Shown here one piece after another: positions 1-64,000 of a stretch of 64,000 bases of DNA. The position numbers and the translations under genes are program-made. Each line of letters begins with the position of its first letter. The stretch's first letter is position 1. The notes beneath the pieces are model-generated. The model was not told the origin of the DNA. It was given only the letters and a program-made list of their open reading frames with translations, and did no database searches. Source of the DNA: Sphingomonas alba (GTDB lineage: Bacteria > Pseudomonadota > Alphaproteobacteria > Sphingomonadales > Sphingomonadaceae); the NCBI RefSeq assembly GCF_023516555.1, contig NZ_JAMGBD010000001.1, positions 868,001 to 932,000 of the forward strand. The letters are read 5' to 3'.

Positions 1-2
1 AA

Positions 3-143
3 CCCGCAAGCGAGCTGATGCCCGGCATGTTCAAGCTCAATGAGGAAGTCATGTGCCGCCGCCGGGCCCAGGGCAACCAGCCGTGGAACTGGAACGTCGG
101 CATTGCTTCGCCGTCCATGCCACCCAAGGCAGCCGGTTGCTGA
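3..143 (+). CDS. C-terminal end of an unidentified protein (partial)
   Basis: Only the last 46 codons of a gene that enters from the left edge are visible, in frame 3, ending with TGA at 141-143. The peptide is polar and basic in the middle, then tryptophan-rich (around PWNWN), and ends in Cys. It has alphaproteobacterial codon usage, and the other two plus frames hit stops early, which supports real coding. It is convergent with the acyl-CoA ligase gene, three bases away. The fragment is too short for me to name a family. Confidence 0.5.
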   Translation, partial: PASELMPGMFKLNEEVMCRRRAQGNQPWNWNVGIASPSMPPKAAGC

Positions 144-146
144 TCG

Positions 147-1727
147 TTACTGCGTAACTGCCTGGGCGGTGAGCTGTCCGGCGGCGAAGTCGGCGCGCAA
201 CTGGCGCTTGTCGATCTTGCCGGACGCTGAAAGCGGAATCTGCTCGACCTGCACGACGTCCGAAGGCAGCCACCAGTCGGGAACCTTGCCCCTGAGCAGG
301 CCGACCGGATCGATTGCCGCTAAATCTTCTTCGCATTCAACGACCATTACCGGCCGCTCGCCCCATTTGGCATCGTCGCGGGCGATGACGGCGACGTGCC
401 GCACTCGCGGATGCATGCCAACGATCGCCTCGATCTCGGTCGGATTGATCCACTCGCCGCCGGATTTGATCAGGTCCTTCGAACGGCCGCAGATGGTGAC
501 GAACCCCGCCTCGTCGATCATCGCCAGGTCGCCGGTGTCGAAATAGCCTTCCTTGTCGAGTGCGGGCTGCTCGGCGCCGTAATAGCGATCGACCACGCTG
601 TGGCCCTTGACCTTCAGATGGCCCTGCACGCCCCTTTGCTTCGGCAAGGTCGCTCCGGTGGCGTCGGTGAGCTTGAGGTTCAGGCCCATCGCGGGCCTGC
701 CCGACCCGCGCGGCAAACCCGCTATGCGTCCCGGCGGCGCCATCGTCCCGATCGGCGACAGCTCGGTCATTCCCCAGCTGGTCTGGATCTCGGCGCCAAG
801 CACTTGCTCGAGCCGGCGCAGCAAGGAATCCGGGCAGCTCGACCCGCCGATCAGCACGCGCTTGAGCGATGGCAATTGGTCGCCTGTCTGCTGAACGTGA
901 TCGGCAAGTCCGAGCCAGACCGACTGGACGCCGACGGCAATAGTCACGGACTCCTCACGGATCAGCCTGGCAAGACTGGCGCCGTCCAGATCGCGCCCCG
1001 GCAGCACCAAGGTCGATCCGACTGCCGGCGCTGCGAAGGGAAGGCCCCAGCCATTGGCGTGGAACATCGGTACCGCCAGGAGCAGGACATCGTCCGCGGT
1101 CAACGCCACTACATCAGCCTGCAACGCCCTCAACGTGTGCAGATAGTTGGAGCGATGCGTGTAGAGGACGCCCTTCGGCTTGTCCGTCGTGCCCGACGTG
1201 TAGCAGAGGCCCGCCGGCGCGTTTTCGTCGAACTCTCCCCAGGCGACCTTGCGGCCGCGTTCCCGCAATAGTGTTTCGAACTGCACCGCGCCCGTTCCGG
1301 CATCGGCCTTGCCATCAAGGATGATGACATGTTCGATGCTTCGGCATTGCGGCAGCAGCTGTGCGGCCAACGGCGCCAGGTCCGCTGAAACCGCCAACGC
1401 CCGGCCCTCTGCCTCGTTCACGATGGCGACTAGGTGGTCGACCGAGAAGCGCGGGTTGAGCGTATGGCAGACGATGCCGGCGCCCATCGCGGCGAAATAG
1501 ATTTCGAAATGGTGCGGCGTGTTCCAGGCCAGCGTCGCCAGCCTGTCTCCCGCTTCGAGGTCCAGGGACTCCAGCGCGCCGGACATCCGGTTGCTGCGAT
1601 CGTAGACGTCGGCGTAACTGGTCCGCGCCTGTACGGCACCGCCGCTTGCCCCGACAATCGTCTTGTCACCGAACCACCGAGCCGCATGTTCGAGGAACTT
1701 GTCTACGGTCAGGCCATAAGACTGCAT
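147..1727 (-). CDS. AMP-forming acyl-CoA synthetase (fatty-acid or aryl-acid CoA ligase)
   Basis: Adenylate-forming enzyme of the ANL superfamily, which activates a carboxylic acid to its acyl-CoA through an acyl-AMP intermediate in the cytoplasm. The 526-residue length is normal. The P-loop YTSGTTDKPKG lies at 176-186, the A5 motif SWGMTELSP at 317-325, the hinge/A8 region GRSKDLIKSGGEW at 414-426 and the A10 catalytic lysine K504 in SASGKIDK. The N-terminus (MQSYGLTVDKFLEHAARW) resembles the FadD/AlkK medium- and long-chain group rather than benzoate-CoA ligases. The gene lies downstream of the TonB-dependent receptor on the same strand, with a terminator between, next to a ring-hydroxylating oxygenase, so its substrate may be an imported aromatic or fatty acid. 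Substrate is not predictable from the motifs. The Shine-Dalgarno is weak. Confidence 0.9.
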   Translation of the reverse strand: MQSYGLTVDKFLEHAARWFGDKTIVGASGGAVQARTSYADVYDRSNRMSGALESLDLEAGDRLATLAWNTPHHFEIYFAAMGAGIVCHTLNPRFSVDHLVAIVNEAEGRALAVSADLAPLAAQLLPQCRSIEHVIILDGKADAGTGAVQFETLLRERGRKVAWGEFDENAPAGLCYTSGTTDKPKGVLYTHRSNYLHTLRALQADVVALTADDVLLLAVPMFHANGWGLPFAAPAVGSTLVLPGRDLDGASLARLIREESVTIAVGVQSVWLGLADHVQQTGDQLPSLKRVLIGGSSCPDSLLRRLEQVLGAEIQTSWGMTELSPIGTMAPPGRIAGLPRGSGRPAMGLNLKLTDATGATLPKQRGVQGHLKVKGHSVVDRYYGAEQPALDKEGYFDTGDLAMIDEAGFVTICGRSKDLIKSGGEWINPTEIEAIVGMHPRVRHVAVIARDDAKWGERPVMVVECEEDLAAIDPVGLLRGKVPDWWLPSDVVQVEQIPLSASGKIDKRQLRADFAAGQLTAQAVTQ

Positions 1728-1750
1728 GAAAACCGCCCGCCGGTCCGAGG

Positions 1751-1783
1751 AAAAGGTCGCCGGCCTCCAGGTCGGAGGCCGGC
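1751..1783 (-). terminator. Rho-independent terminator of the TonB-dependent receptor gene
   Basis: A perfect 10-bp stem (1759-1768 with 1774-1783) and a 5-base loop lie just past the receptor stop codon. Read on the minus strand it is followed by CTTTTCC. It separates the receptor from the acyl-CoA ligase, so the ligase probably has its own promoter or is fed by read-through. Confidence 0.75.
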
Positions 1784-1790
1784 ACGAGGC

Positions 1791-4070
1791 TTAGAACTGC
1801 TTGTTGACCTTGATTCCGTACTGGCGCGGAGCACCGGCGAAATCGAGGTTGCTGTTGAGAGCCGCCACGTAATGCTGGTCGGTCAGGTTGGTGCCATAAG
1901 CAGTCACCGTCCAGCTGCCGTGGTTCCAAGCGATCTCCGCGTTGACGATCTTCCGGGCCTCCAAGAGGTCGCCAAGGTCCTTACGCTGGAACAACGTTGC
2001 CCACTGCGATCCGATATGCCCGTAGTTTATCGTCGGGGTCAGCGTGTCGCTCTGGCCAAGCGGGATTTCGTACGAGGCCGACGCGTTGAACGTGAAGTTC
2101 GGTGCGTAGGTTTGCCGGCGTCCGGAGAGATCGATGCAGGTCGAGCTTTCCGGACCGTTCTGGGGATCGCAACCGACTACGGTTACCGTGCGCGGATCGA
2201 CCGCATAGAACTCGCCCAGTTCGCTGTGCAGGATGTTGAACCCGGCGCTGAGTGACAGGCGATCGAGATGGGCGCTTATTTCCGCTTCGGCGCCGTAGAT
2301 CTTGGTGGTGTCCGGCACGTTCACTTCGACTGCCGCGATCGGGAATTGCGGGTAGCCGATGCCGACCTGGAAATCCTTGTAGTTGTTGTAGAATCCGTTG
2401 ACAGTCGCACGGATTTTGCCGTCGGCGAACTGGCCCTTCCAACCTGCCTCGAACGACTGCACCTTTTCTGAATCGAACGGTGCAGCAGTTATTCCGTAGA
2501 TGGACGGAAGCGGCACGTTCAGGCCGCCCGGCCGGAATCCCGTCGCGACGAAGGCGTAAAGGAAATGGTTCGGATTGATGTCCCAGCCGAGCGAGACCTT
2601 GTAGGAGAAGTTCTTGAACCTCTCGCTTTCATCGTCGACCACCGGGAGCGTATAGAACAGGACGTCGACGTCGTTCTCGGTCCGGCTCCAGGTATAGCGG
2701 CCGCCAACCTCGAGTTTCAGATTAGGCGTGATCTTGTACCCGACCTCGCCGAACAGCGCGAGCGAGCGCGTCTGGTTAATGCCCTGGAGCAGGTATTTGC
2801 ACGCTCCGATATCGAACGGATAGCAAACGTTCCAGCCCAGCTTGTACGGCTTCTTGAAATCATATTTGTTCCACACGCCGAACGCGCCCGCCAGCCAGGT
2901 GAACCGCTGGTCGTCCGGCGAGATGACGTTGAATTCCTGCGAGATCTGGCGCTCGTCGACGTCGTCAAAAAACGTCCAGTTCCTTGCTAGCCCCCCCGGA
3001 TCGAGCGGGTGCGGTGCATCCGAAGCGGTCCCGTCCAGGTCCGCCTTGTACATGATGTTGCCCTTCGCAAAGGCCGAGACGGAGCGGAGGCGGATACCGC
3101 TGCTCGTCTCATATTCCGCGCGCAGCACTTCGCGGAAGAACTTGTCCCGGGCAGCCTGCGGGGCGTTCAGGTGCAGGTCAAACAGGTCGGTGTGGCCGGG
3201 GTTGGGAGTGCTGCTGCCATAAGGCAGGTTCTCGAACCGGTTCGTGTAAACGTCGGCGGGATAAGCCCCCATGTTGAGGTAATCGATGTCGGTCTTCGAC
3301 ACGATCGTCAGCGCGTCCGTAGGCCTGAACAGCAGGCTGAGCCGGCCCGCATAGAGGTGCTGGTCACCCTTGTTGAAATTATAGTCGCTGCCGAACGGGC
3401 CGGTGATGTCGTAGAAGCTGTTGCGGTGCTCGGTGAACAGAGCGACGCGCGCCGCGAAGCTGTCGCTGATCGGCACATTGACCGCGGCCTGCATGCCGAG
3501 GTCGTGGTAGTTGCCGAGGCTGGCCTGGGCGTACCCGCCGAAATGTCCGATGACCGGGTCCTTCGTGTTCACGAAGACGGCGCCGCCGGTCGAGTTCTGG
3601 CCGACGACGGTGCCCTGGGGTCCGCGCAGGATCTGGATGTTGTCGACGTCGAAATAGGGTTCCTGCGTGAAATAGCCGGGGAAGCTCGGCGCACCGTCGC
3701 GATAGGTGATGACGCCGGTCGTGGTCTGCGTGTTGTGCTCGGCCTTGCCGATGCCGCGGATGTTGAAATCGTTGCCCTGGCCGAAATTGTTGACCGTCAT
3801 GCTCGGCGCGGCGAACTGCAGCTGGTCGACGTTGGCCACACCCTTGCGAGTGAGCTCGTCGCCCGACAGCACTGAGCCCGAGACAGCCGTGCGCATCAAA
3901 TTCTCACGGCGGCGCTGAGCAGTGACGATGAGGGTCTCGCCTTGGTCGTCGTTTGCGCCGGCTTCAGTATCTTGAACCGCTGCGGTCTCTGTACCCGATT
4001 GCGCCATGGCTTGGGCACTGATGCTGAGTGCCACGACCGAAACTGCTGACATCAAGCAAAGCTTTTTCAT
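1791..4070 (-). CDS. TonB-dependent outer-membrane receptor
   Basis: Outer-membrane beta-barrel that imports a scarce ligand using TonB/ExbBD energy. The reading frame is open to 4388, but the start at 4070 gives a proper signal peptide (MKKLCLMSAV... ending AMAQ) and a strong GAGGGG ribosome site, so I set 759 residues. After the leader comes a TonB box (ETLIVTAQR), then the plug domain (FNIRGIGKAE, RDGAPSFPGYF, LRGPQGTVVGQNSTGG) and the barrel, ending in aromatic F (VNKQF) as expected for BAM recognition. Sphingomonads use many such receptors for plant polymers, aromatics and siderophores. Divergence from the Rieske oxygenase gene and co-orientation with the CoA ligase suggest an aromatic or acyl ligand; that is inference. 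There is no N-terminal FecA-type signalling extension. Confidence 0.93.
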   Translation of the reverse strand: MKKLCLMSAVSVVALSISAQAMAQSGTETAAVQDTEAGANDDQGETLIVTAQRRRENLMRTAVSGSVLSGDELTRKGVANVDQLQFAAPSMTVNNFGQGNDFNIRGIGKAEHNTQTTTGVITYRDGAPSFPGYFTQEPYFDVDNIQILRGPQGTVVGQNSTGGAVFVNTKDPVIGHFGGYAQASLGNYHDLGMQAAVNVPISDSFAARVALFTEHRNSFYDITGPFGSDYNFNKGDQHLYAGRLSLLFRPTDALTIVSKTDIDYLNMGAYPADVYTNRFENLPYGSSTPNPGHTDLFDLHLNAPQAARDKFFREVLRAEYETSSGIRLRSVSAFAKGNIMYKADLDGTASDAPHPLDPGGLARNWTFFDDVDERQISQEFNVISPDDQRFTWLAGAFGVWNKYDFKKPYKLGWNVCYPFDIGACKYLLQGINQTRSLALFGEVGYKITPNLKLEVGGRYTWSRTENDVDVLFYTLPVVDDESERFKNFSYKVSLGWDINPNHFLYAFVATGFRPGGLNVPLPSIYGITAAPFDSEKVQSFEAGWKGQFADGKIRATVNGFYNNYKDFQVGIGYPQFPIAAVEVNVPDTTKIYGAEAEISAHLDRLSLSAGFNILHSELGEFYAVDPRTVTVVGCDPQNGPESSTCIDLSGRRQTYAPNFTFNASASYEIPLGQSDTLTPTINYGHIGSQWATLFQRKDLGDLLEARKIVNAEIAWNHGSWTVTAYGTNLTDQHYVAALNSNLDFAGAPRQYGIKVNKQF

Positions 4071-4147
4071 CGCTGATCCCCTCTCCCACACGCTCTCCGG
4101 CGTTATGGATGGAGACTGCCGCAAATTGGGGCGCTCGACAATATTAA

Positions 4148-4163
4148 TTCTCACATGAGTGAA
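4148..4163. promoter_or_regulatory. Candidate operator, imperfect 16-bp palindrome
   Basis: TTCTCACATGAGTGAA is self-complementary at 12 of 16 positions around a central CATG, with TCAC-N4-GTGA as its core. It sits about 80 bases upstream of the receptor start in the only AT-rich patch of the divergent region. No regulator gene is adjacent, so the protein that might bind it is unknown. Confidence 0.35.
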
Positions 4164-4353
4164 TGAATGAACGGGAGCGTGACCTTGAAGCCGCAGCCAT
4201 GCATTCCGCCCAGGTTTCGGCCGGCTGGAAAGAGGAATGACGTTCTGTTCAGCCTTCGGCGCTAATGTCCGCAATGGGTCGAAAACGGACGCTAGGCTAC
4301 ACGCCTCCGCGAAACCCAAGAGGTAAAGCAAGCGGCGGACACGCCCTGCGAAG

Positions 4354-4377
4354 GGCCCGATTGAGGGATTTCGCCAT
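4354..4377 (+). repeat. Copy 1 of a duplicated gene-start segment
   Basis: The segment from GGCCCG through the GAGGGA ribosome site to CGCCAT matches 5726-5748, with one extra base and one substitution. Here the ATG of the second copy reads ATC, and translation must instead start at GTG 4380 (or ATG 4389), 11 bases after GAGGGA. Confidence 0.7.
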
Positions 4378-4379
4378 CT

Positions 4380-5735
4380 GTGCAACATATGTTGCGGGGG
4401 GCGTCTTTGGACGAAGCGGGGAACCTGTATCTTACGAACGTGAACGCGGGCAGCCCGATGGGCGGCCTGCTGCGGTCGTACTGGATTCCGCTATGTTATT
4501 CGGAAGAGTTGTCCGAACCGGACGGGACGCCGGTCCGGGTGCGGCTGCTCGGCGAGAGCCTGGTGGCGTTTCGGGACACTGAAGGCCGGGTCGGGCTGCT
4601 CGACCACAATTGCCCGCACCGTGGCGCTTCGTTTTTCTATGGCCGCAATGAGGAAGGCGGGCTGCGCTGCGTCTATCACGGCTGGAAATTCGACGTTGAG
4701 GGCAAGTGCCTCGACATGCCGAACGAGCCCGGCGAATGCCCGCTGCAACGCAAGGTCCGAGCCACTTCATATCCGTGCCGCGAAGCCAATGGGATCGTCT
4801 GGACCTACATGGGCGAAAGGAGCGGCGCAGACCTGCCGCCCTTGCCGGCGATGGGCTGGGCCGCTGCACCGATCGAGCGCAAATCGACGCTGAGGTACAT
4901 CCGCAACTGCAATTGGGTGCAGGCGATGGAGGGCGATTTCGACTCCTCGCATCTGGGGTTCCTGCACAGCCGGCTGGAAGCGAATGCGCCGGCGATCGGC
5001 GATGCGCTGCGGCCGATCATCACGGCGGACCGGCGGCCGCTGCTCGAGGTCGAGGATACGGCGGTCGGTGTCATGTACGGCGCCGGGCGCGGCACCGCGG
5101 GGACCGAGCGTTACTGGCGCGTCACCCAGTTCCAATTGCCCTTCTACACGAGCGTCCCATGCTATGGCGGGCTGAACCGGCTGAAGATCTGGGTGCCGAT
5201 GGACAATGAGCACGTCATGATCTGGGAGGCGAACTGGAGCCAGGAACGCGACCTGACTGCGGAGGAAAGGCTGGGCCACAAGGGCCGCGTGGGGCCGTCG
5301 GGTTTCCTGCCGGACACGGACGGCTGGTACGGTCGCGGCAATTTCGCGGCCCGGGCGGAGAATGACTATCTCCTCGATCGCCAGCGGCAGAAGACCCACA
5401 ATTTCACCGGTATGGAGGACGAAACACCGATCCAGGACGCGGCCATGCAGGAGAGCATGGGCGCCATCGTCGACCGGACGAAGGAGCATCTGTCGGCATC
5501 CGACGCGGCGATCATCCGTATGCGGCGGAGGCTGATGCAGGCGGCGGAGGCACTGGAGATGAAGTCGGTAACGCCGCCCGGCATCGACGAACCCGAGCTC
5601 TACAACTGCCACGGCGACCAGATGCTGGTGCAGGAAGGGGGTTGCTGGAAAAGTAGTTACGCCGCGCTGATGGCCCAACACTATCCCCCCGAGCCGGTTT
5701 TGCGGCTACCAGTCGGTCAGTCGCCGGCCCGTTGA
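4380..5735 (+). CDS. Rieske non-heme iron aromatic ring-hydroxylating oxygenase, alpha subunit
   Basis: Terminal oxygenase of a ring-hydroxylating or demethylating system, similar in layout to phthalate 4,5-dioxygenase and vanillate demethylase type enzymes. The 451 residues hold a Rieske [2Fe-2S] domain with C78-P-H80 and C97-x2-H100, then a catalytic domain whose D188-x2-H191-x4-H196 (EGDFDSSHLGFLH) supplies the bridging Asp and the two mononuclear-iron histidines. The GTG start at 4380 is preceded by GAGGGA; ATG 4389 is an alternative. No ferredoxin or reductase gene is adjacent, so electrons must come from a partner encoded elsewhere. The aldolase-like gene follows after 11 bases, so the two are probably cotranscribed. 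The substrate is unknown; an aromatic carboxylate is the likeliest guess. Confidence 0.92.
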   Translation: MQHMLRGASLDEAGNLYLTNVNAGSPMGGLLRSYWIPLCYSEELSEPDGTPVRVRLLGESLVAFRDTEGRVGLLDHNCPHRGASFFYGRNEEGGLRCVYHGWKFDVEGKCLDMPNEPGECPLQRKVRATSYPCREANGIVWTYMGERSGADLPPLPAMGWAAAPIERKSTLRYIRNCNWVQAMEGDFDSSHLGFLHSRLEANAPAIGDALRPIITADRRPLLEVEDTAVGVMYGAGRGTAGTERYWRVTQFQLPFYTSVPCYGGLNRLKIWVPMDNEHVMIWEANWSQERDLTAEERLGHKGRVGPSGFLPDTDGWYGRGNFAARAENDYLLDRQRQKTHNFTGMEDETPIQDAAMQESMGAIVDRTKEHLSASDAAIIRMRRRLMQAAEALEMKSVTPPGIDEPELYNCHGDQMLVQEGGCWKSSYAALMAQHYPPEPVLRLPVGQSPAR

Positions 5736-5748
5736 GGGAGTTCGCCAT
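5726..5748 (+). repeat. Copy 2 of a duplicated gene-start segment
   Basis: This segment spans the Rieske stop codon, the GAGGGA ribosome site and the first bases of the aldolase ATG. It nearly duplicates 4354-4377, the equivalent place in front of the Rieske gene. Confidence 0.7.
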
Positions 5749-6565
5749 GCTGCCAAGCCGATTGATGATGGTCCTGGGTGCCTTGTTGCTGCTAGCCGCG
5801 GCCCCCGCGCCTGCCCAGAGCCTGCCGGGCGTCGCTGCCGCCGCAACCCGGCTGGGAGTCGATCCGCGGGTGATCGAGGACCTGGTCGTCGCCAACCGCA
5901 TCCTTGCGCATGAAGGCGTGCTCGACGCCTATGGCCATGTCAGCATCCGGCACCCGACCAGGCCGAACCATTATTTGATCGCGCGCTCGGTCGCCGCCGA
6001 GTTCGTCACGCCCGATGACATCGTCGAGTTCGACCTCGACTCCAACCTGGTCACTCCAGGAGAATCGAAGGAGTTCATCGAACGCTTCATCCATGGCGAG
6101 ATCTACAAGGCCCGGCCCGACTTGGACGCGGTCATCCACAGCCATTCGGCCTCCGTTATCCCGTTTTCCGTCAGCACCGTGCCGCTGCGTCCGGTCTTTC
6201 ACATGGCGGCCTTCCTTGCGAGCGGCGTGCCGGTCTGGGATTCGGGATCCGCCGGCGATCCAGATGCGCAGGGCATCCTCGTCCGTAACCCTGCGCTTGG
6301 CGCCTCGCTGGCAACGACACTGGGCAAAGGCGTCGCCGTCCTGCTCCGCGGCCATGGCGCGGTGGTCGTATCGCGAGAGTTGAGGGTCGCAGTCCGCAAC
6401 GCCATCTGGCTTGAAGCCAATGCCCGGGCGCAGCTGGCGGCGATCCAGCTTGGCGGGCAGATCAAATATATCTCGGCCGACGAAGCGCGGGCCATGCTGG
6501 CTTTGCGGGGCGACCCCGAACGGGCCTGGGATTATTGGAAACGGCGGGCACTCGGGCCGAAATAG
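5747..6565 (+). CDS. Class II aldolase/adducin family protein with a signal peptide
   Basis: Zinc-dependent class II aldolase fold, 272 residues from ATG 5747 (GAGGGA seven bases upstream). The metal-site pattern is present: GHVS at 63-66, E118 in the HGEIY segment, H131-x-H133 in HSHSAS and H203 in RGHGAVV. Family members cleave or epimerise sugar phosphates; one branch decarboxylates dihydroxyphthalates. Pairing with a Rieske oxygenase fits the decarboxylase role better than sugar metabolism, but that is inference. Unusually, residues 1-23 form a clear Sec signal peptide (hydrophobic 7-20, cleavage near APA-Q), which would send it to the periplasm, away from the cytoplasmic oxygenase. Confidence 0.85.
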   Translation: MLPSRLMMVLGALLLLAAAPAPAQSLPGVAAAATRLGVDPRVIEDLVVANRILAHEGVLDAYGHVSIRHPTRPNHYLIARSVAAEFVTPDDIVEFDLDSNLVTPGESKEFIERFIHGEIYKARPDLDAVIHSHSASVIPFSVSTVPLRPVFHMAAFLASGVPVWDSGSAGDPDAQGILVRNPALGASLATTLGKGVAVLLRGHGAVVVSRELRVAVRNAIWLEANARAQLAAIQLGGQIKYISADEARAMLALRGDPERAWDYWKRRALGPK

Positions 6566-6628
6566 GCGACGCTCCGCCCTCTCCTCGCTTGCACTTGGGC
6601 ACGCGACGGGGCAGAGGCTCTTCGCATT

Positions 6629-7018
6629 ATGGGATGGTTGGCAAACGCCTTTACCTGGTGGAACGGAGCCTCGTGGGGCACCAGCATCACGACGCGCCGT
6701 CACGGCCGTGAAGTCGGCCGCGACGAGGCCGGCAACGTCTATTTCCAGCACAAGGACAATCCGGCGCGGCGCTGGGTCATCTATGCCGGCAATAATGACG
6801 GCAGTGTCGTCCCGCCGGGCTGGCAGTCCTGGCTCCGCGGCACCATCGACGATCTGCCCGAAAAGGGCCTGCCCACGAGGCGGACCTGGGAAAAGGCGCC
6901 AATCGCCAATCTGACCGGCAGCGGCGAAGCCTGGGTTCCTTCGGGGTCGTTGCGCGGGCTTGGTGAGCGGCCGGCCACGACGGGCGATTACAGCGCCTGG
7001 ACACCCGACGAGGCGTGA
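6629..7018 (+). CDS. NDUFA12-family NADH:ubiquinone oxidoreductase accessory subunit
   Basis: 129-residue homologue of mitochondrial NDUFA12 (B17.2), a peripheral accessory subunit on the matrix arm of respiratory complex I, conserved in alphaproteobacteria. Diagnostic stretches are YFQHKDN-ARRWVIY and VPPGWQSWL. Its stop overlaps the GTG start of the DUF2155 gene (GTGA), so the two are translationally coupled. The main nuo operon is not in this window, which is usual for this gene. The ribosome site is weak (AGAGG, 11 bases from ATG). Confidence 0.92.
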   Translation: MGWLANAFTWWNGASWGTSITTRRHGREVGRDEAGNVYFQHKDNPARRWVIYAGNNDGSVVPPGWQSWLRGTIDDLPEKGLPTRRTWEKAPIANLTGSGEAWVPSGSLRGLGERPATTGDYSAWTPDEA

Positions 7019-7620
7019 AGAAAGCGACGCTCTTGCTGGCGGCCGCGCTGCTGGCCGGCTGCAATCGCGGCCCGGACGAGCCGCCCGAGGGCAATGCCGT
7101 CACCATCGCCATCCCGAAATCCGCGAACCAGCCGGGCGTGACACCCATGGCCGACCGTGTCGCGGTGATCGGCCTGCTCAACAAGCGCAACGGCATCGTC
7201 AAGGACCTGACGTTGAAGCCGGGGCAGGCGATCCGGGTGAAGGACGTCGTCGTCCGCCTGCGCGCCTGCGAGACGACGGCGCCGTGGGAAGTGCAGAAGC
7301 TGACCGGCGCCTTCATCCAGCTTGACGTCCAGCGGACGGACAAGAACTGGAACCGGGTGTTCTCAGGCTGGCTTTACAAGGAAAGCCCGTCGCTCAACGT
7401 CGTCGAGCATCCGGTCTATGACGTCTGGCCCAAGAGCTGCGCGATGAGTTTTCCGGCAGGGCCTGCGGCGCCTGCCGCGCCCGCTTCTTCAAGCAAGCCA
7501 TCGAGCGCGGTGAAATCCGGCGGGGGCAATGTGACCGAGCCGGCCACCGAAGCACCGCCGACGTCGACGCCTGCGGCTCCTGCGCCGGCGCCCAACGCCA
7601 CGGACAGCAACTCGACATAG
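7015..7620 (+). CDS. DUF2155 domain lipoprotein
   Basis: 201 residues from GTG 7015. A lipoprotein-type leader (LLAAALLAGC) with the lipobox Cys near residue 16 is followed by the DUF2155 core (CETTAPWEVQ, AFIQLDVQ, FSGWLYKESPSLN, PVYDVWPKSC), with paired cysteines that could form a disulfide in the periplasm. The biochemical role is unknown. The last 68 codons are an Ala/Pro/Ser/Thr tail lying entirely antisense to the end of aat; the core domain ends just inside that overlap. Neighbourhood with NDUFA12 and aat is conserved in alphaproteobacteria as far as I know. Confidence 0.88.
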   Translation: MKKATLLLAAALLAGCNRGPDEPPEGNAVTIAIPKSANQPGVTPMADRVAVIGLLNKRNGIVKDLTLKPGQAIRVKDVVVRLRACETTAPWEVQKLTGAFIQLDVQRTDKNWNRVFSGWLYKESPSLNVVEHPVYDVWPKSCAMSFPAGPAAPAAPASSSKPSSAVKSGGGNVTEPATEAPPTSTPAAPAPAPNATDSNST

Positions 7621-8150
7621 GCTTCGCGGGCCACCGTCACCGCGCCCAATGAGGCAAGGTGGCTGGTCATGAACTGGCAATCGAGCAGAGTGAAATGGCC
7701 GACGCGCATGCGGGCGATGAGCCACGCCAGCGCAACCTTGGAGGCATCCGTCGCCCGGCTGAACATGGATTCGCCGAAGAGTGCGCGGCCAAGGCGCACG
7801 CCGTAGAGCCCGCCGACTAGGTCATCTCCCTGCCAGCATTCGATCGAATGGGCGTGGCCGGCGGCGTGGAGGCCGAGCGTCGCGCGCTCGATATCGGCGT
7901 TGATCCAGGTCTCGTCCCGCTTGGCGCAGGCGTGGATAACCTGCGCGAAGGCCCGGTCGCGGGTGACGGTAAACGTGCCCCGGCGGATGACCTTTAGTAG
8001 TGAATGCGAGGCATGGAAGCGGTCGAGCGGGATGATCGCCCGGTTGCGGGGCTCGACCCAGAAAATGTCGTGCGCATCGCGGCTGTCAGCCATCGGGAAG
8101 ATGCCGGCAGCATAGCCGCGAAGGAGAAGCCGAGGGTCGAGGCCGGACAT
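7416..8150 (-). CDS. aat: Leucyl/phenylalanyl-tRNA--protein transferase
   Basis: Transfers Leu or Phe from aminoacyl-tRNA to N-terminal Lys/Arg of proteins, creating a type 2 N-degron read by ClpS/ClpAP. 244 residues. Family hallmarks are GYAAGIFPMAD, FWVEPRNRAIIPL, HSIECWQ, GGLYGV-LGRALFGESMFS and LLDCQFMTSHLASLGA. The C-terminal part after about residue 190 is Gly/Ala rich, then regains family-like residues (PDFTALDGLL and a terminal QLLGQTS), so I keep the full length despite a 205-base antisense overlap with the DUF2155 gene. Confidence 0.93.
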   Translation of the reverse strand: MSGLDPRLLLRGYAAGIFPMADSRDAHDIFWVEPRNRAIIPLDRFHASHSLLKVIRRGTFTVTRDRAFAQVIHACAKRDETWINADIERATLGLHAAGHAHSIECWQGDDLVGGLYGVRLGRALFGESMFSRATDASKVALAWLIARMRVGHFTLLDCQFMTSHLASLGAVTVAREAYVELLSVALGAGAGAAGVDVGGASVAGSVTLPPPDFTALDGLLEEAGAAGAAGPAGKLIAQLLGQTS

Positions 8151-8159
8151 GAGCCGAGC

Positions 8160-8510
8160 TTACAGGATGTCGCGAACCTTGTCCTGTGGACGGGCAAGGA
8201 CGACGCCTTTGTCGGTCGCGACCAGCGGCCGGTTGATGAGGATCGGATGCTCCATCATGGCGTCGAGCACTTCGTCGTCGGTGACGTCGTCGCGGGTGAG
8301 GCCAAGCTCTTCCGCCAGCGGTTCCTTGGCACGAAGGCCGTCGCGCGGAGTGATGCCGGCGCGCTCGTAAAGCGCCTTCAGCTCCTCGCGGCTGGGCGGC
8401 GTCTTCATATATTCGATGACTTCCGGATCGGCGCCTTCTTCGCGGAGGATGTCGAGCGTCTTGCGCGACGTGCCGCACATCGGGTTATGGTAGATCACTG
8501 CCTTCATCAT
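8160..8510 (-). CDS. arsC: ArsC-family arsenate reductase (glutaredoxin type)
   Basis: 116-residue ArsC/Spx-fold protein. It carries Cys12 in HNPMCGTSRK and arginines at 60, 94 and 107, the same numbering as the catalytic set of the E. coli plasmid enzyme, so glutaredoxin-dependent As(V) reduction is plausible. No arsR, arsB or acr3 is nearby; instead it is coupled by an ATGA overlap to a methyltransferase gene and followed by aat, so a constitutive housekeeping role is possible. Confidence 0.9.
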   Translation of the reverse strand: MMKAVIYHNPMCGTSRKTLDILREEGADPEVIEYMKTPPSREELKALYERAGITPRDGLRAKEPLAEELGLTRDDVTDDEVLDAMMEHPILINRPLVATDKGVVLARPQDKVRDIL

Positions 8511-9433
8511 CTCACCTTATGCGCGAGGACAAGCGGGCTGCCGACAAAGGCCTCCTGCGGGAAATCTTCGGTCGCCCAGACCGGCTCCAGCCCGAAACGC
8601 TCCAACCCCTTGATGGAGCCGCGGAAATAGTCGCGGGTGAGCGCATTGAGGCGACGCACGCCCTTCAGGTTTGCATCGCGGAACGGCTCCAGCATCAGGA
8701 CATAGCCACGCGACACACGGGCGATCTCGGCCAGCGCCTGATCGCGGATGAGTTCCAGCTGTTCGGCGGCGAGGACGGTGAAAACGAGGTCGAATTCACC
8801 GTCCCCAAAGGGCAGTTTCGCGGCATTGCCCTGCTGGAACGCGATGCGCTTGAACGCCTTGGGATCGGTAAATTCGAGAGGAATGTAGTCCGCCAGGTGC
8901 CGGGGCAGCGACTCCCCGGCCTGGACCTTCTTCGCCGCCTCGATGTCGGCACGGGTCACGTCGATTCCAGTGAACGCAATCTCGGGAAAATGACCAGCAA
9001 GCGAAAGCAGGTTGATGCCGTTGCCGCACTCGACTTCCAGCACCTTTGCAGGCCGCAGGCGGTCGATCACGGCGGCGAGCAAGGGGGCGCGCAGGCGCGC
9101 GGCGGCCGTGGCGTCGAGCGCCAGCTTACGATTGTTCCATTTCCAGGCGCCCGGCTGTTGCGGTCCGCCGGCGAGATCGAAATTGCCCGGGTCCGCGATC
9201 GCGGCGCGGCGATCGCCCCGCGACGGCAGTTTTTCATCGGGCCGGAGACCGAGGATGCGCCGGATCATCCGGGTCAGCGCGCGGCGACGACGGCGCGCGA
9301 AGTCGCTTTTCCACGCTTTGTCGCCGGCCCGACCGTCGAGCAGGAAAGGCAGATAGGCTTCCTCGATCGCATCATGATCGATCATCAGCGGAAGCTGCTC
9401 GAGCGGCGTCAGCGGGAACGGTTCCTGAGCCAT
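8507..9433 (-). CDS. Class I SAM-dependent methyltransferase
   Basis: 308 residues from ATG 9433 (the TTG three bases earlier is less likely). An Arg-rich N-terminal segment (RRRRRALTRMIRR, about 47-60) is followed by a Rossmann methyltransferase core with motif I VLEVECGNGINLL, an acidic strand end (TGIDVTR) and FDLVFTVLAAEQLE. This looks like the Methyltransf_11/25 class; substrate is unknown. It lies between accC and arsC on the same strand and its stop overlaps the arsC start. Confidence 0.8.
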   Translation of the reverse strand: MAQEPFPLTPLEQLPLMIDHDAIEEAYLPFLLDGRAGDKAWKSDFARRRRRALTRMIRRILGLRPDEKLPSRGDRRAAIADPGNFDLAGGPQQPGAWKWNNRKLALDATAAARLRAPLLAAVIDRLRPAKVLEVECGNGINLLSLAGHFPEIAFTGIDVTRADIEAAKKVQAGESLPRHLADYIPLEFTDPKAFKRIAFQQGNAAKLPFGDGEFDLVFTVLAAEQLELIRDQALAEIARVSRGYVLMLEPFRDANLKGVRRLNALTRDYFRGSIKGLERFGLEPVWATEDFPQEAFVGSPLVLAHKVR

Positions 9434-9454
9434 CAACCCTGCCCCCCTCTTCCG

Positions 9455-10804
9455 CTATTCCGGATTAGCCTCGAGCCAGCTCTCGAGCCATTTGATCGTA
9501 TAGTCGCCGGCGAGGAAATCCTCGGTGCGGACGATACGCTGGTGAAGCGGCACGGTCGTCTTCATCCCCTCGACCACGAACTCCTCCAGCGCGCGCTTCA
9601 GGCGCATGATGCAGCGTTCGCGGGTGGTGCCGTAGACGATCAGCTTGGCGATCATGCTGTCGTAGTAAGGCGGGACCTTATAGCCAGCATAGAGGCCGCT
9701 ATCGACGCGGACGTGCATGCCGCCCGGCGCGACGAAGTTCTTCACCAGGCCCGGCGACGGGGTGAAGGTCTGCGGATCCTCGGCATTGATGCGGCATTCG
9801 ATCGCGTGCCCGTGCAGGTGGATCTGGTCCTGCGTCACCGACAGGCCGTCGCCCTGGGCTACGCGGATCTGCTCGCGGACCAGGTCGAGGCCGGAAATCA
9901 TCTCCGTCACCGGATGCTCCACCTGCAGGCGGGTGTTCATCTCGATGAAGTAGAATTCGTCGTTCTCGTAGAGGAATTCGATGGTACCTGCGCCACGATA
10001 GCCCATGTCGGCCATGGCCTTGGCGACGATGCCGCCCATCCGCTCGCGCTGCTCCGGCGTGATGACCGGGGACGGCGCTTCCTCGATGACCTTCTGGTGA
10101 CGGCGCTGGATCGAACAATCCCGCTCGCCGATGTGGACGGCATTGCCGTTGCCGTCGCCGAACACCTGGAACTCGATGTGGCGCGGGTCGCCGAGATATT
10201 TTTCGATGTAGACAGTGTCGTCGCCGAAGGCAGACTTCGCTTCCGAACGGGCCTGGCCCATCTGGCTGTCGAGTTCGGACTCTTCGCGCACGATCTTCAT
10301 GCCGCGTCCGCCGCCACCCGACGCCGCCTTGATCAGCAGCGGGTAGCCGGTCTCGGCCGCGACAGCGCGCGCCTCCTCTGGCCCTTCGACCGGGCCTTCC
10401 GATCCGGGAACGAGCGGCAGGCCGAGCTTGGCGGCGGTGCGCTTGGCCTCGACCTTGTCGCCCATGATGCGGATATGCTCTGGCTTGGGACCGACCCAGA
10501 TAAGGCCGTGGCTTTCAACAATCTCGGCGAACTGGGCGTTCTCCGACAGGAAGCCGTAACCGGGATGGATGGCGTCGGCATGGGTGACCTCGGCCGCCGA
10601 GATGATGTTGGCGATGTTGAGATAGGATTCGCCGGCCGGCGGCGGGCCGATGCAGACGGTTTCGTCGGCGAGACGGACGTGCATGGCGTCGGTGTCGGCC
10701 GTCGAATGCACCGCCACCGTCTTGATGCCCATTTCGTGGCAGGCGCGGTGAATTCGAAGCGCGATCTCGCCGCGGTTGGCGATCAGGAGTTTCTGGATCG
10801 CCAT
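9455..10804 (-). CDS. accC: Acetyl-CoA carboxylase, biotin carboxylase subunit
   Basis: 449-residue ATP-grasp enzyme that carboxylates biotin on AccB, the first half of malonyl-CoA synthesis. The N-domain is [11 protein letters not shown]; the ATP-grasp glycine loop [10 protein letters not shown] is at 161-170. Catalytic positions match the E. coli enzyme: K159, H209, and K238 in the [12 protein letters not shown] block, then [14 protein letters not shown]. Start ATG 10804 lies three bases after the accB stop, so they are cotranscribed. Confidence 0.97.
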
Positions 10805-10807
10805 GGC

Positions 10808-11296
10808 TTAGCCGATGACGACGAGCGGCTGGTCGAACTCGACCGGCTGGCCGTCACTGACCATGATCTGCTTGATCGTGCCGCCCGACGGCGCGGTGAT
10901 CGGATTCATGACCTTCATCGCCTCGACGATCAGCAACGTGTCGCCCGCCTTCACGGCCTTGCCGACGGAAACGAACGGAGCTCCGCCCGGCTCGGCCGAC
11001 ATATAGGCGGTGCCGACCATCGGCGACTTGACGGCATTGCCCGAAATCTCCTCGGCCGCGGGCGCAGCAACTTCCGCGGCAGGTGCCGGGGCAGTGGCGG
11101 CTGCAGGCGCGTGGTAGGCCGGCGCGGCGACGAAGGACGCGGCTTCGCGCCGCACCTTGATCTTGCGTTCGCCGTCCTCGACCTGGATCTCGGTCAGCTC
11201 ATTGGCGGTCAGCAGGTCGGCAAGCTCGCGGATGAGGTCGGTGTCGACGCGCATCGCGCCTTCGGTCGGCTTGCCCGGCTTCTGTGCGGCCATCAT
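10808..11296 (-). CDS. accB: Acetyl-CoA carboxylase biotin carboxyl carrier protein
   Basis: 162 residues. An N-terminal helical segment that docks to AccC is followed by an Ala/Pro linker (about 57-82) and a C-terminal biotinyl domain with the biotinylated lysine K128 in VEAMKVMN and the usual thumb region. AGGG lies five bases before ATG 11296; a second ATG follows immediately. It comes after aroQ on the same strand, 35 bases downstream, the usual aroQ-accB-accC order. Confidence 0.96.
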
Positions 11297-11331
11297 TCAA
11301 TCCCTAATACAAACATTGGCGCGCACCCCTG

Positions 11332-11766
11332 TCAGAGCGTGGCGGCGGCGTCCAGTGCGAGAATATAGCCGTCCGCACCTAGGCCGGTGATCCTTCGCAT
11401 GCAAACATCAGAGAGGTAATTGGTGTGGCGGAACGGCTCGCGCTTCAGCGGGTCGGAGAGATGGACTTCGATGACCGGCACGGGAATCGCGCTGATCGCG
11501 TCGCGAAGTGCAATCGAGGTGTGCGTGTAGCCGCCGGCGTTGAGGACCACGGCTTTGGCGCCGGTCGCGGCCGCCTCGTGCAGCCAGTCGATCAAATGGC
11601 CTTCGTGGTTCGATTGGCGGATGTCGACCGCGACTCTCAGCTCTTCTGCGCGGGCAGCCAGGCGGACGGCGATGTCGTCGAGTGTGTCGCGGCCATAAAT
11701 CTCGGGCTCGCGGCTGCCGAGCAGGTTGAGGTTGGGGCCGTTGAGGACAAAGACGGTGGCGGTCAT
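11332..11766 (-). CDS. aroQ: 3-dehydroquinate dehydratase, type II
   Basis: 144-residue dodecameric dehydratase of the shikimate pathway (3-dehydroquinate to 3-dehydroshikimate). Active-site residues are R19, Y24 on the flexible lid (GSREPEIYG), N76 in LNAGGYTHTS, H82, H102 and R113. It probably heads the aroQ-accB-accC operon and is divergent from thiS with only 37 bases between, so the two promoters must be packed into or near the coding ends. Confidence 0.96.
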   Translation of the reverse strand: MTATVFVLNGPNLNLLGSREPEIYGRDTLDDIAVRLAARAEELRVAVDIRQSNHEGHLIDWLHEAAATGAKAVVLNAGGYTHTSIALRDAISAIPVPVIEVHLSDPLKREPFRHTNYLSDVCMRRITGLGADGYILALDAAATL

Positions 11767-11803
11767 TGCGCGGCGCGGGTGCGATACTTAAGGGCCAAGG
11801 TCA

Positions 11804-12022
11804 ATGAGCACCGACACCCTGCTGAACGTTACCGTCAACGGCGATTCCCGCCGCGTCGGGGCCGGCGCGACTATCGCCGGCATGCTCCGCGAGCTGGGCA
11901 TCGACCCGAAGCGTGTTGCGGTTGAACGCAACCTGGCAATCGTTCCCAAATCGACGCTGGAAGACGTGCCGGTCGAGGACGGCGACCAGTTTGAAATTGT
12001 GCATTTCGTTGGAGGCGGCTGA
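11804..12022 (+). CDS. thiS: Sulfur carrier protein ThiS
   Basis: 72-residue beta-grasp protein that is thiocarboxylated at its C-terminal glycine and gives sulfur for the thiamine thiazole ring. The N-terminus is VTVNGD, and the chain ends EIVHFVGGG with the required Gly-Gly. The thiG ribosome site (GGAGGC) lies inside its last codons, so ThiS and ThiG are translationally linked. No TPP riboswitch fits in the 37-base upstream gap. Confidence 0.94.
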
Positions 12023-12023
12023 G

Positions 12024-12806
12024 TTGGACGATCAGTCAAAGGACATTTGGAGCGTAGCGGGCAAGACCTTCACCTCGCGGCTGATCGTCGGCACCGGCAA
12101 GTACAAAAGCTTCGAGGAGAATGCGGCCGCGGTCGAAGCGTCGGGCGCCGAGATCGTGACGGTCGCCGTGCGGCGCGTGAACATCGCCGACCCCAACCAG
12201 CCGATGCTGACCGACTTCATCGATCCGAAGAAGATCGTTTACCTGCCGAACACCGCCGGCTGTTTCACCGCCGAGGAAGCGATCCGGACGTTGCGCCTGG
12301 CGCGCGAGGCGGGCGGCTGGAATTTGGTGAAGCTGGAAGTGCTGGCCGAGGCCAAGACGCTCTATCCCGACATGCTGGAGACGGTGCGCGCCACCGAATT
12401 GCTGGCGAAGGAAGGCTTCGAAGTCATGGTTTATTGCACCGACGACCCGATCATGGCGAAGCGTTGTGAGGATGCGGGCGCGGTTGCCGTCATGCCGCTG
12501 GGCGCACCGATCGGATCGGGCCTCGGCGTCCAGAACCGGGTGACGATCCGCCTGATCGTCGAGAACGCCAAGGTGCCGGTGCTGGTCGATGCCGGTGTCG
12601 GCACGGCGAGTGACGCGGCAATTGCGATGGAGCTTGGCTGCGACGGCGTACTGATGAACACCGCCATCGCCGAGGCCAAGGAACCTGTGACGATGGCGCG
12701 GGCGATGAAGCTGGCGGTCGAGAGCGGGCGCCTGGCCTATCTGTCGGGCCGCATGCAGAAGCGGCGCTATGCCGATCCCAGCAGTCCGCTTGCCGGACTG
12801 ATCTGA
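12024..12806 (+). CDS. thiG: Thiazole synthase ThiG
   Basis: Forms the thiazole phosphate of thiamine from 1-deoxyxylulose 5-phosphate, ThiS thiocarboxylate and dehydroglycine. A TTG start at 12024, one base past the thiS stop and eight bases after GGAGGC, gives 260 residues of normal length; an upstream in-frame ATG would run through thiS. The Schiff-base lysine is K103 in NLVKLEVL; phosphate-binding glycine segments are GAPIGSG and [12 protein letters not shown]. No thiO, thiF, thiE or thiC is next to it. Confidence 0.95.
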
Positions 12807-12833
12807 TCGGGATTGCCCGTTGGCGGGGCTTAT

Positions 12834-13643
12834 CTAGCCCTTAGTCGCGATCACGAGATGCGCCGACATCGGTGCTTCGAAGCCATCGATCCCCTCGAAC
12901 CGGGTGAGCGCGCGAGCCGCGGCATCCGTCGCCGCCCCGAGCATACCCGGCGCCACTTCCTCGATATCGGCACGCATTGGGGTGCCTTGGACAAGGGCCA
13001 TGGCGGCATCGCGGGCGGACGATGCGCGACTTTGGAGTTCAATGGTTTCGATTTCGATCTGCTTGAAGCCCGCTGCTTCCAAATCACGCCTGATCTGACC
13101 CGTATCGTGATAGCGAAACGGAACCCGCTCGTAGAAGCGCCCGGTCTCACCCGGAATCAGATCTGATACCGCCCGTCCCGCGACCTTTGTGGCAAGGTTG
13201 AAATCGACCTCGTCCCAGATGACGACGATATAGTGGCCGCCATCGCGCAGGACGCGCCGCGCTTCAGCATTTCCGCGTACTTTGTCCGGAAAGAACATCA
13301 CGCCGAACTGGCAGACGACGAGGTCGAAACTGCCGTCGTCGAACGGCAGCGATAATGCATCGGCAGCCTGGAAGCTGACGAGGGGCGATCGCACGCGGCG
13401 AGCGGCCTGATCCAGCATCGGCTGATTGAGGTCCGTGGCGATGATCTGCGCATTGGGCAGGCTGCGATGCAAGGTCTCCGTGACCACTCCCGTCCCGGCC
13501 GCCGTCTCCAGAATCCGGCGAGGTGCAAAGGCCGCGGCGCGCTCTCCAACCAGCTTCGCGTAGGGCGCAAAAACCAGTGGCACCATGAAGCGGTCGTACA
13601 TGTCCGGAATCGAACCCGTGAACGTCAGATCATGCGTCGCCAT
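12834..13643 (-). CDS. Class I SAM-dependent methyltransferase (UbiE/Methyltransf_11 type)
   Basis: 269 residues from ATG 13643 with GGGAGG ahead of it. Motif I is ILETAAGTGVVTE, the post-I acidic end is ATDLNQPMLDQA, and motif IV is FDLVVCQFGVMFF. The N-terminus (YDRFMVPLVFAPYAKLV) is typical of a widespread small-molecule methyltransferase family in alphaproteobacteria. The substrate is unknown. Convergent with thiG, divergent from the JAMM-domain gene. Confidence 0.8.
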   Translation of the reverse strand: MATHDLTFTGSIPDMYDRFMVPLVFAPYAKLVGERAAAFAPRRILETAAGTGVVTETLHRSLPNAQIIATDLNQPMLDQAARRVRSPLVSFQAADALSLPFDDGSFDLVVCQFGVMFFPDKVRGNAEARRVLRDGGHYIVVIWDEVDFNLATKVAGRAVSDLIPGETGRFYERVPFRYHDTGQIRRDLEAAGFKQIEIETIELQSRASSARDAAMALVQGTPMRADIEEVAPGMLGAATDAAARALTRFEGIDGFEAPMSAHLVIATKG

Positions 13644-13722
13644 GGAGTTTCCTCCCAAATGGATGACCGTTTTGGACTAGGTTCAAATCGCTGGAGTCCG
13701 CCCTTTCGCATAAGTCCGGGCC

Positions 13723-14127
13723 ATGTTCCATCAGCGTGCCGAATCCCCGCTGCGTATCAACGGACTGGAGCAGGCGCGCCGGTTCTTTGCGGACTGCCTT
13801 GCCGAGGCTGACCCCGCGAAGGAGCATCTCTGGGTCGCGCATGTCGACGACGACGCGCGTTGCCTGCACCTCATGCGATGCGATGGCGATGCCGACGGTG
13901 CCGAACTGCCGATCCGGGAGATCATCGTCGACGCGGCGCGGCATGGCAGCAAGGGCCTGATCCTTGCCCATAATCACCCGAGCGGCGACGCCAGCCCGAG
14001 CGCGACGGACAAGCGCATCACGCGACGTTTGGCACTGGTGAGTGAAGCAATGGACGTCGCCCTACTCGACCATCTGGTCCTGACGACCTGCGACTGCCGC
14101 TCGATGCGGCAGATGGGGCTGCTTTAG
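13723..14127 (+). CDS. Stand-alone RadC-like JAMM (MPN+) domain protein
   Basis: 134 residues consisting only of the RadC/JAB domain; the N-terminal helix-hairpin-helix part of full-length RadC is absent. The JAMM metal motif is intact: H83-x-H85 in HNHPSGD, S93 and D96, with an upstream glutamate (E61 or E66). The family has a metallopeptidase fold of uncertain cellular role, long linked without proof to DNA repair. It ends four bases inside the convergent methyltransferase gene. Confidence 0.85.
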   Translation: MFHQRAESPLRINGLEQARRFFADCLAEADPAKEHLWVAHVDDDARCLHLMRCDGDADGAELPIREIIVDAARHGSKGLILAHNHPSGDASPSATDKRITRRLALVSEAMDVALLDHLVLTTCDCRSMRQMGLL

Positions 14128-14819
14128 GCCTTCAGCTTACAGGGCTTGATGGCGCCGGGTTCCGGCAGCGGGCCGGCGACCTTGAACAGCGCCATGTAGG
14201 CGTCGGTCGTTTCGAGCGGAGCTTCGCCGGCGCGGCTCAGGCCCACGCTGGCCAATTCGCAATCCAGCTGGGCAGGCGGTGTCCCGTGGCGCTTCACCGG
14301 CCGGTCGGCATCGACGACGACGATAAGGCCGTTGGGTTTCAACCCCTGGCGGAGGTGCCAGAGGAACTCATAGGGCTGCTCCACCTCGTGATACATATGG
14401 ACGAGGAAGATGCGATCGAAGCTTGCGGCGGGCAATTTCGGGTCCGCCGGTTGGCCCAGGCTCACCGCGACATTGTCGAGATTCTCGCGATTGACCCGGA
14501 GGGCGAGCCTGTCGCGGACTTCCGGGATGATGTCCTCGGCCAGGACCCGGCCGCGCGGGCCGACCGCCCGTGACAGCCGAACCGTGTAATAGCCCTCGCC
14601 CGCGCCGATGTCGGCGACGCTCATGCCGGATTTAACCCCGGCAAAGGCGATGACGGATTCCGCCTCGCCCGTCCGGTCGCGGGCATCTTCAGTGGAAAAG
14701 CTGTCGCCGACGATGGGCGCAACGTCCCGGCCCGCCGGCGGGAACTCGGTCTTCGCTTCCTGCTGCTGCTTGCAGCCAAGCAGCGCCAGGGCCGCGAAGA
14801 CCGCGAGCCTAGTCGACAT
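14124..14819 (-). CDS. Predicted lipoprotein with a methyltransferase fold
   Basis: 231 residues from ATG 14819, which overlaps the last codons of prfB by 11 bases. A lipobox leader (AALALLGC, Cys near 16) precedes a Rossmann methyltransferase domain with motif I VADIGAGEGYYT and LVHMYHEVEQPYEFLWHLR. A SAM-dependent enzyme outside the cytoplasm would lack its cofactor, so either this is an inactive relative or the leader acts as a membrane anchor. The open frame extends upstream to 14924, but that would overlap prfB by 116 bases. Confidence 0.8.
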   Translation of the reverse strand: MSTRLAVFAALALLGCKQQQEAKTEFPPAGRDVAPIVGDSFSTEDARDRTGEAESVIAFAGVKSGMSVADIGAGEGYYTVRLSRAVGPRGRVLAEDIIPEVRDRLALRVNRENLDNVAVSLGQPADPKLPAASFDRIFLVHMYHEVEQPYEFLWHLRQGLKPNGLIVVVDADRPVKRHGTPPAQLDCELASVGLSRAGEAPLETTDAYMALFKVAGPLPEPGAIKPCKLKA

Positions 14820-15936
14820 CTTCAACTTCAACACGCTCACCGGTGACCCGCTGCGAAAGGGCCGCGGCCATGAAGCGATCGAGATCGCCATCGAGCACAT
14901 CGGTTGGCGCGGTCGAGGTGACACCGGTCCGGAGGTCCTTCACCAGCTGGTACGGCTGGAGGACATAGGAGCGGATCTGGTGGCCCCAGCCGATGTCGGT
15001 CTTGGCGGCATTGGCGGCGCTGGCTTCCGCCTCGCGCTTCTGGAGCTCATTCTCGTAGAGGCGCGCCTTCAGCTGCTTGAAGGCCGAGGCGCGGTTCTTG
15101 TGCTGCGAGCGCTCGTTCTGGCAGGCGACGACGATGCCGGTCGGTAGGTGGGTGATGCGGACAGCGCTGTCGGTAGTGTTGACGTGCTGGCCGCCAGCGC
15201 CGGACGCGCGATAGGTATCGATCCTCAGCTCGGATTCGTTGATGTCGATTTCGATGTCGTCGTCGACTTCGGGGTAGACCCAGACGCTCGAGAAGCTGGT
15301 GTGGCGCCGCGCATTAGCATCGTAGGGGCTGATGCGGACCAGGCGGTGGACGCCGCTTTCGACCTTTAGATTGCCGTAAGCGTTCTCGCCCTTCACCAGC
15401 AGGGTCGCCGACTTGATGCCCGCCTGCTCGCCGGAGTGATGGTCGATGAGCTCGACCTTCATGCCGTGGCGCTCGGCCCAGCGCGAATACATGCGCTGCA
15501 GCATGTTCGCCCAGTCCTGGCTCTCGGTTCCGCCGGCGCCGGCATTGACTTCCACATAGGCATTGTTGGCATCGGCCTCGCCGGCGAGGAGCGCCGCGAC
15601 CTTGTCGCGTTCGGCGCGGTCGGCGAGTTCGGCCAGCGACTGGACACCGTCGTCGACGAGGCCCGGGTCGCCCTCTGCCTCGGCCATTTCGATCAGTTCG
15701 ACCGTATCCTTGAGCTCGGTCTCGATCTTCTGCGTGGCGCCGATCGCTTCTTCGAGCCGGCGGCGTTCGCGCATGACTTCCTGCGCCGCCTTGGGATCGT
15801 CCCAGAGCGTCGACTCCTCGACCTTCGCGTTCAGCTCATCCAGCCGCTTGAGCGCGCGGTCCCAGTCGAGGAAGCGGCGCAGCAGCGCGGTGGCGGCATT
15901 GATCTGGTCGACATGGGCTTGCGCTTCGGCGCGCAT
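14809..15936 (-). CDS. prfB: Peptide chain release factor 2
   Basis: 375 residues. Recognises UGA/UAA and triggers peptidyl-tRNA hydrolysis through GGQ (GAGGQHVNT). The codon-recognition tripeptide reads SPY in ISPYDANARRHTSF where E. coli has SPF. The region that holds the UGA programmed-frameshift site in E. coli (RGYL/DYD) is read straight through here as RRFLDWD with CTC GAC, so no frameshift autoregulation is possible. It lies downstream of the PBP1A gene on the same strand, separated by a palindromic repeat. Confidence 0.96.
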   Translation of the reverse strand: MRAEAQAHVDQINAATALLRRFLDWDRALKRLDELNAKVEESTLWDDPKAAQEVMRERRRLEEAIGATQKIETELKDTVELIEMAEAEGDPGLVDDGVQSLAELADRAERDKVAALLAGEADANNAYVEVNAGAGGTESQDWANMLQRMYSRWAERHGMKVELIDHHSGEQAGIKSATLLVKGENAYGNLKVESGVHRLVRISPYDANARRHTSFSSVWVYPEVDDDIEIDINESELRIDTYRASGAGGQHVNTTDSAVRITHLPTGIVVACQNERSQHKNRASAFKQLKARLYENELQKREAEASAANAAKTDIGWGHQIRSYVLQPYQLVKDLRTGVTSTAPTDVLDGDLDRFMAAALSQRVTGERVEVEDVD

Positions 15937-15952
15937 GGGAAAACTCCAGAGA

Positions 15953-16020
15953 CTGTTCCCCGGCGAAGGCCGGGGTCCAGGATTTATTATTTGGACTGGA
16001 TCCCGGCCTCCGCCGGGACA
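15953..16020. repeat. REP-like palindromic intergenic repeat
   Basis: Left arm 15953-15980 and right arm 15996-16020 are inverted copies of the TCCCGGC-GAAGGCCGGGATCCAG type (a few mismatches, 15-base AT-rich loop). I recognise this arm as a family dispersed in sphingomonad intergenic regions, which is memory rather than a search. It sits between mrcA and prfB, where it could modulate mRNA decay or termination. Confidence 0.8.
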
Positions 16021-16042
16021 CGGTCCACACTTGCGTGCGGAC

Positions 16043-18643
16043 CTAGTAAATCCCGCCCTGCCTTTGCAAGAAATCCTCGGGCTGGGTCTTGGGTTTCACG
16101 GCGCGCGGCGCCTTGGGCTTGCCTGCAGCGGCCTGGTCCGCTTCCGCCTCGGCGCGGTCTTCACGGCGATAAGAACGTCGCGGCTCTGTTTCGGGCTGGA
16201 AGGCCTCCCAGATCACCGACGACTTGGGGTCTTCGGTCGTCGGGAAGGTGCCGAAGACGCGCTTGCCGGTGACTCGGTCGATGCGGACCATGCGGATTCC
16301 GGCCGGCGCCACGAAAGGCACCTTCTCGGCATCCTTGAAGGCGGTCTGCGCGAATTGCTTGAAGATCGGCGCGGCGACGCGGCCGCCCTGCGCGGCATGA
16401 CCCATCGGGCGCGGATGGTCGTAACCGAGATAGACTCCGCCCACGACATCGGGCGTTCCGCCGACGAACCAGACGTTGGTCGGCCCGGAGGTCGTGCCAG
16501 TCTTGCCGAACATCGGCCGATTGAGGTCGCGAAGCACGGTCGCGGTGCCCCGCTCGATGACGCCTTCCATGATGTGGACCATCTGGTAGGCCGCCTGCGG
16601 ATCGAGCAATTGCTTCGAGCGCAGCGGCGGGCGCGGCATTTCCTTGCCGTTCCAGTCGTCAGCGTTGCAGCCTTCCATGACCGCGCAACGATTGTCCGAG
16701 CGGAAGATGACCTTGCCGTTGCGGTCCTGGATATAGTCGATCAGGGTCGGCCGGACCTCGCGCCCCTGGTTGGCGAGGATGGCATAAGCGTTGACCAGCC
16801 GCTGGACCGTGGTCTCGCCGGCGCCGAGCGCGATGGAGAGGTAGGGCGTCTTCGAATAGTCGCCGACGCCGAGCTTGGCGGCATTGGCGATGATCTTCGG
16901 CATGCCGGTCTGCGACGCGGTGCGCACCGTCATCAGGTTGCGCGATTGTTCGACACCCCAGCGCATGGTCTTCGGCCCGGCATATTTGCCGTCGAAGTTG
17001 CGGAAGCATTTGTTGCCGAGGCCGGCGCCCTGCCAGACGCAGAAAGGCGCATCGACGACGATCGAGGCCGGGGTCATGCCGTTCTCGAGCGCGGTCGAAT
17101 AGACGATCGGCTTGAAAGCCGAACCCGGCTGGCGAAGCGCCTGGGTGGCGCGGTTGTACGACGAACCGACGACGTCGAAGCCGCCCTGCATGGCAAGGAC
17201 GCGGCCGGTGTGCACTTCCTCGGCGACGAAGCCGCCGCCGACCTCCGGGATGGAGCGCAGCGCGTAGTTGTTGGGACCGGTTTCCTTGACGATGATGATC
17301 ATTCCGGGCCGCAGGAAACCGAACGCAGCACCGCCAACACCGCGCTTCGGCTGCTGAGCATTGGATGCGTCAAGCGTGCCGGTCGCACCGTTCTGGAAGC
17401 CGATGGTCGCTTCGTTGCCGGACTTCGACAGGACAACGGCTTTCTTCCAGTCCGGGAAACCGGTGCCGAGTGCGGCCAGCGAAAGCGGGACTTTCCAGTC
17501 GCCGTTGATGTCGATGCTGAGGCCCGTATCCTGCCAGCCGCGGCCGCCATCGAAACGGGCGAGGCCTTCGCGAAGGGCGTTGGCCGCGGCGTCCTGCATC
17601 ACGGGTACCATTGAGGTGCGGACCCAGAGGCCGCCGGCATAGACGCTGTTGGGCCCGTCCTCGGCCTTCTCGCCATAGCGGCGAATGAGGTCGCGGCGGA
17701 CGTCCTCCATGAAATAGCCGCCCATCTGGCGGAACTTTTCATTGCTGCCATAGCGGATCGTGCCGAGCGGCGAGGCGGCGGCCGACTTCCACTGGTCCTC
17801 CGTGATGTAGCCGTTCTTCGACATCTCCCGGAGGACGTAGTTGCGACGGGCAAGCGCGCGCTCCGTCTGGCGGATGGGATCGTAGCTCGACGGCGCCTTT
17901 GGCAGGATGGCGAGATAGGCGGCTTCCGGCAGTGTCAGATCGCCAACGTCCTTGTCGAAATAGGCACGGCTGGCGGCCTGGACGCCATAGGCGTTCCGGC
18001 CGAGGAAGATCGAATTGAGGTAAATTTCGAGGATCTGCTGCTTGCTCAGCGTCGATTCGAGACGGAAGGCGAGGATCGCCTCGCGCACCTTGCGGCCGAT
18101 GCTGTAGCTGGAATCCTGGAGCAGGTATTTCGCCACCTGCTGGGTGATGGTCGAGCCGCCGCGGGCGCGGCCGCCGGTGACCTGTTTGCGGCCATAGTCG
18201 AAAACCGCGCCGATCAGGCCCGGATAGTCGATCCCGCCATGCTGGAAAAAGGTCTTGTCCTCGGCCGAAATGAAGGCGTGGACGACCAGGGGCGGATATT
18301 CGTCATAGGACAGCTCGACGCGCCGTTCGCGGGCAAAGGTCTGGACGGGATTGCCGTCATAGCCCCGAACGTTGGACGGCAGGGACGGCTGGTAGGCGAG
18401 CAGCTTTTCCGAGCTCGGCAGGCCGGACGCGAAGTAGGCCCAGATGACGGACAGGGCCATGAGGCCGGCGAAGGCGAGCCAGGCGAGACGCCGCACCCAT
18501 TTCCGGGCGAACCAGGGATCGATGCGGTCGTGAACCCGCTGGTTGAACGCGACCATGTCCGGCAGCGGCCATTTTTCGACATCGACAGTGGGAAGCTTTG
18601 GCAGCTTCACCGCCTTCAGCGATTTCAGGGAGGGGGCATCCAT
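16043..18643 (-). CDS. mrcA: Penicillin-binding protein 1A (bifunctional class A PBP)
   Basis: Inner-membrane peptidoglycan glycosyltransferase and DD-transpeptidase, 866 residues from ATG 18643. One membrane segment (about 51-72) is followed by a GT51 domain with catalytic glutamate E128 in SAEDKTFF and GGSTITQQ at 162-169. The transpeptidase has S508-x-x-K511 (GSAFKP), S567-R-N569 and KTGT at 714-717. A Lys/Ala-rich charged tail closes it. The amidase gene and rne lie upstream, the rne/amidase/mrcA/prfB neighbourhood I expect in alphaproteobacteria. Confidence 0.96.
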   Translation of the reverse strand: MDAPSLKSLKAVKLPKLPTVDVEKWPLPDMVAFNQRVHDRIDPWFARKWVRRLAWLAFAGLMALSVIWAYFASGLPSSEKLLAYQPSLPSNVRGYDGNPVQTFARERRVELSYDEYPPLVVHAFISAEDKTFFQHGGIDYPGLIGAVFDYGRKQVTGGRARGGSTITQQVAKYLLQDSSYSIGRKVREAILAFRLESTLSKQQILEIYLNSIFLGRNAYGVQAASRAYFDKDVGDLTLPEAAYLAILPKAPSSYDPIRQTERALARRNYVLREMSKNGYITEDQWKSAAASPLGTIRYGSNEKFRQMGGYFMEDVRRDLIRRYGEKAEDGPNSVYAGGLWVRTSMVPVMQDAAANALREGLARFDGGRGWQDTGLSIDINGDWKVPLSLAALGTGFPDWKKAVVLSKSGNEATIGFQNGATGTLDASNAQQPKRGVGGAAFGFLRPGMIIIVKETGPNNYALRSIPEVGGGFVAEEVHTGRVLAMQGGFDVVGSSYNRATQALRQPGSAFKPIVYSTALENGMTPASIVVDAPFCVWQGAGLGNKCFRNFDGKYAGPKTMRWGVEQSRNLMTVRTASQTGMPKIIANAAKLGVGDYSKTPYLSIALGAGETTVQRLVNAYAILANQGREVRPTLIDYIQDRNGKVIFRSDNRCAVMEGCNADDWNGKEMPRPPLRSKQLLDPQAAYQMVHIMEGVIERGTATVLRDLNRPMFGKTGTTSGPTNVWFVGGTPDVVGGVYLGYDHPRPMGHAAQGGRVAAPIFKQFAQTAFKDAEKVPFVAPAGIRMVRIDRVTGKRVFGTFPTTEDPKSSVIWEAFQPETEPRRSYRREDRAEAEADQAAAGKPKAPRAVKPKTQPEDFLQRQGGIY

Positions 18644-18684
18644 TGGGGGCAAGCTCTAGCGGCTTGGAGTCGTTACGAAAAGCA

Positions 18685-19575
18685 TCAGCGAGCCATTCGC
18701 AAAGAAAGCTCGGTTTCAATGGCCTTGGCGAGGGCTTCGACGATCGGCCGGCGGCCCTTGGGCGTGATCAGGATCGCCTCGTCGTCGGGATTGCTGATGT
18801 ACCCAGCTTCGAAGAGAACGCCCGGGACCTCGGATCGCCGGAGGATATGAAAGGCGGCGAATTTGTGCGGGTCGGGGCGCAGCAACATGCCGGGACCGGC
18901 GCTGCGGACCATGCGCGTCGCCAGAGCTGCCGAATCCTCCATCTGGTCGCGCAGGGCAAGGTCGGACAGGAGCAGGCGCACGCTGTCGTCATGCTCGCTG
19001 GTCAGCGCTCCAGACTCGGCGTTTTCCGCCCGGGCGAAGCGTGCGGCTTCGGCATCCGAGGCGACATCGGACAAAGAATAGACCGTCGCGCCGCGGGCCA
19101 GCGGATTGGGCGCGCTGTCCATATGAACCGAAACAAGCAGGCCGGCGCCGAGCTTGCGGGCGATGGCGGCGCGCTGTTCGAGCGACAAGGTGCGATCATC
19201 CTCGCGAGTCATGGCGACGCGCACCCGGCCCCGTTCGGCAAGCAAATCGCGAAGCTCCCGGGCGAAGGCGAGCGTCAGCTGCTTCTCGACGATCTGGCCG
19301 GAAACGCCGGGTGCGCCAGGGTCGGTCCCGCCATGGCCAGGGTCGATGAGGACGATCGGGCGGCCCGGCGCCTTGGCCTCGGTGACGTGCACGTCGCCCA
19401 CAGCCTCGCGCACGGCGACGGTAAGGCCGCCCCGGCGGGCTTCGCCGACGAGGGCGCCATCGTCGCCGCCGGTTCGACCGGGAAGAGTGACGTGAAGCAG
19501 AACCAGTGCGGCGGCCGCAAGCGCGAGCAGCACCGCCAATCCGATCTTCTTACGCCGGTCCCACCCTTCAAACAT
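18685..19575 (-). CDS. N-acetylmuramoyl-L-alanine amidase (Amidase_3)
   Basis: Zinc amidase that cuts the stem peptide from MurNAc during cell separation or recycling; 296 residues. An N-terminal membrane anchor (about 11-29) precedes the catalytic domain with zinc ligands H81 and E97 (DPGHGGTDPG...), a third His in SVHMDSAP and the catalytic glutamate in LFEAGYISN. There is no AMIN domain, so it is probably tethered to the inner membrane, not targeted through AMIN. It is followed by mrcA, 41 bases away. Confidence 0.93.
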   Translation of the reverse strand: MFEGWDRRKKIGLAVLLALAAAALVLLHVTLPGRTGGDDGALVGEARRGGLTVAVREAVGDVHVTEAKAPGRPIVLIDPGHGGTDPGAPGVSGQIVEKQLTLAFARELRDLLAERGRVRVAMTREDDRTLSLEQRAAIARKLGAGLLVSVHMDSAPNPLARGATVYSLSDVASDAEAARFARAENAESGALTSEHDDSVRLLLSDLALRDQMEDSAALATRMVRSAGPGMLLRPDPHKFAAFHILRRSEVPGVLFEAGYISNPDDEAILITPKGRRPIVEALAKAIETELSLRMAR

Positions 19576-19956
19576 GTCCCCACTATCCGCTGCCGCACGC
19601 CGCTACCGCAAGACCGTTTCGGAATGGCGCAACAAACGAGCGGGCACCTGTTGCGGAGGCGTTACGCCGGTGCTAACCGGGCCCTGCCCACGGGACCTTT
19701 CCCGAAGGGCCGCCGTATCCGCCACAGGACGCGGCGACACGAGGTTGAAGCTGCATGACACCACAGGACGCCTGCCAACCCGCGCTTGACGAGCCGGGCC
19801 GCGCGCGTTCCCCGATGATGTCGGGAATGGGTCAGGCAGCAGACACGCAAACAGTCCAATCCGCCAAGCCCTCCGGAATGCCACCGCTGGGCCTGGCTGC
19901 CACGTTTGCGCGCCGCCGGCCCATGACGGCCGGCCTGCGCGCCCGGAGAATTCACA
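19576..19956. promoter_or_regulatory. Divergent control region and rne 5' leader
   Basis: 381 bases without a gene between the amidase and RNase E starts. It must hold both promoters and the rne 5' untranslated region. The strongest structure is the hairpin listed separately just before the rne start. I see a TTGACG at 19786-19791 but no matching -10, so no promoter is called. Confidence 0.45.
19915..19934 (+). promoter_or_regulatory. Hairpin in the rne 5' leader
   Basis: A perfect 7-bp GC stem (GCCGGCC with GGCCGGC, six-base loop) lies 22 bases before the rne ATG. E. coli RNase E autoregulates through structures in its own 5' UTR; a comparable role here is inference. Confidence 0.4.
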
Positions 19957-22431
19957 ATGTCCATGCGCATGCTAATCGACGCGCGCCACCCGGAGGAGAC
20001 CCGGGTTGCCGTCGCCAAAGGGAACCGGATCGAGGAATTTGACTTCGAATCCGCTGAGCACAAGCAGCTCAAAGGGAATATTTATCTAGCCAAGGTCACA
20101 AGGGTCGAACCGTCGCTTCAGGCGGCGTTCGTCGATTACGGCGGAAACCGCCACGGCTTCCTGGCCTTCAGCGAAATCCACCCGGACTATTACCAGATCC
20201 CGAAGGCCGACCGCGACGCGCTCCTTCGTGAAGAGGCCGAACATGCGGCCGAGGAAGAGCGCATCCGCGCCGAGCTCGACGCCCGCGAAGACCGCGCCGA
20301 TGAGGAGCGGGCCGACGAGGGCGACGAGGGCGAAGGCGACGAAGGCGAGCAGCCCGCCGAAGCCGGCACCGGCTCCGACGCTTCGCCGGTCGATGAGAGC
20401 GCCGCCGACGAGCTTCGCAAGAAGCGCCAGGCACTGCGCCGCCGCTACAAGATCCAGGACGTTATCCAGCGCCGCCAGGTGCTTCTGGTTCAGGTCGTCA
20501 AGGAAGAGCGCGGCAACAAGGGCGCGGCGCTCACTACCTATCTGTCGCTGGCCGGCCGCTATTGCGTCCTGATGCCCAACACGTCGCACGGCGGCGGCAT
20601 CAGCCGGAAGATTTCGAACGGCGCCGACCGCAAGCGCCTGAAGTCGATCATGACGGACCTGAAGCTGCCCACGACCATGGGCCTGATCGTCCGCACGGCT
20701 GGCCTGTCCCGTACAAAGACCGAGATCAAGCGGGACTTCGACTATCTCGCCCGTCTGTGGGACGAAATTCGCGAGAAGACGCTGAAGAGCAGCGCCCCGG
20801 CGCTCATCTACCGCGACAGCGACCTCATCAAGCGCGCCATCCGCGACCTCTATCACCGCGACATCGACGAAGTCGTGGTCGAGGGCGACGAGGGCTACAA
20901 GGCGGCGCGCGGCTTCATGAAGCTGCTCATGCCGAGCCACGTGAAGCGCGTGAAGCCGTACAGCGACCCGACGCCGATCTTCCAGCGCTTCGGCGTCGAA
21001 GACCAGTTGAGCGCGATGTACCAGCCGGTCGTCCAGCTGAAGTCGGGCGGTTACCTGGTGATCAACCCGACCGAGGCCCTGGTTTCGATCGACATCAACT
21101 CGGGCCGTTCGACGCGCGAGCATAATATCGAGCAGACGGCCTTCGCGACGAACCTCGAAGCCGCCGCCGAAATTGCCCGGCAGCTGCGCCTTCGCGACAT
21201 GGCGGGCCTCATCGTCATCGACTTCATCGACATGGAACAGAACAGCCATGTCCGGAAGGTCGAGAAGGCGATGAAGGAGGCGCTGAAGAACGACCGCGCC
21301 CGCATCCAGGTTGGCCGGATAAGTTCCTTCGGCCTGATGGAAATGAGCCGCCAGCGCCTGCGCACCGGCGTGCTTGAAGCCTCAACCAAGGCCTGCCCCC
21401 ATTGCGAGGGCACCGGATTGATGCGTACTGCCTCCTCGGCGGGCCTCAGCGCACTCAGGATCATCGAGGACGAGGCCGCGCGTGGCCGTGGCGAACGAAT
21501 CCTGCTGCGTGCCGGACGCGAAGCCGCGATCTATTTGCTCAACAAGAAGCGTGTCGAACTGGCCGAGATCGAGGCGCGTTATGGCGTCACGGTCGAGGTG
21601 ATGATCGACGAAGCGTTCGAGGGCGCCCGCATGAGCGTCGAGAGCAGCGGGCCGCGTCCGTCTGCGCCGCCGCGTCCGGCTCAGGAAGCTTTGCCCGTCG
21701 TCGAAGAGGATGATGAGGATATCATCGAGGAAGAAGACGAGGGCGAAGAGGCCGAGGAAGAAGAGGAGCGCGCGCCCCGCGAAGCTCGTGGGCCGCGTGA
21801 ACCGCGCGAGGAAGGCGAAGGCGGCACCCGCCGCCGCCGCCGCCGCCGCCGTGGCGGGCGCGGCCGTCGCCGTGACGGCGACGGTGGCCCGGTAGAGGCC
21901 GGCGAGGCTTCGGAAGAAGCCATTGCCGACGAGGTTGTTGGTGATGCGCCGGACGCAGCGCCGACCGAGGTAGCCGCGGGCGAAGAGAAGCCGAAGTCGC
22001 GCCGTGGACGGCGCGGCGGACGCGGTCGCCGTGGCAAGGGCGAAGCCGCCGAAGCTGCGGCGGAAGAGAGCCCGATCGAGGCCGACAGCTCGCCGATGGT
22101 CGAAACTCCGACCGCCGAGGAGCCGCCGATCGCCGAGACAGAGGCGCCCGAAGAAGCCAAGCCCAAGACCCGGCGCCGTCCCCGCGCCCGCGCCAAGGTC
22201 GCGGAGATTGCGGTGACCGAACCGGCGCCGGCAGAAGCACCGCCGGCCGAGACAGCCGAGGACGCCGCGCCCGAGGCACCGGCCAAGCCGAAGCGCAAGT
22301 CGCGCGCCAAGAAGGCCGAGGCCCCCGTCGAAGCACCGGCGGAAGCCGCCGCCGATGCCGCCAATGACGAGGAAGTCGGCGAAGATGGCGAGCCGCGCCG
22401 CGGCGGCTGGTGGCAGAGGACTTTTGGCTAA
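19957..22431 (+). CDS. rne: Ribonuclease E
   Basis: Endoribonuclease and degradosome scaffold, 824 residues. N-terminal S1 domain (residues about 35-75, then 170-230) interrupted by a Glu/Asp-rich insertion of roughly 90 residues, as in alphaproteobacterial enzymes. DNase I-like catalytic domain with DINSGRST and the metal aspartate segment VIDFIDM. Zn-link C480-P-H-C483. Beyond about residue 560 the chain is disordered: an acidic block, an arginine tract (about 625-640, encoded by a CGC/CGT run), and Lys/Ala/Pro/Glu repeats, expected to bind RNA and partners. The very end is W-rich (GGWWQRTFG). Confidence 0.96.
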   Translation: MSMRMLIDARHPEETRVAVAKGNRIEEFDFESAEHKQLKGNIYLAKVTRVEPSLQAAFVDYGGNRHGFLAFSEIHPDYYQIPKADRDALLREEAEHAAEEERIRAELDAREDRADEERADEGDEGEGDEGEQPAEAGTGSDASPVDESAADELRKKRQALRRRYKIQDVIQRRQVLLVQVVKEERGNKGAALTTYLSLAGRYCVLMPNTSHGGGISRKISNGADRKRLKSIMTDLKLPTTMGLIVRTAGLSRTKTEIKRDFDYLARLWDEIREKTLKSSAPALIYRDSDLIKRAIRDLYHRDIDEVVVEGDEGYKAARGFMKLLMPSHVKRVKPYSDPTPIFQRFGVEDQLSAMYQPVVQLKSGGYLVINPTEALVSIDINSGRSTREHNIEQTAFATNLEAAAEIARQLRLRDMAGLIVIDFIDMEQNSHVRKVEKAMKEALKNDRARIQVGRISSFGLMEMSRQRLRTGVLEASTKACPHCEGTGLMRTASSAGLSALRIIEDEAARGRGERILLRAGREAAIYLLNKKRVELAEIEARYGVTVEVMIDEAFEGARMSVESSGPRPSAPPRPAQEALPVVEEDDEDIIEEEDEGEEAEEEEERAPREARGPREPREEGEGGTRRRRRRRRGGRGRRRDGDGGPVEAGEASEEAIADEVVGDAPDAAPTEVAAGEEKPKSRRGRRGGRGRRGKGEAAEAAAEESPIEADSSPMVETPTAEEPPIAETEAPEEAKPKTRRRPRARAKVAEIAVTEPAPAEAPPAETAEDAAPEAPAKPKRKSRAKKAEAPVEAPAEAAADAANDEEVGEDGEPRRGGWWQRTFG

Positions 22432-22486
22432 TTCCGAGGGACTAACTTCATCGCCGGTTCAGGCCCAGGGTGGGACTGGACGGGCG

Positions 22487-23887
22487 ATGACCCGGTTCCT
22501 GTCCCGCGCAACGCGGATCGCCGTGACAGCATTGCTGCTGGCCTTCGCCATCGTCCAGCCTGCCGCTGCGCAGGAGGTCTTGCGCGACAGTGAAACCGAG
22601 CTCCTGTTCCACGACATTTCGGCGCCCCTCGTGCAGGCGGCCGGGCTCGATCCGCACAACGTCAAGGTCGTGCTGCTGAAGGACGATTCGATCAACGCCT
22701 TCGTTGCGGGCGGGCAGATCGTCTATATCCATTCTGGACTTCTGACCGCGGCCGACAACGTCAACCAGCTTCAAGGCGTCATCGCCCACGAACTCGGTCA
22801 CGTCGCTGGTGGTCACATCCTGCGCATGGACGAAGGCGCGGGCGCCGCAACCAAGATCAGCATATTGTCGCTGGTGCTGGCCGCCGCGGCCATCGCCGCC
22901 GGAGCGCCGCCCGACGCAGGGATGGGCATCCTTTACGCCGGCCAGCGTGCGGCCCTTGGCGATTTCATGGCATTCACCCGCGCTCAGGAGAGCTCAGCCG
23001 ACCTTGCCGGCGCATCCTATCTTTCGAAGGCAGGCGTCAGCGGCCGCGGCAGCCTGGAGTTCTTCAAGAAGCTTCAGAACCAGGAATATCGCCTCGCGAT
23101 CTATTCCGAAGACAGTTACGACCGGACGCACCCATTGAGCCAGGAGCGCATCCAGGCGCTCGAGGAAATCTATCACAAGGACCCATCCTGGGCGAAGCCG
23201 ATCGATCCTGCGCTCGAAGCGCGCTTCGAGCGGGTCAAGGCCAAGCTGCAGGGCTATATCGACCCGCAACTGGCGATCCGAAAGTATCCGGAAAGCGACC
23301 AGACGGTTCCCGGCCACTATGCCCGCGCTTACGCCTATCACCTGGGCGCGTACCCCGACAAAGCGGTTAGCGAGGCCGACTCCCTGCTGAAGACAGCGCC
23401 GGAGGACCCGTTTTTCCTGGAGCTGAAGGGCCAGATCCTGCTGGAGTCTGGCAAGCCCAAGGAGGCCATTCCCGTCCTCCGCGAATCCGTGAAGAATGCG
23501 CCTGACCAGCCGATGATCGCGGTGATGCTCGGCCATGCGCTGATCGCGTCGGAGGACGACAAGAATTTCGCCGAGGCGAAACAGGTGCTGAAAGCCGCGG
23601 TCAATCGCGACAACGACAACCCCTTCGCCTGGCTGCAGCTAGGCATGATCTACGACCATGAGGGCGATACGCCGCGTGCGGCGCTCGCGACGGCCGAGCG
23701 CAACAATTTGGAGGGCAACCCGAAGCTCGCGCTGACCAGCGCGCGGATGGCGATGATGGGCATCCCCGCCAACACACCCGATTATCTTCGGGCCCAGGAT
23801 ATCTATTTGGTATCCGAAAATGCATTGAAGAAAGACAAGAAGCGGGGAGTGAAGGTTGAGCCAAGAGAACCGGGCAAACCCAAATAA
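22487..23887 (+). CDS. Periplasmic M48-family metalloprotease with TPR-like tail (BepA/LoiP type)
   Basis: 466 residues from ATG 22487; Sec signal peptide ending AAAQE (about 28). The zinc site is H101-E-L-G-H105 with a further His at 110 and the third ligand glutamate in the QESSADLAG segment. After about 250 there are helical TPR-like repeats. This matches BepA-like proteases that check outer-membrane protein and LptD assembly. The last ten codons overlap the start of the DsbA-like gene, so both are probably expressed together as an envelope quality-control pair. Confidence 0.92.
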   Translation: MTRFLSRATRIAVTALLLAFAIVQPAAAQEVLRDSETELLFHDISAPLVQAAGLDPHNVKVVLLKDDSINAFVAGGQIVYIHSGLLTAADNVNQLQGVIAHELGHVAGGHILRMDEGAGAATKISILSLVLAAAAIAAGAPPDAGMGILYAGQRAALGDFMAFTRAQESSADLAGASYLSKAGVSGRGSLEFFKKLQNQEYRLAIYSEDSYDRTHPLSQERIQALEEIYHKDPSWAKPIDPALEARFERVKAKLQGYIDPQLAIRKYPESDQTVPGHYARAYAYHLGAYPDKAVSEADSLLKTAPEDPFFLELKGQILLESGKPKEAIPVLRESVKNAPDQPMIAVMLGHALIASEDDKNFAEAKQVLKAAVNRDNDNPFAWLQLGMIYDHEGDTPRAALATAERNNLEGNPKLALTSARMAMMGIPANTPDYLRAQDIYLVSENALKKDKKRGVKVEPREPGKPK

Positions 23888-24569
23888 ACTGGCATTGTTG
23901 CTGACAGCGGTCGGCGGCGGCCTCGTCGGCGCCCTGCTGACGGGCGCCGTTGGCTATTCGATGGCGCCCAAGCTGGTGCGAGAGGCGATCATCAGCAAGC
24001 CGGAGATGCTGATCGACGCGCAGCAGGCGCTGCGCGAACAGCAATATGCGCCGGTTCTGGCGGCCAACCGCGCGGCGCTGGAAACGCCATTCGCCTCCTC
24101 ATGGAAAGGCGCGTCGAAGCCGGAGGTCACCCTCGCCTATTTCTATGACTATGCCTGCGGCTACTGCCGGCGCAGCAATCCCGACATCGAGCGGCTTTTG
24201 AAGGAGGATAAGGGCCTGCGCGTGGTCTACCACGAGTTCCCGATCCTCGGCCCCGACAGCGTCGCCGCCGCCCGCGCGTCGCTCGCCGCGTCGAAGGCCG
24301 GCCGTTTCGCCCAGTTTCATGATGCGCTCTACGATGCCGGCCAGCCGAGCACCGAGGCCATCGCGCTGGCCGCCAACGCCACGAGCATCACGCCCGAACA
24401 GGCGAAGGATCCGGCGATCGAAACGGAGATCGAGAAGAATTACCGGATCGCCGGTCAACTCGGCGCGACCGGCACGCCCTTGTTCGTGGTCGGCAATCGC
24501 GTGATCAACAGCGCAGTCGGCTATGAGGGCCTGAAGGAAGCCATCGCGGCGGCGCGGGCGAAGGGTTAG
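23856..24569 (+). CDS. DsbA-family thiol:disulfide interchange protein
   Basis: 237 residues from a TTG start at 23856, preceded by GGGGAG, overlapping the M48 gene by 32 bases. An N-terminal membrane segment (13-34) anchors it in the inner membrane facing the periplasm. A helical stalk follows, then a thioredoxin fold with C101-G-Y-C104 and the cis-proline TGTP. The CGYC motif suggests an oxidase or an isomerase of the BdbD/ScsC-like group. Ends four bases inside the convergent regulator gene. Confidence 0.9.
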   Translation: MSQENRANPNKLALLLTAVGGGLVGALLTGAVGYSMAPKLVREAIISKPEMLIDAQQALREQQYAPVLAANRAALETPFASSWKGASKPEVTLAYFYDYACGYCRRSNPDIERLLKEDKGLRVVYHEFPILGPDSVAAARASLAASKAGRFAQFHDALYDAGQPSTEAIALAANATSITPEQAKDPAIETEIEKNYRIAGQLGATGTPLFVVGNRVINSAVGYEGLKEAIAAARAKG

Positions 24570-25591
24570 TCCTTCGTAGCCCGCTTCGCGAGCAGCATCC
24601 CGCAGACGACGCAGCCGGAGAAAAGGAAGCCTTCAAGCGCGGCGGTGACGGTTTGACTGGCAGGGCCGAAGCCGGCTTCGCCGAACAGTCCTGTCAGGTG
24701 CAGCTGTGAACCGGGGAAGTGCTGGGCCAGCAAGTCGAGGCTGCCTCCCAGCATCTGACCGCCCGTCAGTGCGATGACGACCCCTGCAATGCCGCCGAGG
24801 AAGGCCGCAAGCGGTGCGCCGACGCGAAGCTGCGCCTGCCGGCCGCCAAGGACGTAGCCGAGACCGGTGACCGAACCGATGAGCAGTCCTTCAGGCGCGC
24901 CTGTCATGTCGCCCGGCGAGCGGCCGAACAGCAGGTTGAACCCGTCAAGCCCGAGGAGATGCACGATGGCGCCCACCAGCGCGCCGCCGATAGCCCCACC
25001 GACGATCGGCCAATACCAGCGATGGCGGCGCGAAAATTCCGATGCGGCAATGCCGAAGCTGACCCCAGCCCCGCCGACCAAAGCGATGGCGACGGTCAGC
25101 ACCAGCATGACCAGGAGCATCGAAATGGCGCTGCCGCCCGCTTGGGAGGCGGTGAAGCCGTAGAACAGGCCGCCGATCATTCCGGCCGCAACCGCGCCTT
25201 TCACGCCGGCAAAGCCGAGGCGGCGAAACTCGGCCCATTCCCTTTCGATCGCGGGATCCGGCGTCCGCCGTGCGGGCGAGCCGGCGAGCGGCGCGATGAA
25301 GCGGTAACCGTGCTTCGGCACGGTCTCGATGAAGCGGGGCCGGGAGGCATCGTCGCCGAGCTGGCGACGGAGCGTGCGGATGCACTGGGTCAACGCCTCA
25401 TCCGTGACCGGCACGCCGCGCCAGACCTCGTCCATGAAGCGGTCCTTGGTGACGAGACGACCGGGCTCGCCGACCATCAATGCGAGTGCGTCGAAGTAGC
25501 GGCCGTTCAGCTCGACGTTTTCACTGCCGCGGCGCAATTGCCGGTTGGCGGGATCGAGTTCGAATTCGGAAAAGCGGATCGCGGATGACAT
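24566..25591 (-). CDS. Membrane-anchored winged-helix transcriptional regulator (CadC-like)
   Basis: 341 residues. Residues 1-100 are an OmpR/PhoB-type winged helix (FELDPANRQLRR, LVTKDRFMDEVW, ALTQCIRTLRRQLGD, PKHGYRF). The rest is hydrophobic and Gly/Ala-rich with about six predicted membrane segments between 130 and 335, not the periplasmic sensor of CadC/ToxR. This suggests a regulator that senses the membrane or a small lipophilic signal. No receiver domain. Its ATG directly follows the TGA of the 54-residue membrane protein, and that gene overlaps rlmE, so the three are coupled. Confidence 0.85.
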   Translation of the reverse strand: MSSAIRFSEFELDPANRQLRRGSENVELNGRYFDALALMVGEPGRLVTKDRFMDEVWRGVPVTDEALTQCIRTLRRQLGDDASRPRFIETVPKHGYRFIAPLAGSPARRTPDPAIEREWAEFRRLGFAGVKGAVAAGMIGGLFYGFTASQAGGSAISMLLVMLVLTVAIALVGGAGVSFGIAASEFSRRHRWYWPIVGGAIGGALVGAIVHLLGLDGFNLLFGRSPGDMTGAPEGLLIGSVTGLGYVLGGRQAQLRVGAPLAAFLGGIAGVVIALTGGQMLGGSLDLLAQHFPGSQLHLTGLFGEAGFGPASQTVTAALEGFLFSGCVVCGMLLAKRATKD

Positions 25592-25756
25592 TCAATGGTT
25601 CCGCATCGATAGGAGGATGGCGATTACCGCAACGACAATCGCCATCAGCGCCAAGCCTCTCCGGATGATGCGTGCCGAACGCCTCCTCTCATCGCTGACA
25701 AAGCTTATGCTCTCGCCGATAAACAGGCCGGCCCGTTCACTCAGCTTCGACAACAT
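25592..25756 (-). CDS. Small single-pass membrane protein (54 residues)
   Basis: ORF from ATG 25756 to TGA 25592-25594, embedded between rlmE (overlap of 20 bases) and the membrane regulator (its ATG begins on the base after this stop). An AAGGGGG ribosome site lies just upstream. The chain begins [10 protein letters not shown], has a basic middle ([12 protein letters not shown], about 23-34) and a C-terminal hydrophobic helix (about 35-50) ending SMRNH, consistent with an N-in tail-anchored topology. I do not recognise a family. Its position implies a partner role with the membrane-bound regulator; that is inference. Confidence 0.65.
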
Positions 25757-26414
25757 CCACCCCCTTGAAGCCCTGCGCGATCACGTACCATTCCGATGAA
25801 TCTTTTCTACTGGCCGGCGGCTTGGCGTGCTTCACCGTCGTAAAATGGCGCTTAAGCTCGGCAACCAGGTTGTTGTCCGCCCCGCCTGCGAGCACCTTGG
25901 CGACATAAGCGCCACCTGGCCGCAAGACTTCGGTCGCGAACAGCATGCCTGCCTCGACGAGCGCCATGGTCCGCAAATGATCCGTCTGGGGATGGCCCAC
26001 GGTGTTCGCGGCCATGTCGGAGAGGACGATATCGGCCTGGCAACCGAGCTCTGTCTTCAGCCGGTCCGGCGCGGCGTCGTCCATGAAGTCCATTTGCAGG
26101 ATGGTGACGCCCTCGATTGGGTCGGTAGGGAGGAGGTCGATACCGACCACAGCGGTCTTGGCGGAACGGCGCTTCACGACCTGGCTCCAGCCGCCCGGAG
26201 CGATGCCAAGATCGACCACGGCCTTGACGCCCTTCAACAGGCCGAAGCGCTCATCGAGCTCCAGCAATTTGTAGGCGGCGCGGCTGCGATAACCTTCTGC
26301 CTTCGCCTTGCGGACGTATGGATCGTTCAGCTGCCGCTCGAGCCATCGGGTCGAGCTGACCTTGCGGCCCTTGGCGGTGCGGACGCGTTTGCGCGGCCCC
26401 TGGCCACCGCTCAC
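25737..26414 (-). CDS. rlmE: 23S rRNA (uridine-2'-O)-methyltransferase
   Basis: RlmE/FtsJ family, 225 residues from GTG 26414 (overlapping the Ppx stop as GTGA). Methylates U2552 in the A-loop of 23S rRNA late in 50S assembly. SAM motif [31 protein letters not shown] with the catalytic Asp, and the lysine in [12 protein letters not shown] complete the K-D-K-E type set. The N-terminus is basic ([13 protein letters not shown]). A longer upstream frame would run antisense-free through Ppx and looks spurious (Arg/Pro-rich). Confidence 0.93.
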
Positions 26415-27460
26415 AGTTGGTACCCGTCGCGCGCCATCAGCGAGCGGAGGATCCCCTCGCGGATGCCGCGGTCGGCGACACCGAGGCGCTCGGCCGGCCA
26501 GATGTCGAGGATGGCTTCGAGGATGGCGCAGCCGGCGACGACGAGATCGGCACGGTCGGCGCCGATGCACGGCAGATTGGAGCGGCCGCCGAAGTCGAGC
26601 TCGGCGATCATGGTGCTGATGCGGCGCATGTCGCCGATCGGCACCTGCAGGCCGTCGACGGCGCGGCGGTCGTAGCTGGGCAGCGCGAGATGGACCGACG
26701 CGAGCGTCGTCACGGTGCCGCTGGTTCCCAGCAGGCGGATGCCCGGCTTGTCGCTGGGCAAGAGTTCGGCGAAGCGGGAGAAACTGTCGCGGGCGCGGTG
26801 CCGCATGCGCTCATAGGCGGCGATGCGATCCTCGCCGTCGATCGCGGCCCTGCCCTCGCTCTCCGTCAGGGAAACAACGCCCCATGGCGCGCTCCACCAG
26901 GCCTTGATTCGCGGCGTTTCGTCACCGGGCTCGACGAGCACGAGCTCGGTCGAACCGCCACCGATGTCGAAGATCAGCGCCGGGCCGTCGCCTGGCTCCA
27001 GCAATTTGTGACAGCCGAGGACGGCGAGCCTTGCCTCCTCCTGCGGCGAGATGATTTCAAGAGCGATGCCGGTTTCATTACGGACGCGCTCGACGAATTC
27101 GCGGCCGTTGACGGCGCGGCGGCAAGCCTCGGTCGCGACGGAGCGGGAAAGTGAGACGTGGCGGCGGCGGAGCTTGTCCGCACAAACGCCCAAGGCCGAA
27201 ACCGCTCGGTCCATTGCGCCCTGAGTCAGCTTGCCGGACTGGGTCAGCCCTTCGCCCAAGCGGACGATCCGGGAAAATGCGTCAACGACAGTGAAAGAGC
27301 CGTCGCTCGGGCGGGCGATCAAGAGCCGGCAATTATTGGTGCCAAGGTCGACCGCGCCATAGGTGTGACGATGCGGCCTCCGCCACTCCGGGGGCCGGAC
27401 CGGTGCCGCGGGCCCGGCAATCGGCTCGGGCTGCGGCGTGGTGGCGACGCGTCCCGCCAT
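26411..27460 (-). CDS. Ppx/GppA-family exopolyphosphatase/phosphatase
   Basis: 349 residues, ASKHA fold. Hydrolyses polyphosphate or pppGpp. Phosphate-loop motifs are [14 protein letters not shown] (about 34-47) and [15 protein letters not shown] (about 164-178), with [10 protein letters not shown] between. It is the short form lacking the C-terminal HD-like domain of E. coli Ppx, as is usual in alphaproteobacteria paired with rlmE. Translationally coupled to rlmE by the GTGA overlap. Confidence 0.92.
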
Positions 27461-27564
27461 CTCAAACGCCCATTCTATCCTTCACCGCCCGAGAGGGTCC
27501 CAAGCGGCTGACTTGGCGCCTGCTTAACGCAGTTTAGCGGTTCTCCGCAATCCTTTGGACTTGG

Positions 27565-27593
27565 TTGACAGTCGAGAGCGCCCTACCTATTCC
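27565..27593 (+). promoter_or_regulatory. Sigma-70-type promoter of tRNA-Gln
   Basis: TTGACA (27565-27570), a 17-base spacer, then TATTCC (27588-27593), 21 bases before the mature tRNA 5' end. The -35 is a perfect match; the -10 is weak. Confidence 0.6.
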
Positions 27594-27614
27594 GCCGCCT
27601 CGGCAGACCGGCAT

Positions 27615-27688
27615 TGCCCGATCGTCTAATGGTAAGACTACGGACTCTGACTCCGTCAATCGTGGTTCGAATCCACGTCGGGCATCCA
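27615..27688 (+). tRNA. tRNA-Gln (anticodon CTG)
   Basis: 74 bases with encoded CCA. The acceptor stem TGCCCGA pairs with TCGGGCA; the anticodon loop CTCTGAC is flanked by ACGGA/TCCGT; the T arm GTGG-TTCGAAT-CCAC is regular. Anticodon CTG reads CAG. Confidence 0.96.
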
Positions 27689-27725
27689 CTTTACGCGCCG
27701 CCAAGCCTGCCGCATTCTACAGATC

Positions 27726-28466
27726 ATGCTCACCGTCATCGGCAGCTTCGTCAGCCCCTATGTCCGCAAGGTGCTGGCTTGCCTGGAGCTGAAGGGCCTC
27801 GATTATGAGGTCGACCCGATCACGCCCTTCTACGGCAATGACGAATTCACCCGGCTGAGCCCGCTGCGCCGAATTCCGGTGCTGATCGACGGCGATTTCC
27901 ATTGTTCCGACAGTTCCGTCGTCTGCGCGTATCTGGACGAAGCTTATGGCGGTTATCCGCTCTTGCCCGAGGGTCCGCGGGACCGTGCGAAAGCGCGCTG
28001 GCTGGAGGAATTCGCCGACACGCGGCTCGGCGACGTCTTCATCTGGGGCCTGTTCTACCAGAAGTTCGTGAGGCCGCGAGTCTGGGAGGAGGAACCAGAC
28101 CACGCGCGCGTTGACCGGGTGCTGGCCGAGGATGTGCCATGCGTCCTCGACTATCTCGAAGGCGAGTTGCCGGCCGAGGGCTACGCATTCGGCCAGCTTG
28201 GCCTTGCCGACCTCGCCATCGCGACTTTCTTCGTCAATGCCCGTTATGCGGGGTTCGACGTGGATGCGGCCCGCTGGCCGAGGGTCGCCGGATTTGTCGC
28301 TGCGGTGATCGCGGAACCTGTGATGCAAAAGCTGCTCGGTTTCGAGGCAATCCAGCTCAATGCCAGCATCAAGGGCCGCCGCCAGGCACTGATGGACGCA
28401 GGCGTCAGGCTGACCGCCGAAAGCTGGGGATTGAAGGAGCCGCGCCGCGGAATGATGGCGCTGTAG
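27726..28466 (+). CDS. Glutathione S-transferase family protein
   Basis: 246 residues. N-terminal thioredoxin fold (1-80) with SFVSPYVRKV carrying the candidate catalytic Ser9, the cis-proline RIPVLID and the gamma-Glu-binding SSVVCAYLDE. All-helical C-domain follows, with a tail of about 35 residues beyond the usual end. Role probably detoxification or isomerisation of an electrophile; the substrate is not indicated. It follows tRNA-Gln by 37 bases and precedes the K+ channel gene by 18. Confidence 0.88.
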   Translation: MLTVIGSFVSPYVRKVLACLELKGLDYEVDPITPFYGNDEFTRLSPLRRIPVLIDGDFHCSDSSVVCAYLDEAYGGYPLLPEGPRDRAKARWLEEFADTRLGDVFIWGLFYQKFVRPRVWEEEPDHARVDRVLAEDVPCVLDYLEGELPAEGYAFGQLGLADLAIATFFVNARYAGFDVDAARWPRVAGFVAAVIAEPVMQKLLGFEAIQLNASIKGRRQALMDAGVRLTAESWGLKEPRRGMMAL

Positions 28467-28484
28467 TCGCGTCAGGGGGTGCTC

Positions 28485-29258
28485 ATGGGGGTAAATGCGC
28501 TCAAGAAGGCCGTGTTCGACCAGGTCGACCCAAGTGCTCGGCCAGGCAAGATTTCGGCGACCAACAAGATCGTCATCGGCCTGATCCTCGCTGCCGTCGG
28601 CTCGGCCATCGTCGAAACCGAACCGACCATAGTCGCCGGCAATGAGGCCCTGTTTCGCCAACTTGAAATCATTTTCGGCCTGCTATTCCTGGTGGAATAT
28701 GTGGCACGGCTTTGGGTCGCCGACATGAACCCGGCCTATGCCCACAGCCGCTTCCCGCGCCTGAAGTTCATCTTCTCGCTGTCGGCCATCATCGACCTAC
28801 TGTCGATCCTGCCGGCCTTGTTCGCAGTTGCCGGGGGCGCGACACTCGCCCTGCGGTTCGTGCGGTTCTTCCGCATCCTCAGGCTCGCCAAACTCGGCCG
28901 CTTCTCCAACGCCTGGGCCGACCTCGGTGCGGCGCTGCATTCCCGCAAAGAGGAGCTGTTCCTGGCCTTCAGCCTGGCGAGCTTCACGATCCTGATTGCC
29001 AGCACATTGATGTACTGGGCGGAGAGTGAAGCGCAGCCAGACAAGTTCGGTAGCATTCCGCGAACAATGTGGTGGGCGATCGTAACGATGACGACGGTGG
29101 GCTACGGCGATGTCTATCCAATCACCCCGGTCGGCAAATTCCTGTCCGGAATGGTTTCGGTGGCGGCGATCGGCCTGATCGCGCTGCCGACGGGAATTGT
29201 CGCGGCGGCGATGAGCGACGTCATGCAGCGCCGCAAGGGGAAACGCGACAGCGCCTAG
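28485..29258 (+). CDS. Voltage-gated potassium channel (ion transporter family)
   Basis: 257 residues from ATG 28485, with AGGGGG five bases upstream; in-frame GTG 28479 is less likely. Six-helix voltage-gated channel: S1-S3 between 27 and 110, an S4-like segment with regularly spaced arginines (RFVRFFRILRLAK, 124-136), S5, a pore loop with selectivity filter T204-V-G-Y-G-D209, and S6. A short basic cytoplasmic tail has no RCK or cNMP domain. The final TAG shares CTAG with the convergent response-regulator gene. Confidence 0.93.
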   Translation: MGVNALKKAVFDQVDPSARPGKISATNKIVIGLILAAVGSAIVETEPTIVAGNEALFRQLEIIFGLLFLVEYVARLWVADMNPAYAHSRFPRLKFIFSLSAIIDLLSILPALFAVAGGATLALRFVRFFRILRLAKLGRFSNAWADLGAALHSRKEELFLAFSLASFTILIASTLMYWAESEAQPDKFGSIPRTMWWAIVTMTTVGYGDVYPITPVGKFLSGMVSVAAIGLIALPTGIVAAAMSDVMQRRKGKRDSA

Positions 29259-29761
29259 TGCTGATAGCCCACGATCCAGTGCTCGAGCCGGGTCCTGAGC
29301 GACCGCCGCGAAGGGATGTAGCCCGGCTCGACGAGCGTATCGTCGTCATTGACCGCATCGTAGATCGTCAGGTTGTCCGGCAGCTTCGGCCGAAACGTCT
29401 CGCGCCCGCGCATGAGGTCCTCGGCCATCGCGAGGGTCCTGTGCACATCCTCGGCCGTGAAAGGCTTCATCAGGCAGCCGAGCGCCAGGTCGGGCATCGG
29501 AAAGGCCGGCGCCTTGCCGGAGACGAACAGGCAGGGAACGTCGAAATCGCCGAGACGGACGGCGACCGAAAAGCCGGTCGAGCCGCGCGCCAGCTGCAGG
29601 TCGACCAAAGCCAGATGAGGCGCGTGAATTTCGGCTGCGTCGACGGCTCCGTCGAGATCGTCGGCGGTCGCAACCACCCGGTAACGCGGGTTGTCCTCGA
29701 CCAGGTATTTAAGCGTGGTCGCCAGCTGTTTGTCGTCTTCGACAATCAGGATCTTGAGCAC
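29255..29761 (-). CDS. Single-domain response regulator
   Basis: 168 residues from GTG 29761 (GGAGGC four bases before); an upstream ATG 29812 would add an unrelated hydrophilic leader. Receiver domain with acidic pocket D9/D10, phospho-acceptor D54 in LALVDLQLA, S81 and K99. After residue 110 there is only a tail of about 55 residues with no DNA-binding or enzymatic output domain recognisable. It could act as a phosphate sink or protein-binding switch. No histidine kinase is adjacent. An exact tandem TTAACTTC pair lies upstream. Confidence 0.85.
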   Translation of the reverse strand: MLKILIVEDDKQLATTLKYLVEDNPRYRVVATADDLDGAVDAAEIHAPHLALVDLQLARGSTGFSVAVRLGDFDVPCLFVSGKAPAFPMPDLALGCLMKPFTAEDVHRTLAMAEDLMRGRETFRPKLPDNLTIYDAVNDDDTLVEPGYIPSRRSLRTRLEHWIVGYQH

Positions 29762-29846
29762 TTCCGCCTCCCCACGGCTGCGCGGAAAAAAATCCAGCCT
29801 CCAGAAGGACATGCTTGCTCAAATGCGAGTCGCTGCGAATCCCGAA

Positions 29847-29862
29847 GTTAAGAAGTTAACGA
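29847..29862 (-). promoter_or_regulatory. Tandem TTAACTTC pair upstream of the response regulator
   Basis: Two adjacent 8-base copies (read on the minus strand TTAACTTCTTAACTTC) lie about 90 bases before the response-regulator start and 32 bases from the neighbouring terminator. TTAA half-sites recall CtrA, but the spacing (4 rather than 7) does not fit, so the binder is unknown. Confidence 0.35.
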
Positions 29863-29893
29863 CGAGCCGATTCCGCCCTGCGACGAACCGCCG

Positions 29894-29930
29894 AAACAAA
29901 AGACCCGGCCGCCATTCCAGCGACCGGGTC
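29894..29930 (-). terminator. Rho-independent terminator of the cell-wall hydrolase gene
   Basis: Minus-strand GACCCGG stem pairs with CCGGGTC and is followed by TTTTGTTT, 25 bases past the hydrolase stop. Confidence 0.85.
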
Positions 29931-29954
29931 CACGGGATATCGGAGAGAACAGGC

Positions 29955-30653
29955 TTAGGCGCGATAGAAGATGTGCGCGCCGATCTGGCTGACCTTGGTA
30001 AGGCGATGACCCCAAGACGGAGCAACGTAATTGGCATGGTACCAGAGCACATCGTTCGGCAGGCTGGGCACGACATTAGCCATGGCAAGGCGGGTGATGC
30101 CCTGCGCCTTGCGCCAGCAGGCGGAAGTCTGGTCCACAGAGGGCATGGCGCCCGTGCGCGGATTGACGAAGCTGAATTGCCAGGGCTGCTTGACGACGCC
30201 GCACCAGGTCGTCGGATACTTGCCCGACATGGCGCGGTTCATGATGACCCGGGCGACGGCCAACTGACCCTCGGCCGATTCACCGCGCGCTTCATGATAG
30301 ACGGCGACCGCCATGCAATTGGCTTCCTCGTCCAGCGGCTGGCCGGCGCCGTAGCGATCCGCAAGCGCGGCGAGATTCCAGCCGTGCGAGTAGAGCCAGG
30401 TGCCTTCCTTGGCGACATCCTTCGCGACAGAAGTGACCGCGGTCACCGCCTGCGTCTGGACGGCAGGCTGCAAGATGTTCGGAATGACGACCGACAGGCT
30501 CTGCGGTGCGGCAATCGCCGGCGTGCCGAGCACGGCCGGGGTGACTTGCGCGATGGTTGTCTGCTGACCGAAGGCTTCGGTCGAACCACCCACCAACGTC
30601 AGAAACAGCGCACCCACCGCGGCAGCGCCGCGGCTTCCCAAAAGCTTAACCAA
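29955..30653 (-). CDS. Cell-wall hydrolase (SleB/Hydrolase_2 family)
   Basis: 232 residues from a TTG start at 30653, which gives a good signal peptide (hydrophobic AAAVGALFLTLVGG, cleavage near EAFG-QQ); the frame is open 216 bases further but that part is hydrophilic and unlikely. The SleB-type catalytic domain occupies about 110-232: EEANCMAVAVYHEARGE with the catalytic Glu, VIMNRAMSGKYP, QFSFV and WYHANYVAP-W. Members cleave peptidoglycan (lytic transglycosylase or amidase-like). Start choice is moderate. Confidence 0.82.
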   Translation of the reverse strand: MVKLLGSRGAAAVGALFLTLVGGSTEAFGQQTTIAQVTPAVLGTPAIAAPQSLSVVIPNILQPAVQTQAVTAVTSVAKDVAKEGTWLYSHGWNLAALADRYGAGQPLDEEANCMAVAVYHEARGESAEGQLAVARVIMNRAMSGKYPTTWCGVVKQPWQFSFVNPRTGAMPSVDQTSACWRKAQGITRLAMANVVPSLPNDVLWYHANYVAPSWGHRLTKVSQIGAHIFYRA

Positions 30654-30946
30654 AATTTTTCCCGTTACTGGCGGTCGTCTGTCGGCGGCAGCGCTCAATT
30701 GCTTCGCGCAAAAGCTGCGGCGTCGATAGGACCGTCTTGCCCTGGAGCACTGCGACAACGCCGCGTTAGGCTCACTCGCTCTCTTTGTTGCAGTGCAAAT
30801 AGGGGAACCTGTCGGACAGGGTAACCCCCGCGTCGGTGAGTCGAGCCAGCCTTGCGTTAAACTGGGCAACTATTTGAGAATCTTACATTTTATTAATCTG
30901 CCGAGCTCGCTTTATCGCGCGAGGATAACGGGCTATCGGCGGATCC

Positions 30947-31363
30947 ATGGCTTATTGGATTTTGCGGTCGGAGCCCGACGCTTACAGCTGGGACGATCTA
31001 GTCCGGGATAAAGGCACCGAATGGAACGGCGTGCGGAACTATACCGCGCGCAACTTCCTGAAGGACATGCAGCCCGGTGACCTCGCCCTCTTCTACCATT
31101 CGCAAAGCGACAAGGCGGCGGTGGGTGTGATGGAAATCACCCGCGCCTGGCAGCCCGACGGCGAGCCGAACGCCAAGGGCGAGTCCATTTGGGCCAGTGT
31201 CCGCGTCGAGCCGCGGGACAAGCTGGCAAAGCCCGTGACACTTGCCGAAATCAAGGCCGAGCCCAAACTCGCGAAACTGGAAATGCTGCGCCAGTCGCGC
31301 CTCAGCGTTACGCCTGTGCGCGACGAAGAGTGGAAGCAGCTGCTGGCGATGGCGCAGAAATGA
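30947..31363 (+). CDS. EVE domain protein
   Basis: 138 residues, one EVE (PUA-like) domain from end to end: YWILRSEPDAYSWDDL, WNGVRNYTARNFL, GDLALFYHSQSDK. EVE domains are thought to bind modified bases in DNA or RNA. In bacteria they occur in stand-alone housekeeping forms like this one and in defence fusions. It is coupled by an ATGA overlap to the next small gene. Confidence 0.92.
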   Translation: MAYWILRSEPDAYSWDDLVRDKGTEWNGVRNYTARNFLKDMQPGDLALFYHSQSDKAAVGVMEITRAWQPDGEPNAKGESIWASVRVEPRDKLAKPVTLAEIKAEPKLAKLEMLRQSRLSVTPVRDEEWKQLLAMAQK

Positions 31364-31812
31364 TCCCGCTCCTGCTTGCAGCCGCGCTAGCCGGGCAGCA
31401 GGCCGACACGCCAACGGCGTTCGTGGAGCATCTTTACGCGGCTTACCGCCAACCGGATTACAGCCCCTTCAAGCATCCCGAGCGGGTGTTCGCTCCCGCG
31501 CTGCTGGCGGCCATCAATGAGGATAACCGACTGGCCAAGGGCGAGGTCGGCTATTTGGACGGCGACCCTGTCTGCCAGTGCCAGGATACGGCCGGCCTGC
31601 GCGTGGCGATCACCAGCCTGCGGCCCCAGGGCAAGGACCGGGCCTCGGCCAGGGTTTCGATCAGCCTGCAAGGCTATGAAGCGAGGCTCGCGACGCTGTC
31701 ATTGGTCCACACCAGGCAAGGCTGGCGCATCGCCGACATCGGCTCTGCCGACGAGCCGAGCCTTCTGCATGCGATCGAGCAATCCAACCGTCAGCTCCGG
31801 GGTCACAGATAA
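31360..31812 (+). CDS. Small exported protein, DUF3828-like
   Basis: 150 residues; ATG 31360 overlaps the EVE stop (ATGA). A short hydrophobic leader (MIPLLLAAALAGQQA) suggests export. The body has the FVEHLYAAYR opening, a CQCQD segment and a mixed alpha/beta end (LVHTRQGWRIADIG), as in the SnoaL/NTF2-like DUF3828 group. Function unknown. The next gene starts at TAATG on its stop. Confidence 0.6.
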   Translation: MIPLLLAAALAGQQADTPTAFVEHLYAAYRQPDYSPFKHPERVFAPALLAAINEDNRLAKGEVGYLDGDPVCQCQDTAGLRVAITSLRPQGKDRASARVSISLQGYEARLATLSLVHTRQGWRIADIGSADEPSLLHAIEQSNRQLRGHR

Positions 31813-32285
31813 TGTTCACGGCGCTGTTCGTGGCCGCGTCGGCGCCGTTCCTCACGCCGGATGGCTGGGGCAAGGTCCGGATCGGCATGACACAGTCACA
31901 GGTAGCAAAGGCGCTGGGCGCGAAGCTCGAAGGCGAAGCGCTGGACGATGAATTCACCTGCGTCGAGAAGGTCGCCGCAGCCTATCCGGACATGTGGTTC
32001 CTGTTCGAAGGCGGCAAGCTGAGCCGGATTTCGATCGGGGACAAAAGCCGCGTCACGACTCCGCGGGGAATTGGCATCGGCGCGACCGCCGGTCAGGTGC
32101 GGAAGTCCTATTCGAAAGGGCTCATGGCCGAGCCGCACTACTATCTCGGACTGCCGGCCGAATATCTGACCTACTGGACCCTGGCGGAGAAACGCGGTGT
32201 CCGGTTCGAGACCGACACCAAGCGCCGCGTCGAAACCATTCACGCGGGGCTGGACAGCATCCGGCTCGTCGAAGGCTGCGCCTGA
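31812..32285 (+). CDS. Hypothetical exported protein with a BamE/SmpA-like repeat
   Basis: 157 residues. A short hydrophobic start is followed by GWGKVRIGMTQSQVAKALG (about 18-36), the sequence pattern of BamE/SmpA-type folds, and a second, weaker copy GIGIGATAGQVRKSY near 86. Two cysteines (in FTCVEK and the penultimate EGC) could form a disulfide. No known function. Stop-start overlap with the previous gene makes an EVE/DUF3828/this operon. Confidence 0.55.
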   Translation: MFTALFVAASAPFLTPDGWGKVRIGMTQSQVAKALGAKLEGEALDDEFTCVEKVAAAYPDMWFLFEGGKLSRISIGDKSRVTTPRGIGIGATAGQVRKSYSKGLMAEPHYYLGLPAEYLTYWTLAEKRGVRFETDTKRRVETIHAGLDSIRLVEGCA

Positions 32286-32348
32286 AGAGCGTACGCGCGC
32301 CGCGCTGACGCGGCGTAACCGGTGCCGTCCATCCGCCGAATTGGGCGT

Positions 32349-32777
32349 ATGACGACCCGTGGCTTCAGCATGGAAGTGACCTCGGCTGCCGATCCTGATG
32401 TTCTGGACACGATCCTGGGCGGCCTTGGCCGCTTCAATCAGGAAAGGACGGGGGAAACCCTAGCCACTCCCCTCAACGTCCTGTTGCGGGACGATAAAGA
32501 CGAAGTCGTCGGCGGGCTGTGGGGACACAGCTATTTCCGCTGGCTTTGCATCGAATATCTGTTTCTTCCCCAGGAATGGCGACGCAGCGGAACAGGGCGG
32601 CAGTTGATCGAAGCCGCCGAGCGAGCGGCAATCTACAGGGGCTGCATAGGTGTATGGCTCAATACGTTCGGGTTCCAGGCGCCGGGCTTTTACGAGCGCC
32701 TCGGTTACGAGCTTTTCGGCAAGCTGACTGACTGCCCACCGGGCCAACACCGCCACTTCTACTTCAAGCACCTCTAA
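32349..32777 (+). CDS. GNAT-family N-acetyltransferase
   Basis: 142 residues from ATG 32349; a GTG at 32322 would add nine residues. The fold is visible as EVVGGLWGHSYFRWLCIEYLFLP, the acetyl-CoA P-loop QEWRRSGTGRQLIEAAE and the terminal GFYERLGYELFG. Acceptor unknown. Confidence 0.85.
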   Translation: MTTRGFSMEVTSAADPDVLDTILGGLGRFNQERTGETLATPLNVLLRDDKDEVVGGLWGHSYFRWLCIEYLFLPQEWRRSGTGRQLIEAAERAAIYRGCIGVWLNTFGFQAPGFYERLGYELFGKLTDCPPGQHRHFYFKHL

Positions 32778-32787
32778 TCCTCGAAGG

Positions 32788-32819
32788 CCCGGCAACGGTC
32801 GATTTCTCTCGTTGCCGGG
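32788..32819. terminator. Bidirectional hairpin between convergent genes
   Basis: A perfect 10-bp stem (CCCGGCAACG with CGTTGCCGGG) and 12-base loop 11 bases past the GNAT stop. Neither side has a T-run, so it may act as an mRNA 3' end stabiliser. Confidence 0.5.
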
Positions 32820-32860
32820 GCGAGTTGGGCGACGCGGAAACCCGCGCCGCCCGTTTCGTC

Positions 32861-34240
32861 CTAGAATTCGCCGGACACGCCGACGCGAGCGCCGTTGTTG
32901 TGACTGCCGGCGAAGGAGGCACCGACGCTGACTGCCATTACCGGCTCGATCGGCAATCGATAGGTCAGAGAAGCGCCCGCGGCATATTCTCCGCGGAAAG
33001 TAGCACCGTTGACCGCATAGCTGACGCCGCCCGGCCTTGAAGGCATCGGGGCCTGGGTCAGGGCCATGGCCGAGGCAACACCCTGCTTCATGTCCTTACG
33101 ATCCTGGGAGCGCAGGTCGAACAGGGACCCGATTTCACCCTGCAGGTTCGCGAGGCCGTTGTTGAAATTGCCAATGGCGGCATTGAGCTGACTCACGTTG
33201 ACCGCGTCTGTTGCCGCGACCCCGGCAGCCACTCCGCCGATGGTGCGGCCTCCGACGTTGACCTGGTTGGCGGCCGTGTTGACGGTGCCCGTACCGATGG
33301 CGACCGAATTGGATAAGCCGTTGGTGTTGGCGCCCTGGCCAATGGCAACCGAGTTGGCACCGGACGCATTGGCACCCTGACCGAGGGCTGTCGCATTGGT
33401 ATTCGAAGCGCTTGCGCCGCGGCCAATGGCTGTCGAGCTCGTGCCCGAAGCATTGGCGCCGTTACCAAGCGCCGTTGAATTGTCTCCCAGTGCTTGCGTC
33501 TGGTTACCCACTGCGATCGCCTGCGCGCCGGTGGCATTCGCCCTCCAGCCAAACGCCTGCGATCCGGCTCCGGAGGCATTCGCCTCGCCGCCGATCGCGG
33601 TCGAGTGGAAGCCGGTGGACTTCGCCTTGTCGCCGATCGCTACGCCGTCATGGTCAACCGTGTTCACTCCGCCGGGAGTGCCGGCTACCGCGCCGTCGCC
33701 GATGGCGATGGTGGTGTCGCCGTGGGCGTCGCTTCCTAGCCCAATTGCGATCGACTGCAGCCCGGTTGCCGTCGCCGTGTCGCCAACGGCCGTGCTTTGC
33801 ACCCCGCTAGCAACTGAGTCATGCCCGACTGCCGTCGCGGACGTGTTGCTAGCTGCGGCTCCTTCGCCGACAGCAAGTGCATTGTCCGCGGTCGCCGATG
33901 CTGCCTGCCCCAGGGCAGTGGATTCGACGCCCGAGGCGGTTGAGCCCTCGCCCACCGCGGTCGCACTGGTGTTGGAAGCGGTCGCCGCCGAGCCAACGGC
34001 GGTGCTGCTGATTCCGGACGCAGTCGCAGTATCTCCGAGCGCCGTCGAATTGCCGTTGCTCGCCGTGGCGCCGGGTCCGCAAGCGAAATCGCCTGCCGCA
34101 GCCGCAGTTGCACCGCCGGTGTCTTCCGACCCCGCGGCACCCGGGATTTCGCAGACGGCCTGCGCCTGGGCCGGAGCCGACACTGTCAGGGCCATGCCCA
34201 GCGCAATCGCCGAGCCGCTGAGGAAAATGATCTTACGCAT
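32861..34240 (-). CDS. YadA-like trimeric autotransporter adhesin
   Basis: 459 residues from ATG 34240 (AAGGAA seven bases upstream). Sec leader to about 27. Residues 55-325 are YadA-head repeats of about 14 residues (pattern S-T-A-[IVL]-G-x-x-A-x-A-[ST]-G), forming a left-handed beta-roll. The neck is NVGGRTIGGVAAGV...TDAVNVSQL (328-352), then only about 30 residues of coiled-coil stalk (to about 385), and a YadA anchor (about 386-459) ending in F. Such proteins trimerise, insert by BAM and mediate adhesion or aggregation. Two cysteines near the N-terminus (30 and 54) are unusual. Confidence 0.88.
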   Translation of the reverse strand: MRKIIFLSGSAIALGMALTVSAPAQAQAVCEIPGAAGSEDTGGATAAAAGDFACGPGATASNGNSTALGDTATASGISSTAVGSAATASNTSATAVGEGSTASGVESTALGQAASATADNALAVGEGAAASNTSATAVGHDSVASGVQSTAVGDTATATGLQSIAIGLGSDAHGDTTIAIGDGAVAGTPGGVNTVDHDGVAIGDKAKSTGFHSTAIGGEANASGAGSQAFGWRANATGAQAIAVGNQTQALGDNSTALGNGANASGTSSTAIGRGASASNTNATALGQGANASGANSVAIGQGANTNGLSNSVAIGTGTVNTAANQVNVGGRTIGGVAAGVAATDAVNVSQLNAAIGNFNNGLANLQGEIGSLFDLRSQDRKDMKQGVASAMALTQAPMPSRPGGVSYAVNGATFRGEYAAGASLTYRLPIEPVMAVSVGASFAGSHNNGARVGVSGEF

Positions 34241-34470
34241 ATTGGATTCCTTTGAATTTGAGGGGGGACGCAATCGAACAATCCGCCGGCCCTGCGTGCG
34301 CAGGCGCTATCGGCGAGTGGTTGGCTTGTTTGTGATGAGGTCGGGCGTTGTCCGGTCCGGCCGGGAACAGGGGCATCACCAGGAGGCGGTGATTCCTCCA
34401 CTCAGACCGACCACCATGCCGGCCGAACGCCGAATTCGTCGTAAGGATTTCAGCATCGTTTCTCTCTGTC

Positions 34471-34514
34471 GAAAAACTGGCCCCCCGGCCGAAGGGAACG
34501 TTGCGCCGGGGGGC
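34471..34514 (-). terminator. Rho-independent terminator of the DUF4242 gene
   Basis: A perfect 10-bp GC stem (34480-34489 with 34505-34514, 15-base loop), followed on the minus strand by CAGTTTTTC, ten bases beyond the DUF4242 stop. Confidence 0.85.
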
Positions 34515-34524
34515 GACGCAGTCG

Positions 34525-34809
34525 CTAGGCAGGGTCCTGGCGGACTACGACTGTGTTGAGCACGGGGACGATTTCGTCGGCCACAATCTCCGCTTGGCGC
34601 GCATGCTCGCGGATCGATGCGACATCGTCGGCCTCATAGATGCAAATGGTGCCGATACGGCCGCCGGCCTCCTCGACCACGTAGCTGCGGATCCAGCGTA
34701 CGCGGTCGGGCATGTCCTCATTCAAGACCTTCGCCGAGCGGGCTGCACCCGCTTCAAGATCAGGCAAGTCGGCAAAGGCGCCGCGACGACGAATGGCATA
34801 GAGTTGCAA
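34525..34809 (-). CDS. DUF4242 (SCO4226-type nickel-binding) small protein
   Basis: 94-residue ferredoxin-like fold. It shows MQLYAIRRRGAF, VRWIRSYVVEEAGG and ICIYEADDVASIREHA, the usual DUF4242 pattern; some members bind nickel, and the His in EHARQAE is the expected ligand. Function is unsettled. It is divergent from the AraC regulator across the direct-repeat operator and has its own terminator, so it is a probable target of that regulator. Confidence 0.82.
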   Translation of the reverse strand: MQLYAIRRRGAFADLPDLEAGAARSAKVLNEDMPDRVRWIRSYVVEEAGGRIGTICIYEADDVASIREHARQAEIVADEIVPVLNTVVVRQDPA

Positions 34810-34881
34810 GGTTCCGAGTCCTGAAAAGCCGCGGGATTGCGACGCCGGAATTGCAGTTTAGAGGACCGGCCCGCGCGCGGA

Positions 34882-34950
34882 ATGACCCAGCGTCCGCAGA
34901 GCTTGATTGCTCGTCCGCACCTTATGACCAAGCGTCCGATATGCTTGACT
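34882..34950. promoter_or_regulatory. Two 27-bp direct repeats, 42 bp apart (AraC-type operator)
   Basis: Copies at 34882-34908 and 34924-34950 agree at 21 of 27 positions (ATGACC, AGCGTCCG and GCTTGA boxes conserved). The centre-to-centre distance is 42 bp, four helical turns, so both face the same side of DNA. They lie between the DUF4242 and AraC-family starts. AraC-family dimers bind direct repeats, so this is the likely operator of the adjacent regulator. Confidence 0.65.
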
Positions 34951-34999
34951 TTGCGTCGGGGAAGGCGCGGGGAGAGCCTTCCTAACCCGCGAGGAAACC

Positions 35000-35977
35000 A
35001 TGGCTGCCGACGCTTTGGCTGACGTCCTGAAAACGGTGCGGATGACCGGCGCAATGTTTTACAACGTTGCGGCCAAGGCGCCGTGGGCGGCCGAACAAGT
35101 TGCGCCCGAGCTCGTCTTGCCGTTGATCAGGCCGGGCGCGAACCACCTGATTGCCTATCACATCGTCACCGAAGGCCAGTGTTACGCCTCTGCAGTCGAC
35201 GGCGGCGAACCCATCGAGGTTCACGCAGGCGAGGTGATCGTCTTCACTCGAGGCGATCCGCACGTAATGTCGAGCGAGCCGGGAATGCGCGCCGGACCAC
35301 CCAGCGCCGATGCGCTCGCCGGCAACATCCAACTTCCTTACCGGGTGTGCTTTGGCGACGTCGGACCGACGACCGCGAAGCTCATCTGCGGCTTCCTCGC
35401 CTGCGATTCGGGACCCTTTAATCCGCTGATGGAATCCTTGCCGCAGATCCTGATCGGCAAGAGCGATCGCGGCCACGGCGACATGCCGTGCCTCGGCGTA
35501 CTCGTGCGAATCGCAATGAACGAAATCCGTGACCGGCGTGTCGGTGGCGAGGGCGTCCTCGGCAAGATCGCTGAATTGATGTTCGTTGAAGTCGTTCGCC
35601 AATATATCGAAAGTCTGTCACCCGACCGGAACGGCTGGCTGGCTGGCCTAAAAGATCCGTTCGTGGGCAAGGCGCTCGCCCTGATGCATGCAAATCCAGC
35701 CAGCGGCTGGGGGTTGGAAGAGCTGGCCCGCGAGGTCGGTTCGTCACGGTCGGAGTTTGCAGATCGCTTCGCTTCGCTCGTCGGTGTGCCGCCCATGACA
35801 TATTTGGCGAAATGGCGGATGCAGGTCGCCTCGGGGTTACTGAACGACAACGTCAATATCGCCACCGTTGCAGCCGAGGTCGGCTATAGCTCCGAGGCGG
35901 CTTTCAGCCGGGCGTTCAAGAAAATTGTCGGCGAACCGCCTTCGGTCTGGCGCGACCGCCACGCCCTCGCCGCCTGA
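35000..35977 (+). CDS. AraC-family transcriptional regulator with cupin sensor
   Basis: 325 residues from ATG 35000 (GAGG upstream). N-terminal AraC-type cupin (about 20-200, with PLIRPGANHLIAYHIVTEGQCYA and GEVIVFTRGDPHVM) followed by two helix-turn-helix motifs (about 220-320: GLEELAREVGSSRSEFADRF and TVAAEVGYSSEAAFSRAFKK), ending PSVWRDR. It belongs to the AraC group with cupin_6 sensor, often placed next to oxidoreductase genes. The direct repeats and DUF4242 gene upstream, and the SDR/cupin/GST genes downstream, are candidate targets. Confidence 0.92.
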   Translation: MAADALADVLKTVRMTGAMFYNVAAKAPWAAEQVAPELVLPLIRPGANHLIAYHIVTEGQCYASAVDGGEPIEVHAGEVIVFTRGDPHVMSSEPGMRAGPPSADALAGNIQLPYRVCFGDVGPTTAKLICGFLACDSGPFNPLMESLPQILIGKSDRGHGDMPCLGVLVRIAMNEIRDRRVGGEGVLGKIAELMFVEVVRQYIESLSPDRNGWLAGLKDPFVGKALALMHANPASGWGLEELAREVGSSRSEFADRFASLVGVPPMTYLAKWRMQVASGLLNDNVNIATVAAEVGYSSEAAFSRAFKKIVGEPPSVWRDRHALAA

Positions 35978-36041
35978 GGATCCCTAGGCCGCTTGCATAT
36001 TCCGTGACACACGGCTGATGTTCCATCAGACCCTTGCGGCG

Positions 36042-36734
36042 TCAGAATTTCCCTGCGTTCGGCCGAAAGTCGACTTCGTGCGACCAACAGGACCTTGGCT
36101 GAATGGCGAGCTGCCAATAGGCGTCGGCAATATCGTCCACATTGATGCATTGATCCTCGATCAATCCGTCAAATCGCTTCTTGCTCACGTCGCTCCAGAT
36201 AATCCCGTCGATGATCGCATGTACCACGTGCACGTTTTGGGCACTGAACTCGCGGGCAAGCGAGCCAGCGAGCGCGCGAAGTGCAAATTTGGCGGAGGTG
36301 AAGGGTGCGAAGCCGGCGCTGGCCCTGACGCTGGCGGTTGCGCCTGAGAGGATGATCGTGCCGCCGCCCTGTGCAAGCATGCGTGGGATCGCTTGATGGC
36401 AACAGTTCACGGCGGACAAGGTGCTTGCCCGCCAGGTTCTCTCGAATTCGGCGGGAGTAGTGTCAAGGAAGGCACCGCGGGAGAATTGGGCCGCATTGTG
36501 GACAAGCGTTGAAACCGCACCAAAGTCCCTGTCGATCAGTGCGAAGGCTTCGGCCACTGCGGCCACATCGGCAAGGTCGACTTCCAGGACCCGGGCTGCC
36601 GAGCCCAAACCCGGTCGAGGCGATCGCGACAGGCCGACGACGGTCGTGCCATCCTGCGCAAATCGGCGGGCGACAGCGTCGCCAAATCCAGGCGAAAAGC
36701 CGGTGACCACGGCGATCTGGCCGTTGGTGTTCAT
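36042..36734 (-). CDS. Atypical short-chain dehydrogenase/reductase lacking the catalytic tyrosine
   Basis: 230 residues from ATG 36734, one base past the cupin stop. The Rossmann nucleotide site TGFSPGFG (11-18) is intact, as is N80-A-A in LVHNAAQF. The active-site motif reads S130...F145-T-S-A-K149 where classical SDRs have Tyr; codon TTC is unambiguous. It matches an SDR branch with GATAS-x-R-x-x-AGFA preceding the motif. Without the Tyr acid/base, classical carbonyl reduction is doubtful. Cotranscribed with the cupin and possibly GST genes upstream. Confidence 0.85.
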   Translation of the reverse strand: MNTNGQIAVVTGFSPGFGDAVARRFAQDGTTVVGLSRSPRPGLGSAARVLEVDLADVAAVAEAFALIDRDFGAVSTLVHNAAQFSRGAFLDTTPAEFERTWRASTLSAVNCCHQAIPRMLAQGGGTIILSGATASVRASAGFAPFTSAKFALRALAGSLAREFSAQNVHVVHAIIDGIIWSDVSKKRFDGLIEDQCINVDDIADAYWQLAIQPRSCWSHEVDFRPNAGKF

Positions 36735-36735
36735 A

Positions 36736-37437
36736 TCAACGCTCGTTTCTTGGCGGGGAGCAGGTCTTGTCGGCGAAAGCGGGATCAAGGTGCCCGGACT
36801 TTACCCAGACCTTGCACCCCGCTTTTCCGACTTTGCATATGACGGAATCGCCTGGCGGCAGCCGAATCCACGACTGTGTTTTGAATTGCACGTCATCGAG
36901 CCGAAAGCCGCCTTCGAGCACCAGGACCTCTATGCCGCCTCGGTCGCCTATCGCGACCGTTGCTCCCGGGGACCAGATTTCCAAGCGCACATCCTCATGT
37001 CGATTGCGAAATAGGGGCACAATTCCAACGCCGGGCCGGTCGGCCACGGCCATGAGTGGTACTGATGTGGTGTCGAGCCGGATTTGCGCGTCGTCTTCCA
37101 GGTCGAACTGGCGCAGTTTCACGAAGATGGTGCAGCCGGATTCCGATCGCGGAGCATGATGGGACGCCGGCGGATTCCGGACATAGGTTCCGGCCGGATA
37201 GTCGCCATGCTCGTCCTGGAACACGCCGTCGAGCACCAAGAACTCTTCCCCACCGTCATGGGTGTGGCTCGAGAATGCACTTCTCGGAGCATAGCGCACG
37301 ATGCTCGTCGCCCTCGCCACTTCGTCGCCAACCCGGTCGAGCATCCGCCGCTCCACACCCGGGATTGGAGAAGCCGACCAGCGCGTCCGAAGGCCGTGGA
37401 CGACGGCGCGCTGTGCCAGGTCTGCATTGAGTCTCAT
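36736..37437 (-). CDS. ChrR-like bicupin domain protein
   Basis: 233 residues. The first cupin has HTHDGGEEFLVLDGVF, YPAGTYVRNP and SHHAP, the metal-binding pattern of ChrR-type cupins (His x3, Glu). The second half repeats a degenerate cupin (WSPGATVAIGDRGGIEVLVLEGGF) lacking the histidines. There is no N-terminal zinc anti-sigma domain, so it is not a full ChrR. Metal-dependent dioxygenase or sensor roles are possible. Lies between the GST and SDR genes on the same strand. Confidence 0.82.
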   Translation of the reverse strand: MRLNADLAQRAVVHGLRTRWSASPIPGVERRMLDRVGDEVARATSIVRYAPRSAFSSHTHDGGEEFLVLDGVFQDEHGDYPAGTYVRNPPASHHAPRSESGCTIFVKLRQFDLEDDAQIRLDTTSVPLMAVADRPGVGIVPLFRNRHEDVRLEIWSPGATVAIGDRGGIEVLVLEGGFRLDDVQFKTQSWIRLPPGDSVICKVGKAGCKVWVKSGHLDPAFADKTCSPPRNER

Positions 37438-37449
37438 CGGTCGTGACCC

Positions 37450-38073
37450 TCAGGCATGCATGACGCTCGGACGCTCCGCCACCTTCGTCCGCCAAGCCCG
37501 CAGGCCGGTCAGGTCAGCCGGAACGTCGATCTTGGAAATATCGGCAAACAACAGTCCGGCAAAGGCGGTTATGTCGGCCATCGAAAAGCGGTCGCCCGCC
37601 AGGTAATCCTGGTTGCGGAGAAGACCGTCGAAATAGCGCATCCCCTCCAGCGCGACCTCACGATTCTTCTCGCCCCATTCGCGGTTCTGATAGGTTTCGA
37701 TCTGGGGCCCCAGCCCGGGAGTTGCGTGGTGGAAGTAGGCTGCAACGGGATCGAGGAGTCTCGATTCCGCGCGTCGTTGCATCATGTGAATTATCGCGCG
37801 TTCCTTCCCATCTGAGCCAGTCAAAACGGCTTCGCCGTCCACATTGTCCAGATATTCGGTGATGGCCGTGCATTCAGCGATCATCGTTCCATCATCCAAC
37901 TCCAGAACAGGAATGGTGCCGGATGGATTCTTGGCCAGAAACGGCGGTTGCCGGTGCTCGCCGCCCGGTACGTCGACCGTTACGAACTCGATAAGATCCG
38001 ATAGCCTTTTTTCTGCAACGGTGATGCGAATGCGCGCCGGATTGGCGAAGCCTCTGAAGTCGTAAATGCGCAT
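37450..38073 (-). CDS. Glutathione S-transferase family protein
   Basis: 207 residues, standard GST length. N-terminal thioredoxin domain with MRIYDFRGFANPARIRITV, cis-Pro GTIPVLELDD and ECTAITEYLD; helical C-domain with the N-capping MADITAFAGL motif. AAGGGA lies upstream. With cupin and SDR genes 12 bases or fewer apart it forms a probable three-gene operon, perhaps handling a reactive aldehyde or aromatic epoxide; that is inference. Confidence 0.9.
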   Translation of the reverse strand: MRIYDFRGFANPARIRITVAEKRLSDLIEFVTVDVPGGEHRQPPFLAKNPSGTIPVLELDDGTMIAECTAITEYLDNVDGEAVLTGSDGKERAIIHMMQRRAESRLLDPVAAYFHHATPGLGPQIETYQNREWGEKNREVALEGMRYFDGLLRNQDYLAGDRFSMADITAFAGLLFADISKIDVPADLTGLRAWRTKVAERPSVMHA

Positions 38074-38228
38074 GCCTTGATCCCTTATTCTTTCGCCGCT
38101 CCCGCATGTGCGGCAGGTTTCCTGGGCGTGCCGGCTCCCGATCGGGCGCCACCTTGCCTCGGCGACGTTCGGTCATTTTAGGGAGTCGGATAGGCGGCGG
38201 GGGTACGGAATCCTGACCTGCGCCAAGA

Positions 38229-38942
38229 CTATCGGGATCGAGCGGCGGCCTTCACAGGGTGGGCATTTTCGTTCGCGATCCTGGATGCCGGTTCCACATC
38301 AGCGAAGGCGTACAATTCGAACCAGGTGGGAAAGGCTCGATTCAGGGCGCGCGGCGCTTCAACCTCAAGGCCGATCCGCTGTGCGCCGTTAAAACTGGTG
38401 TCGCCGCGCCACCACCCGACCAAAGCGGCCAGCGGGCCGCGGATGCAAACCAGCTCCGGGAAGCCAAGGTTCTGATGGCAAATTGAGGCCTCGGTCTTCT
38501 TCATGAGCATGAACCGCGGCCGATGACCCTTGATTTCGAACCGTACGACAAATGGGTCCTTGGGCAGGCTATCGAAACTCACCCTCCGTTGCATGTCTAT
38601 CAGGACAGGGTCGAGATCGATGTCCTCCTTTGCCGGTTCGCGCGTCAGCCACCTTTGTCCCCAAATCCCGAAGTCGCGGACAAGGGCGGCGAGCTCGTGG
38701 CCAGCGGGCGTGAGGATGTACTCCTGCGCCTCCGCACCATCGACGCGCTCGATGGCGCCGGCAAATGCGAGGCTTTTCAGGCGCTCTGACAGCACAGTAC
38801 GGGAGATCCTCGGAATGGCTCGCCGGATGTCGTTGAAGCGGCGCGTGCCAAACAGGATCTCGCGCACGATGAGAAGGGTCCAGCGACCGCCGAGCACTTC
38901 ATGAGCGCGGGCCATTGAACAGAATTGCCCGTAGCCTGTCAT
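38229..38942 (-). CDS. HxlR-family transcriptional regulator with C-terminal extension
   Basis: 237 residues. The winged helix 1-105 has the family hallmarks: Cys8 in YGQFCSMARA (a redox-sensing Cys in some members), LGGRWTLLIVREIL, FNDIRRAIPRISRTVLSERL and YILTPAGHEL. Residues 120-237 form a second, SCP2-like or ligand-binding domain found in the long HxlR forms. It is divergent from the isochorismatase-like gene and upstream of the GST/cupin/SDR group, so either may be its target. Confidence 0.88.
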   Translation of the reverse strand: MTGYGQFCSMARAHEVLGGRWTLLIVREILFGTRRFNDIRRAIPRISRTVLSERLKSLAFAGAIERVDGAEAQEYILTPAGHELAALVRDFGIWGQRWLTREPAKEDIDLDPVLIDMQRRVSFDSLPKDPFVVRFEIKGHRPRFMLMKKTEASICHQNLGFPELVCIRGPLAALVGWWRGDTSFNGAQRIGLEVEAPRALNRAFPTWFELYAFADVEPASRIANENAHPVKAAARSR

Positions 38943-39064
38943 GCGCGTCTTTTATCACATTTCACGCAGCGTGCCGGTACGGATTCCGGACTTGGCGACT
39001 TGGTCCCTTTCCTCGACTGACGCATGGACCGCAACCCCGCGTCGAGAGGCGCAAGGACGATAAA

Positions 39065-39802
39065 ATGTTCGACCATCAACCAGCCGAGATGAAGCTCAGG
39101 CCCCGCGTTGCCGCGCTGGTCTTCACCGACCTCCACAATGATTTTCTTTCCCCGGGCGGCAAGGCCTACGGCCTCATCCAGGAGAGCCTGGAACGCAATA
39201 ACACGGCGGCGAATATCGAGACCCTCCTGCGCACTGCCAAACGGATTGGGATGAAGGTCTTCGTATCTCCGCACTACTACTACCCGCACGATCATCGATG
39301 GATTGCGCCGACAACGCCGTTGGAGGACCTCGCCCACCAGGTCGGACTGGTCGACCGTGCCGGCCCGCTGAGCCTTGACGGCTTCAAGGGATCGGGCGCC
39401 GACTTCCCGGACCGTTACAAACCCTTCTTGCTCGACGATGAGACGGTCGTGACGAGCCCGCACAAGGCCTATGGCGCGTCGACGAACGATATGATCCTGC
39501 AGCTGCGGCGCAATCGTATCGAGCAGATCATCCTCGCCGGCCCCGTCGGGAATCTCTGCGTCGAAGCCCATATGCGCGATTTCATCGAGCATGGATTCGA
39601 GATTGCGATGGTGCGGGACGCGACGGCCGGCGCGCGCAACGAAGAGGGTGACGGCTATTCAGCGGCAATGATCAACTGGCGCTTTCTTGCACATGCAATG
39701 TGGTCAACGGCCGAGACCGTCAAACGCATGGAGGGTGCCGACACGGCAGACGCACCGCAGTCGAACGCCTCCACCGAGAGCGACGTTGCCATCCCTGGGT
39801 GA
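39065..39802 (+). CDS. Isochorismatase-family cysteine hydrolase
   Basis: 245 residues from ATG 39065 (AAGGA upstream); the frame is open 150 bases further but overlaps the HxlR promoter. The triad is D22 (FTDLHNDF), K134 (SPHKAYG) and C165 (GPVGNLCVEAH). Family members include nicotinamidase, N-carbamoylsarcosine and biuret hydrolases and true isochorismatases; the substrate here is open. Ends just before a strong hairpin. Confidence 0.9.
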   Translation: MFDHQPAEMKLRPRVAALVFTDLHNDFLSPGGKAYGLIQESLERNNTAANIETLLRTAKRIGMKVFVSPHYYYPHDHRWIAPTTPLEDLAHQVGLVDRAGPLSLDGFKGSGADFPDRYKPFLLDDETVVTSPHKAYGASTNDMILQLRRNRIEQIILAGPVGNLCVEAHMRDFIEHGFEIAMVRDATAGARNEEGDGYSAAMINWRFLAHAMWSTAETVKRMEGADTADAPQSNASTESDVAIPG

Positions 39803-39845
39803 CGAAGTGGGGTGATTGCAGTTGAGTTGCCCGTAGCAATTGCCC

Positions 39846-39881
39846 CGAAGCGGTCCAGGATCCCCATCCTGGGCCGCTTCG
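39846..39881. terminator. Bidirectional hairpin terminator
   Basis: 15-bp stem with one G-T mismatch (39846-39860 with 39867-39881, six-base loop) between the convergent isochorismatase and typA genes. No T-run on either side. Confidence 0.6.
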
Positions 39882-39895
39882 AAGCATGATCAAGC

Positions 39896-41713
39896 TCAGG
39901 CAGCTTCCATCTTCCGGCTCTCGCGCTTGCGCTCGTGGGGGTCGAGGAAGCGCTTGCGGAGGCGGACGACCTTCGGCGTCACTTCGACCAGCTCGTCGTC
40001 CTGGATGTAGGCGATCGCCTGCTCCAGGCTCATGCGGCGCGGCGGGGTCAAGCGGATGCCCTCGTCCTTGCCGCTGGCGCGGAAGTTGGTGAGCTGCTTG
40101 GACTTCAGTGGATTGACCTCAAGGTCCTGCGGCTTGGCGTTCTCACCGATGATCATGCCCTCGTAAAGGTCGTCGCCCGGCGAGATGAACATGACGCCGC
40201 GATCTTCCAGCGCGTTGAGCGCGTAAGCGACGGCCTTGCCCTTCTCCATTGAGATAAGGACGCCGTTTTGGCGGCCCTCGATCTTGCCCTTGTAGGGGCC
40301 GTACTTCTCGAACAGTCGGTTCATGATGCCCGTACCGCGCGTGTCGGACAGGAACTCCCCGTGGTAGCCGATGAGGCCGCGCGACGGCGCCGAGAAGGTC
40401 AGGCGGGTCTTCCCGCCGCCCGACGGGCGCATGTCGGTCATCTCGGCCTTGCGCAGCGCCATCTTGTCGATGACCGTGCCGGAAAATTCATCGTCGACAT
40501 CGACGACGACGGTCTCATACGGCTCCTCGCGGCCGCCAGGGCCGTCGCGGAACAGCACGCGCGGGCGGCTGATCGACAGTTCGAAGCCTTCGCGGCGCAG
40601 CGTCTCAATGAGAACGCCGAGCTGGAGCTCACCGCGCCCGGCGACTTCGAATGCGTCATTGTCGTGGGCGGTGGTGACGCGAATGGCGACGTTGGTTTCA
40701 GCCTCGCGCTCCAGGCGGTCGCGGATGACGCGGCTCTGCACCTTGTCGCCGTCGCGGCCCGCATAGGGGCTGTCGTTGACGGCGAAGCTCATGGCGAGCG
40801 TCGGCGGGTCGATTTCTCGCGCGGCGATCGGCTCGGCGGCGGCGGGCTCGGTGATGGTGTTCGAGACAGTCGCCTTTACGAGGCCGGCGATGGCAATGAT
40901 GTCGCCAGCCTCGGCGCTATCGACCGGCACGCGCTCAAGGCCGCGGAAGGCGAAGAGCTTCGTGGCGCGGCCGTCCTCGACGAGGTTGCCGTGAACGTCG
41001 AGCGCCTTGATTGGCGCATTGACGTCGATTCGACCACTCTCGACGCGACCCGTCAAAATACGGCCGAGGAAGGGGTCGCGGTCGAGCAAGGTGGCGAGCA
41101 TCTTGAACTCGCCCGCCTTGTCGAGCTGCGGTTCCGGCACGTGGCCGACAATCTCTTCGAACAGCGGAGTCAGGTCGCCGGAGCGGACATCGTCGGTTGT
41201 CCCGGCATAGCCGGCGCGGCCCGATGCGTAGAGCGTCGGGAAGTCGAGCTGCTCGTCATTCGCTTCCAGGTTCAGGAAGAGCTCGAACACTTCGTCGAGC
41301 ACTTCGGCAGCGCGCGCGTCCGGACGGTCGATCTTGTTGACGACAACGATGGGCTTGAGGCCGAGGCTCAACGCCTTGCCGGTGACGAACTTGGTCTGGG
41401 GCATCGGCCCTTCGGCGGCGTCGACCAACAGGATGACACCGTCGACCATCGACAGGATGCGCTCGACCTCGGCGCCGAAGTCGGCGTGGCCCGGCGTGTC
41501 GACGATGTTGATCCGCGTGCCGTTCCATTCGACCGAGGTGCACTTGGCGAGGATGGTGATTCCCCGCTCTTTCTCCAGGTCGTTGGAGTCCATGGCGCGC
41601 TCTTCCACGCGCTGGTTGTCGCGGAAGGTGCCCGACTGACGGAAAAGCTGGTCGACGAGCGTGGTCTTGCCATGGTCGACGTGGGCGATGATCGCCACGT
41701 TGCGAAGGGTCAT
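39896..41713 (-). CDS. typA: Ribosome-associated GTPase TypA/BipA
   Basis: 605 residues from ATG 41713; the upstream frame is spurious. EF-G-like translational GTPase that acts in late ribosome assembly and stress adaptation. G1 [10 protein letters not shown] (10-19), G2 [10 protein letters not shown]3 [10 protein letters not shown]4 NKIDR. Domains II/III/V and the BipA-specific C-terminal domain ([16 protein letters not shown]) are complete. Confidence 0.97.
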
Positions 41714-41820
41714 TATCGATGTCCGAAAAAAGTGAAGCGCGCCCCTAACGCAAATGCTGCGCTGCGGCAACCGCATCTCATCGCCAACCCATGCGTTTAA
41801 CGGGCCGAAGGAGACGAGTT

Positions 41821-42045
41821 ATGCCAAGAGGCGCGTATACAGCCAAGCAGGAGCGCAAGGCCGATCACATCGAGAAAGGCTATGAAAAGCGCGGCGTATC
41901 CAAAAAGGAAGCGGAAGAGCGCGCCTGGCGGACCGTGAACGCCCAGGACAAGGGCGGCAAGAACACCGGCCACGGCCGTTCCAGCAGCCGTTCGGCAGCG
42001 GCGAAGAAGGGCTGGGAAACCCGGCGGAAACGCGGCCACGGTTAA
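41821..42045 (+). CDS. Small basic KGG/plasmid-stabilisation-like protein
   Basis: 74 residues from ATG 41821 (AAGGAG eight bases upstream). Highly charged and disordered: YTAKQERKADHIEKGYEKRGVSKKEAEERAWRTVN is followed by a Gly/Ser linker and AAKKGWETRRKRG. It belongs to a common alphaproteobacterial family of stress-linked basic proteins, often annotated as plasmid stabilization protein though chromosomal. Nucleic acid binding is likely; the role is unknown. Confidence 0.75.
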   Translation: MPRGAYTAKQERKADHIEKGYEKRGVSKKEAEERAWRTVNAQDKGGKNTGHGRSSSRSAAAKKGWETRRKRGHG

Positions 42046-42080
42046 GCATCATTTACTGAACGCAAATGTTAAAGTAGATT
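42042..42080 (+). promoter_or_regulatory. Promoter of the beta-barrel gene with an overlapping CtrA-like site
   Basis: TTACTG (42053-42058), 16 bases, TAGATT (42075-42080) is a fair sigma-70 promoter, with the start codon 28 bases on. TTAA-N7-TTAC at 42042-42056 overlaps the -35 and is one base from the CtrA consensus TTAA-N7-TTAA. Confidence 0.4.
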
Positions 42081-42108
42081 GCCCTCGGAACAATAACTGG
42101 GGGCAGTC

Positions 42109-42912
42109 ATGCAAACCAAGGCAATTCTCGCCGCAACGACGGCGCTCGTCATGGCCACACCGGCCTATGCGACGGGTCACGGATATGTTGGATTCGACGC
42201 CGGTCTTCTCATGCCGGACGACGTCAATTTCTCCTATGACGGCGGCTACGACTACGACATCGAAGCCAAGCTGAACAACGGCTTCGACCTCGACATCATC
42301 GGTGGCTACGATTTCGGTTTCATCCGAGTCGAAGGCGAACTGGGATGGAAGCGGGCCACACACGACGAATATGACTTCTCCGTCGGCGGCCAGACCTTCG
42401 ATACAGAAGACGGCGATGGCGATACCGATGTAAAGTCGATCATGCTCAACGCGCTGGGCGATTTCGGCACCGGCAAATGGAGCTTCTATGCCGGTGGCGG
42501 CGTGGGCTTGGCTCACGTCCGTAACAAGACCGAAAGTGGAAGCGACAGTGAGTCGCTAACGGACGGCGGGTTTGCCTACCAACTGATCGCCGGCGTCCGT
42601 TACTCGATCAACGAGATGATCGATATCGGCCTCAAGTATCGCTATTTCGACACGTCGAAGCTCAGCGACACGATTGACGGCGACGATTTCGATTTCGACT
42701 TCACGTCGCACTCGATCATGTTCAGCATGATCTACAACATGGGGCCCTATTGGGCACCGCCGCCCCCGCCACCGCCACCACCGCCGCCCCCGCCGCCTCC
42801 GCCGCCTCCGGCGACGCAGACTTGCCCGGATGGCTCGGTGATCCTGGCGACCGACGCATGTCCGCCTCCGCCACCGCCTCCTCCGCCTCCGCCGGAGCCG
42901 GAACGCGGCTAA
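42109..42912 (+). CDS. Outer-membrane beta-barrel protein with polyproline tail
   Basis: 267 residues. Signal peptide to about 21 (ATPAYA-TG). Residues 22-210 form an eight-stranded OmpA/OmpX-like barrel (GYVGFDAGLLMP, FIRVEGELGW, SFYAGGGVGLAHV, FAYQLIAGVRYSINEMIDIGLKYRYF). The C-terminal 55 residues hold 18 consecutive Pro, a CPDGSVILATDAC segment with two cysteines, then 11 more Pro and PEPERG. The OmpA peptidoglycan-binding domain that follows such a linker in relatives is absent. Strong terminator behind it. Confidence 0.88.
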   Translation: MQTKAILAATTALVMATPAYATGHGYVGFDAGLLMPDDVNFSYDGGYDYDIEAKLNNGFDLDIIGGYDFGFIRVEGELGWKRATHDEYDFSVGGQTFDTEDGDGDTDVKSIMLNALGDFGTGKWSFYAGGGVGLAHVRNKTESGSDSESLTDGGFAYQLIAGVRYSINEMIDIGLKYRYFDTSKLSDTIDGDDFDFDFTSHSIMFSMIYNMGPYWAPPPPPPPPPPPPPPPPPPATQTCPDGSVILATDACPPPPPPPPPPPEPERG

Positions 42913-42933
42913 GATAGGCGCGGCAAAAGACTT

Positions 42934-42964
42934 CGGCCCGGGAGCAATCCCGGGCCGTTTCTTT
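42934..42964 (+). terminator. Rho-independent terminator of the beta-barrel gene
   Basis: A perfect 9-bp stem (CGGCCCGGG with CCCGGGCCG), a six-base loop, then TTTCTTTTG, 21 bases past the stop. Confidence 0.92.
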
Positions 42965-42984
42965 TGCGGCCATCCAACGAGAGC

Positions 42985-43398
42985 TTAGCCCGGCAATCTT
43001 TCCAGGATTTCGACGGCACGCTCGATGGCGCGAAGCTCGCTCTGAGCGAGGCGTTCGAGGCCGTTGGCAAGTTGGCTGCCCGAGGCTGGGCCGGAGCGCA
43101 TGACTTCCTGCCCCTTCTCGCTGAGGCGGAGCGCGAGACGGCGCCGATTGTCGGGATCGTGGGTCCGTTCGACGAGACCGGCGCGAACCAGGGTTTCGAC
43201 GGCGCGGCTGACAGCCGGAGCCCCGCGTCCGACGGCATCCGCGACCTGGTTCAAGGTCGCCGGCTGGCGCGATGCTATCGCGCTCATCAACTTGCGTTGC
43301 GCCTGCTCGGCTCGGTCGGCGGCAGTGCTGCCGCCAAAGCGGTCCGCCAAGGCATTGAAGCGGGCGGCAATCGCGGCCGGAGAGACGTTCGCGAACAT
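42985..43398 (-). CDS. MarR-family transcriptional regulator
   Basis: 137 residues from ATG 43398. Winged helix with TLNQVADAVGRGAPAVSRAVETLVRAGLVERTHDPDNRRRLALRLSEKG, the usual MarR DNA-reading head and wing. There is no Shine-Dalgarno; the start lies within a palindromic operator region, so the mRNA may be leaderless. Divergent from the MFS transporter it probably represses. Confidence 0.9.
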   Translation of the reverse strand: MFANVSPAAIAARFNALADRFGGSTAADRAEQAQRKLMSAIASRQPATLNQVADAVGRGAPAVSRAVETLVRAGLVERTHDPDNRRRLALRLSEKGQEVMRSGPASGSQLANGLERLAQSELRAIERAVEILERLPG

Positions 43399-43407
43399 GA
43401 TTTGCAG

Positions 43408-43448
43408 GCTAGCAAATATTTGTCGGCGCGCAAGATTGCCGCTAGCAA
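43408..43448. promoter_or_regulatory. Candidate MarR operator between divergent genes
   Basis: It holds a perfect 10-bp palindrome CAAATATTTG (43413-43422) and two copies of GCTAGCAA (43408-43415 and 43441-43448, 33 bp apart). The whole 59-base gap between the marR-like and MFS starts is covered, typical of autoregulating MarR sites. Confidence 0.55.
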
Positions 43449-43457
43449 TGCAGCGGC

Positions 43458-44642
43458 ATGTCCAGTTCGCCGCGTCCAAAAATGCCCCGGACTGTCTGGG
43501 TGCTCGGCTTCGTCAGCCTGCTCATGGACATGTCGAGCGAGATTTATCACGCGCTGCTGCCGGTGTTTGTCACCGTGACGCTCGGTTTGCCCGCCACGGC
43601 GCTCGGCGCCATCGACGGCATCGCAGAAGCGACCGCCAGCCTGGCCAAGCTGGCATCGGGCCGGCTTTCAGACTTGAGCGGAAAACGGAAACCCTGGGTG
43701 ATGGCGGGCTACGGCCTGGCCGCGCTGTCAAAGCCACTGTTTCCGCTGGCACAGGGGGCTTTGGCGCTGATGGGCGCGCGCTTCATGGATCGGGTGGGCA
43801 AAGGCATTCGCGGCAGTCCGCGCGATGCCATGGTCGCTGACGAGACGCCGCCGGAGATTCGCGGCGCTGCCTTCGGCCTGCGACAGGCGATGGACACAGT
43901 CGGCGCCCTGATCGCCCCCGTCCTCGCCATCGTGCTGATGTGGCTGTTGGCGAACGATATTCGCATGGTCTTTTGGATTGCGGTCATCCCGGCCGCGCTG
44001 TCGTTCCTCCTGTCCTGGCTGGTACTGCGAGAAAGCGAGAAGCCGAGGTCCGCGGGCAAACAACCTCCCTTGTTTGCCGGCTTCCGCGAGCTGGCGGGCC
44101 CGACCAAGCATCTGCTTATTGTCGGATTCTTCTTCACGCTCGCCCGCTTCTCCGAGAGCTTCCTGATCCTCAAGGGGTTGGAGGCGGGCTTGTCCGCGGC
44201 ATGGTCGCCGCTGGCGCTCGCTTTGTTCAACCTATCCTATCTCGTGCTTGCCTATCCGGCCGGCGCGCTCAGCGACCGGATGAAGCCGAAGTCGATCCTC
44301 CTTGCCGGAATGGCCGTGTTGATTGCCGCCGACCTTCTGTTGGCCCAGCCTGTCGGCCTGGCCGGTCTTGCAGTCGGCATTCTGCTGTGGGGCGCCCACA
44401 TGGCCCTCACGCAAGGGATATTCGCGAGGATGATCGCCGACAGTGCTCCGGACCACCTGCGCGCTACCAGCTTCGGCGCCTTCTGGTTCATCACCGGCAT
44501 CGCCGGATTGCTTGCCAGCCTTGCTGCGGGCCTGCTCTGGGACCGGGTCGGGTCCTCCGCGACCTTCTACGCCGCAGCGATTGCGGCGGTGCTGTCGCTG
44601 GCCCTCCTCAGTCTGCTTCGCGAGCCCGCCCGGATCGGCTGA
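43458..44642 (+). CDS. MFS transporter
   Basis: 394 residues, about 12 membrane helices. The first-loop motif GRLSDLSGKRKPWV and the conserved GKGIRGSPRDAMVAD lie between helices, and RESEKPR in the central loop. This matches a subgroup near the fosmidomycin-resistance and drug-efflux families. Control by the adjacent MarR protein suggests efflux of an antimicrobial or phenolic. Overlaps the end of the cytochrome b561 gene by 35 bases, tail to tail. Confidence 0.9.
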   Translation: MSSSPRPKMPRTVWVLGFVSLLMDMSSEIYHALLPVFVTVTLGLPATALGAIDGIAEATASLAKLASGRLSDLSGKRKPWVMAGYGLAALSKPLFPLAQGALALMGARFMDRVGKGIRGSPRDAMVADETPPEIRGAAFGLRQAMDTVGALIAPVLAIVLMWLLANDIRMVFWIAVIPAALSFLLSWLVLRESEKPRSAGKQPPLFAGFRELAGPTKHLLIVGFFFTLARFSESFLILKGLEAGLSAAWSPLALALFNLSYLVLAYPAGALSDRMKPKSILLAGMAVLIAADLLLAQPVGLAGLAVGILLWGAHMALTQGIFARMIADSAPDHLRATSFGAFWFITGIAGLLASLAAGLLWDRVGSSATFYAAAIAAVLSLALLSLLREPARIG

Positions 44643-45201
44643 ACGGCGGCATTCGGTCCGCGACGTTCGTCGGCGATCCGAACTGGTTGTAGAGCGCCGC
44701 GCCGACGTGGAGGACGACCAGCGCCAGCGTGATGAGCACCAGCAGCACGTGCACGTCGCCAAGGTCGGCGTCCGGTGAAATTCCGGGGATCGCCGGCAGG
44801 GCCAGCCCGAACTTCAGCGGCACCCAGCCATTCTCTGCCCGACCAGAGGCCGCCAGCAGCCCGGTCAGCGGCAGTGCAATCAGCAGCACATAGAACAGCC
44901 GGTGGTTCCAGACCGCAAGGAACCGCTCCCATTTGGGGAAATCGGATGGATACGGCGGTGGTGGGTTCATCAATCGCACTGCCAACCGAACCAGTGCCAG
45001 GATCAGGATCAGAGCGCCGATGGTCTTGTGCCAGGCGAACAGGTCAGCCCGCTGAGGCCCGCGCTCCATATTGTCGAACAGGAAGCCCACGATCACTTGG
45101 GCAACCACGACTGCAGCCGTGATCCAGTGGATCCAGACGACGATCGACTTGTACCGGACTGCGGTCAATCCGGTGCTTCTTTCGACCATATAATCCGACA
45201 T
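44608..45201 (-). CDS. Cytochrome b561 (CybB family)
   Basis: 197 residues from ATG 45201 with AGGAG six bases upstream. Four membrane helices with haem-ligating histidines in VWIHWITA, FAWHKTIGAL and DVHVLLVLITLALVVLHVGAAL. Members move electrons from quinol to periplasmic acceptors such as superoxide. The ribosome site is partly inside a hairpin (next entry). Confidence 0.9.
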   Translation of the reverse strand: MSDYMVERSTGLTAVRYKSIVVWIHWITAAVVVAQVIVGFLFDNMERGPQRADLFAWHKTIGALILILALVRLAVRLMNPPPPYPSDFPKWERFLAVWNHRLFYVLLIALPLTGLLAASGRAENGWVPLKFGLALPAIPGISPDADLGDVHVLLVLITLALVVLHVGAALYNQFGSPTNVADRMPPFSRSGRAREAD

Positions 45202-45209
45202 GGCAGACT

Positions 45210-45232
45210 CCTGTCCGTTCCCCCCGGACAGG
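45210..45232 (-). promoter_or_regulatory. Hairpin occluding the cytochrome b561 ribosome-binding site
   Basis: A perfect 8-bp stem (CCTGTCCG with CGGACAGG, seven-base loop). Three bases of the AGGAG Shine-Dalgarno (45208-45212) sit in the stem on the minus-strand mRNA, so folding would reduce initiation. Confidence 0.5.
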
Positions 45233-45238
45233 GCGCTT

Positions 45239-45477
45239 TCAGGTTCGGCGGGGGCCGGTAGAATGCCAGGCCGCACGCCCGAACGAGAGCGCACCCCAAA
45301 GTGCACCTAGCAATGCAACGAGCGCGATGACGATTTGGCTCCATTGCGGCCACGCATCATCGCCGAACACGAAAATCCAAGCGATCCCTGCCGCACTCCC
45401 GCCAACGACGATCATCCCGCCGTAGGCGCCGACGACGGCAGCAACTCCCGTCAGAAGGACGCGAAGCCAATGCGGCA

Positions 45478-45478
<1 letters not shown>
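45239..45478 (-). CDS. Small two- or three-pass membrane protein
   Basis: 79 residues. Hydrophobic stretches at about 7-38 and 48-68 with a short acidic loop (GDDAWPQ) between, then an RRT end. ATG overlaps the last base of the FadB-like gene stop (TGATG). No family recognised; coupling to beta-oxidation may be accidental. Lies upstream of the cytochrome b561 gene. Confidence 0.6.
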
Positions 45479-47547
<2,069 letters not shown>

Positions 47548-47562
47548 GATAATCTCCGATGG

Positions 47563-48330
47563 TCAGAAGGCCGTGCGGCCATAGCTTTGGTTGTAGAAAG
47601 GATGGCTGATTGACAGGCCGCCATCAACGACCAGGGCATGGCCATTGACGTAGCTGGAATCGTCCGACGCCAGGAACAATGCAGCATGAGCGATCTCGTC
47701 CGGCTCGCCGCCCCGCTTGAGCGGATTGAGATTGCCGAGCAGCGACTCCTTCCCGCTGTCGCGTGCCATGTCGTAGATCGCCTTGGTCATTCCGGTCTCG
47801 ATCAGACCGGGGCAGATGGCGTTCACGCGAATATTGCTGTCGCAAAGCTGGGTCGCGGCGACCTTGACTAGGTTGATGACGCCCGCCTTGGACGCAGAAT
47901 AAGCGGGCCCACCTGCGCCGGCGCGGATGCCCGCCACCGAAGCGGTGCAGATGATCGATCCGCCGCCGCGTTCTTTCATGACCGGCCCGGCATGCTTGAT
48001 CGCGAGGAACGGGCCAATCAGGTTCACCCGCAGGATCTGCTCCCAATCCTCGACGCTCTGTTCGAAAATTGAAGCGAGCCCACCGGAAATGCCGGCGTTG
48101 GCGAAAAAGATGTCGACGCCGCCGAAATCCTTTTGCGCGCGCTTGATGAGGCCTTTGACTGCCGCTTCGTCGCCCGCATCGGCGGCGACTCCGGTCGTAC
48201 CTTCGAGCTCGGGCATTCCTAGGTCGGCAGCGATGACTCGGGCGCCCTCCGCAACGAACAGCGCGGCGGTCGCAAAGCCGATGCCGGATGCGGCACCGGT
48301 TACGATCGCGGTTTTGCCCGCAAGCCTCAT
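47563..48330 (-). CDS. Short-chain dehydrogenase/reductase
   Basis: 255 residues from ATG 48330, which overlaps the preceding SDR stop (ATGA). Classical [11 protein letters not shown] nucleotide loop, NAGISGG, SVAG and Y-S-A-S-K active site, ending [11 protein letters not shown]. The operon setting suggests a 3-hydroxyacyl-CoA or alcohol dehydrogenase for a branched or cyclic acyl chain. Confidence 0.9.
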
Positions 48331-49106
48331 AGTCCCGCTCCAAACGTGCTGCCGCCGTCGACGATCAAGGTCTGCCCAGTGACGAAGCTGGCCGCGCCGG
48401 AGGCGAGGAAAATAGCCGCACCGGCCAATTCCTTGGGCTCCCCGATGCGCTTCAACGCAGCGACGCTCGTCACGCGCTTCAAGATCTCCGGATTCTCCCA
48501 AAGTGCGCGGGCGAAGTCGGTGCGGACGAGGCCCGGCGCTATGGCGTTTACGCGGACGCCCTTGGGACCGAATTCGGCGGCGAGGTTGCGAACCAGTTGC
48601 AAGTCGGCTGCCTTGGAGATGTTGTAGGCGCCGATCACCGCCGAGCTGGTCAGGCCACCGACCGAGCTGACGATGATGATTGAACCATCGCCGCGCTCCA
48701 GCATGTCCGGTGCGGCCATCTGCACCAGCCAGTGGTTGGCGATGACGTTGTTATCGAGGATCTTGCGGAACTGGTCGTCGGTAATCCCGCCCATCGGCCC
48801 GTAATAGGGATTGGAAGCGGCGTTGCAGACGAGGATGTCGATCTTGCCCAGCCGCTGTTTCGTCTCGTCGACCAGCGCCTGTAGCGCTTGCTTGTCGGAA
48901 ATGCTGGCGGCGATGGCGATGGCGCGCTCTTCGCCGTGGGCGTCATTGATCGCCTTGGCGACATCCTCGCACGCGTCCTGCTTGCGGCTGGAAATCACGA
49001 CCATGGCACCGTGGTGGGCGAGGCCCTCGGCGATGGCCCGGCCGATGCCGCGCGAGGAGCCAGTGACGATAGCGACTTTGCCGGTGAGATCGAACAAATG
49101 GCTCAT
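48327..49106 (-). CDS. Short-chain dehydrogenase/reductase
   Basis: 259 residues. TGSSRGIG nucleotide site, [17 protein letters not shown] and Y-N-I-S-K active site, GGSTFGAGL end. Resembles the DHRS4-like branch. Start overlaps the acyl-CoA dehydrogenase stop (ATGA), so dehydrogenase, SDR and SDR are translationally coupled in that order. Confidence 0.9.
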
Positions 49107-50350
49107 GCCGGCAGCTCGGCGTGCTTCGAATATTCGATCAAGGCGATGCTCCGGTTGTGGACCTCGTCCGGGCCGTCGGCGAGGCGCAAGGTGCGGATAC
49201 CGGCCCAGCTCGATGCCAGCGGCGTGTCCTGGCTGACGCCAGCGCCGCCATGCGCCTGGATAGCGTCGTCGATGATCTTCAGTGCCATGTTCGGCGCCTT
49301 GACCTTGATCATGGCAATCTCGGCCTTGGCGGCCTTGTTGCCGGCCTTGTCCATCATGTCCGCGGCCTTGAGGCAGAGGAGGCGCGAGCAGTCGATCTCG
49401 ATGCGGGCGTCGGCGACGCGCTGCTCCCAGACGCTATGCTCGGCAAGGCGCTTGCCAAAGGCCGTGCGGCTCTGCAGTCGGCGGCACATCAGGCCCAGTG
49501 CTTCCTCGGCGGCGCCGATGGTCCGCATGCAATGGTGGATGCGGCCCGGGCCGAGGCGGCCTTGCGCGATCTCGAAGCCCCTGCCCTCGCCGAGCAGCAG
49601 GTTCGACGCAGGGACCCGGACATTGTCGAGCTTGATTTCCATGTGGCCGTGCGGCGCGTCGTCATAGCCGAAGACGGTCAGAGCGCGTTCGACGGTGATG
49701 CCCGGAGTATCCATCGGCACCAAAATCATCGACTGCTGTCGGTGCTTTGCCTCGCCGCGGTCGGTCTTGCCCATCAAGATGGCGACCTTGCAGCGCGGAT
49801 CCCCTGCGCCCGACGACCACCATTTCTTGCCGTTGATGACATAGTCGTCGCCGTCGCGGGCGATGTCGCACTCGATATTGGTCGCGTCGGACGAGGCGAC
49901 GCCCGGCTCGGTCATCAGGAAGGCGGAGCGGATCTCGCCACGCATCAGCGGCTTCAGCCACTGCTCCTTCTGCTCGCGGGTGCCGTAACGGTGAAGGACC
50001 TCCATATTACCGGTGTCCGGCGCGGAGCAGTTGAAGACCTCCGATGACCAGAGGATGCGCCCCATTTCCTCGGCGCAGAGGGCATATTCGAGATTGGTGA
50101 GCTGCTCGCCTTCGAACTCGAAGCTCTCGTCGACATGCTGGAGCGCGCCGCCGGGCGGCATGAAGAGGTTCCAGAGGCCCGCCTTGTGCGCGAGCGGCTT
50201 CATGTCCTCGATCAGCTTCAGCGGTTGCCAGCGGTCGCCGGTCGCGATCTCGCGAGGATAATCGGCCTGGCGCGGCCGCACATTCTTGTCGATGAAGTCG
50301 CGAACCCGGTCGCGGAAATAGGCCTGCCGCTCCGTAAGGTCGAAGTCCAC
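49103..50350 (-). CDS. Acyl-CoA dehydrogenase (ACAD10/11-like)
   Basis: 415 residues from GTG 50350 (GGGGAG upstream); the much longer frame above it is Cys/Gly-rich and antisense to the lipoprotein gene. FAD-dependent first step of beta-oxidation. [17 protein letters not shown] and [11 protein letters not shown] line the flavin site; [14 protein letters not shown] and the C-terminal [12 protein letters not shown] are typical of ACAD11-type enzymes. It heads the minus-strand cluster. Confidence 0.92.
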
Positions 50351-50419
50351 TGCCCGCTCCCCTTTGACGCGTTGCGTTTGAAAACCGGCTAGGCCGGAGC
50401 GCGCGCCGGGGCAAGAGGC

Positions 50420-50444
50420 GGAACGCTCTTCGTTCAGGCCCGTT
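50420..50444 (+). promoter_or_regulatory. EcfG-type general stress promoter
   Basis: GGAAC (50420-50424), 16 bases, CGTT (50441-50444): an exact match to the alphaproteobacterial EcfG consensus GGAAC-N16-CGTT as I know it. The ATG is nine bases after the -10, and there is no Shine-Dalgarno, so the mRNA would be leaderless or nearly so. Confidence 0.65.
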
Positions 50445-50453
50445 AGCACGGCC

Positions 50454-51062
50454 ATGAAACGATCCGCCGCAATCGCGATCCTCCTCGCCGCCTGCTCGCA
50501 GCAAAACCAGCAGCCGACCAATAACACCGGCCAGCCGGTCGAGCAGGCCGACGCCAATGGGGTCGCGCCTGCCGCGATTGCCAATGAGTCCACGCCTCCG
50601 CCCGTCAGTGCGCAACCGGACGAGGCCACCAATGCCTCCGTTCCGCCGCCACCACACGTCGATCCCAACGCGCCTCCTCCCGCAGACGAAAAGTCCGCGT
50701 TGGGCGCGGCTCGCAGGCTCCAGGAATATTGCGATGCCGTGGCCACCAAGCGCTACCGCGATGCCTATTCCTATTGGGGAGACGGCGGGAAAAGATCCGG
50801 CCTGACGTTCGAGCAATTCCGCGCCAGCTTCGCCAAATACGGCGCCTACGACTGCCATATCGGCAAGCCGGGCGATTCCGAGGGTGCCGCCGGGTCGATC
50901 TACATCACTGTCCCGCTACAGGTGACCGGTGCCCTGACAAAGGGCGGCGGGTTCGTACTGGAAGGCCCGATCACGATGCGCCGCGTCAACGACGTCGACG
51001 GTTCCTCAGCGGAGCAGCGGCGCTGGCACATTGAATCCTCCGGTCTCAAGCCCCGCCCCTGA
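50454..51062 (+). CDS. Predicted lipoprotein of unknown function
   Basis: 202 residues. The lipobox AILLAAC puts the lipid Cys at 14. Residues 15-75 are a disordered Gln/Pro/Ala linker; the globular part 80-200 has [25 protein letters not shown], a Cys pair candidate (C93 and C134) and [16 protein letters not shown], similar to NTF2-like periplasmic domains. It is unrelated to its beta-oxidation neighbours and has its own stress-type promoter. Confidence 0.75.
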
Positions 51063-51111
51063 TTGACGACGGGGGCGGCGCTCGGCACGAAGAGTTTCGA
51101 GGAGAAACCTA

Positions 51112-52266
51112 GTGCCCGACCTCGAACAATTTCGCGCCGACACGCGCGCCTGGCTGGAAGCGAATTGCCCGCCTGAGATGCGCGAACCCATGCGCTCGGA
51201 AAAGGACGCCTGTTGGGGCGGCCGGAACTTCGAGTTTCAATCCCCTGCCCAGAAGCAGTGGCTCGACGCGATGGCCTCGCGCGGCTGGACCGTTCCGGAC
51301 TGGCCAAAGGACTATGGCGGCGGCGGACTCTCTCCGGCCGAGACCAAGGTCCTCAAGCAGGAAATGGCGCGGATCAACGCTCGCCAGCCGCTAACCAGCT
51401 TCGGCATTTCCATGCTCGGACCGGCGCTGCTGAAGTACGGCACCGAGGAGCAGAAGAAGCATTATTTACCCGAGATCGCCCGCGGCGAAATCCGCTGGTG
51501 CCAGGGCTATTCCGAACCGGGCGCCGGCTCCGACCTCGCCGGCCTCCAGACAAAGTGCGAAGACAAGGGCGACCATTGGCTGGTCAACGGCCAGAAGGTC
51601 TGGACCTCTTATGCCGACCAGGCCGATTGGATTTTCTGCCTGGTCCGCACCTCGACCGAGTCCAAGCACGGCGGCATCAGCTTCCTGCTGTTCGACATGG
51701 AATCTCCGGGCGTCTCGACCAAGCCGATCCTGCTGATCAGCGGCTATTCCCCCTTCTGCGAAACGTTTTTCGACGATGTGAAGGTGCCGAAGGACCAGGT
51801 CGTCGGCGAGGTCAACAAGGGCTGGGACGTCGCCAAATATCTTCTCGGCCACGAACGCGAGATGATCAGCGGCATGGGCCTAGGCGGCGAAAAGGTCGCG
51901 CTGGGCAAGACCGTCGGGCCGATCGACGATCCGCTGCTCCGCGCCGAAATCGCCGCTTTCGACGTCGATTCCATTGCCTTTTCGGCGATGAGCGAGCGCT
52001 TCATCGACCAGTTGAAGGCCGGCGAAGCGCATCCGGCCATGCCCTCGATGATGAAATATGCCGGAACCGAGCTCAACAAGCGCCGCCACGAGCTGATCAT
52101 GGCGGCCGGCGGGTCCGATGTGCTCGAGTGGGAAAGCGAGCGGTCGAAGGAGGGCAAGGCCGCGCGCGACTGGCTGCGGACCAAGGCCAATTCGATTGAG
52201 GGCGGCACGAGCGAAGTCCAGCTCGGCATCGTCGCCAAACACATCCTCCGACTGCCGGGGACCTAG
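51112..52266 (+). CDS. Acyl-CoA dehydrogenase
   Basis: 384 residues from GTG 51112. Flavin-site segments are CQGYSEPGAGSDLAGLQT and WLVNGQKVWTSYADQADW; the C-terminus has the IEGGTSEVQLGIVAKHIL motif, with the base region expected of FadE-like enzymes. The N-terminal DWPKDYGGGGLSP is shared with steroid and branched-chain dehydrogenases. Followed by a second, shorter acyl-CoA dehydrogenase; such adjacent pairs can form alpha2beta2 enzymes. Confidence 0.93.
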   Translation: MPDLEQFRADTRAWLEANCPPEMREPMRSEKDACWGGRNFEFQSPAQKQWLDAMASRGWTVPDWPKDYGGGGLSPAETKVLKQEMARINARQPLTSFGISMLGPALLKYGTEEQKKHYLPEIARGEIRWCQGYSEPGAGSDLAGLQTKCEDKGDHWLVNGQKVWTSYADQADWIFCLVRTSTESKHGGISFLLFDMESPGVSTKPILLISGYSPFCETFFDDVKVPKDQVVGEVNKGWDVAKYLLGHEREMISGMGLGGEKVALGKTVGPIDDPLLRAEIAAFDVDSIAFSAMSERFIDQLKAGEAHPAMPSMMKYAGTELNKRRHELIMAAGGSDVLEWESERSKEGKAARDWLRTKANSIEGGTSEVQLGIVAKHILRLPGT

Positions 52267-52274
52267 CCAATTCC

Positions 52275-52350
52275 CGTTCGTGCTGAGCGAAGTCGAAGCG
52301 CGCGGCACGACGGTCGGGCAAACGCCCTTCGACTTCGCTCAGGACGAACG
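52275..52350. repeat. Long inverted repeat between two acyl-CoA dehydrogenase genes
   Basis: Arms 52275-52298 and 52327-52350 are inverted copies (23 of 24 match), of the CGTTCGT-CTGAGC-GAAGTCGAAG type that I recall as a dispersed sphingomonad repeat. The right arm ends nine bases before the downstream ATG. Confidence 0.9.
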
Positions 52351-52359
52351 AGATTATAG

Positions 52360-53490
52360 ATGGCATTACTGTCGGACGACCAGAAGCTGATCCAGGAAAC
52401 GGCGCGCAATTTCCTCGCCGAGGAAGGCAGCATCGCCAAACAATTGCGCCACTGGCGCGGCATCGGCTGCAGCGACGGCTTCGGACACGACTTATGGAAG
52501 CAATTCGCCGAGCTCGGCCTCACCGGCATCTGCATTCCGGAGAGTGTCGGCGGCGCCGGCATGGGCGCAGTCGAGGCCGGGCTGGTCCTGGAGGAGATCG
52601 GCCGCAACCTGACGCCCTCCCCCTTCCTGACGACCTCGGTGGCGGCGGTGAAGGCGCTGGAAGGATCGGCGCAGGCAGAACGCTGGTTCCCCGGCATCGT
52701 CGCGGGCGAAACGGTCGCGGCTTTGGCGGTCGATGAAGGCAAGAGCCACAATCCAAAGGCAATCGCACTACAGGCGAAACGGTCAGGCAACGGCTTCGCG
52801 CTTAACGGACAGAAGCAATTCGTCGTGCAGGGGAAGTCGGCCGACGTCATCATTGTCGCCGCGCGAACAGCGGGTTCGCCAGGCGAGACCGATGGCGTCA
52901 CTTTGTTCGCCGTCGAGAAAGGCGCGAGCGGCCTTGAGCTTGAAAACGTCGCTCTGGCGGATTCGTCGAAGGCGGCCCGCCTTGTCTTTGACAATGTCCA
53001 GGTCGATGCCGACGCCGTAGTCGGCGAGGTGGATGGCGGCTGGGCACCGCTGTCGCGGGCACTTAACGCCGGACGAGCCGGCGCCGCCGCCGAGCTGGTC
53101 GGGGTCGCTGCCGGCGCGTCCGACATGACGTTCGACTATCTCAAGCAGCGTAAGCAATTCGGGAAGCTCATCGGCGAATTCCAGGCGCTGCAGCACCGCG
53201 CGGCCCATCTCTACGGGGAGATCGAAATTGCGCGGGCCGCGTCTCTCAAGGCCGCGGAACTGCTCGACGCCGGTTCTGACAGCGCCGAGCTCTTGGTCGC
53301 CGTCGCCAAGGCCAAAGCCGGCCGCAGCGCGGCGCTCGCCGTCCAGGAAGGCGTCCAGATGCATGGCGGCATCGGCATGACCGACGAGCATGACATCGGC
53401 CTCTACATGAAGCGCGAGGCGGTCTTGTCGGAACTTTTCGGCTCGCCCCGCTTCCACGCCAACCGTGTCGCGGAACTGTCCGGCTACTAG
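52360..53490 (+). CDS. Acyl-CoA dehydrogenase
   Basis: 376 residues. LGLTGICIPESVGGAGMG, alpha/beta middle domain (FALNGQKQFVVQGKSADVIIVAAR), and C-terminal QMHGGIGMTDEHDIGLYMKR. Sequence is more divergent than its neighbour in the substrate-site loops and it lacks a GGTSE-type motif. This fits a partner subunit of a heteromeric dehydrogenase as seen in steroid and bile-acid pathways; that is inference. Ribosome site is weak and abuts the inverted repeat. Ends sharing CTAG with the thioesterase. Confidence 0.9.
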   Translation: MALLSDDQKLIQETARNFLAEEGSIAKQLRHWRGIGCSDGFGHDLWKQFAELGLTGICIPESVGGAGMGAVEAGLVLEEIGRNLTPSPFLTTSVAAVKALEGSAQAERWFPGIVAGETVAALAVDEGKSHNPKAIALQAKRSGNGFALNGQKQFVVQGKSADVIIVAARTAGSPGETDGVTLFAVEKGASGLELENVALADSSKAARLVFDNVQVDADAVVGEVDGGWAPLSRALNAGRAGAAAELVGVAAGASDMTFDYLKQRKQFGKLIGEFQALQHRAAHLYGEIEIARAASLKAAELLDAGSDSAELLVAVAKAKAGRSAALAVQEGVQMHGGIGMTDEHDIGLYMKREAVLSELFGSPRFHANRVAELSGY

Positions 53491-53870
53491 TCGCGGACCA
53501 GCAGGAAATTCATCTGCGCGGCGGCGATCGGTTCTTCGCGGCCTTTCTGCCACGCCTGCGCCTCGACATTGGCGATCCGGCCGCCGAGCCGCTCGATATG
53601 CGCCGAAGCATAAGTGTCGCGCGGCAGGCCGGCGCGCATGTAATCGACGGTCACGTTGATTGGCTTCATCGTCGCCGACCTGTCGCCCAGCGCCTGGCGC
53701 AGGGTCACGAAGGCCGCGAATTCGAGCAGCCCGGCAATGGCGCCCCCGTGAAGGTAGCCGGGCCGGCCGACGACATCGTCGTGAAATGGCATGACGAACA
53801 GCGGCATGCCGCGCTCGTCCTGGTCGACGCGTAATTTCAGCAGCTCGGCATAGGGCGGAAGCGCGGTCAT
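53487..53870 (-). CDS. PaaI-family hotdog thioesterase
   Basis: 127 residues from ATG 53870 (AGGGAG upstream; GTG 53873 is an alternative). Hotdog fold with the catalytic HGGAIAGLLEFAAF helix and INVTVDYMRAGLPRDTYASAHIERLGGRIANVEA strands. Hydrolyses acyl- or aryl-CoA thioesters, probably freeing CoA when beta-oxidation intermediates build up. Confidence 0.9.
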   Translation of the reverse strand: MTALPPYAELLKLRVDQDERGMPLFVMPFHDDVVGRPGYLHGGAIAGLLEFAAFVTLRQALGDRSATMKPINVTVDYMRAGLPRDTYASAHIERLGGRIANVEAQAWQKGREEPIAAAQMNFLLVRD

Positions 53871-53902
53871 CACCGGCTCCCTAGCGGCAATGTGGCCGGG
53901 GG

Positions 53903-54055
53903 TCAGCCCCGAGCCTTGTAGCTCGCGACAATCCCGAGAATGAAGCTGGTCACCAGGGCCAGCTGGATCTTCCCGTTGGGATCATGCCAGCCGAAGTAGC
54001 GCGCGCCCCATCCAAAGAGGGCGACGAACATCGCAATGGCAATGGCTGCAACCAT
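53903..54055 (-). CDS. Small membrane protein (50 residues)
   Basis: ATG 54055 follows GGGAGGGGG. Two hydrophobic helices (about 2-19 and 29-46) with a WGARYFGWHDPNGK turn. Positive residues at the C-terminus. The sequence is coherent and the ribosome site strong, so it is probably real, but it is similar to nothing I recognise. Confidence 0.6.
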   Translation of the reverse strand: MVAAIAIAMFVALFGWGARYFGWHDPNGKIQLALVTSFILGIVASYKARG

Positions 54056-54196
54056 GGGTCCCCCTCCCAATTCAGCCCGGATACAGTCCGGCATCATGAT
54101 TGTGCCCCGATCTTGGTAAAGAATGAGTAAAGCTTGAGGAACCGGGACGGCACGGCCATAGGGGCGCAAAATCCCGGCCCGCAGAGGAAAAAGCCC

Positions 54197-54436
54197 ATGA
54201 AAGCCCGCGTCTTCGTCACCCTGAAGCCCGGAGTGCTCGATCCGCAGGGCAAGGCGATCCACCATGCCCTCGAAGGACTTGGCTTCGGCGGCGTCCAGGA
54301 CGTCCGGGCCGGCAAGCTCATCGAACTCGACCTTGCCGACGGCACCAGCGACGACGAAATCGCCGATATGTGCCGCAAATTGCTGGCCAATACGGTCATC
54401 GAGAACTTCCGGATCGAACGGCTGGAGAACGCATGA
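54197..54436 (+). CDS. purS: Phosphoribosylformylglycinamidine synthase subunit PurS
   Basis: 79 residues from ATG 54197 (AGAGGAAA upstream). PurS bridges PurL and PurQ in the multi-subunit FGAM synthase. Hallmarks are [17 protein letters not shown] and the terminal NFRIERLE. Coupled to purQ by an ATGA overlap. purL and purC are not in the window. Confidence 0.95.
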
Positions 54437-55098
54437 AAAGCGCCGTCATCGTCTTCCCCGGCTCCAACTGTGACCGCGACCTGAAGGTCGCAATCGAACT
54501 GGTGACTGGACACGCGCCGGAGATGGTCTGGCACAAGGAAAGCGAGCTTCCGGCCGGGATCGGCCTCATCGCCATCCCCGGCGGCTTCTCCTACGGCGAT
54601 TATCTGCGGTCCGGAGCGATGGCTGCCCGCTCGCCCGTCATGCGCGCGGTTTCCGAAGCCGCTGGGCGGGGTGTGCCGGTCCTGGGCATCTGCAACGGCT
54701 TCCAGGTGCTGACCGAGGCCGGGCTCCTCCCCGGCGCCTTGATGCGCAATGCGGGCCTCAGCTTCGTCTCAAGGCCGGTCGCACTAACCGTCGAAAACGC
54801 CCAGAGCCTGTTCACAGCCCGCTACCGCCAGGGCGAGGCCATCTCCATTCCGGTCGCCCACCACGACGGCAATTACCAGGCGGACGGCGAGACCCTGGAC
54901 CGCCTCGAAGGCGAAGGCCGCGTCGCGTTCCGCTACTCCGAAAGCGTCAACGGTTCCGCACGGCAGATCGCAGGCATCATCAACGACGCCGGCAACGTGC
55001 TAGGCATGATGCCGCACCCGGAGCGGGCGATGGAGCCCGCGCACGGCAATGAGGACGGCAGACGCCTGTTCGAAGGCTTGCTGGAAGCCGTTGCCTGA
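54433..55098 (+). CDS. purQ: Phosphoribosylformylglycinamidine synthase subunit PurQ (glutaminase)
   Basis: 221 residues. Class I glutamine amidotransferase that feeds ammonia to PurL. Catalytic Cys in [20 protein letters not shown] and the His/Glu pair in MMPHPERA. Normal length and start overlapped with purS. Confidence 0.96.
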
Positions 55099-55107
55099 GT
55101 CTGGCGG

Positions 55108-55317
55108 TTAGCGGTCGCGCTTGACGTCGAGCCGCTGGCAGCCAGCCTGGCCCGGCGGCAACATGCAGAGGAAAGCACGGTCAGGCCCGTTGGGATCGAC
55201 GACGACGGTCCGCTTTTCCATGGTCATGGGGTCAGTGAGGATGACGATGGTCGCGGCAGCAGCCGGCGATGCCACGGCGGGCAAAGCCAATGCAGCGAAG
55301 GCGGTCGCCAGTCTCAT
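55108..55317 (-). CDS. Small exported protein
   Basis: 69 residues from the second of two ATGs (GGGGGA ahead). Signal peptide to about 21 (ASPAAAA-TI), then VILTDPMTMEKRTVVVD with two cysteines (C51 and C59) that may pair. A longer reading through tRNA-Arg is an artefact. No family recognised. Confidence 0.65.
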   Translation of the reverse strand: MRLATAFAALALPAVASPAAAATIVILTDPMTMEKRTVVVDPNGPDRAFLCMLPPGQAGCQRLDVKRDR

Positions 55318-55419
55318 CATTCCCCCAAGTCGTTGCACGGAGCATCCGCCTTTACCGTTGAACGTAAAATGAATGGCCGGTTTGTTGACCCAAGGCAATG
55401 CCGCTAGACGAATTCCCAC

Positions 55420-55496
<77 letters not shown>

Positions 55497-55499
55497 AAC

Positions 55500-56102
55500 C
55501 TATTCGGCCTTGGGGCTTTCGTGGCGGCGAAGCCGGGTGGCGAGGACGTCGATGACATGGTGCTCGCTCTTCGAGACGCCGTCGCCGAGCCCAAGCTGGC
55601 GGGCGATTTCGCTGCCTGAGACGGCGGCGACGTCGTGGCAGGCATCGAGGATCCGCTGCACCCGCTCCTCGCGCTCGGCGGGCGGGAAGATGTTAAGGCC
55701 GAACCGGATGACCTCGATCGCCGTGTCGAACAGTTCCTCCGAGGGACGCGCGTGCAGCCATTCGTCGAGCTTGGCGTGGGCTGGGCTCCCTGCCTCGACA
55801 CCGCGATCGTGAGCAAGGCGGAGAACGACATCATGTTCCTTGCGTGAGACCTTGCCTTCGGCCCAAGCCACCTGGACCAGATGCGCGCACAGGAAGGCGG
55901 ACGCCGTATCGGCAGTGATCCCGAGCGAACGGGCGCGTTCCAGCAATTCCGGATTGTCGACATGCAAGCCGTCGCGAAGCGCCTCGGCCATGTCATCAAG
56001 CTTGTTGGCGTTGCGCAGCTTTTCGAGAAGCCTGGCGTCCTGCTGGCGAAAATAATTCGCCTCCATCGCCTTTTCACGATCGCTTAATATGCCCTTGTCC
56101 AT
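55500..56102 (-). CDS. TerB-like protein
   Basis: 200 residues, all helical and charged. Segment LVQVAWAEGKVSRKEHDVVLRLAHDRGVEAGSPAHAKLDEWL follows the TerB/DjlA-like acidic-helix pattern; an earlier MEANYFRQQDARLLEKL helix precedes it. TerB proteins bind Ca2+ and are tied to envelope stress or tellurite resistance. Its stop is four bases past tRNA-Arg, convergent. Confidence 0.65.
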   Translation of the reverse strand: MDKGILSDREKAMEANYFRQQDARLLEKLRNANKLDDMAEALRDGLHVDNPELLERARSLGITADTASAFLCAHLVQVAWAEGKVSRKEHDVVLRLAHDRGVEAGSPAHAKLDEWLHARPSEELFDTAIEVIRFGLNIFPPAEREERVQRILDACHDVAAVSGSEIARQLGLGDGVSKSEHHVIDVLATRLRRHESPKAE

Positions 56103-56257
56103 CGCTCACCACCCATGAGTCGGCTATCATGATTTGCGGCAAGCATAGCCGTTATCGGCGATTTCCAGAACATCCGGACATTCCCTGAACGGCGAAGGGG
56201 CAGACATCGGGTTGCCCCCGATAGGCGCGCTCCGGGAGAGGCATAGGGTGCGGCGCC

Positions 56258-56536
56258 ATGGCGAAACGCATTCTCCTGCCCGAAAGCGATCCGGCGGCGA
56301 CCCTCCTCACCGTCGAGGAGTTGGAGATGGGCTTTAGCGACGGCCATGTCGAAGCCTTCCGCGAGACGGTGATTGCCGCCATCCGCGAGACATCTGAATT
56401 ACTCAGGACTGAAGACATGCCGGCGCGCTGGCGGGCGCAGCTCGACCGCCAGGTCCGCCACATGCGGCACTATGTCGAAATCGCCGACCTCTATCTGGCG
56501 AAGCAAAGCGGCAGCGGATCCAGCCTGATCAACTAG
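56258..56536 (+). CDS. Hypothetical protein, 92 residues
   Basis: Charged helical protein (TVEELEMGFSDGHVEAFRETVIAAIRETSELL, WRAQLDRQVRHMRHYVEIADLYLAKQ). Shares CTAG with the convergent ackA end. I do not recognise a family, and the ribosome site is unclear. Confidence 0.5.
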   Translation: MAKRILLPESDPAATLLTVEELEMGFSDGHVEAFRETVIAAIRETSELLRTEDMPARWRAQLDRQVRHMRHYVEIADLYLAKQSGSGSSLIN

Positions 56537-57708
56537 AGCCCCAGCAACGCCGCGGTATGGCGGCAGATCACCATCTCTTCGTCTGTCGGCAGTACCCAGA
56601 CGGGGATCCTTGAGGACTCCGCGTCGATACGCTGGGCGTGGTCGGCGTTCGCCTGCTCGTCGAGCGCAGCGCCAAGCCACCCGCAGCCGGCGACCACTTC
56701 CGCCCGGGTCTTCGTGTCGCGCTGGCCGATACCGCCAGTGAAGACGAGGCCGTCGAGCCCGCCGAGCGCGGCCGATAGCGAGCCGATCTCGCGCACGATG
56801 CGATAGACGAAAAGGTCGGTTGCCTCCTTGGCCCTTGGATCGTCCGACTGGCGCAGCGTACGCATGTCGGACGAAATCCCCGACACGCCGAGAAGGCCTG
56901 ACTTCTTGTAGACCAGGGCCTCAAGCTTCCGTGCATCCATTCCCGCTTCGTCCAGGAGGTAGATGAGGACGCCGGGATCAACCGAGCCGCACCGGGTGCC
57001 CATCATCAGGCCCTCAACCGCAGTGAAGCCCATGGTTGTCGCGGCACTCTTGCCGCCATCAAGCGCACAGAGGCTGGCCCCGTTGCCGAGGTGAGCGATA
57101 ATGATCTTCTTTTCGGCGTAGTCCGGCGCGACCTCACGCAACTTTCCTGCGACAAATTCATACGAGAGGCCATGGAAGCCGTAGCGGCGCACGCCCTTGT
57201 CGGTGATGTCGCGCGGGAGCGCGAACGAATAAGCAAGCGCCTCCTGCGTTTGATGGAAGCTCGTGTCGAAGCAGGCGACCTGCCGAATTGCCGGCACCCG
57301 CAATGCTATCGCCTTGATCGGCCCAAGGTTATGCGGTTGGTGCAGCGGGGCCAGCGGGGTTAGTTTGTCCAGTTCCCGAATGACCTCCTGCGTGATTTCT
57401 ACTGGCGCAGCATATTTGGTCCCGCCGTGGACTACGCGATGGCCAATGCCTTCGACAGTCGAACCGGGGAGCAATTCCCTGAGCTTGTCGATGATGACGT
57501 GCATTGCCTCGGCATGGCCAAAGCCTTCCGGGGGCCATTCATGCTTGGCCACTTCCTCGCCGCCGGCGTTTTCGACAGTAAGCCTCGGCGATACCCCGAT
57601 CTGCTCCACCTGGCCCTTCAGCAGGAGCTTCTCTTCGCCGGCCGTATCGTAAATGCCGAACTTCACGCTCGACGAACCGGCGTTCACGACTGCGATGCAT
57701 TTGGCCAT
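56533..57708 (-). CDS. ackA: Acetate kinase
   Basis: 391 residues, ASKHA fold. Interconverts acetyl phosphate and acetate with ATP/ADP. VNAGSSSVKF (nucleotide), HRVVHGG, ACFDTSFH, HLGNGASLCA and TRCGSVDPG motifs are complete. Last gene of the DUF3141-pta-fabI-ackA operon. Confidence 0.94.
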   Translation of the reverse strand: MAKCIAVVNAGSSSVKFGIYDTAGEEKLLLKGQVEQIGVSPRLTVENAGGEEVAKHEWPPEGFGHAEAMHVIIDKLRELLPGSTVEGIGHRVVHGGTKYAAPVEITQEVIRELDKLTPLAPLHQPHNLGPIKAIALRVPAIRQVACFDTSFHQTQEALAYSFALPRDITDKGVRRYGFHGLSYEFVAGKLREVAPDYAEKKIIIAHLGNGASLCALDGGKSAATTMGFTAVEGLMMGTRCGSVDPGVLIYLLDEAGMDARKLEALVYKKSGLLGVSGISSDMRTLRQSDDPRAKEATDLFVYRIVREIGSLSAALGGLDGLVFTGGIGQRDTKTRAEVVAGCGWLGAALDEQANADHAQRIDAESSRIPVWVLPTDEEMVICRHTAALLGL

Positions 57709-57719
57709 GGGCTTGCTCC

Positions 57720-58496
57720 TCAGGCGACGATGTTGGCGCCGCCGTCGATGTAGATCGTGCCGCCCGTGATCCGCCGGGCGTAGGGACTGGCGAGGTAGGC
57801 GCAGGCGGAGCCGACATCGTCGATGTCGACCAGTTCGTGCAGCGGCGACTGCGACGCGGCATCGTTCAACAGCCGCGAGAAATCCTTGATGCCGGACGAC
57901 GCGCGGGTAGCGAGCGGCCCGGGCGAAATCGGGTGGACGCGGATGTCCTTGTCGCCAAGCTCGAACGCCAAATAGCGGCAGGCCGCTTCCAGCGCCGCCT
58001 TGACCGGCCCCATGACGTTGTAATTGGCAACCACTCGTTCTGCACCGAGATAGCTCATCGCGAACATCGTACCGCCATCCTTCATCAGCGGGGCCGCGAG
58101 CTTCGCCATGCGCACGAACGAGTGGCAGGACACATCCATGGCCCGTGCGAAGCCGGCCGCAGAACAGTCGAGCAGCCCGCCCTGCAGGTCTTCCTTGGGC
58201 GCGAAGGCGATCGAATGGATCAGACTGTCGAGACGCCCCCAGCGCGCGCCGATTTGGTCGAATAGTGCCTCCAGCTCGCCCGGGTTTTCGACGTTGAGGG
58301 GCGCCATGATTTCGGCCCCCAGCGCCTCGCCAAGTGGCTCGACATGCGGACGCGCCTTGTCGTTAAGCCAGGTGATGGCGAGGTCGGCGCCGGCCGCCCG
58401 GAAGGCGGTGGCGCAGCCGTAGGCGATGGACTGGTCGTTGGCGATGCCGACGATCAGCGAATTGTGACCGTCGAGGATCGGCCGGACGTCGCTCAT
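57720..58496 (-). CDS. fabI: Enoyl-[acyl-carrier-protein] reductase (NADH)
   Basis: 258 residues from ATG 58496. FabI-type SDR with Y149, then Y159-x6-K166 (NYNVMGPVK) instead of the classical YxxxK. The N-terminal nucleotide site is GIANDQSIAYG. Reduces trans-2-enoyl-ACP. Between pta and ackA it may serve a separate acyl pool, not bulk fatty acid synthesis; whether it is the only FabI cannot be told here. Confidence 0.92.
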   Translation of the reverse strand: MSDVRPILDGHNSLIVGIANDQSIAYGCATAFRAAGADLAITWLNDKARPHVEPLGEALGAEIMAPLNVENPGELEALFDQIGARWGRLDSLIHSIAFAPKEDLQGGLLDCSAAGFARAMDVSCHSFVRMAKLAAPLMKDGGTMFAMSYLGAERVVANYNVMGPVKAALEAACRYLAFELGDKDIRVHPISPGPLATRASSGIKDFSRLLNDAASQSPLHELVDIDDVGSACAYLASPYARRITGGTIYIDGGANIVA

Positions 58497-58500
58497 AGGC

Positions 58501-59481
58501 TTACTGGATCGCCGCGCTGGCGTCCGCGCGCCTGGCGGCGGCGACGAGCTGGGCAACCGCGCAGGAGGCGAGCCTTGCGATCTCGCTGTCGGCGCGGCTG
58601 GTCAGGATGACCGGTACCTTGGCGCCAAGCACGATGCCGGCTGCGTCGGCACCGGCGAGGAACGACAGGCTCTTCGCGAGCATATTGCCGGCCTCAAGGT
58701 CGGGAACGACGAGCACGTTCGCCTTGCCGGCCACCGGAGAGTCGATCTTCTTGATCTTCGCCGCTTCCGGGCTGATCGCATTATCGAGCGCCAGCGGTCC
58801 GTCGAGCTGGGCGCCCGTGATCTGGCCGCGGTCCGCCATCTTGCACAACGCCGCCGCTTCGAGCGTCGAGGGAACGTCCGGGTTGACGGTCTCCATCGCG
58901 CTCAGGATCGCGACCTTGATGTCGCCCGGCGTCAGCACATGGGCGAGGTCGATCGCGTTCTGGGTAATGTCGACCTTGCCCTTCAGATCCGGTGCGATGT
59001 TGACCGCCGCATCGGTGATGATGAGCGGCTCGTCGTGGTCCGGCACGTCCATGACGAAGCAATGGCTGATCCGCCTTGCGGTCCTGAGTCCGGTGTCGCG
59101 TTTCACGACAGCGCCCATCAGCTCGTCGGTATGGAGGCTTCCCTTCATCAGCGCCTCCGCCTTGCCCTCGCGGACCAGCGCGACGGCCTTGGCGGCGGAG
59201 TCGACGCTATGCTCGGCATCGACGATGTCGAAGCGGCTGATGTCGATGTTATTCGTCGCGGCGACTTCGCGGATCCGCTGCTCCGGCCCGACCAAAATGG
59301 GTTCAATCAGCTTGAGGTCGGCGGCGCTGAGCACCGCCTCGAGCGATGACTTGTCGCAGGGATGGGCAACGGCGACGCGAGCAGGCGGGTTCTGCTGGGC
59401 GCGCGCCACCAGCCGATGGAACTTTTCATGGTCGCGGACGGTGGTGGTCTGCGTCGGTGCCGGCGCGTCAAGAACGGACAT
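58501..59481 (-). CDS. pta: Phosphate acetyltransferase (PTA/PTB family)
   Basis: 326 residues from ATG 59481 (AAGGAGG upstream), starting 14 bases inside the DUF3141 gene. Moves an acyl group between CoA and phosphate. LMKGSLHTDELMGAVV, ITDAAVNIAPDL and IVLGAKVPVILTSRAD mark the PTA/PTB core; the short form resembles phosphate butyryl/acetyl transferases, so acyl chains longer than acetyl are possible. No hydratase domain is fused in this copy. Confidence 0.92.
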   Translation of the reverse strand: MSVLDAPAPTQTTTVRDHEKFHRLVARAQQNPPARVAVAHPCDKSSLEAVLSAADLKLIEPILVGPEQRIREVAATNNIDISRFDIVDAEHSVDSAAKAVALVREGKAEALMKGSLHTDELMGAVVKRDTGLRTARRISHCFVMDVPDHDEPLIITDAAVNIAPDLKGKVDITQNAIDLAHVLTPGDIKVAILSAMETVNPDVPSTLEAAALCKMADRGQITGAQLDGPLALDNAISPEAAKIKKIDSPVAGKANVLVVPDLEAGNMLAKSLSFLAGADAAGIVLGAKVPVILTSRADSEIARLASCAVAQLVAAARRADASAAIQ

Positions 59482-61648
59482 TCTCGTCCTCCTTCTTCGC
59501 GGCCGAGGCCGCTTTGCCATTAAACAATTTCTCGATACGGCCGAGGCGCTTTTTGCCTTCGGCGTTCAGTTCGCCCTGCGCACTCACGATGCGCTGGATG
59601 GCGCGGAGCACCTTCGCCCGCTCATCCACGTCCTTGGGGAGCAGCTTCGGGATGGCGTTGACGGCGCGCTTCTCGTCGAGCCGAAGCAATAACGACTGGT
59701 CACGCAAAGCCTTCTTGAGTTGGCCCTCGCTGCGCGGACGCCCGCTGAACTGGGCATCGTGCATCGCCTTGATCACGGCGAAGCTGCGCTCGTCGGCGCC
59801 GCCCGCCCCAGCAATCACGAAAGCGATGGACCTCAGCGCCGCCTCGACCGCGCCACCCTTGTCGAACTGCCCTTCCAGCTCCTCGCGCTGTTTCGCCTGC
59901 ACCTGCTCGCGAACGGGATCACGCGCCGGCGCTTTGGATGCCTTCGCGCTCTCTGGATCGAGCCCGACCAGCGCCTGCACCAACGGCGAACCATAGGTGT
60001 AATGGAACAGCCGCTCCGTCATGGTATCGCGAGCGGCGCCAAAGGCCGTCAGCGTGTCGCTGATCGACTTGGCAACCGTCTTTTCGAACGCTGACAGCGG
60101 ATTGTCCTCAGCCGCCGGCTGGCGGTTCTTACGGACCTGCTCGGCAGTTTCGGCAACGAGCCGCATCGCCGGATTTTCGTCGGAAAAAATGGCGAAGCGC
60201 ACGCGGTTGGGATGCATCTTTTGGGCCCAGTCGCCGAAACCGGGCGGCGTCAGCGCCTCAACGAACGGCCTGGCATAGGAGGCGTAGAGGCGGCGGTTGA
60301 TGGCCGACAGGCGATCGACCGCTGCAAATTTGAGCTGGTCCTTGGGGCTATTCTCACCGAGCTTGCGGATATCGTCGAGCGTCCGCGGCTGGAGCTTGAA
60401 GAGGTAGCGGCCATGCACGAGTTCCTTATTGGCCGTGTCCTCGCCGACATCGTCGATCACCGCCTCGTAGAGTCCGGGCGGCATCAGGTCGATCATGTCC
60501 ATTGCACTCGCGAACTCGTCATGCTCGCGCGTCGCGATCTTTCCGGACACGAAGATGCCGAGATGCCCGACCGTCTCGTGGATCGCGTAGACGATGGTCT
60601 GTCCGTTGGCGACGAGGTCGCGGTCGGTCGGATACAAATCGGTGATCCACCCGAGCGCCTGCTGCGGTGGCGTGATATTGTCGCCCCACGAGCAGAAGAC
60701 GATGATCGGCGACTGGATATTCCTGAGGTCGATCTGTACGCCTTCGGAAGTGCGCAGCTCACCGGCGGTGAGCTTGTTGCCGACGAAGAGGTTGTCGGCG
60801 ATCCACTGCATCTCGCCGGCATTCAGCAGCACCGGGCTGCCCCACCAAGTCTCGAAATCGAGGAATCGCTCGGCCTCGGTGTCGACCTTGGAATAGACGT
60901 TGTACGGCTTTTCGAAATAGGTGTTGGCCGGATCGAGACTCTCGAAATTGGCGACGAGGTTGGCGCCATCGAACTTGCCGCCACCAAGGTCGCCGGCAAG
61001 GCTCGTCAGCCACGTGCCACCGACCATTCCGCCCGTATAGCGCATCGGATTCTTGCCGCGGACGCCGGCCCAATAGGACAGCGGAGCTCCGGCGAGCAGC
61101 AGCGGTCCCGGCACTTCCGGATGGGTCGCGGCCATGATCGCCGTCTGCCAGCCCGCCTGGCAATTGCCGATGACGACGGGCTTGCCGCCTTCCGGATGGA
61201 GCCGGGCAACTTCACGGACGAATTCCGCTTCCGCATTCCAGACGTCTTCGATGGTCTGGTCGGCCACCGGTTCAGGCAGGAAGCCGATGAAATAGCAGGG
61301 GTGGCCGTCTTCCAGTGCCACCCCGATCTCGCTGTCCGCTTTCATCCCGCCGATGCCGGGCCCATGGCCGGCGCGCGGATCGACGACGACGAAGGCGCGC
61401 TTGGCCGGATCTGTCGGGACATCGGGAAGCGGCGCGACCCGGACCAGCGCGTAATTGACCGGCCGCGCCAGCTTCCGGCCATCCATCACCAGTTCGGCAT
61501 CGAATTCCAGGACATGGGGAGCGACCTCTGCCTGCCGCTCACGGTAGGTATTGCCGCGCTGCCGGAGGACGTCGAGGAACAGGATCGACCGTTGCCACGC
61601 GTCGCGCAGATATTCGTGGGCAGGGCCAAAGGTCTGCTCGCCGGGCAT
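59468..61648 (-). CDS. DUF3141 protein, PHA-synthase-like alpha/beta hydrolase
   Basis: 726 residues from ATG 61648 (GAGGCG upstream). N-terminal SILFLDVLRQRG and RPVNYALVRV are DUF3141 marks. The fold is alpha/beta hydrolase with a PhaC-type nucleophile elbow G161-N-C163-Q-A-G166, aspartate D323 (SWGDNITPP) and H362 (VGHLGIFVSG), so a Cys-Asp-His triad like that of polyhydroxyalkanoate synthase. The last 250 residues are helical, a possible self-association tail. Heads the pta-fabI-ackA operon. The 258 bases upstream hold the promoter region and show no PHO box. Confidence 0.85.
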   Translation of the reverse strand: MPGEQTFGPAHEYLRDAWQRSILFLDVLRQRGNTYRERQAEVAPHVLEFDAELVMDGRKLARPVNYALVRVAPLPDVPTDPAKRAFVVVDPRAGHGPGIGGMKADSEIGVALEDGHPCYFIGFLPEPVADQTIEDVWNAEAEFVREVARLHPEGGKPVVIGNCQAGWQTAIMAATHPEVPGPLLLAGAPLSYWAGVRGKNPMRYTGGMVGGTWLTSLAGDLGGGKFDGANLVANFESLDPANTYFEKPYNVYSKVDTEAERFLDFETWWGSPVLLNAGEMQWIADNLFVGNKLTAGELRTSEGVQIDLRNIQSPIIVFCSWGDNITPPQQALGWITDLYPTDRDLVANGQTIVYAIHETVGHLGIFVSGKIATREHDEFASAMDMIDLMPPGLYEAVIDDVGEDTANKELVHGRYLFKLQPRTLDDIRKLGENSPKDQLKFAAVDRLSAINRRLYASYARPFVEALTPPGFGDWAQKMHPNRVRFAIFSDENPAMRLVAETAEQVRKNRQPAAEDNPLSAFEKTVAKSISDTLTAFGAARDTMTERLFHYTYGSPLVQALVGLDPESAKASKAPARDPVREQVQAKQREELEGQFDKGGAVEAALRSIAFVIAGAGGADERSFAVIKAMHDAQFSGRPRSEGQLKKALRDQSLLLRLDEKRAVNAIPKLLPKDVDERAKVLRAIQRIVSAQGELNAEGKKRLGRIEKLFNGKAASAAKKEDENVRS

Positions 61649-61906
61649 TTGGGGGTCGCCTCGCAGTTGAGCGGCAAAAATATGCCGCAGGCCAGCGCGG
61701 AGAATCCGGATATCCCCTGACGCACCGCACAAAGTTCCGCGCCAATCGCGAAGCTGAAGGGGCCCATCAGAAACTCTATGAGGTCGAATAGGGACTCACC
61801 CCGATACTAGGCTCCTCCCAGACGGCTAATGCTCCACTCCGCTCGCGACTGGATTTCGGGGGCGTTTGTCGTCCGTTCCAGTCCCTAGTCATTGGTGGAG
61901 GGGTGA

Positions 61907-63505
61907 ATGGACTACGAGATCGACAGCAGCGAAGATATCGCACTTCCCGAACTGGATTTCACCGAACCGCCAGTCGGATCGGATCGCCGTACATTCATGG
62001 TGCGGAGCGCGATGGCGACCGCGATTGCAGCGCTTGGCGGCACGACGAATGCCCTTTGGGCGCAAGAACCGGCCGGCGCGCCCCTGACCGGGGGCAAGCT
62101 CGACCCCAACCTGGAAGTCGTGAAGCAGGAAAAGGGTCCGGTCATGACCCTGGTCGACGAATTCTACAAAGTCGGCCCAGGTCCGTCGTCCTCCCACACC
62201 ATCGGTCCGATGCGGATCACCTACGATTTCTATCAACGGGCGATCAAACTTCCGCAGGCGACCCTCGACCAGGCCACTGCATTGAAGGTCCATCTTTACG
62301 GCAGCCTCAGCGCGACAGGTAAAGGTCACGGGACGGAGCGCGCCGCGCTGGCCGGCCTCATTGGCCATGAGCCGGCGACGATCGATCCGGTCGCGGTTCT
62401 CGACAAGATGGCCGCAGAGCCCAACAAGACCTATCCGGTTAAGCTCGGAACGAAGACGATCAACGCGTCGCTCGCCGACATCATTTACGACGCCACCAAG
62501 GGTGATTTCCCCCATGCCAACACCATGACGGCCAAGCTGATGGCTGGCGACAAGGTGTTGCTGGAGCAGGAATATTATTCCGTCGGCGGCGGCTTCATCG
62601 AATGGAAGGGCTATACGCCGCCCAAGAAGAACCCGCCCAAATATCCCTATGTGACGATGGCGGACCTGCTGAAGCATGCCAGCGACAACAACCTCACCGT
62701 GGCGCAAGTCGCCATGGCGAACGAGACGTCGATTTCCGGCAAGAGCGAAGCAGAGGTCAACGCCTTCCTGGACAAGATCATCGGCGCCATGCGCGCCACG
62801 GTGAAGACGGGTTTGGCAGCACCGACCGCAACCTTACCCGGACCCATCAAGCTCAAGACCAAGGCACACGATGTCTATGCCAACGCCTCGAAGGAGACCT
62901 CACCGGCGCGGAAAGGCATAGGTCTCGTATCGGCAGCGGCTCTTGCCGGGTCCGAAGAAAACGCGCGCGGCCACCTGGTCATTACCGCGCCGACGGGCGG
63001 TTCCGCAGGTGTGATGCCGGCCGTCGTCTATTCGCTTGGACCGGACATGGCGAAGAAGTCCGACCAGCAGATCCGCGACGCGCTGCTCGCCGGCGCGGTT
63101 GTCGGATACCTGTGCAAGCACCATGCGACCTTGGCTGCGGCCGAGGGTGGCTGCCAGGCCGAAATCGGGGTCGCATCCGCCATGGGTGCGGCGGCGATCG
63201 CCCAGGCGCATGGCGCATCCAACCAGGTGATCGCCAACGCTGCCGAAGGCGCCCTTGAGCACCACCTCGGTATGACCTGCGACCCGGTTGCCGGCTTCGT
63301 GCAGATTCCCTGCATCGAGCGCTGCGCATTCGGCGCGGTGAAGTCGTGGACAGGCTATCTCATCGCGTCAAATGAGGTCCCTGCCAATCGGCGCGTAGAC
63401 TTCGATTCCACGGTCCAGGCGCTCGCCATCACGGCGAAGGAAATGAACTCAAAGTACAAGGAAACCTCGGAAGGCGGCCTAGCCGTATCCCTGGTCCTTT
63501 GCTGA
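61907..63505 (+). CDS. sdaA: L-serine ammonia-lyase (iron-sulfur) with a twin-arginine leader
   Basis: 532 residues. Residues 1-25 are acidic, then the twin-arginine motif D-R27-R28-T-F-M and a hydrophobic segment to about 50 (ALWA-Q). The rest is the single-chain type 2 serine dehydratase: PSSSHTIGPMR (93-103), then Fe-S cysteines C416, C458 and C469, spaced exactly as C343/C385/C396 of the Legionella enzyme, plus a C-terminal Cys (C532) matching its tail residue. Converts serine to pyruvate and ammonia. The leader implies export through Tat with the cluster already built. Confidence 0.9.
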   Translation: MDYEIDSSEDIALPELDFTEPPVGSDRRTFMVRSAMATAIAALGGTTNALWAQEPAGAPLTGGKLDPNLEVVKQEKGPVMTLVDEFYKVGPGPSSSHTIGPMRITYDFYQRAIKLPQATLDQATALKVHLYGSLSATGKGHGTERAALAGLIGHEPATIDPVAVLDKMAAEPNKTYPVKLGTKTINASLADIIYDATKGDFPHANTMTAKLMAGDKVLLEQEYYSVGGGFIEWKGYTPPKKNPPKYPYVTMADLLKHASDNNLTVAQVAMANETSISGKSEAEVNAFLDKIIGAMRATVKTGLAAPTATLPGPIKLKTKAHDVYANASKETSPARKGIGLVSAAALAGSEENARGHLVITAPTGGSAGVMPAVVYSLGPDMAKKSDQQIRDALLAGAVVGYLCKHHATLAAAEGGCQAEIGVASAMGAAAIAQAHGASNQVIANAAEGALEHHLGMTCDPVAGFVQIPCIERCAFGAVKSWTGYLIASNEVPANRRVDFDSTVQALAITAKEMNSKYKETSEGGLAVSLVLC

Positions 63506-63512
63506 GAAATAC

Positions 63513-64000
63513 GTGAGCGGGCCGGAACAGCGGTCGGGGATTTCGGCGGCGATTACCGCCGCATGGCTACTGACCGCTGTTTTCTATTTCTACCAATATG
63601 CGATGCGGTCGGCGCCGGCCGTGATGATGCCGGACCTGACCTCGGCTTTCGGCATGTCTGCGGTCGGCATCGCATCGCTGGTCGGCCTCTTCTACTGGGG
63701 ATATGCGCCCTTCAGCCTGGTGGCGGGCGTCGCCATGGACCAGGTCGGGCCGCGCGCCGTCGTGCCCATGGGCGCCGCCTGCGTCGCGGTCGGCGCGATG
63801 TTGTTTTCAACGGGCGACACGACGCTCGCCAGCATTGGCAGGTTCCTGCAAGGGGCCGGCGGCGTCTTCGCGCTCATTGGCGCCATCTACCTCGTCAGCA
63901 CATACATGCCGGCTTCGCGCGCGGCGACGATGATCGGCTTCACCCAGATGTTCGGCATGGCGGGAGGCTCGGCCGGTCAGTTCGTCGTCGGACCGATGAT
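63513..64000 (+). CDS. MFS transporter, N-terminal part (runs off the window)
   Basis: GTG start at 63513, seven bases past the dehydratase stop, open to the window edge (162 codons). Helices at about 13-33, 50-70 and 80-100, MDQVGPRAVVPMGA in the first loop, and a fourth to sixth helix. It belongs to the sugar phosphate/organic-anion part of the MFS. The close spacing implies cotranscription with the dehydratase, so it may carry pyruvate, serine or a related organic acid. Confidence 0.88.
   Translation, partial: MSGPEQRSGISAAITAAWLLTAVFYFYQYAMRSAPAVMMPDLTSAFGMSAVGIASLVGLFYWGYAPFSLVAGVAMDQVGPRAVVPMGAACVAVGAMLFSTGDTTLASIGRFLQGAGGVFALIGAIYLVSTYMPASRAATMIGFTQMFGMAGGSAGQFVVGPM

Follow-up and report, generated by a model that had tools for sequence, protein, structure and literature searches.

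A conserved twin-arginine-type leader on a predicted type 2 L-serine dehydratase in a fermentation cassette of Sphingomonas alba

We analysed a 64,000-nucleotide stretch of the Sphingomonas alba genome (contig NZ_JAMGBD010000001.1, positions 868,001 to 932,000; hereafter, the window) near whose end lies a gene for a 532-residue protein of the type 2 L-serine dehydratase family with a twin-arginine leader at its N-terminus (Table 1). The open reading frame begins with ATG, immediately 5' of which stands the purine-rich run ggtggaggggtga. Only 7 bases past the dehydratase stop codon, a GTG at 63513 opens the gene for an MFS transporter, which extends beyond the edge of the window and is followed in the genome by genes for a pyruvate formate-lyase (PFL; 751 aa), a 287-aa radical-SAM protein at the place of the activase (Pfam-checked in this genome) and a DcaP-like porin. 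Its equivalog score (1150.6 against a cut-off of 994.2) marks the PFL as a pyruvate-type enzyme. The MFS protein has no relative in the PDB at E 0.01 and its NCBIfam matches fall far below every cut-off. On the other side, divergent from the dehydratase gene, lie genes for a DUF3141 protein, whose true start may be further in, a phosphotransacetylase (Pta), a short-chain dehydrogenase and an acetate kinase (AckA). By its predicted gene content, the dehydratase gene sits in a fermentation cassette. The DUF3141 BLAST cluster adjoins Pta in three other loci as well (L016, L021 and L028). FNR-like boxes (TTGATNNNNATCAA, up to two mismatches) occur 14 times in the window against 12.2 expected, and none lies just 5' of the dehydratase gene, so that these boxes give no evidence of anaerobic control. 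The genome of Sphingomonas alba holds no second match to the dehydratase at E 0.001, and a search for plasmid-borne copies returned none at E 1e-100.

Table 1. Coordinates of the features discussed. Entries with a locus identifier (L) use the numbering of that locus; all others use the numbering of the window.
Feature	Coordinates	Strand	Basis or remark
Acetate kinase	56533..57708	-	Pfam
Enoyl-ACP-reductase-like short-chain dehydrogenase, between Pta and AckA	57720..58556	-	Pfam
Phosphotransacetylase (PTA_PTB)	58501..59520	-	Pfam
DUF3141 protein	59468..61732	-	Pfam
Type 2 L-serine dehydratase with predicted Tat leader, 532 aa	61907..63505	+	ORF, SDH_beta + SDH_alpha, TIGR00720, 4rqo fold match
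Twin-arginine leader, residues 1-52	61907..62062	+	RR 27-28; hydrophobic ~31-45; LWA-Q 50-53
SDH_beta domain (PF03315), residues 85-234	62159..62608	+	Pfam match
SDH_alpha domain (PF03313), residues 261-526	62687..63484	+	Pfam match
C416 codon, predicted [4Fe-4S] ligand	63152..63154	+	invariant; aligned to 4rqo
C458 codon, predicted [4Fe-4S] ligand	63278..63280	+	invariant; aligned to 4rqo
C469 codon, predicted [4Fe-4S] ligand	63311..63313	+	invariant; aligned to 4rqo
C473 codon, clade-specific Cys four residues past C469	63323..63325	+	Asn in ordinary enzymes
Terminal C532 codon	63500..63502	+	kept in 75/75 clade rows
MFS transporter, first 162 aa in window	63513..64000	+	Pfam; 425 aa in genome (L096 2513-3790)
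Rid-family proteins in the cluster	L071 5435-5869; L076 7716-8147; L077 3140-3577		Sec-type start by eye
Unlinked Rid-family proteins	L099 1486-1968; L101 1492-1971	-	Sec-type starts
Gene next to the unlinked Rid gene	L099 1944-2582	-	Tat-like start
Aspartate ammonia-lyase-like proteins	L068 1766-3244; L074 2515-4050		Sec-type start by eye
Conserved 204-261 aa protein 3' of dehydratase	L067 7604-8218; L071 7589-8332; L077 7555-8340
Dehydratase genes with a cysteine-rich stretch before the twin arginines	L079 5806-7518; L080 1506-3173; L081 5764-7395; L082 5764-7395; L084 5899-7527; L085 166-1788

Family models and structure comparison agree that the protein is a one-chain Fe-S L-serine dehydratase, for which activity on L-serine is predicted. 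It scores 385.5 against TIGR00720 (L-serine ammonia-lyase, one chain; cut-off 345.1) over residues 85-528, and this model is matched by all 41 members of the alignment. The nearest solved structure is that of the Legionella pneumophila type 2 L-serine dehydratase (PDB 4rqo; E 2.8e-84), which has the same one-chain beta-alpha build, cysteine spacing and terminal Cys, but differs in that its aligned chain has no leader and carries Asn where the window protein has Cys473 and Gly364. An AlphaFold2 model built from 41 sequences (mean pLDDT 75.3, pTM 0.74) matches 4rqo with TM-scores of 0.70/0.83 at 38% identity; next, and far weaker, comes the L-cysteine desulfidase CyuA (PDB 9fyi and 9fsl), which is distantly homologous in the catalytic domain (10-12% identity in fold alignments). 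The model places a helix at residues 27-44, while residues 1-20 and 44-66 and the loops 408-414 and 459-466, which adjoin the cluster cysteines, have pLDDT values below 50. The cysteines C416, C458 and C469, with spacings of 42 and 11, and the terminal C532 are invariant in all 75 clade rows (the clade is defined below), and the first three positions are also Cys in the nine ordinary enzymes with which the clade was compared. Their counterparts in the Legionella enzyme are the ligands of the [4Fe-4S] cluster. The original prediction of a complete type 2 enzyme at this place, with these four cysteines, an MFS gene seven bases downstream and a leader composed of an acidic segment, a D-R-R-T-F-M motif and a hydrophobic stretch ending in ALWA-Q, was thus borne out in each part: the reading frame is exact, both domains are present, and the equivalog cut-off is passed.

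Around this shared core, the clade has features of its own. At 14 positions, it is fixed (at least 97% of 75 rows) for a residue that differs from all nine ordinary rows. These include N to C at position 473, where the 75 clade rows have Cys and both the nine ordinary rows and 4rqo have Asn, and A to S at position 366; His453, another of the 14, is common to the clade and the Legionella enzyme. In addition, the Asn of the ordinary enzymes and of 4rqo at position 364 is replaced in the clade by Gly (68 rows, including the window protein) or Ala (7 rows). Cys473 is not tied to the leader, since leaderless clade members have it too. A conserved C403-C473 disulfide was considered and dropped, because some rows carry Gly at 403. 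Such substitutions would fit an enzyme that Tat exports but that acts mainly on a different amino acid with a hydroxy or thiol group, or whose task is to clear toxic serine from outside or to liberate ammonium and not to feed fermentation. We regard this alternative as distinctly unlikely: the score exceeds the cut-off of the serine ammonia-lyase equivalog, none of the four cysteines is lost, and the cassette encodes a pyruvate-type formate-lyase; in its favour stand the clade-fixed differences, one of which (His453) is shared with 4rqo, and the loci described below that have no fermentation genes nearby. With these substitutions, L-serine is a predicted substrate of the clade enzymes, whose preference and kinetics may differ from those of the ordinary ones.

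The leader of the window protein starts with acidic residues 1-26, followed by D26-R27-R28-T29-F30-M31, a hydrophobic stretch and ALWA-Q, with A52/Q53 as the probable site of signal peptidase I cleavage. This site was read by eye, because an AxA-like pattern, found in 72 of the 76 leaders, is barely above the mean of 65.2 in shuffled sequences; for the same reason, the count of such sites was rejected as proof of cleavage. Of the 79 orthologues whose N-terminus can be read (80 loci minus L087, which is without its N-terminus), 76 have twin arginines followed by a hydrophobic stretch, always as RRxF, whereas among 387 other conserved coding sequences of the same loci, read from their first possible start codon so that some true leaders may be missed, only 12 have this combination. 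Of the ordinary dehydratase loci, the control scan covered those on the plus strand, and its hits in L012-L015 are pieces or upstream DNA and not clear leaders. In comparisons with seven relatives, pN/pS was below 1 in all three leader regions (0.09-0.78), against 0.13-0.22 in the mature part; these counts are uncorrected, with pS at 0.48-0.85. The pattern shows purifying selection on the leader, and because the leader is both constrained and conserved, we rejected the view that it is a chance or start-site artefact.

A second signature within the leader concerns cysteine. Behind the twin arginines, the 76 leaders hold 17 cysteines, of which 16 fall exactly 19 residues past RR, following in order a hydrophobic residue, one that is small or hydrophobic, and Gly (for example LTGC, IAGC and LFGC). 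A strict lipobox pattern is present in 15 of 76 leaders; over 500 shuffles, the number of such leaders averaged 2.0 and never exceeded 6. The fixed-offset Cys of these 16 relatives is thus lipobox-like, resembling that of Tat lipoproteins, although only two of the 41 alignment members match the lipoprotein model LPAM_1, with E 0.1 at best. As a separate observation, Bacteroidota and some Acidobacteriota members have a cysteine-rich stretch, often CxxCxxxxCxxC, on the N-terminal side of the twin arginines (Table 1; also L078, L088 and L089), which may bind metal or act as a maturation check.

The Tat-signal profile TIGR01409 gives weak matches to 11 of the 41 alignment members, with E 0.0011 at best, and the window protein does not match it even at E 10. 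This is one of the points in favour of a different role for the leader, namely that of an uncleaved tail or inner-membrane tether that would keep the enzyme at the cytoplasmic side of the membrane, close to PFL and the MFS carrier; serine would then be imported and deaminated within the cell, as happens in E. coli. The twin arginines, however, are kept across phyla, and a tether on the cytoplasmic side would have no need for a lipobox-like Cys at one offset in 16 of 76 leaders. TatC is encoded in Sphingomonas alba and in each of the 38 clade genomes that were picked from among the 80 loci, which is a necessary condition only, since 11 of 14 control genomes have TatC too. The original prediction had also held that the enzyme is made for Tat export, and had raised the question of whether close orthologues lack the leader. 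They do not: near and remote orthologues alike carry it, and its conservation, the purifying selection on it, the lipobox-like Cys and the presence of TatC together strengthen the case for predicted export.

The relatives were gathered by a scan of a genome collection that gave 98 stretches, 84 of these being relatives, and the best 80 of the 84 were taken as loci. A tree of 84 rows separates 72 leadered and three leaderless clade members from nine ordinary enzymes, which have no leader, with a 100/100 branch, although the tree program warns that long branches meet at this split. Intermediates may be missed, given how few ordinary enzymes were included and that the window protein served as the query in gathering the clade. 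L001, L050 and L072 were left out of the tree and the site counts (L001 represents the window in the site counts), as were L003, L012-L015, L087, L088, L089, L093 and L094, for which no complete frame was found; L002 and L018 are identical rows, probably from one genome. The clade spans four phyla, comprising Pseudomonadota, Acidobacteriota, Bacteroidota and one planctomycete, and this mixing suggests that the leadered dehydratase has been transferred horizontally, even if metagenome bins make up many of the rows. Members without a leader (L066, L075 and L086; 3 of 75) are nested within the clade, a pattern consistent with three changes, namely a single gain of the leader and two losses. All three fall within the 11 of 80 loci without any named neighbours, some of whose contigs end early. 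Vineibacter terrae (L040, L095) and Microvirga sesbaniae (L045, L046) each have two leadered copies on different contigs.

As judged from its sequences, the leadered clade is rare and separate from the ordinary enzymes. Among 398 Pseudomonadota genomes, matches at E 1e-120 were found only in Sphingomonas alba and one other, and 4 of 297 genomes of Acidobacteriota (the phylum of L077) gave a match, three of these being already known clade genomes. Within the genus, one genome among 24 others (G014) has the clade enzyme, at 84% identity; two more have an ordinary enzyme at 38%, and G003 has ordinary-like pieces.

The company of the dehydratase gene is partly conserved. Genes named by likeness run in the order Pta-AckA-SDH-MFS-PFL-activase on one strand in G014, compared with SDH-MFS-PFL-activase-porin downstream in Sphingomonas alba. 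Across the 80 loci, PFL and/or activase, which form one BLAST cluster, are present in 44, a BLAST-linked MFS carrier gene in 26, an AspT-like exchanger in 25, the Pta cluster in 21 and the AckA cluster in 20; families were Pfam-checked on one or few representatives, and the other cluster labels reflect BLAST linkage. At least one of PFL, Pta and AckA lies near the dehydratase gene in 49 of 80 loci, or in 28 of 59 when Microvirga is set aside; the locus counts are not independent, because 21 of the 80 loci are from this genus. All three are missing from the fetched flanks in the remaining 31 of 80, where some contigs end early, and these are the loci that lend some weight to a role other than fermentation. 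In Microvirga, where the porin label comes from reading by eye, an AspT-like exchanger is in the cluster at 19 of 21 loci and the MFS gene at none, and for this reason we say only that the MFS transporter may import pyruvate. A conserved protein of 204-261 aa is encoded directly 3' of the dehydratase in three Acidobacteriota loci (Table 1).

In a few loci, other enzymes of amino-acid breakdown adjoin the dehydratase with signals of their own. A Rid-family protein with a Sec-type start, read by eye, is encoded in the cluster of three loci. According to PMC5979572, Rid proteins act on 2-aminoacrylate, and RidA was used in a study of the Legionella enzyme. An aspartate ammonia-lyase-like protein with a Sec-type start, read by eye from an internal Met, lies near the dehydratase in L068 and L074, and that of L074 passes NF008909 (651.2 against 510); the corresponding lyase has no leader in L035 and is cut in L034 and L091. 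An asparaginase gene is near the dehydratase gene in 5 of 80 loci. Though few, these predicted exported neighbours are compatible with a periplasmic deamination module. The signal-bearing RidA was considered as strong proof of such a module and was found to be only suggestive: with at least two unlinked signal-bearing genes among the four Rid-family genes of Sphingomonas alba (three of the four inspected), such genes are not rare. Next to one of them, in L099, a gene with a Tat-like start (SRRTFAGTGLASAGLVLATGARAFA) overlaps with its 3' end the start of the signal-bearing Rid gene.

Taking together the enzyme family, the Fe-S cysteines, the conserved Tat-type leader, the cassette and TatC, all of which are read from the sequence, we consider it likely that the dehydratase is exported by Tat and deaminates L-serine in the periplasm, feeding pyruvate to a cytoplasmic PFL-Pta-AckA pathway. 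The operon context makes periplasmic pyruvate production plausible. The dehydratase would fold and gain its [4Fe-4S] cluster in the cytoplasm and then be exported, to become a soluble periplasmic protein here and a lipoprotein in some relatives. Serine would enter through an outer-membrane porin, such as the product of the DcaP-like gene of the same cluster, and at low oxygen would be converted in the periplasm to pyruvate and ammonium. Pyruvate would then be taken up by the adjoining MFS carrier, or by the AspT-like exchanger in most Microvirga loci, and PFL would convert it to acetyl-CoA and formate, from which Pta and AckA would yield acetate and ATP. Export itself, L-serine as the substrate, the functions of transporter and porin and anaerobic use are the parts of this scheme that we infer.

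With deamination outside the inner membrane, serine need not be imported. In keeping with this, the genome of Sphingomonas alba has no permease of PF03222, the family that holds TdcC and SdaC. The absence of such a permease speaks against the tethered, cytoplasmic enzyme introduced above, which would depend on serine import, and so does the occurrence of signal-bearing RidA and aspartase next to the dehydratase, albeit in few loci. Conversely, all downstream enzymes are of expected cytoplasmic kinds, the corresponding enzyme of E. coli tdc lacks a leader and acts within the cell alongside an importer, and PMC9040844 describes the solvent-exposed clusters of dehydratases of this kind as prone to oxidation. 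Weighing these points with those from the leader itself, we think it unlikely that the leader is a tether.

Export of the dehydratase, our preferred reading, would resemble the fermentation of E. coli tdcABCDEFG with the deamination step shifted outside the inner membrane. The tdc operon supplies a serine deaminase (tdcG), a formate-lyase (tdcE), a kinase (tdcD), a Rid protein (tdcF) and an importer (tdcC). An Fe-S serine deaminase, a glycyl-radical formate-lyase, an acyl kinase (on the opposite strand) and a transporter are all present at the Sphingomonas alba locus, with a Rid protein in few relatives; according to PMC9040844, the serine and threonine fermentation pathways of E. coli depend on oxygen-sensitive enzymes. 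The cassette differs from tdc in that an MFS carrier or, in relatives, an AspT-like one stands in the place of TdcC, and in that Pta is added. TdcG, with 37% identity to the window protein, is leaderless, whereas the window protein carries an export-type leader, and no TdcC-type importer of PF03222 was found in the Sphingomonas alba genome. A parallel for the predicted location is periplasmic type II asparaginase, which is exported and acts on an amino acid in the periplasm; it is a hydrolase without a metal cluster.

To our knowledge, type 2 serine dehydratases are treated as cytoplasmic enzymes. Titles and abstract openings found in a search with partial coverage describe no exported serine dehydratase, which is not proof that none has been published. 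In PMC12647591, which reports that CyuA carries an Fe-S cluster and covers the phylogeny of the superfamily, the main text has no occurrence of the terms 'periplasm', 'signal peptide' or 'twin-arginine'. What we describe is an enzyme of a known kind in what would be an unusual place.

There may be a simple reason for export, which is that the cost of amino-acid uptake would be avoided in a fermentation of low yield. The proton of serine symport would be saved, more so if pyruvate were exchanged for formate or acetate. It is possible, if somewhat doubtful, that the arrangement goes further and amounts to a periplasmic front end for amino-acid fermentation, in which the Tat-exported dehydratase, joined in some lineages by Sec-exported RidA, aspartase and asparaginase, would carry out deamination outside, so that only keto and dicarboxylic acids would be imported, perhaps against formate or acetate, and the proton cost of uptake would be saved.

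Known Tat cargo consists mostly of redox enzymes. If our reading is correct, an oxygen-sensitive [4Fe-4S] hydro-lyase with an exposed cluster would join this cargo and be at work in the periplasm, which raises the question of how such a cluster survives there, and serine fermentation could start outside the inner membrane in a clade that crosses phyla and is often associated with a pathway from pyruvate to acetate.
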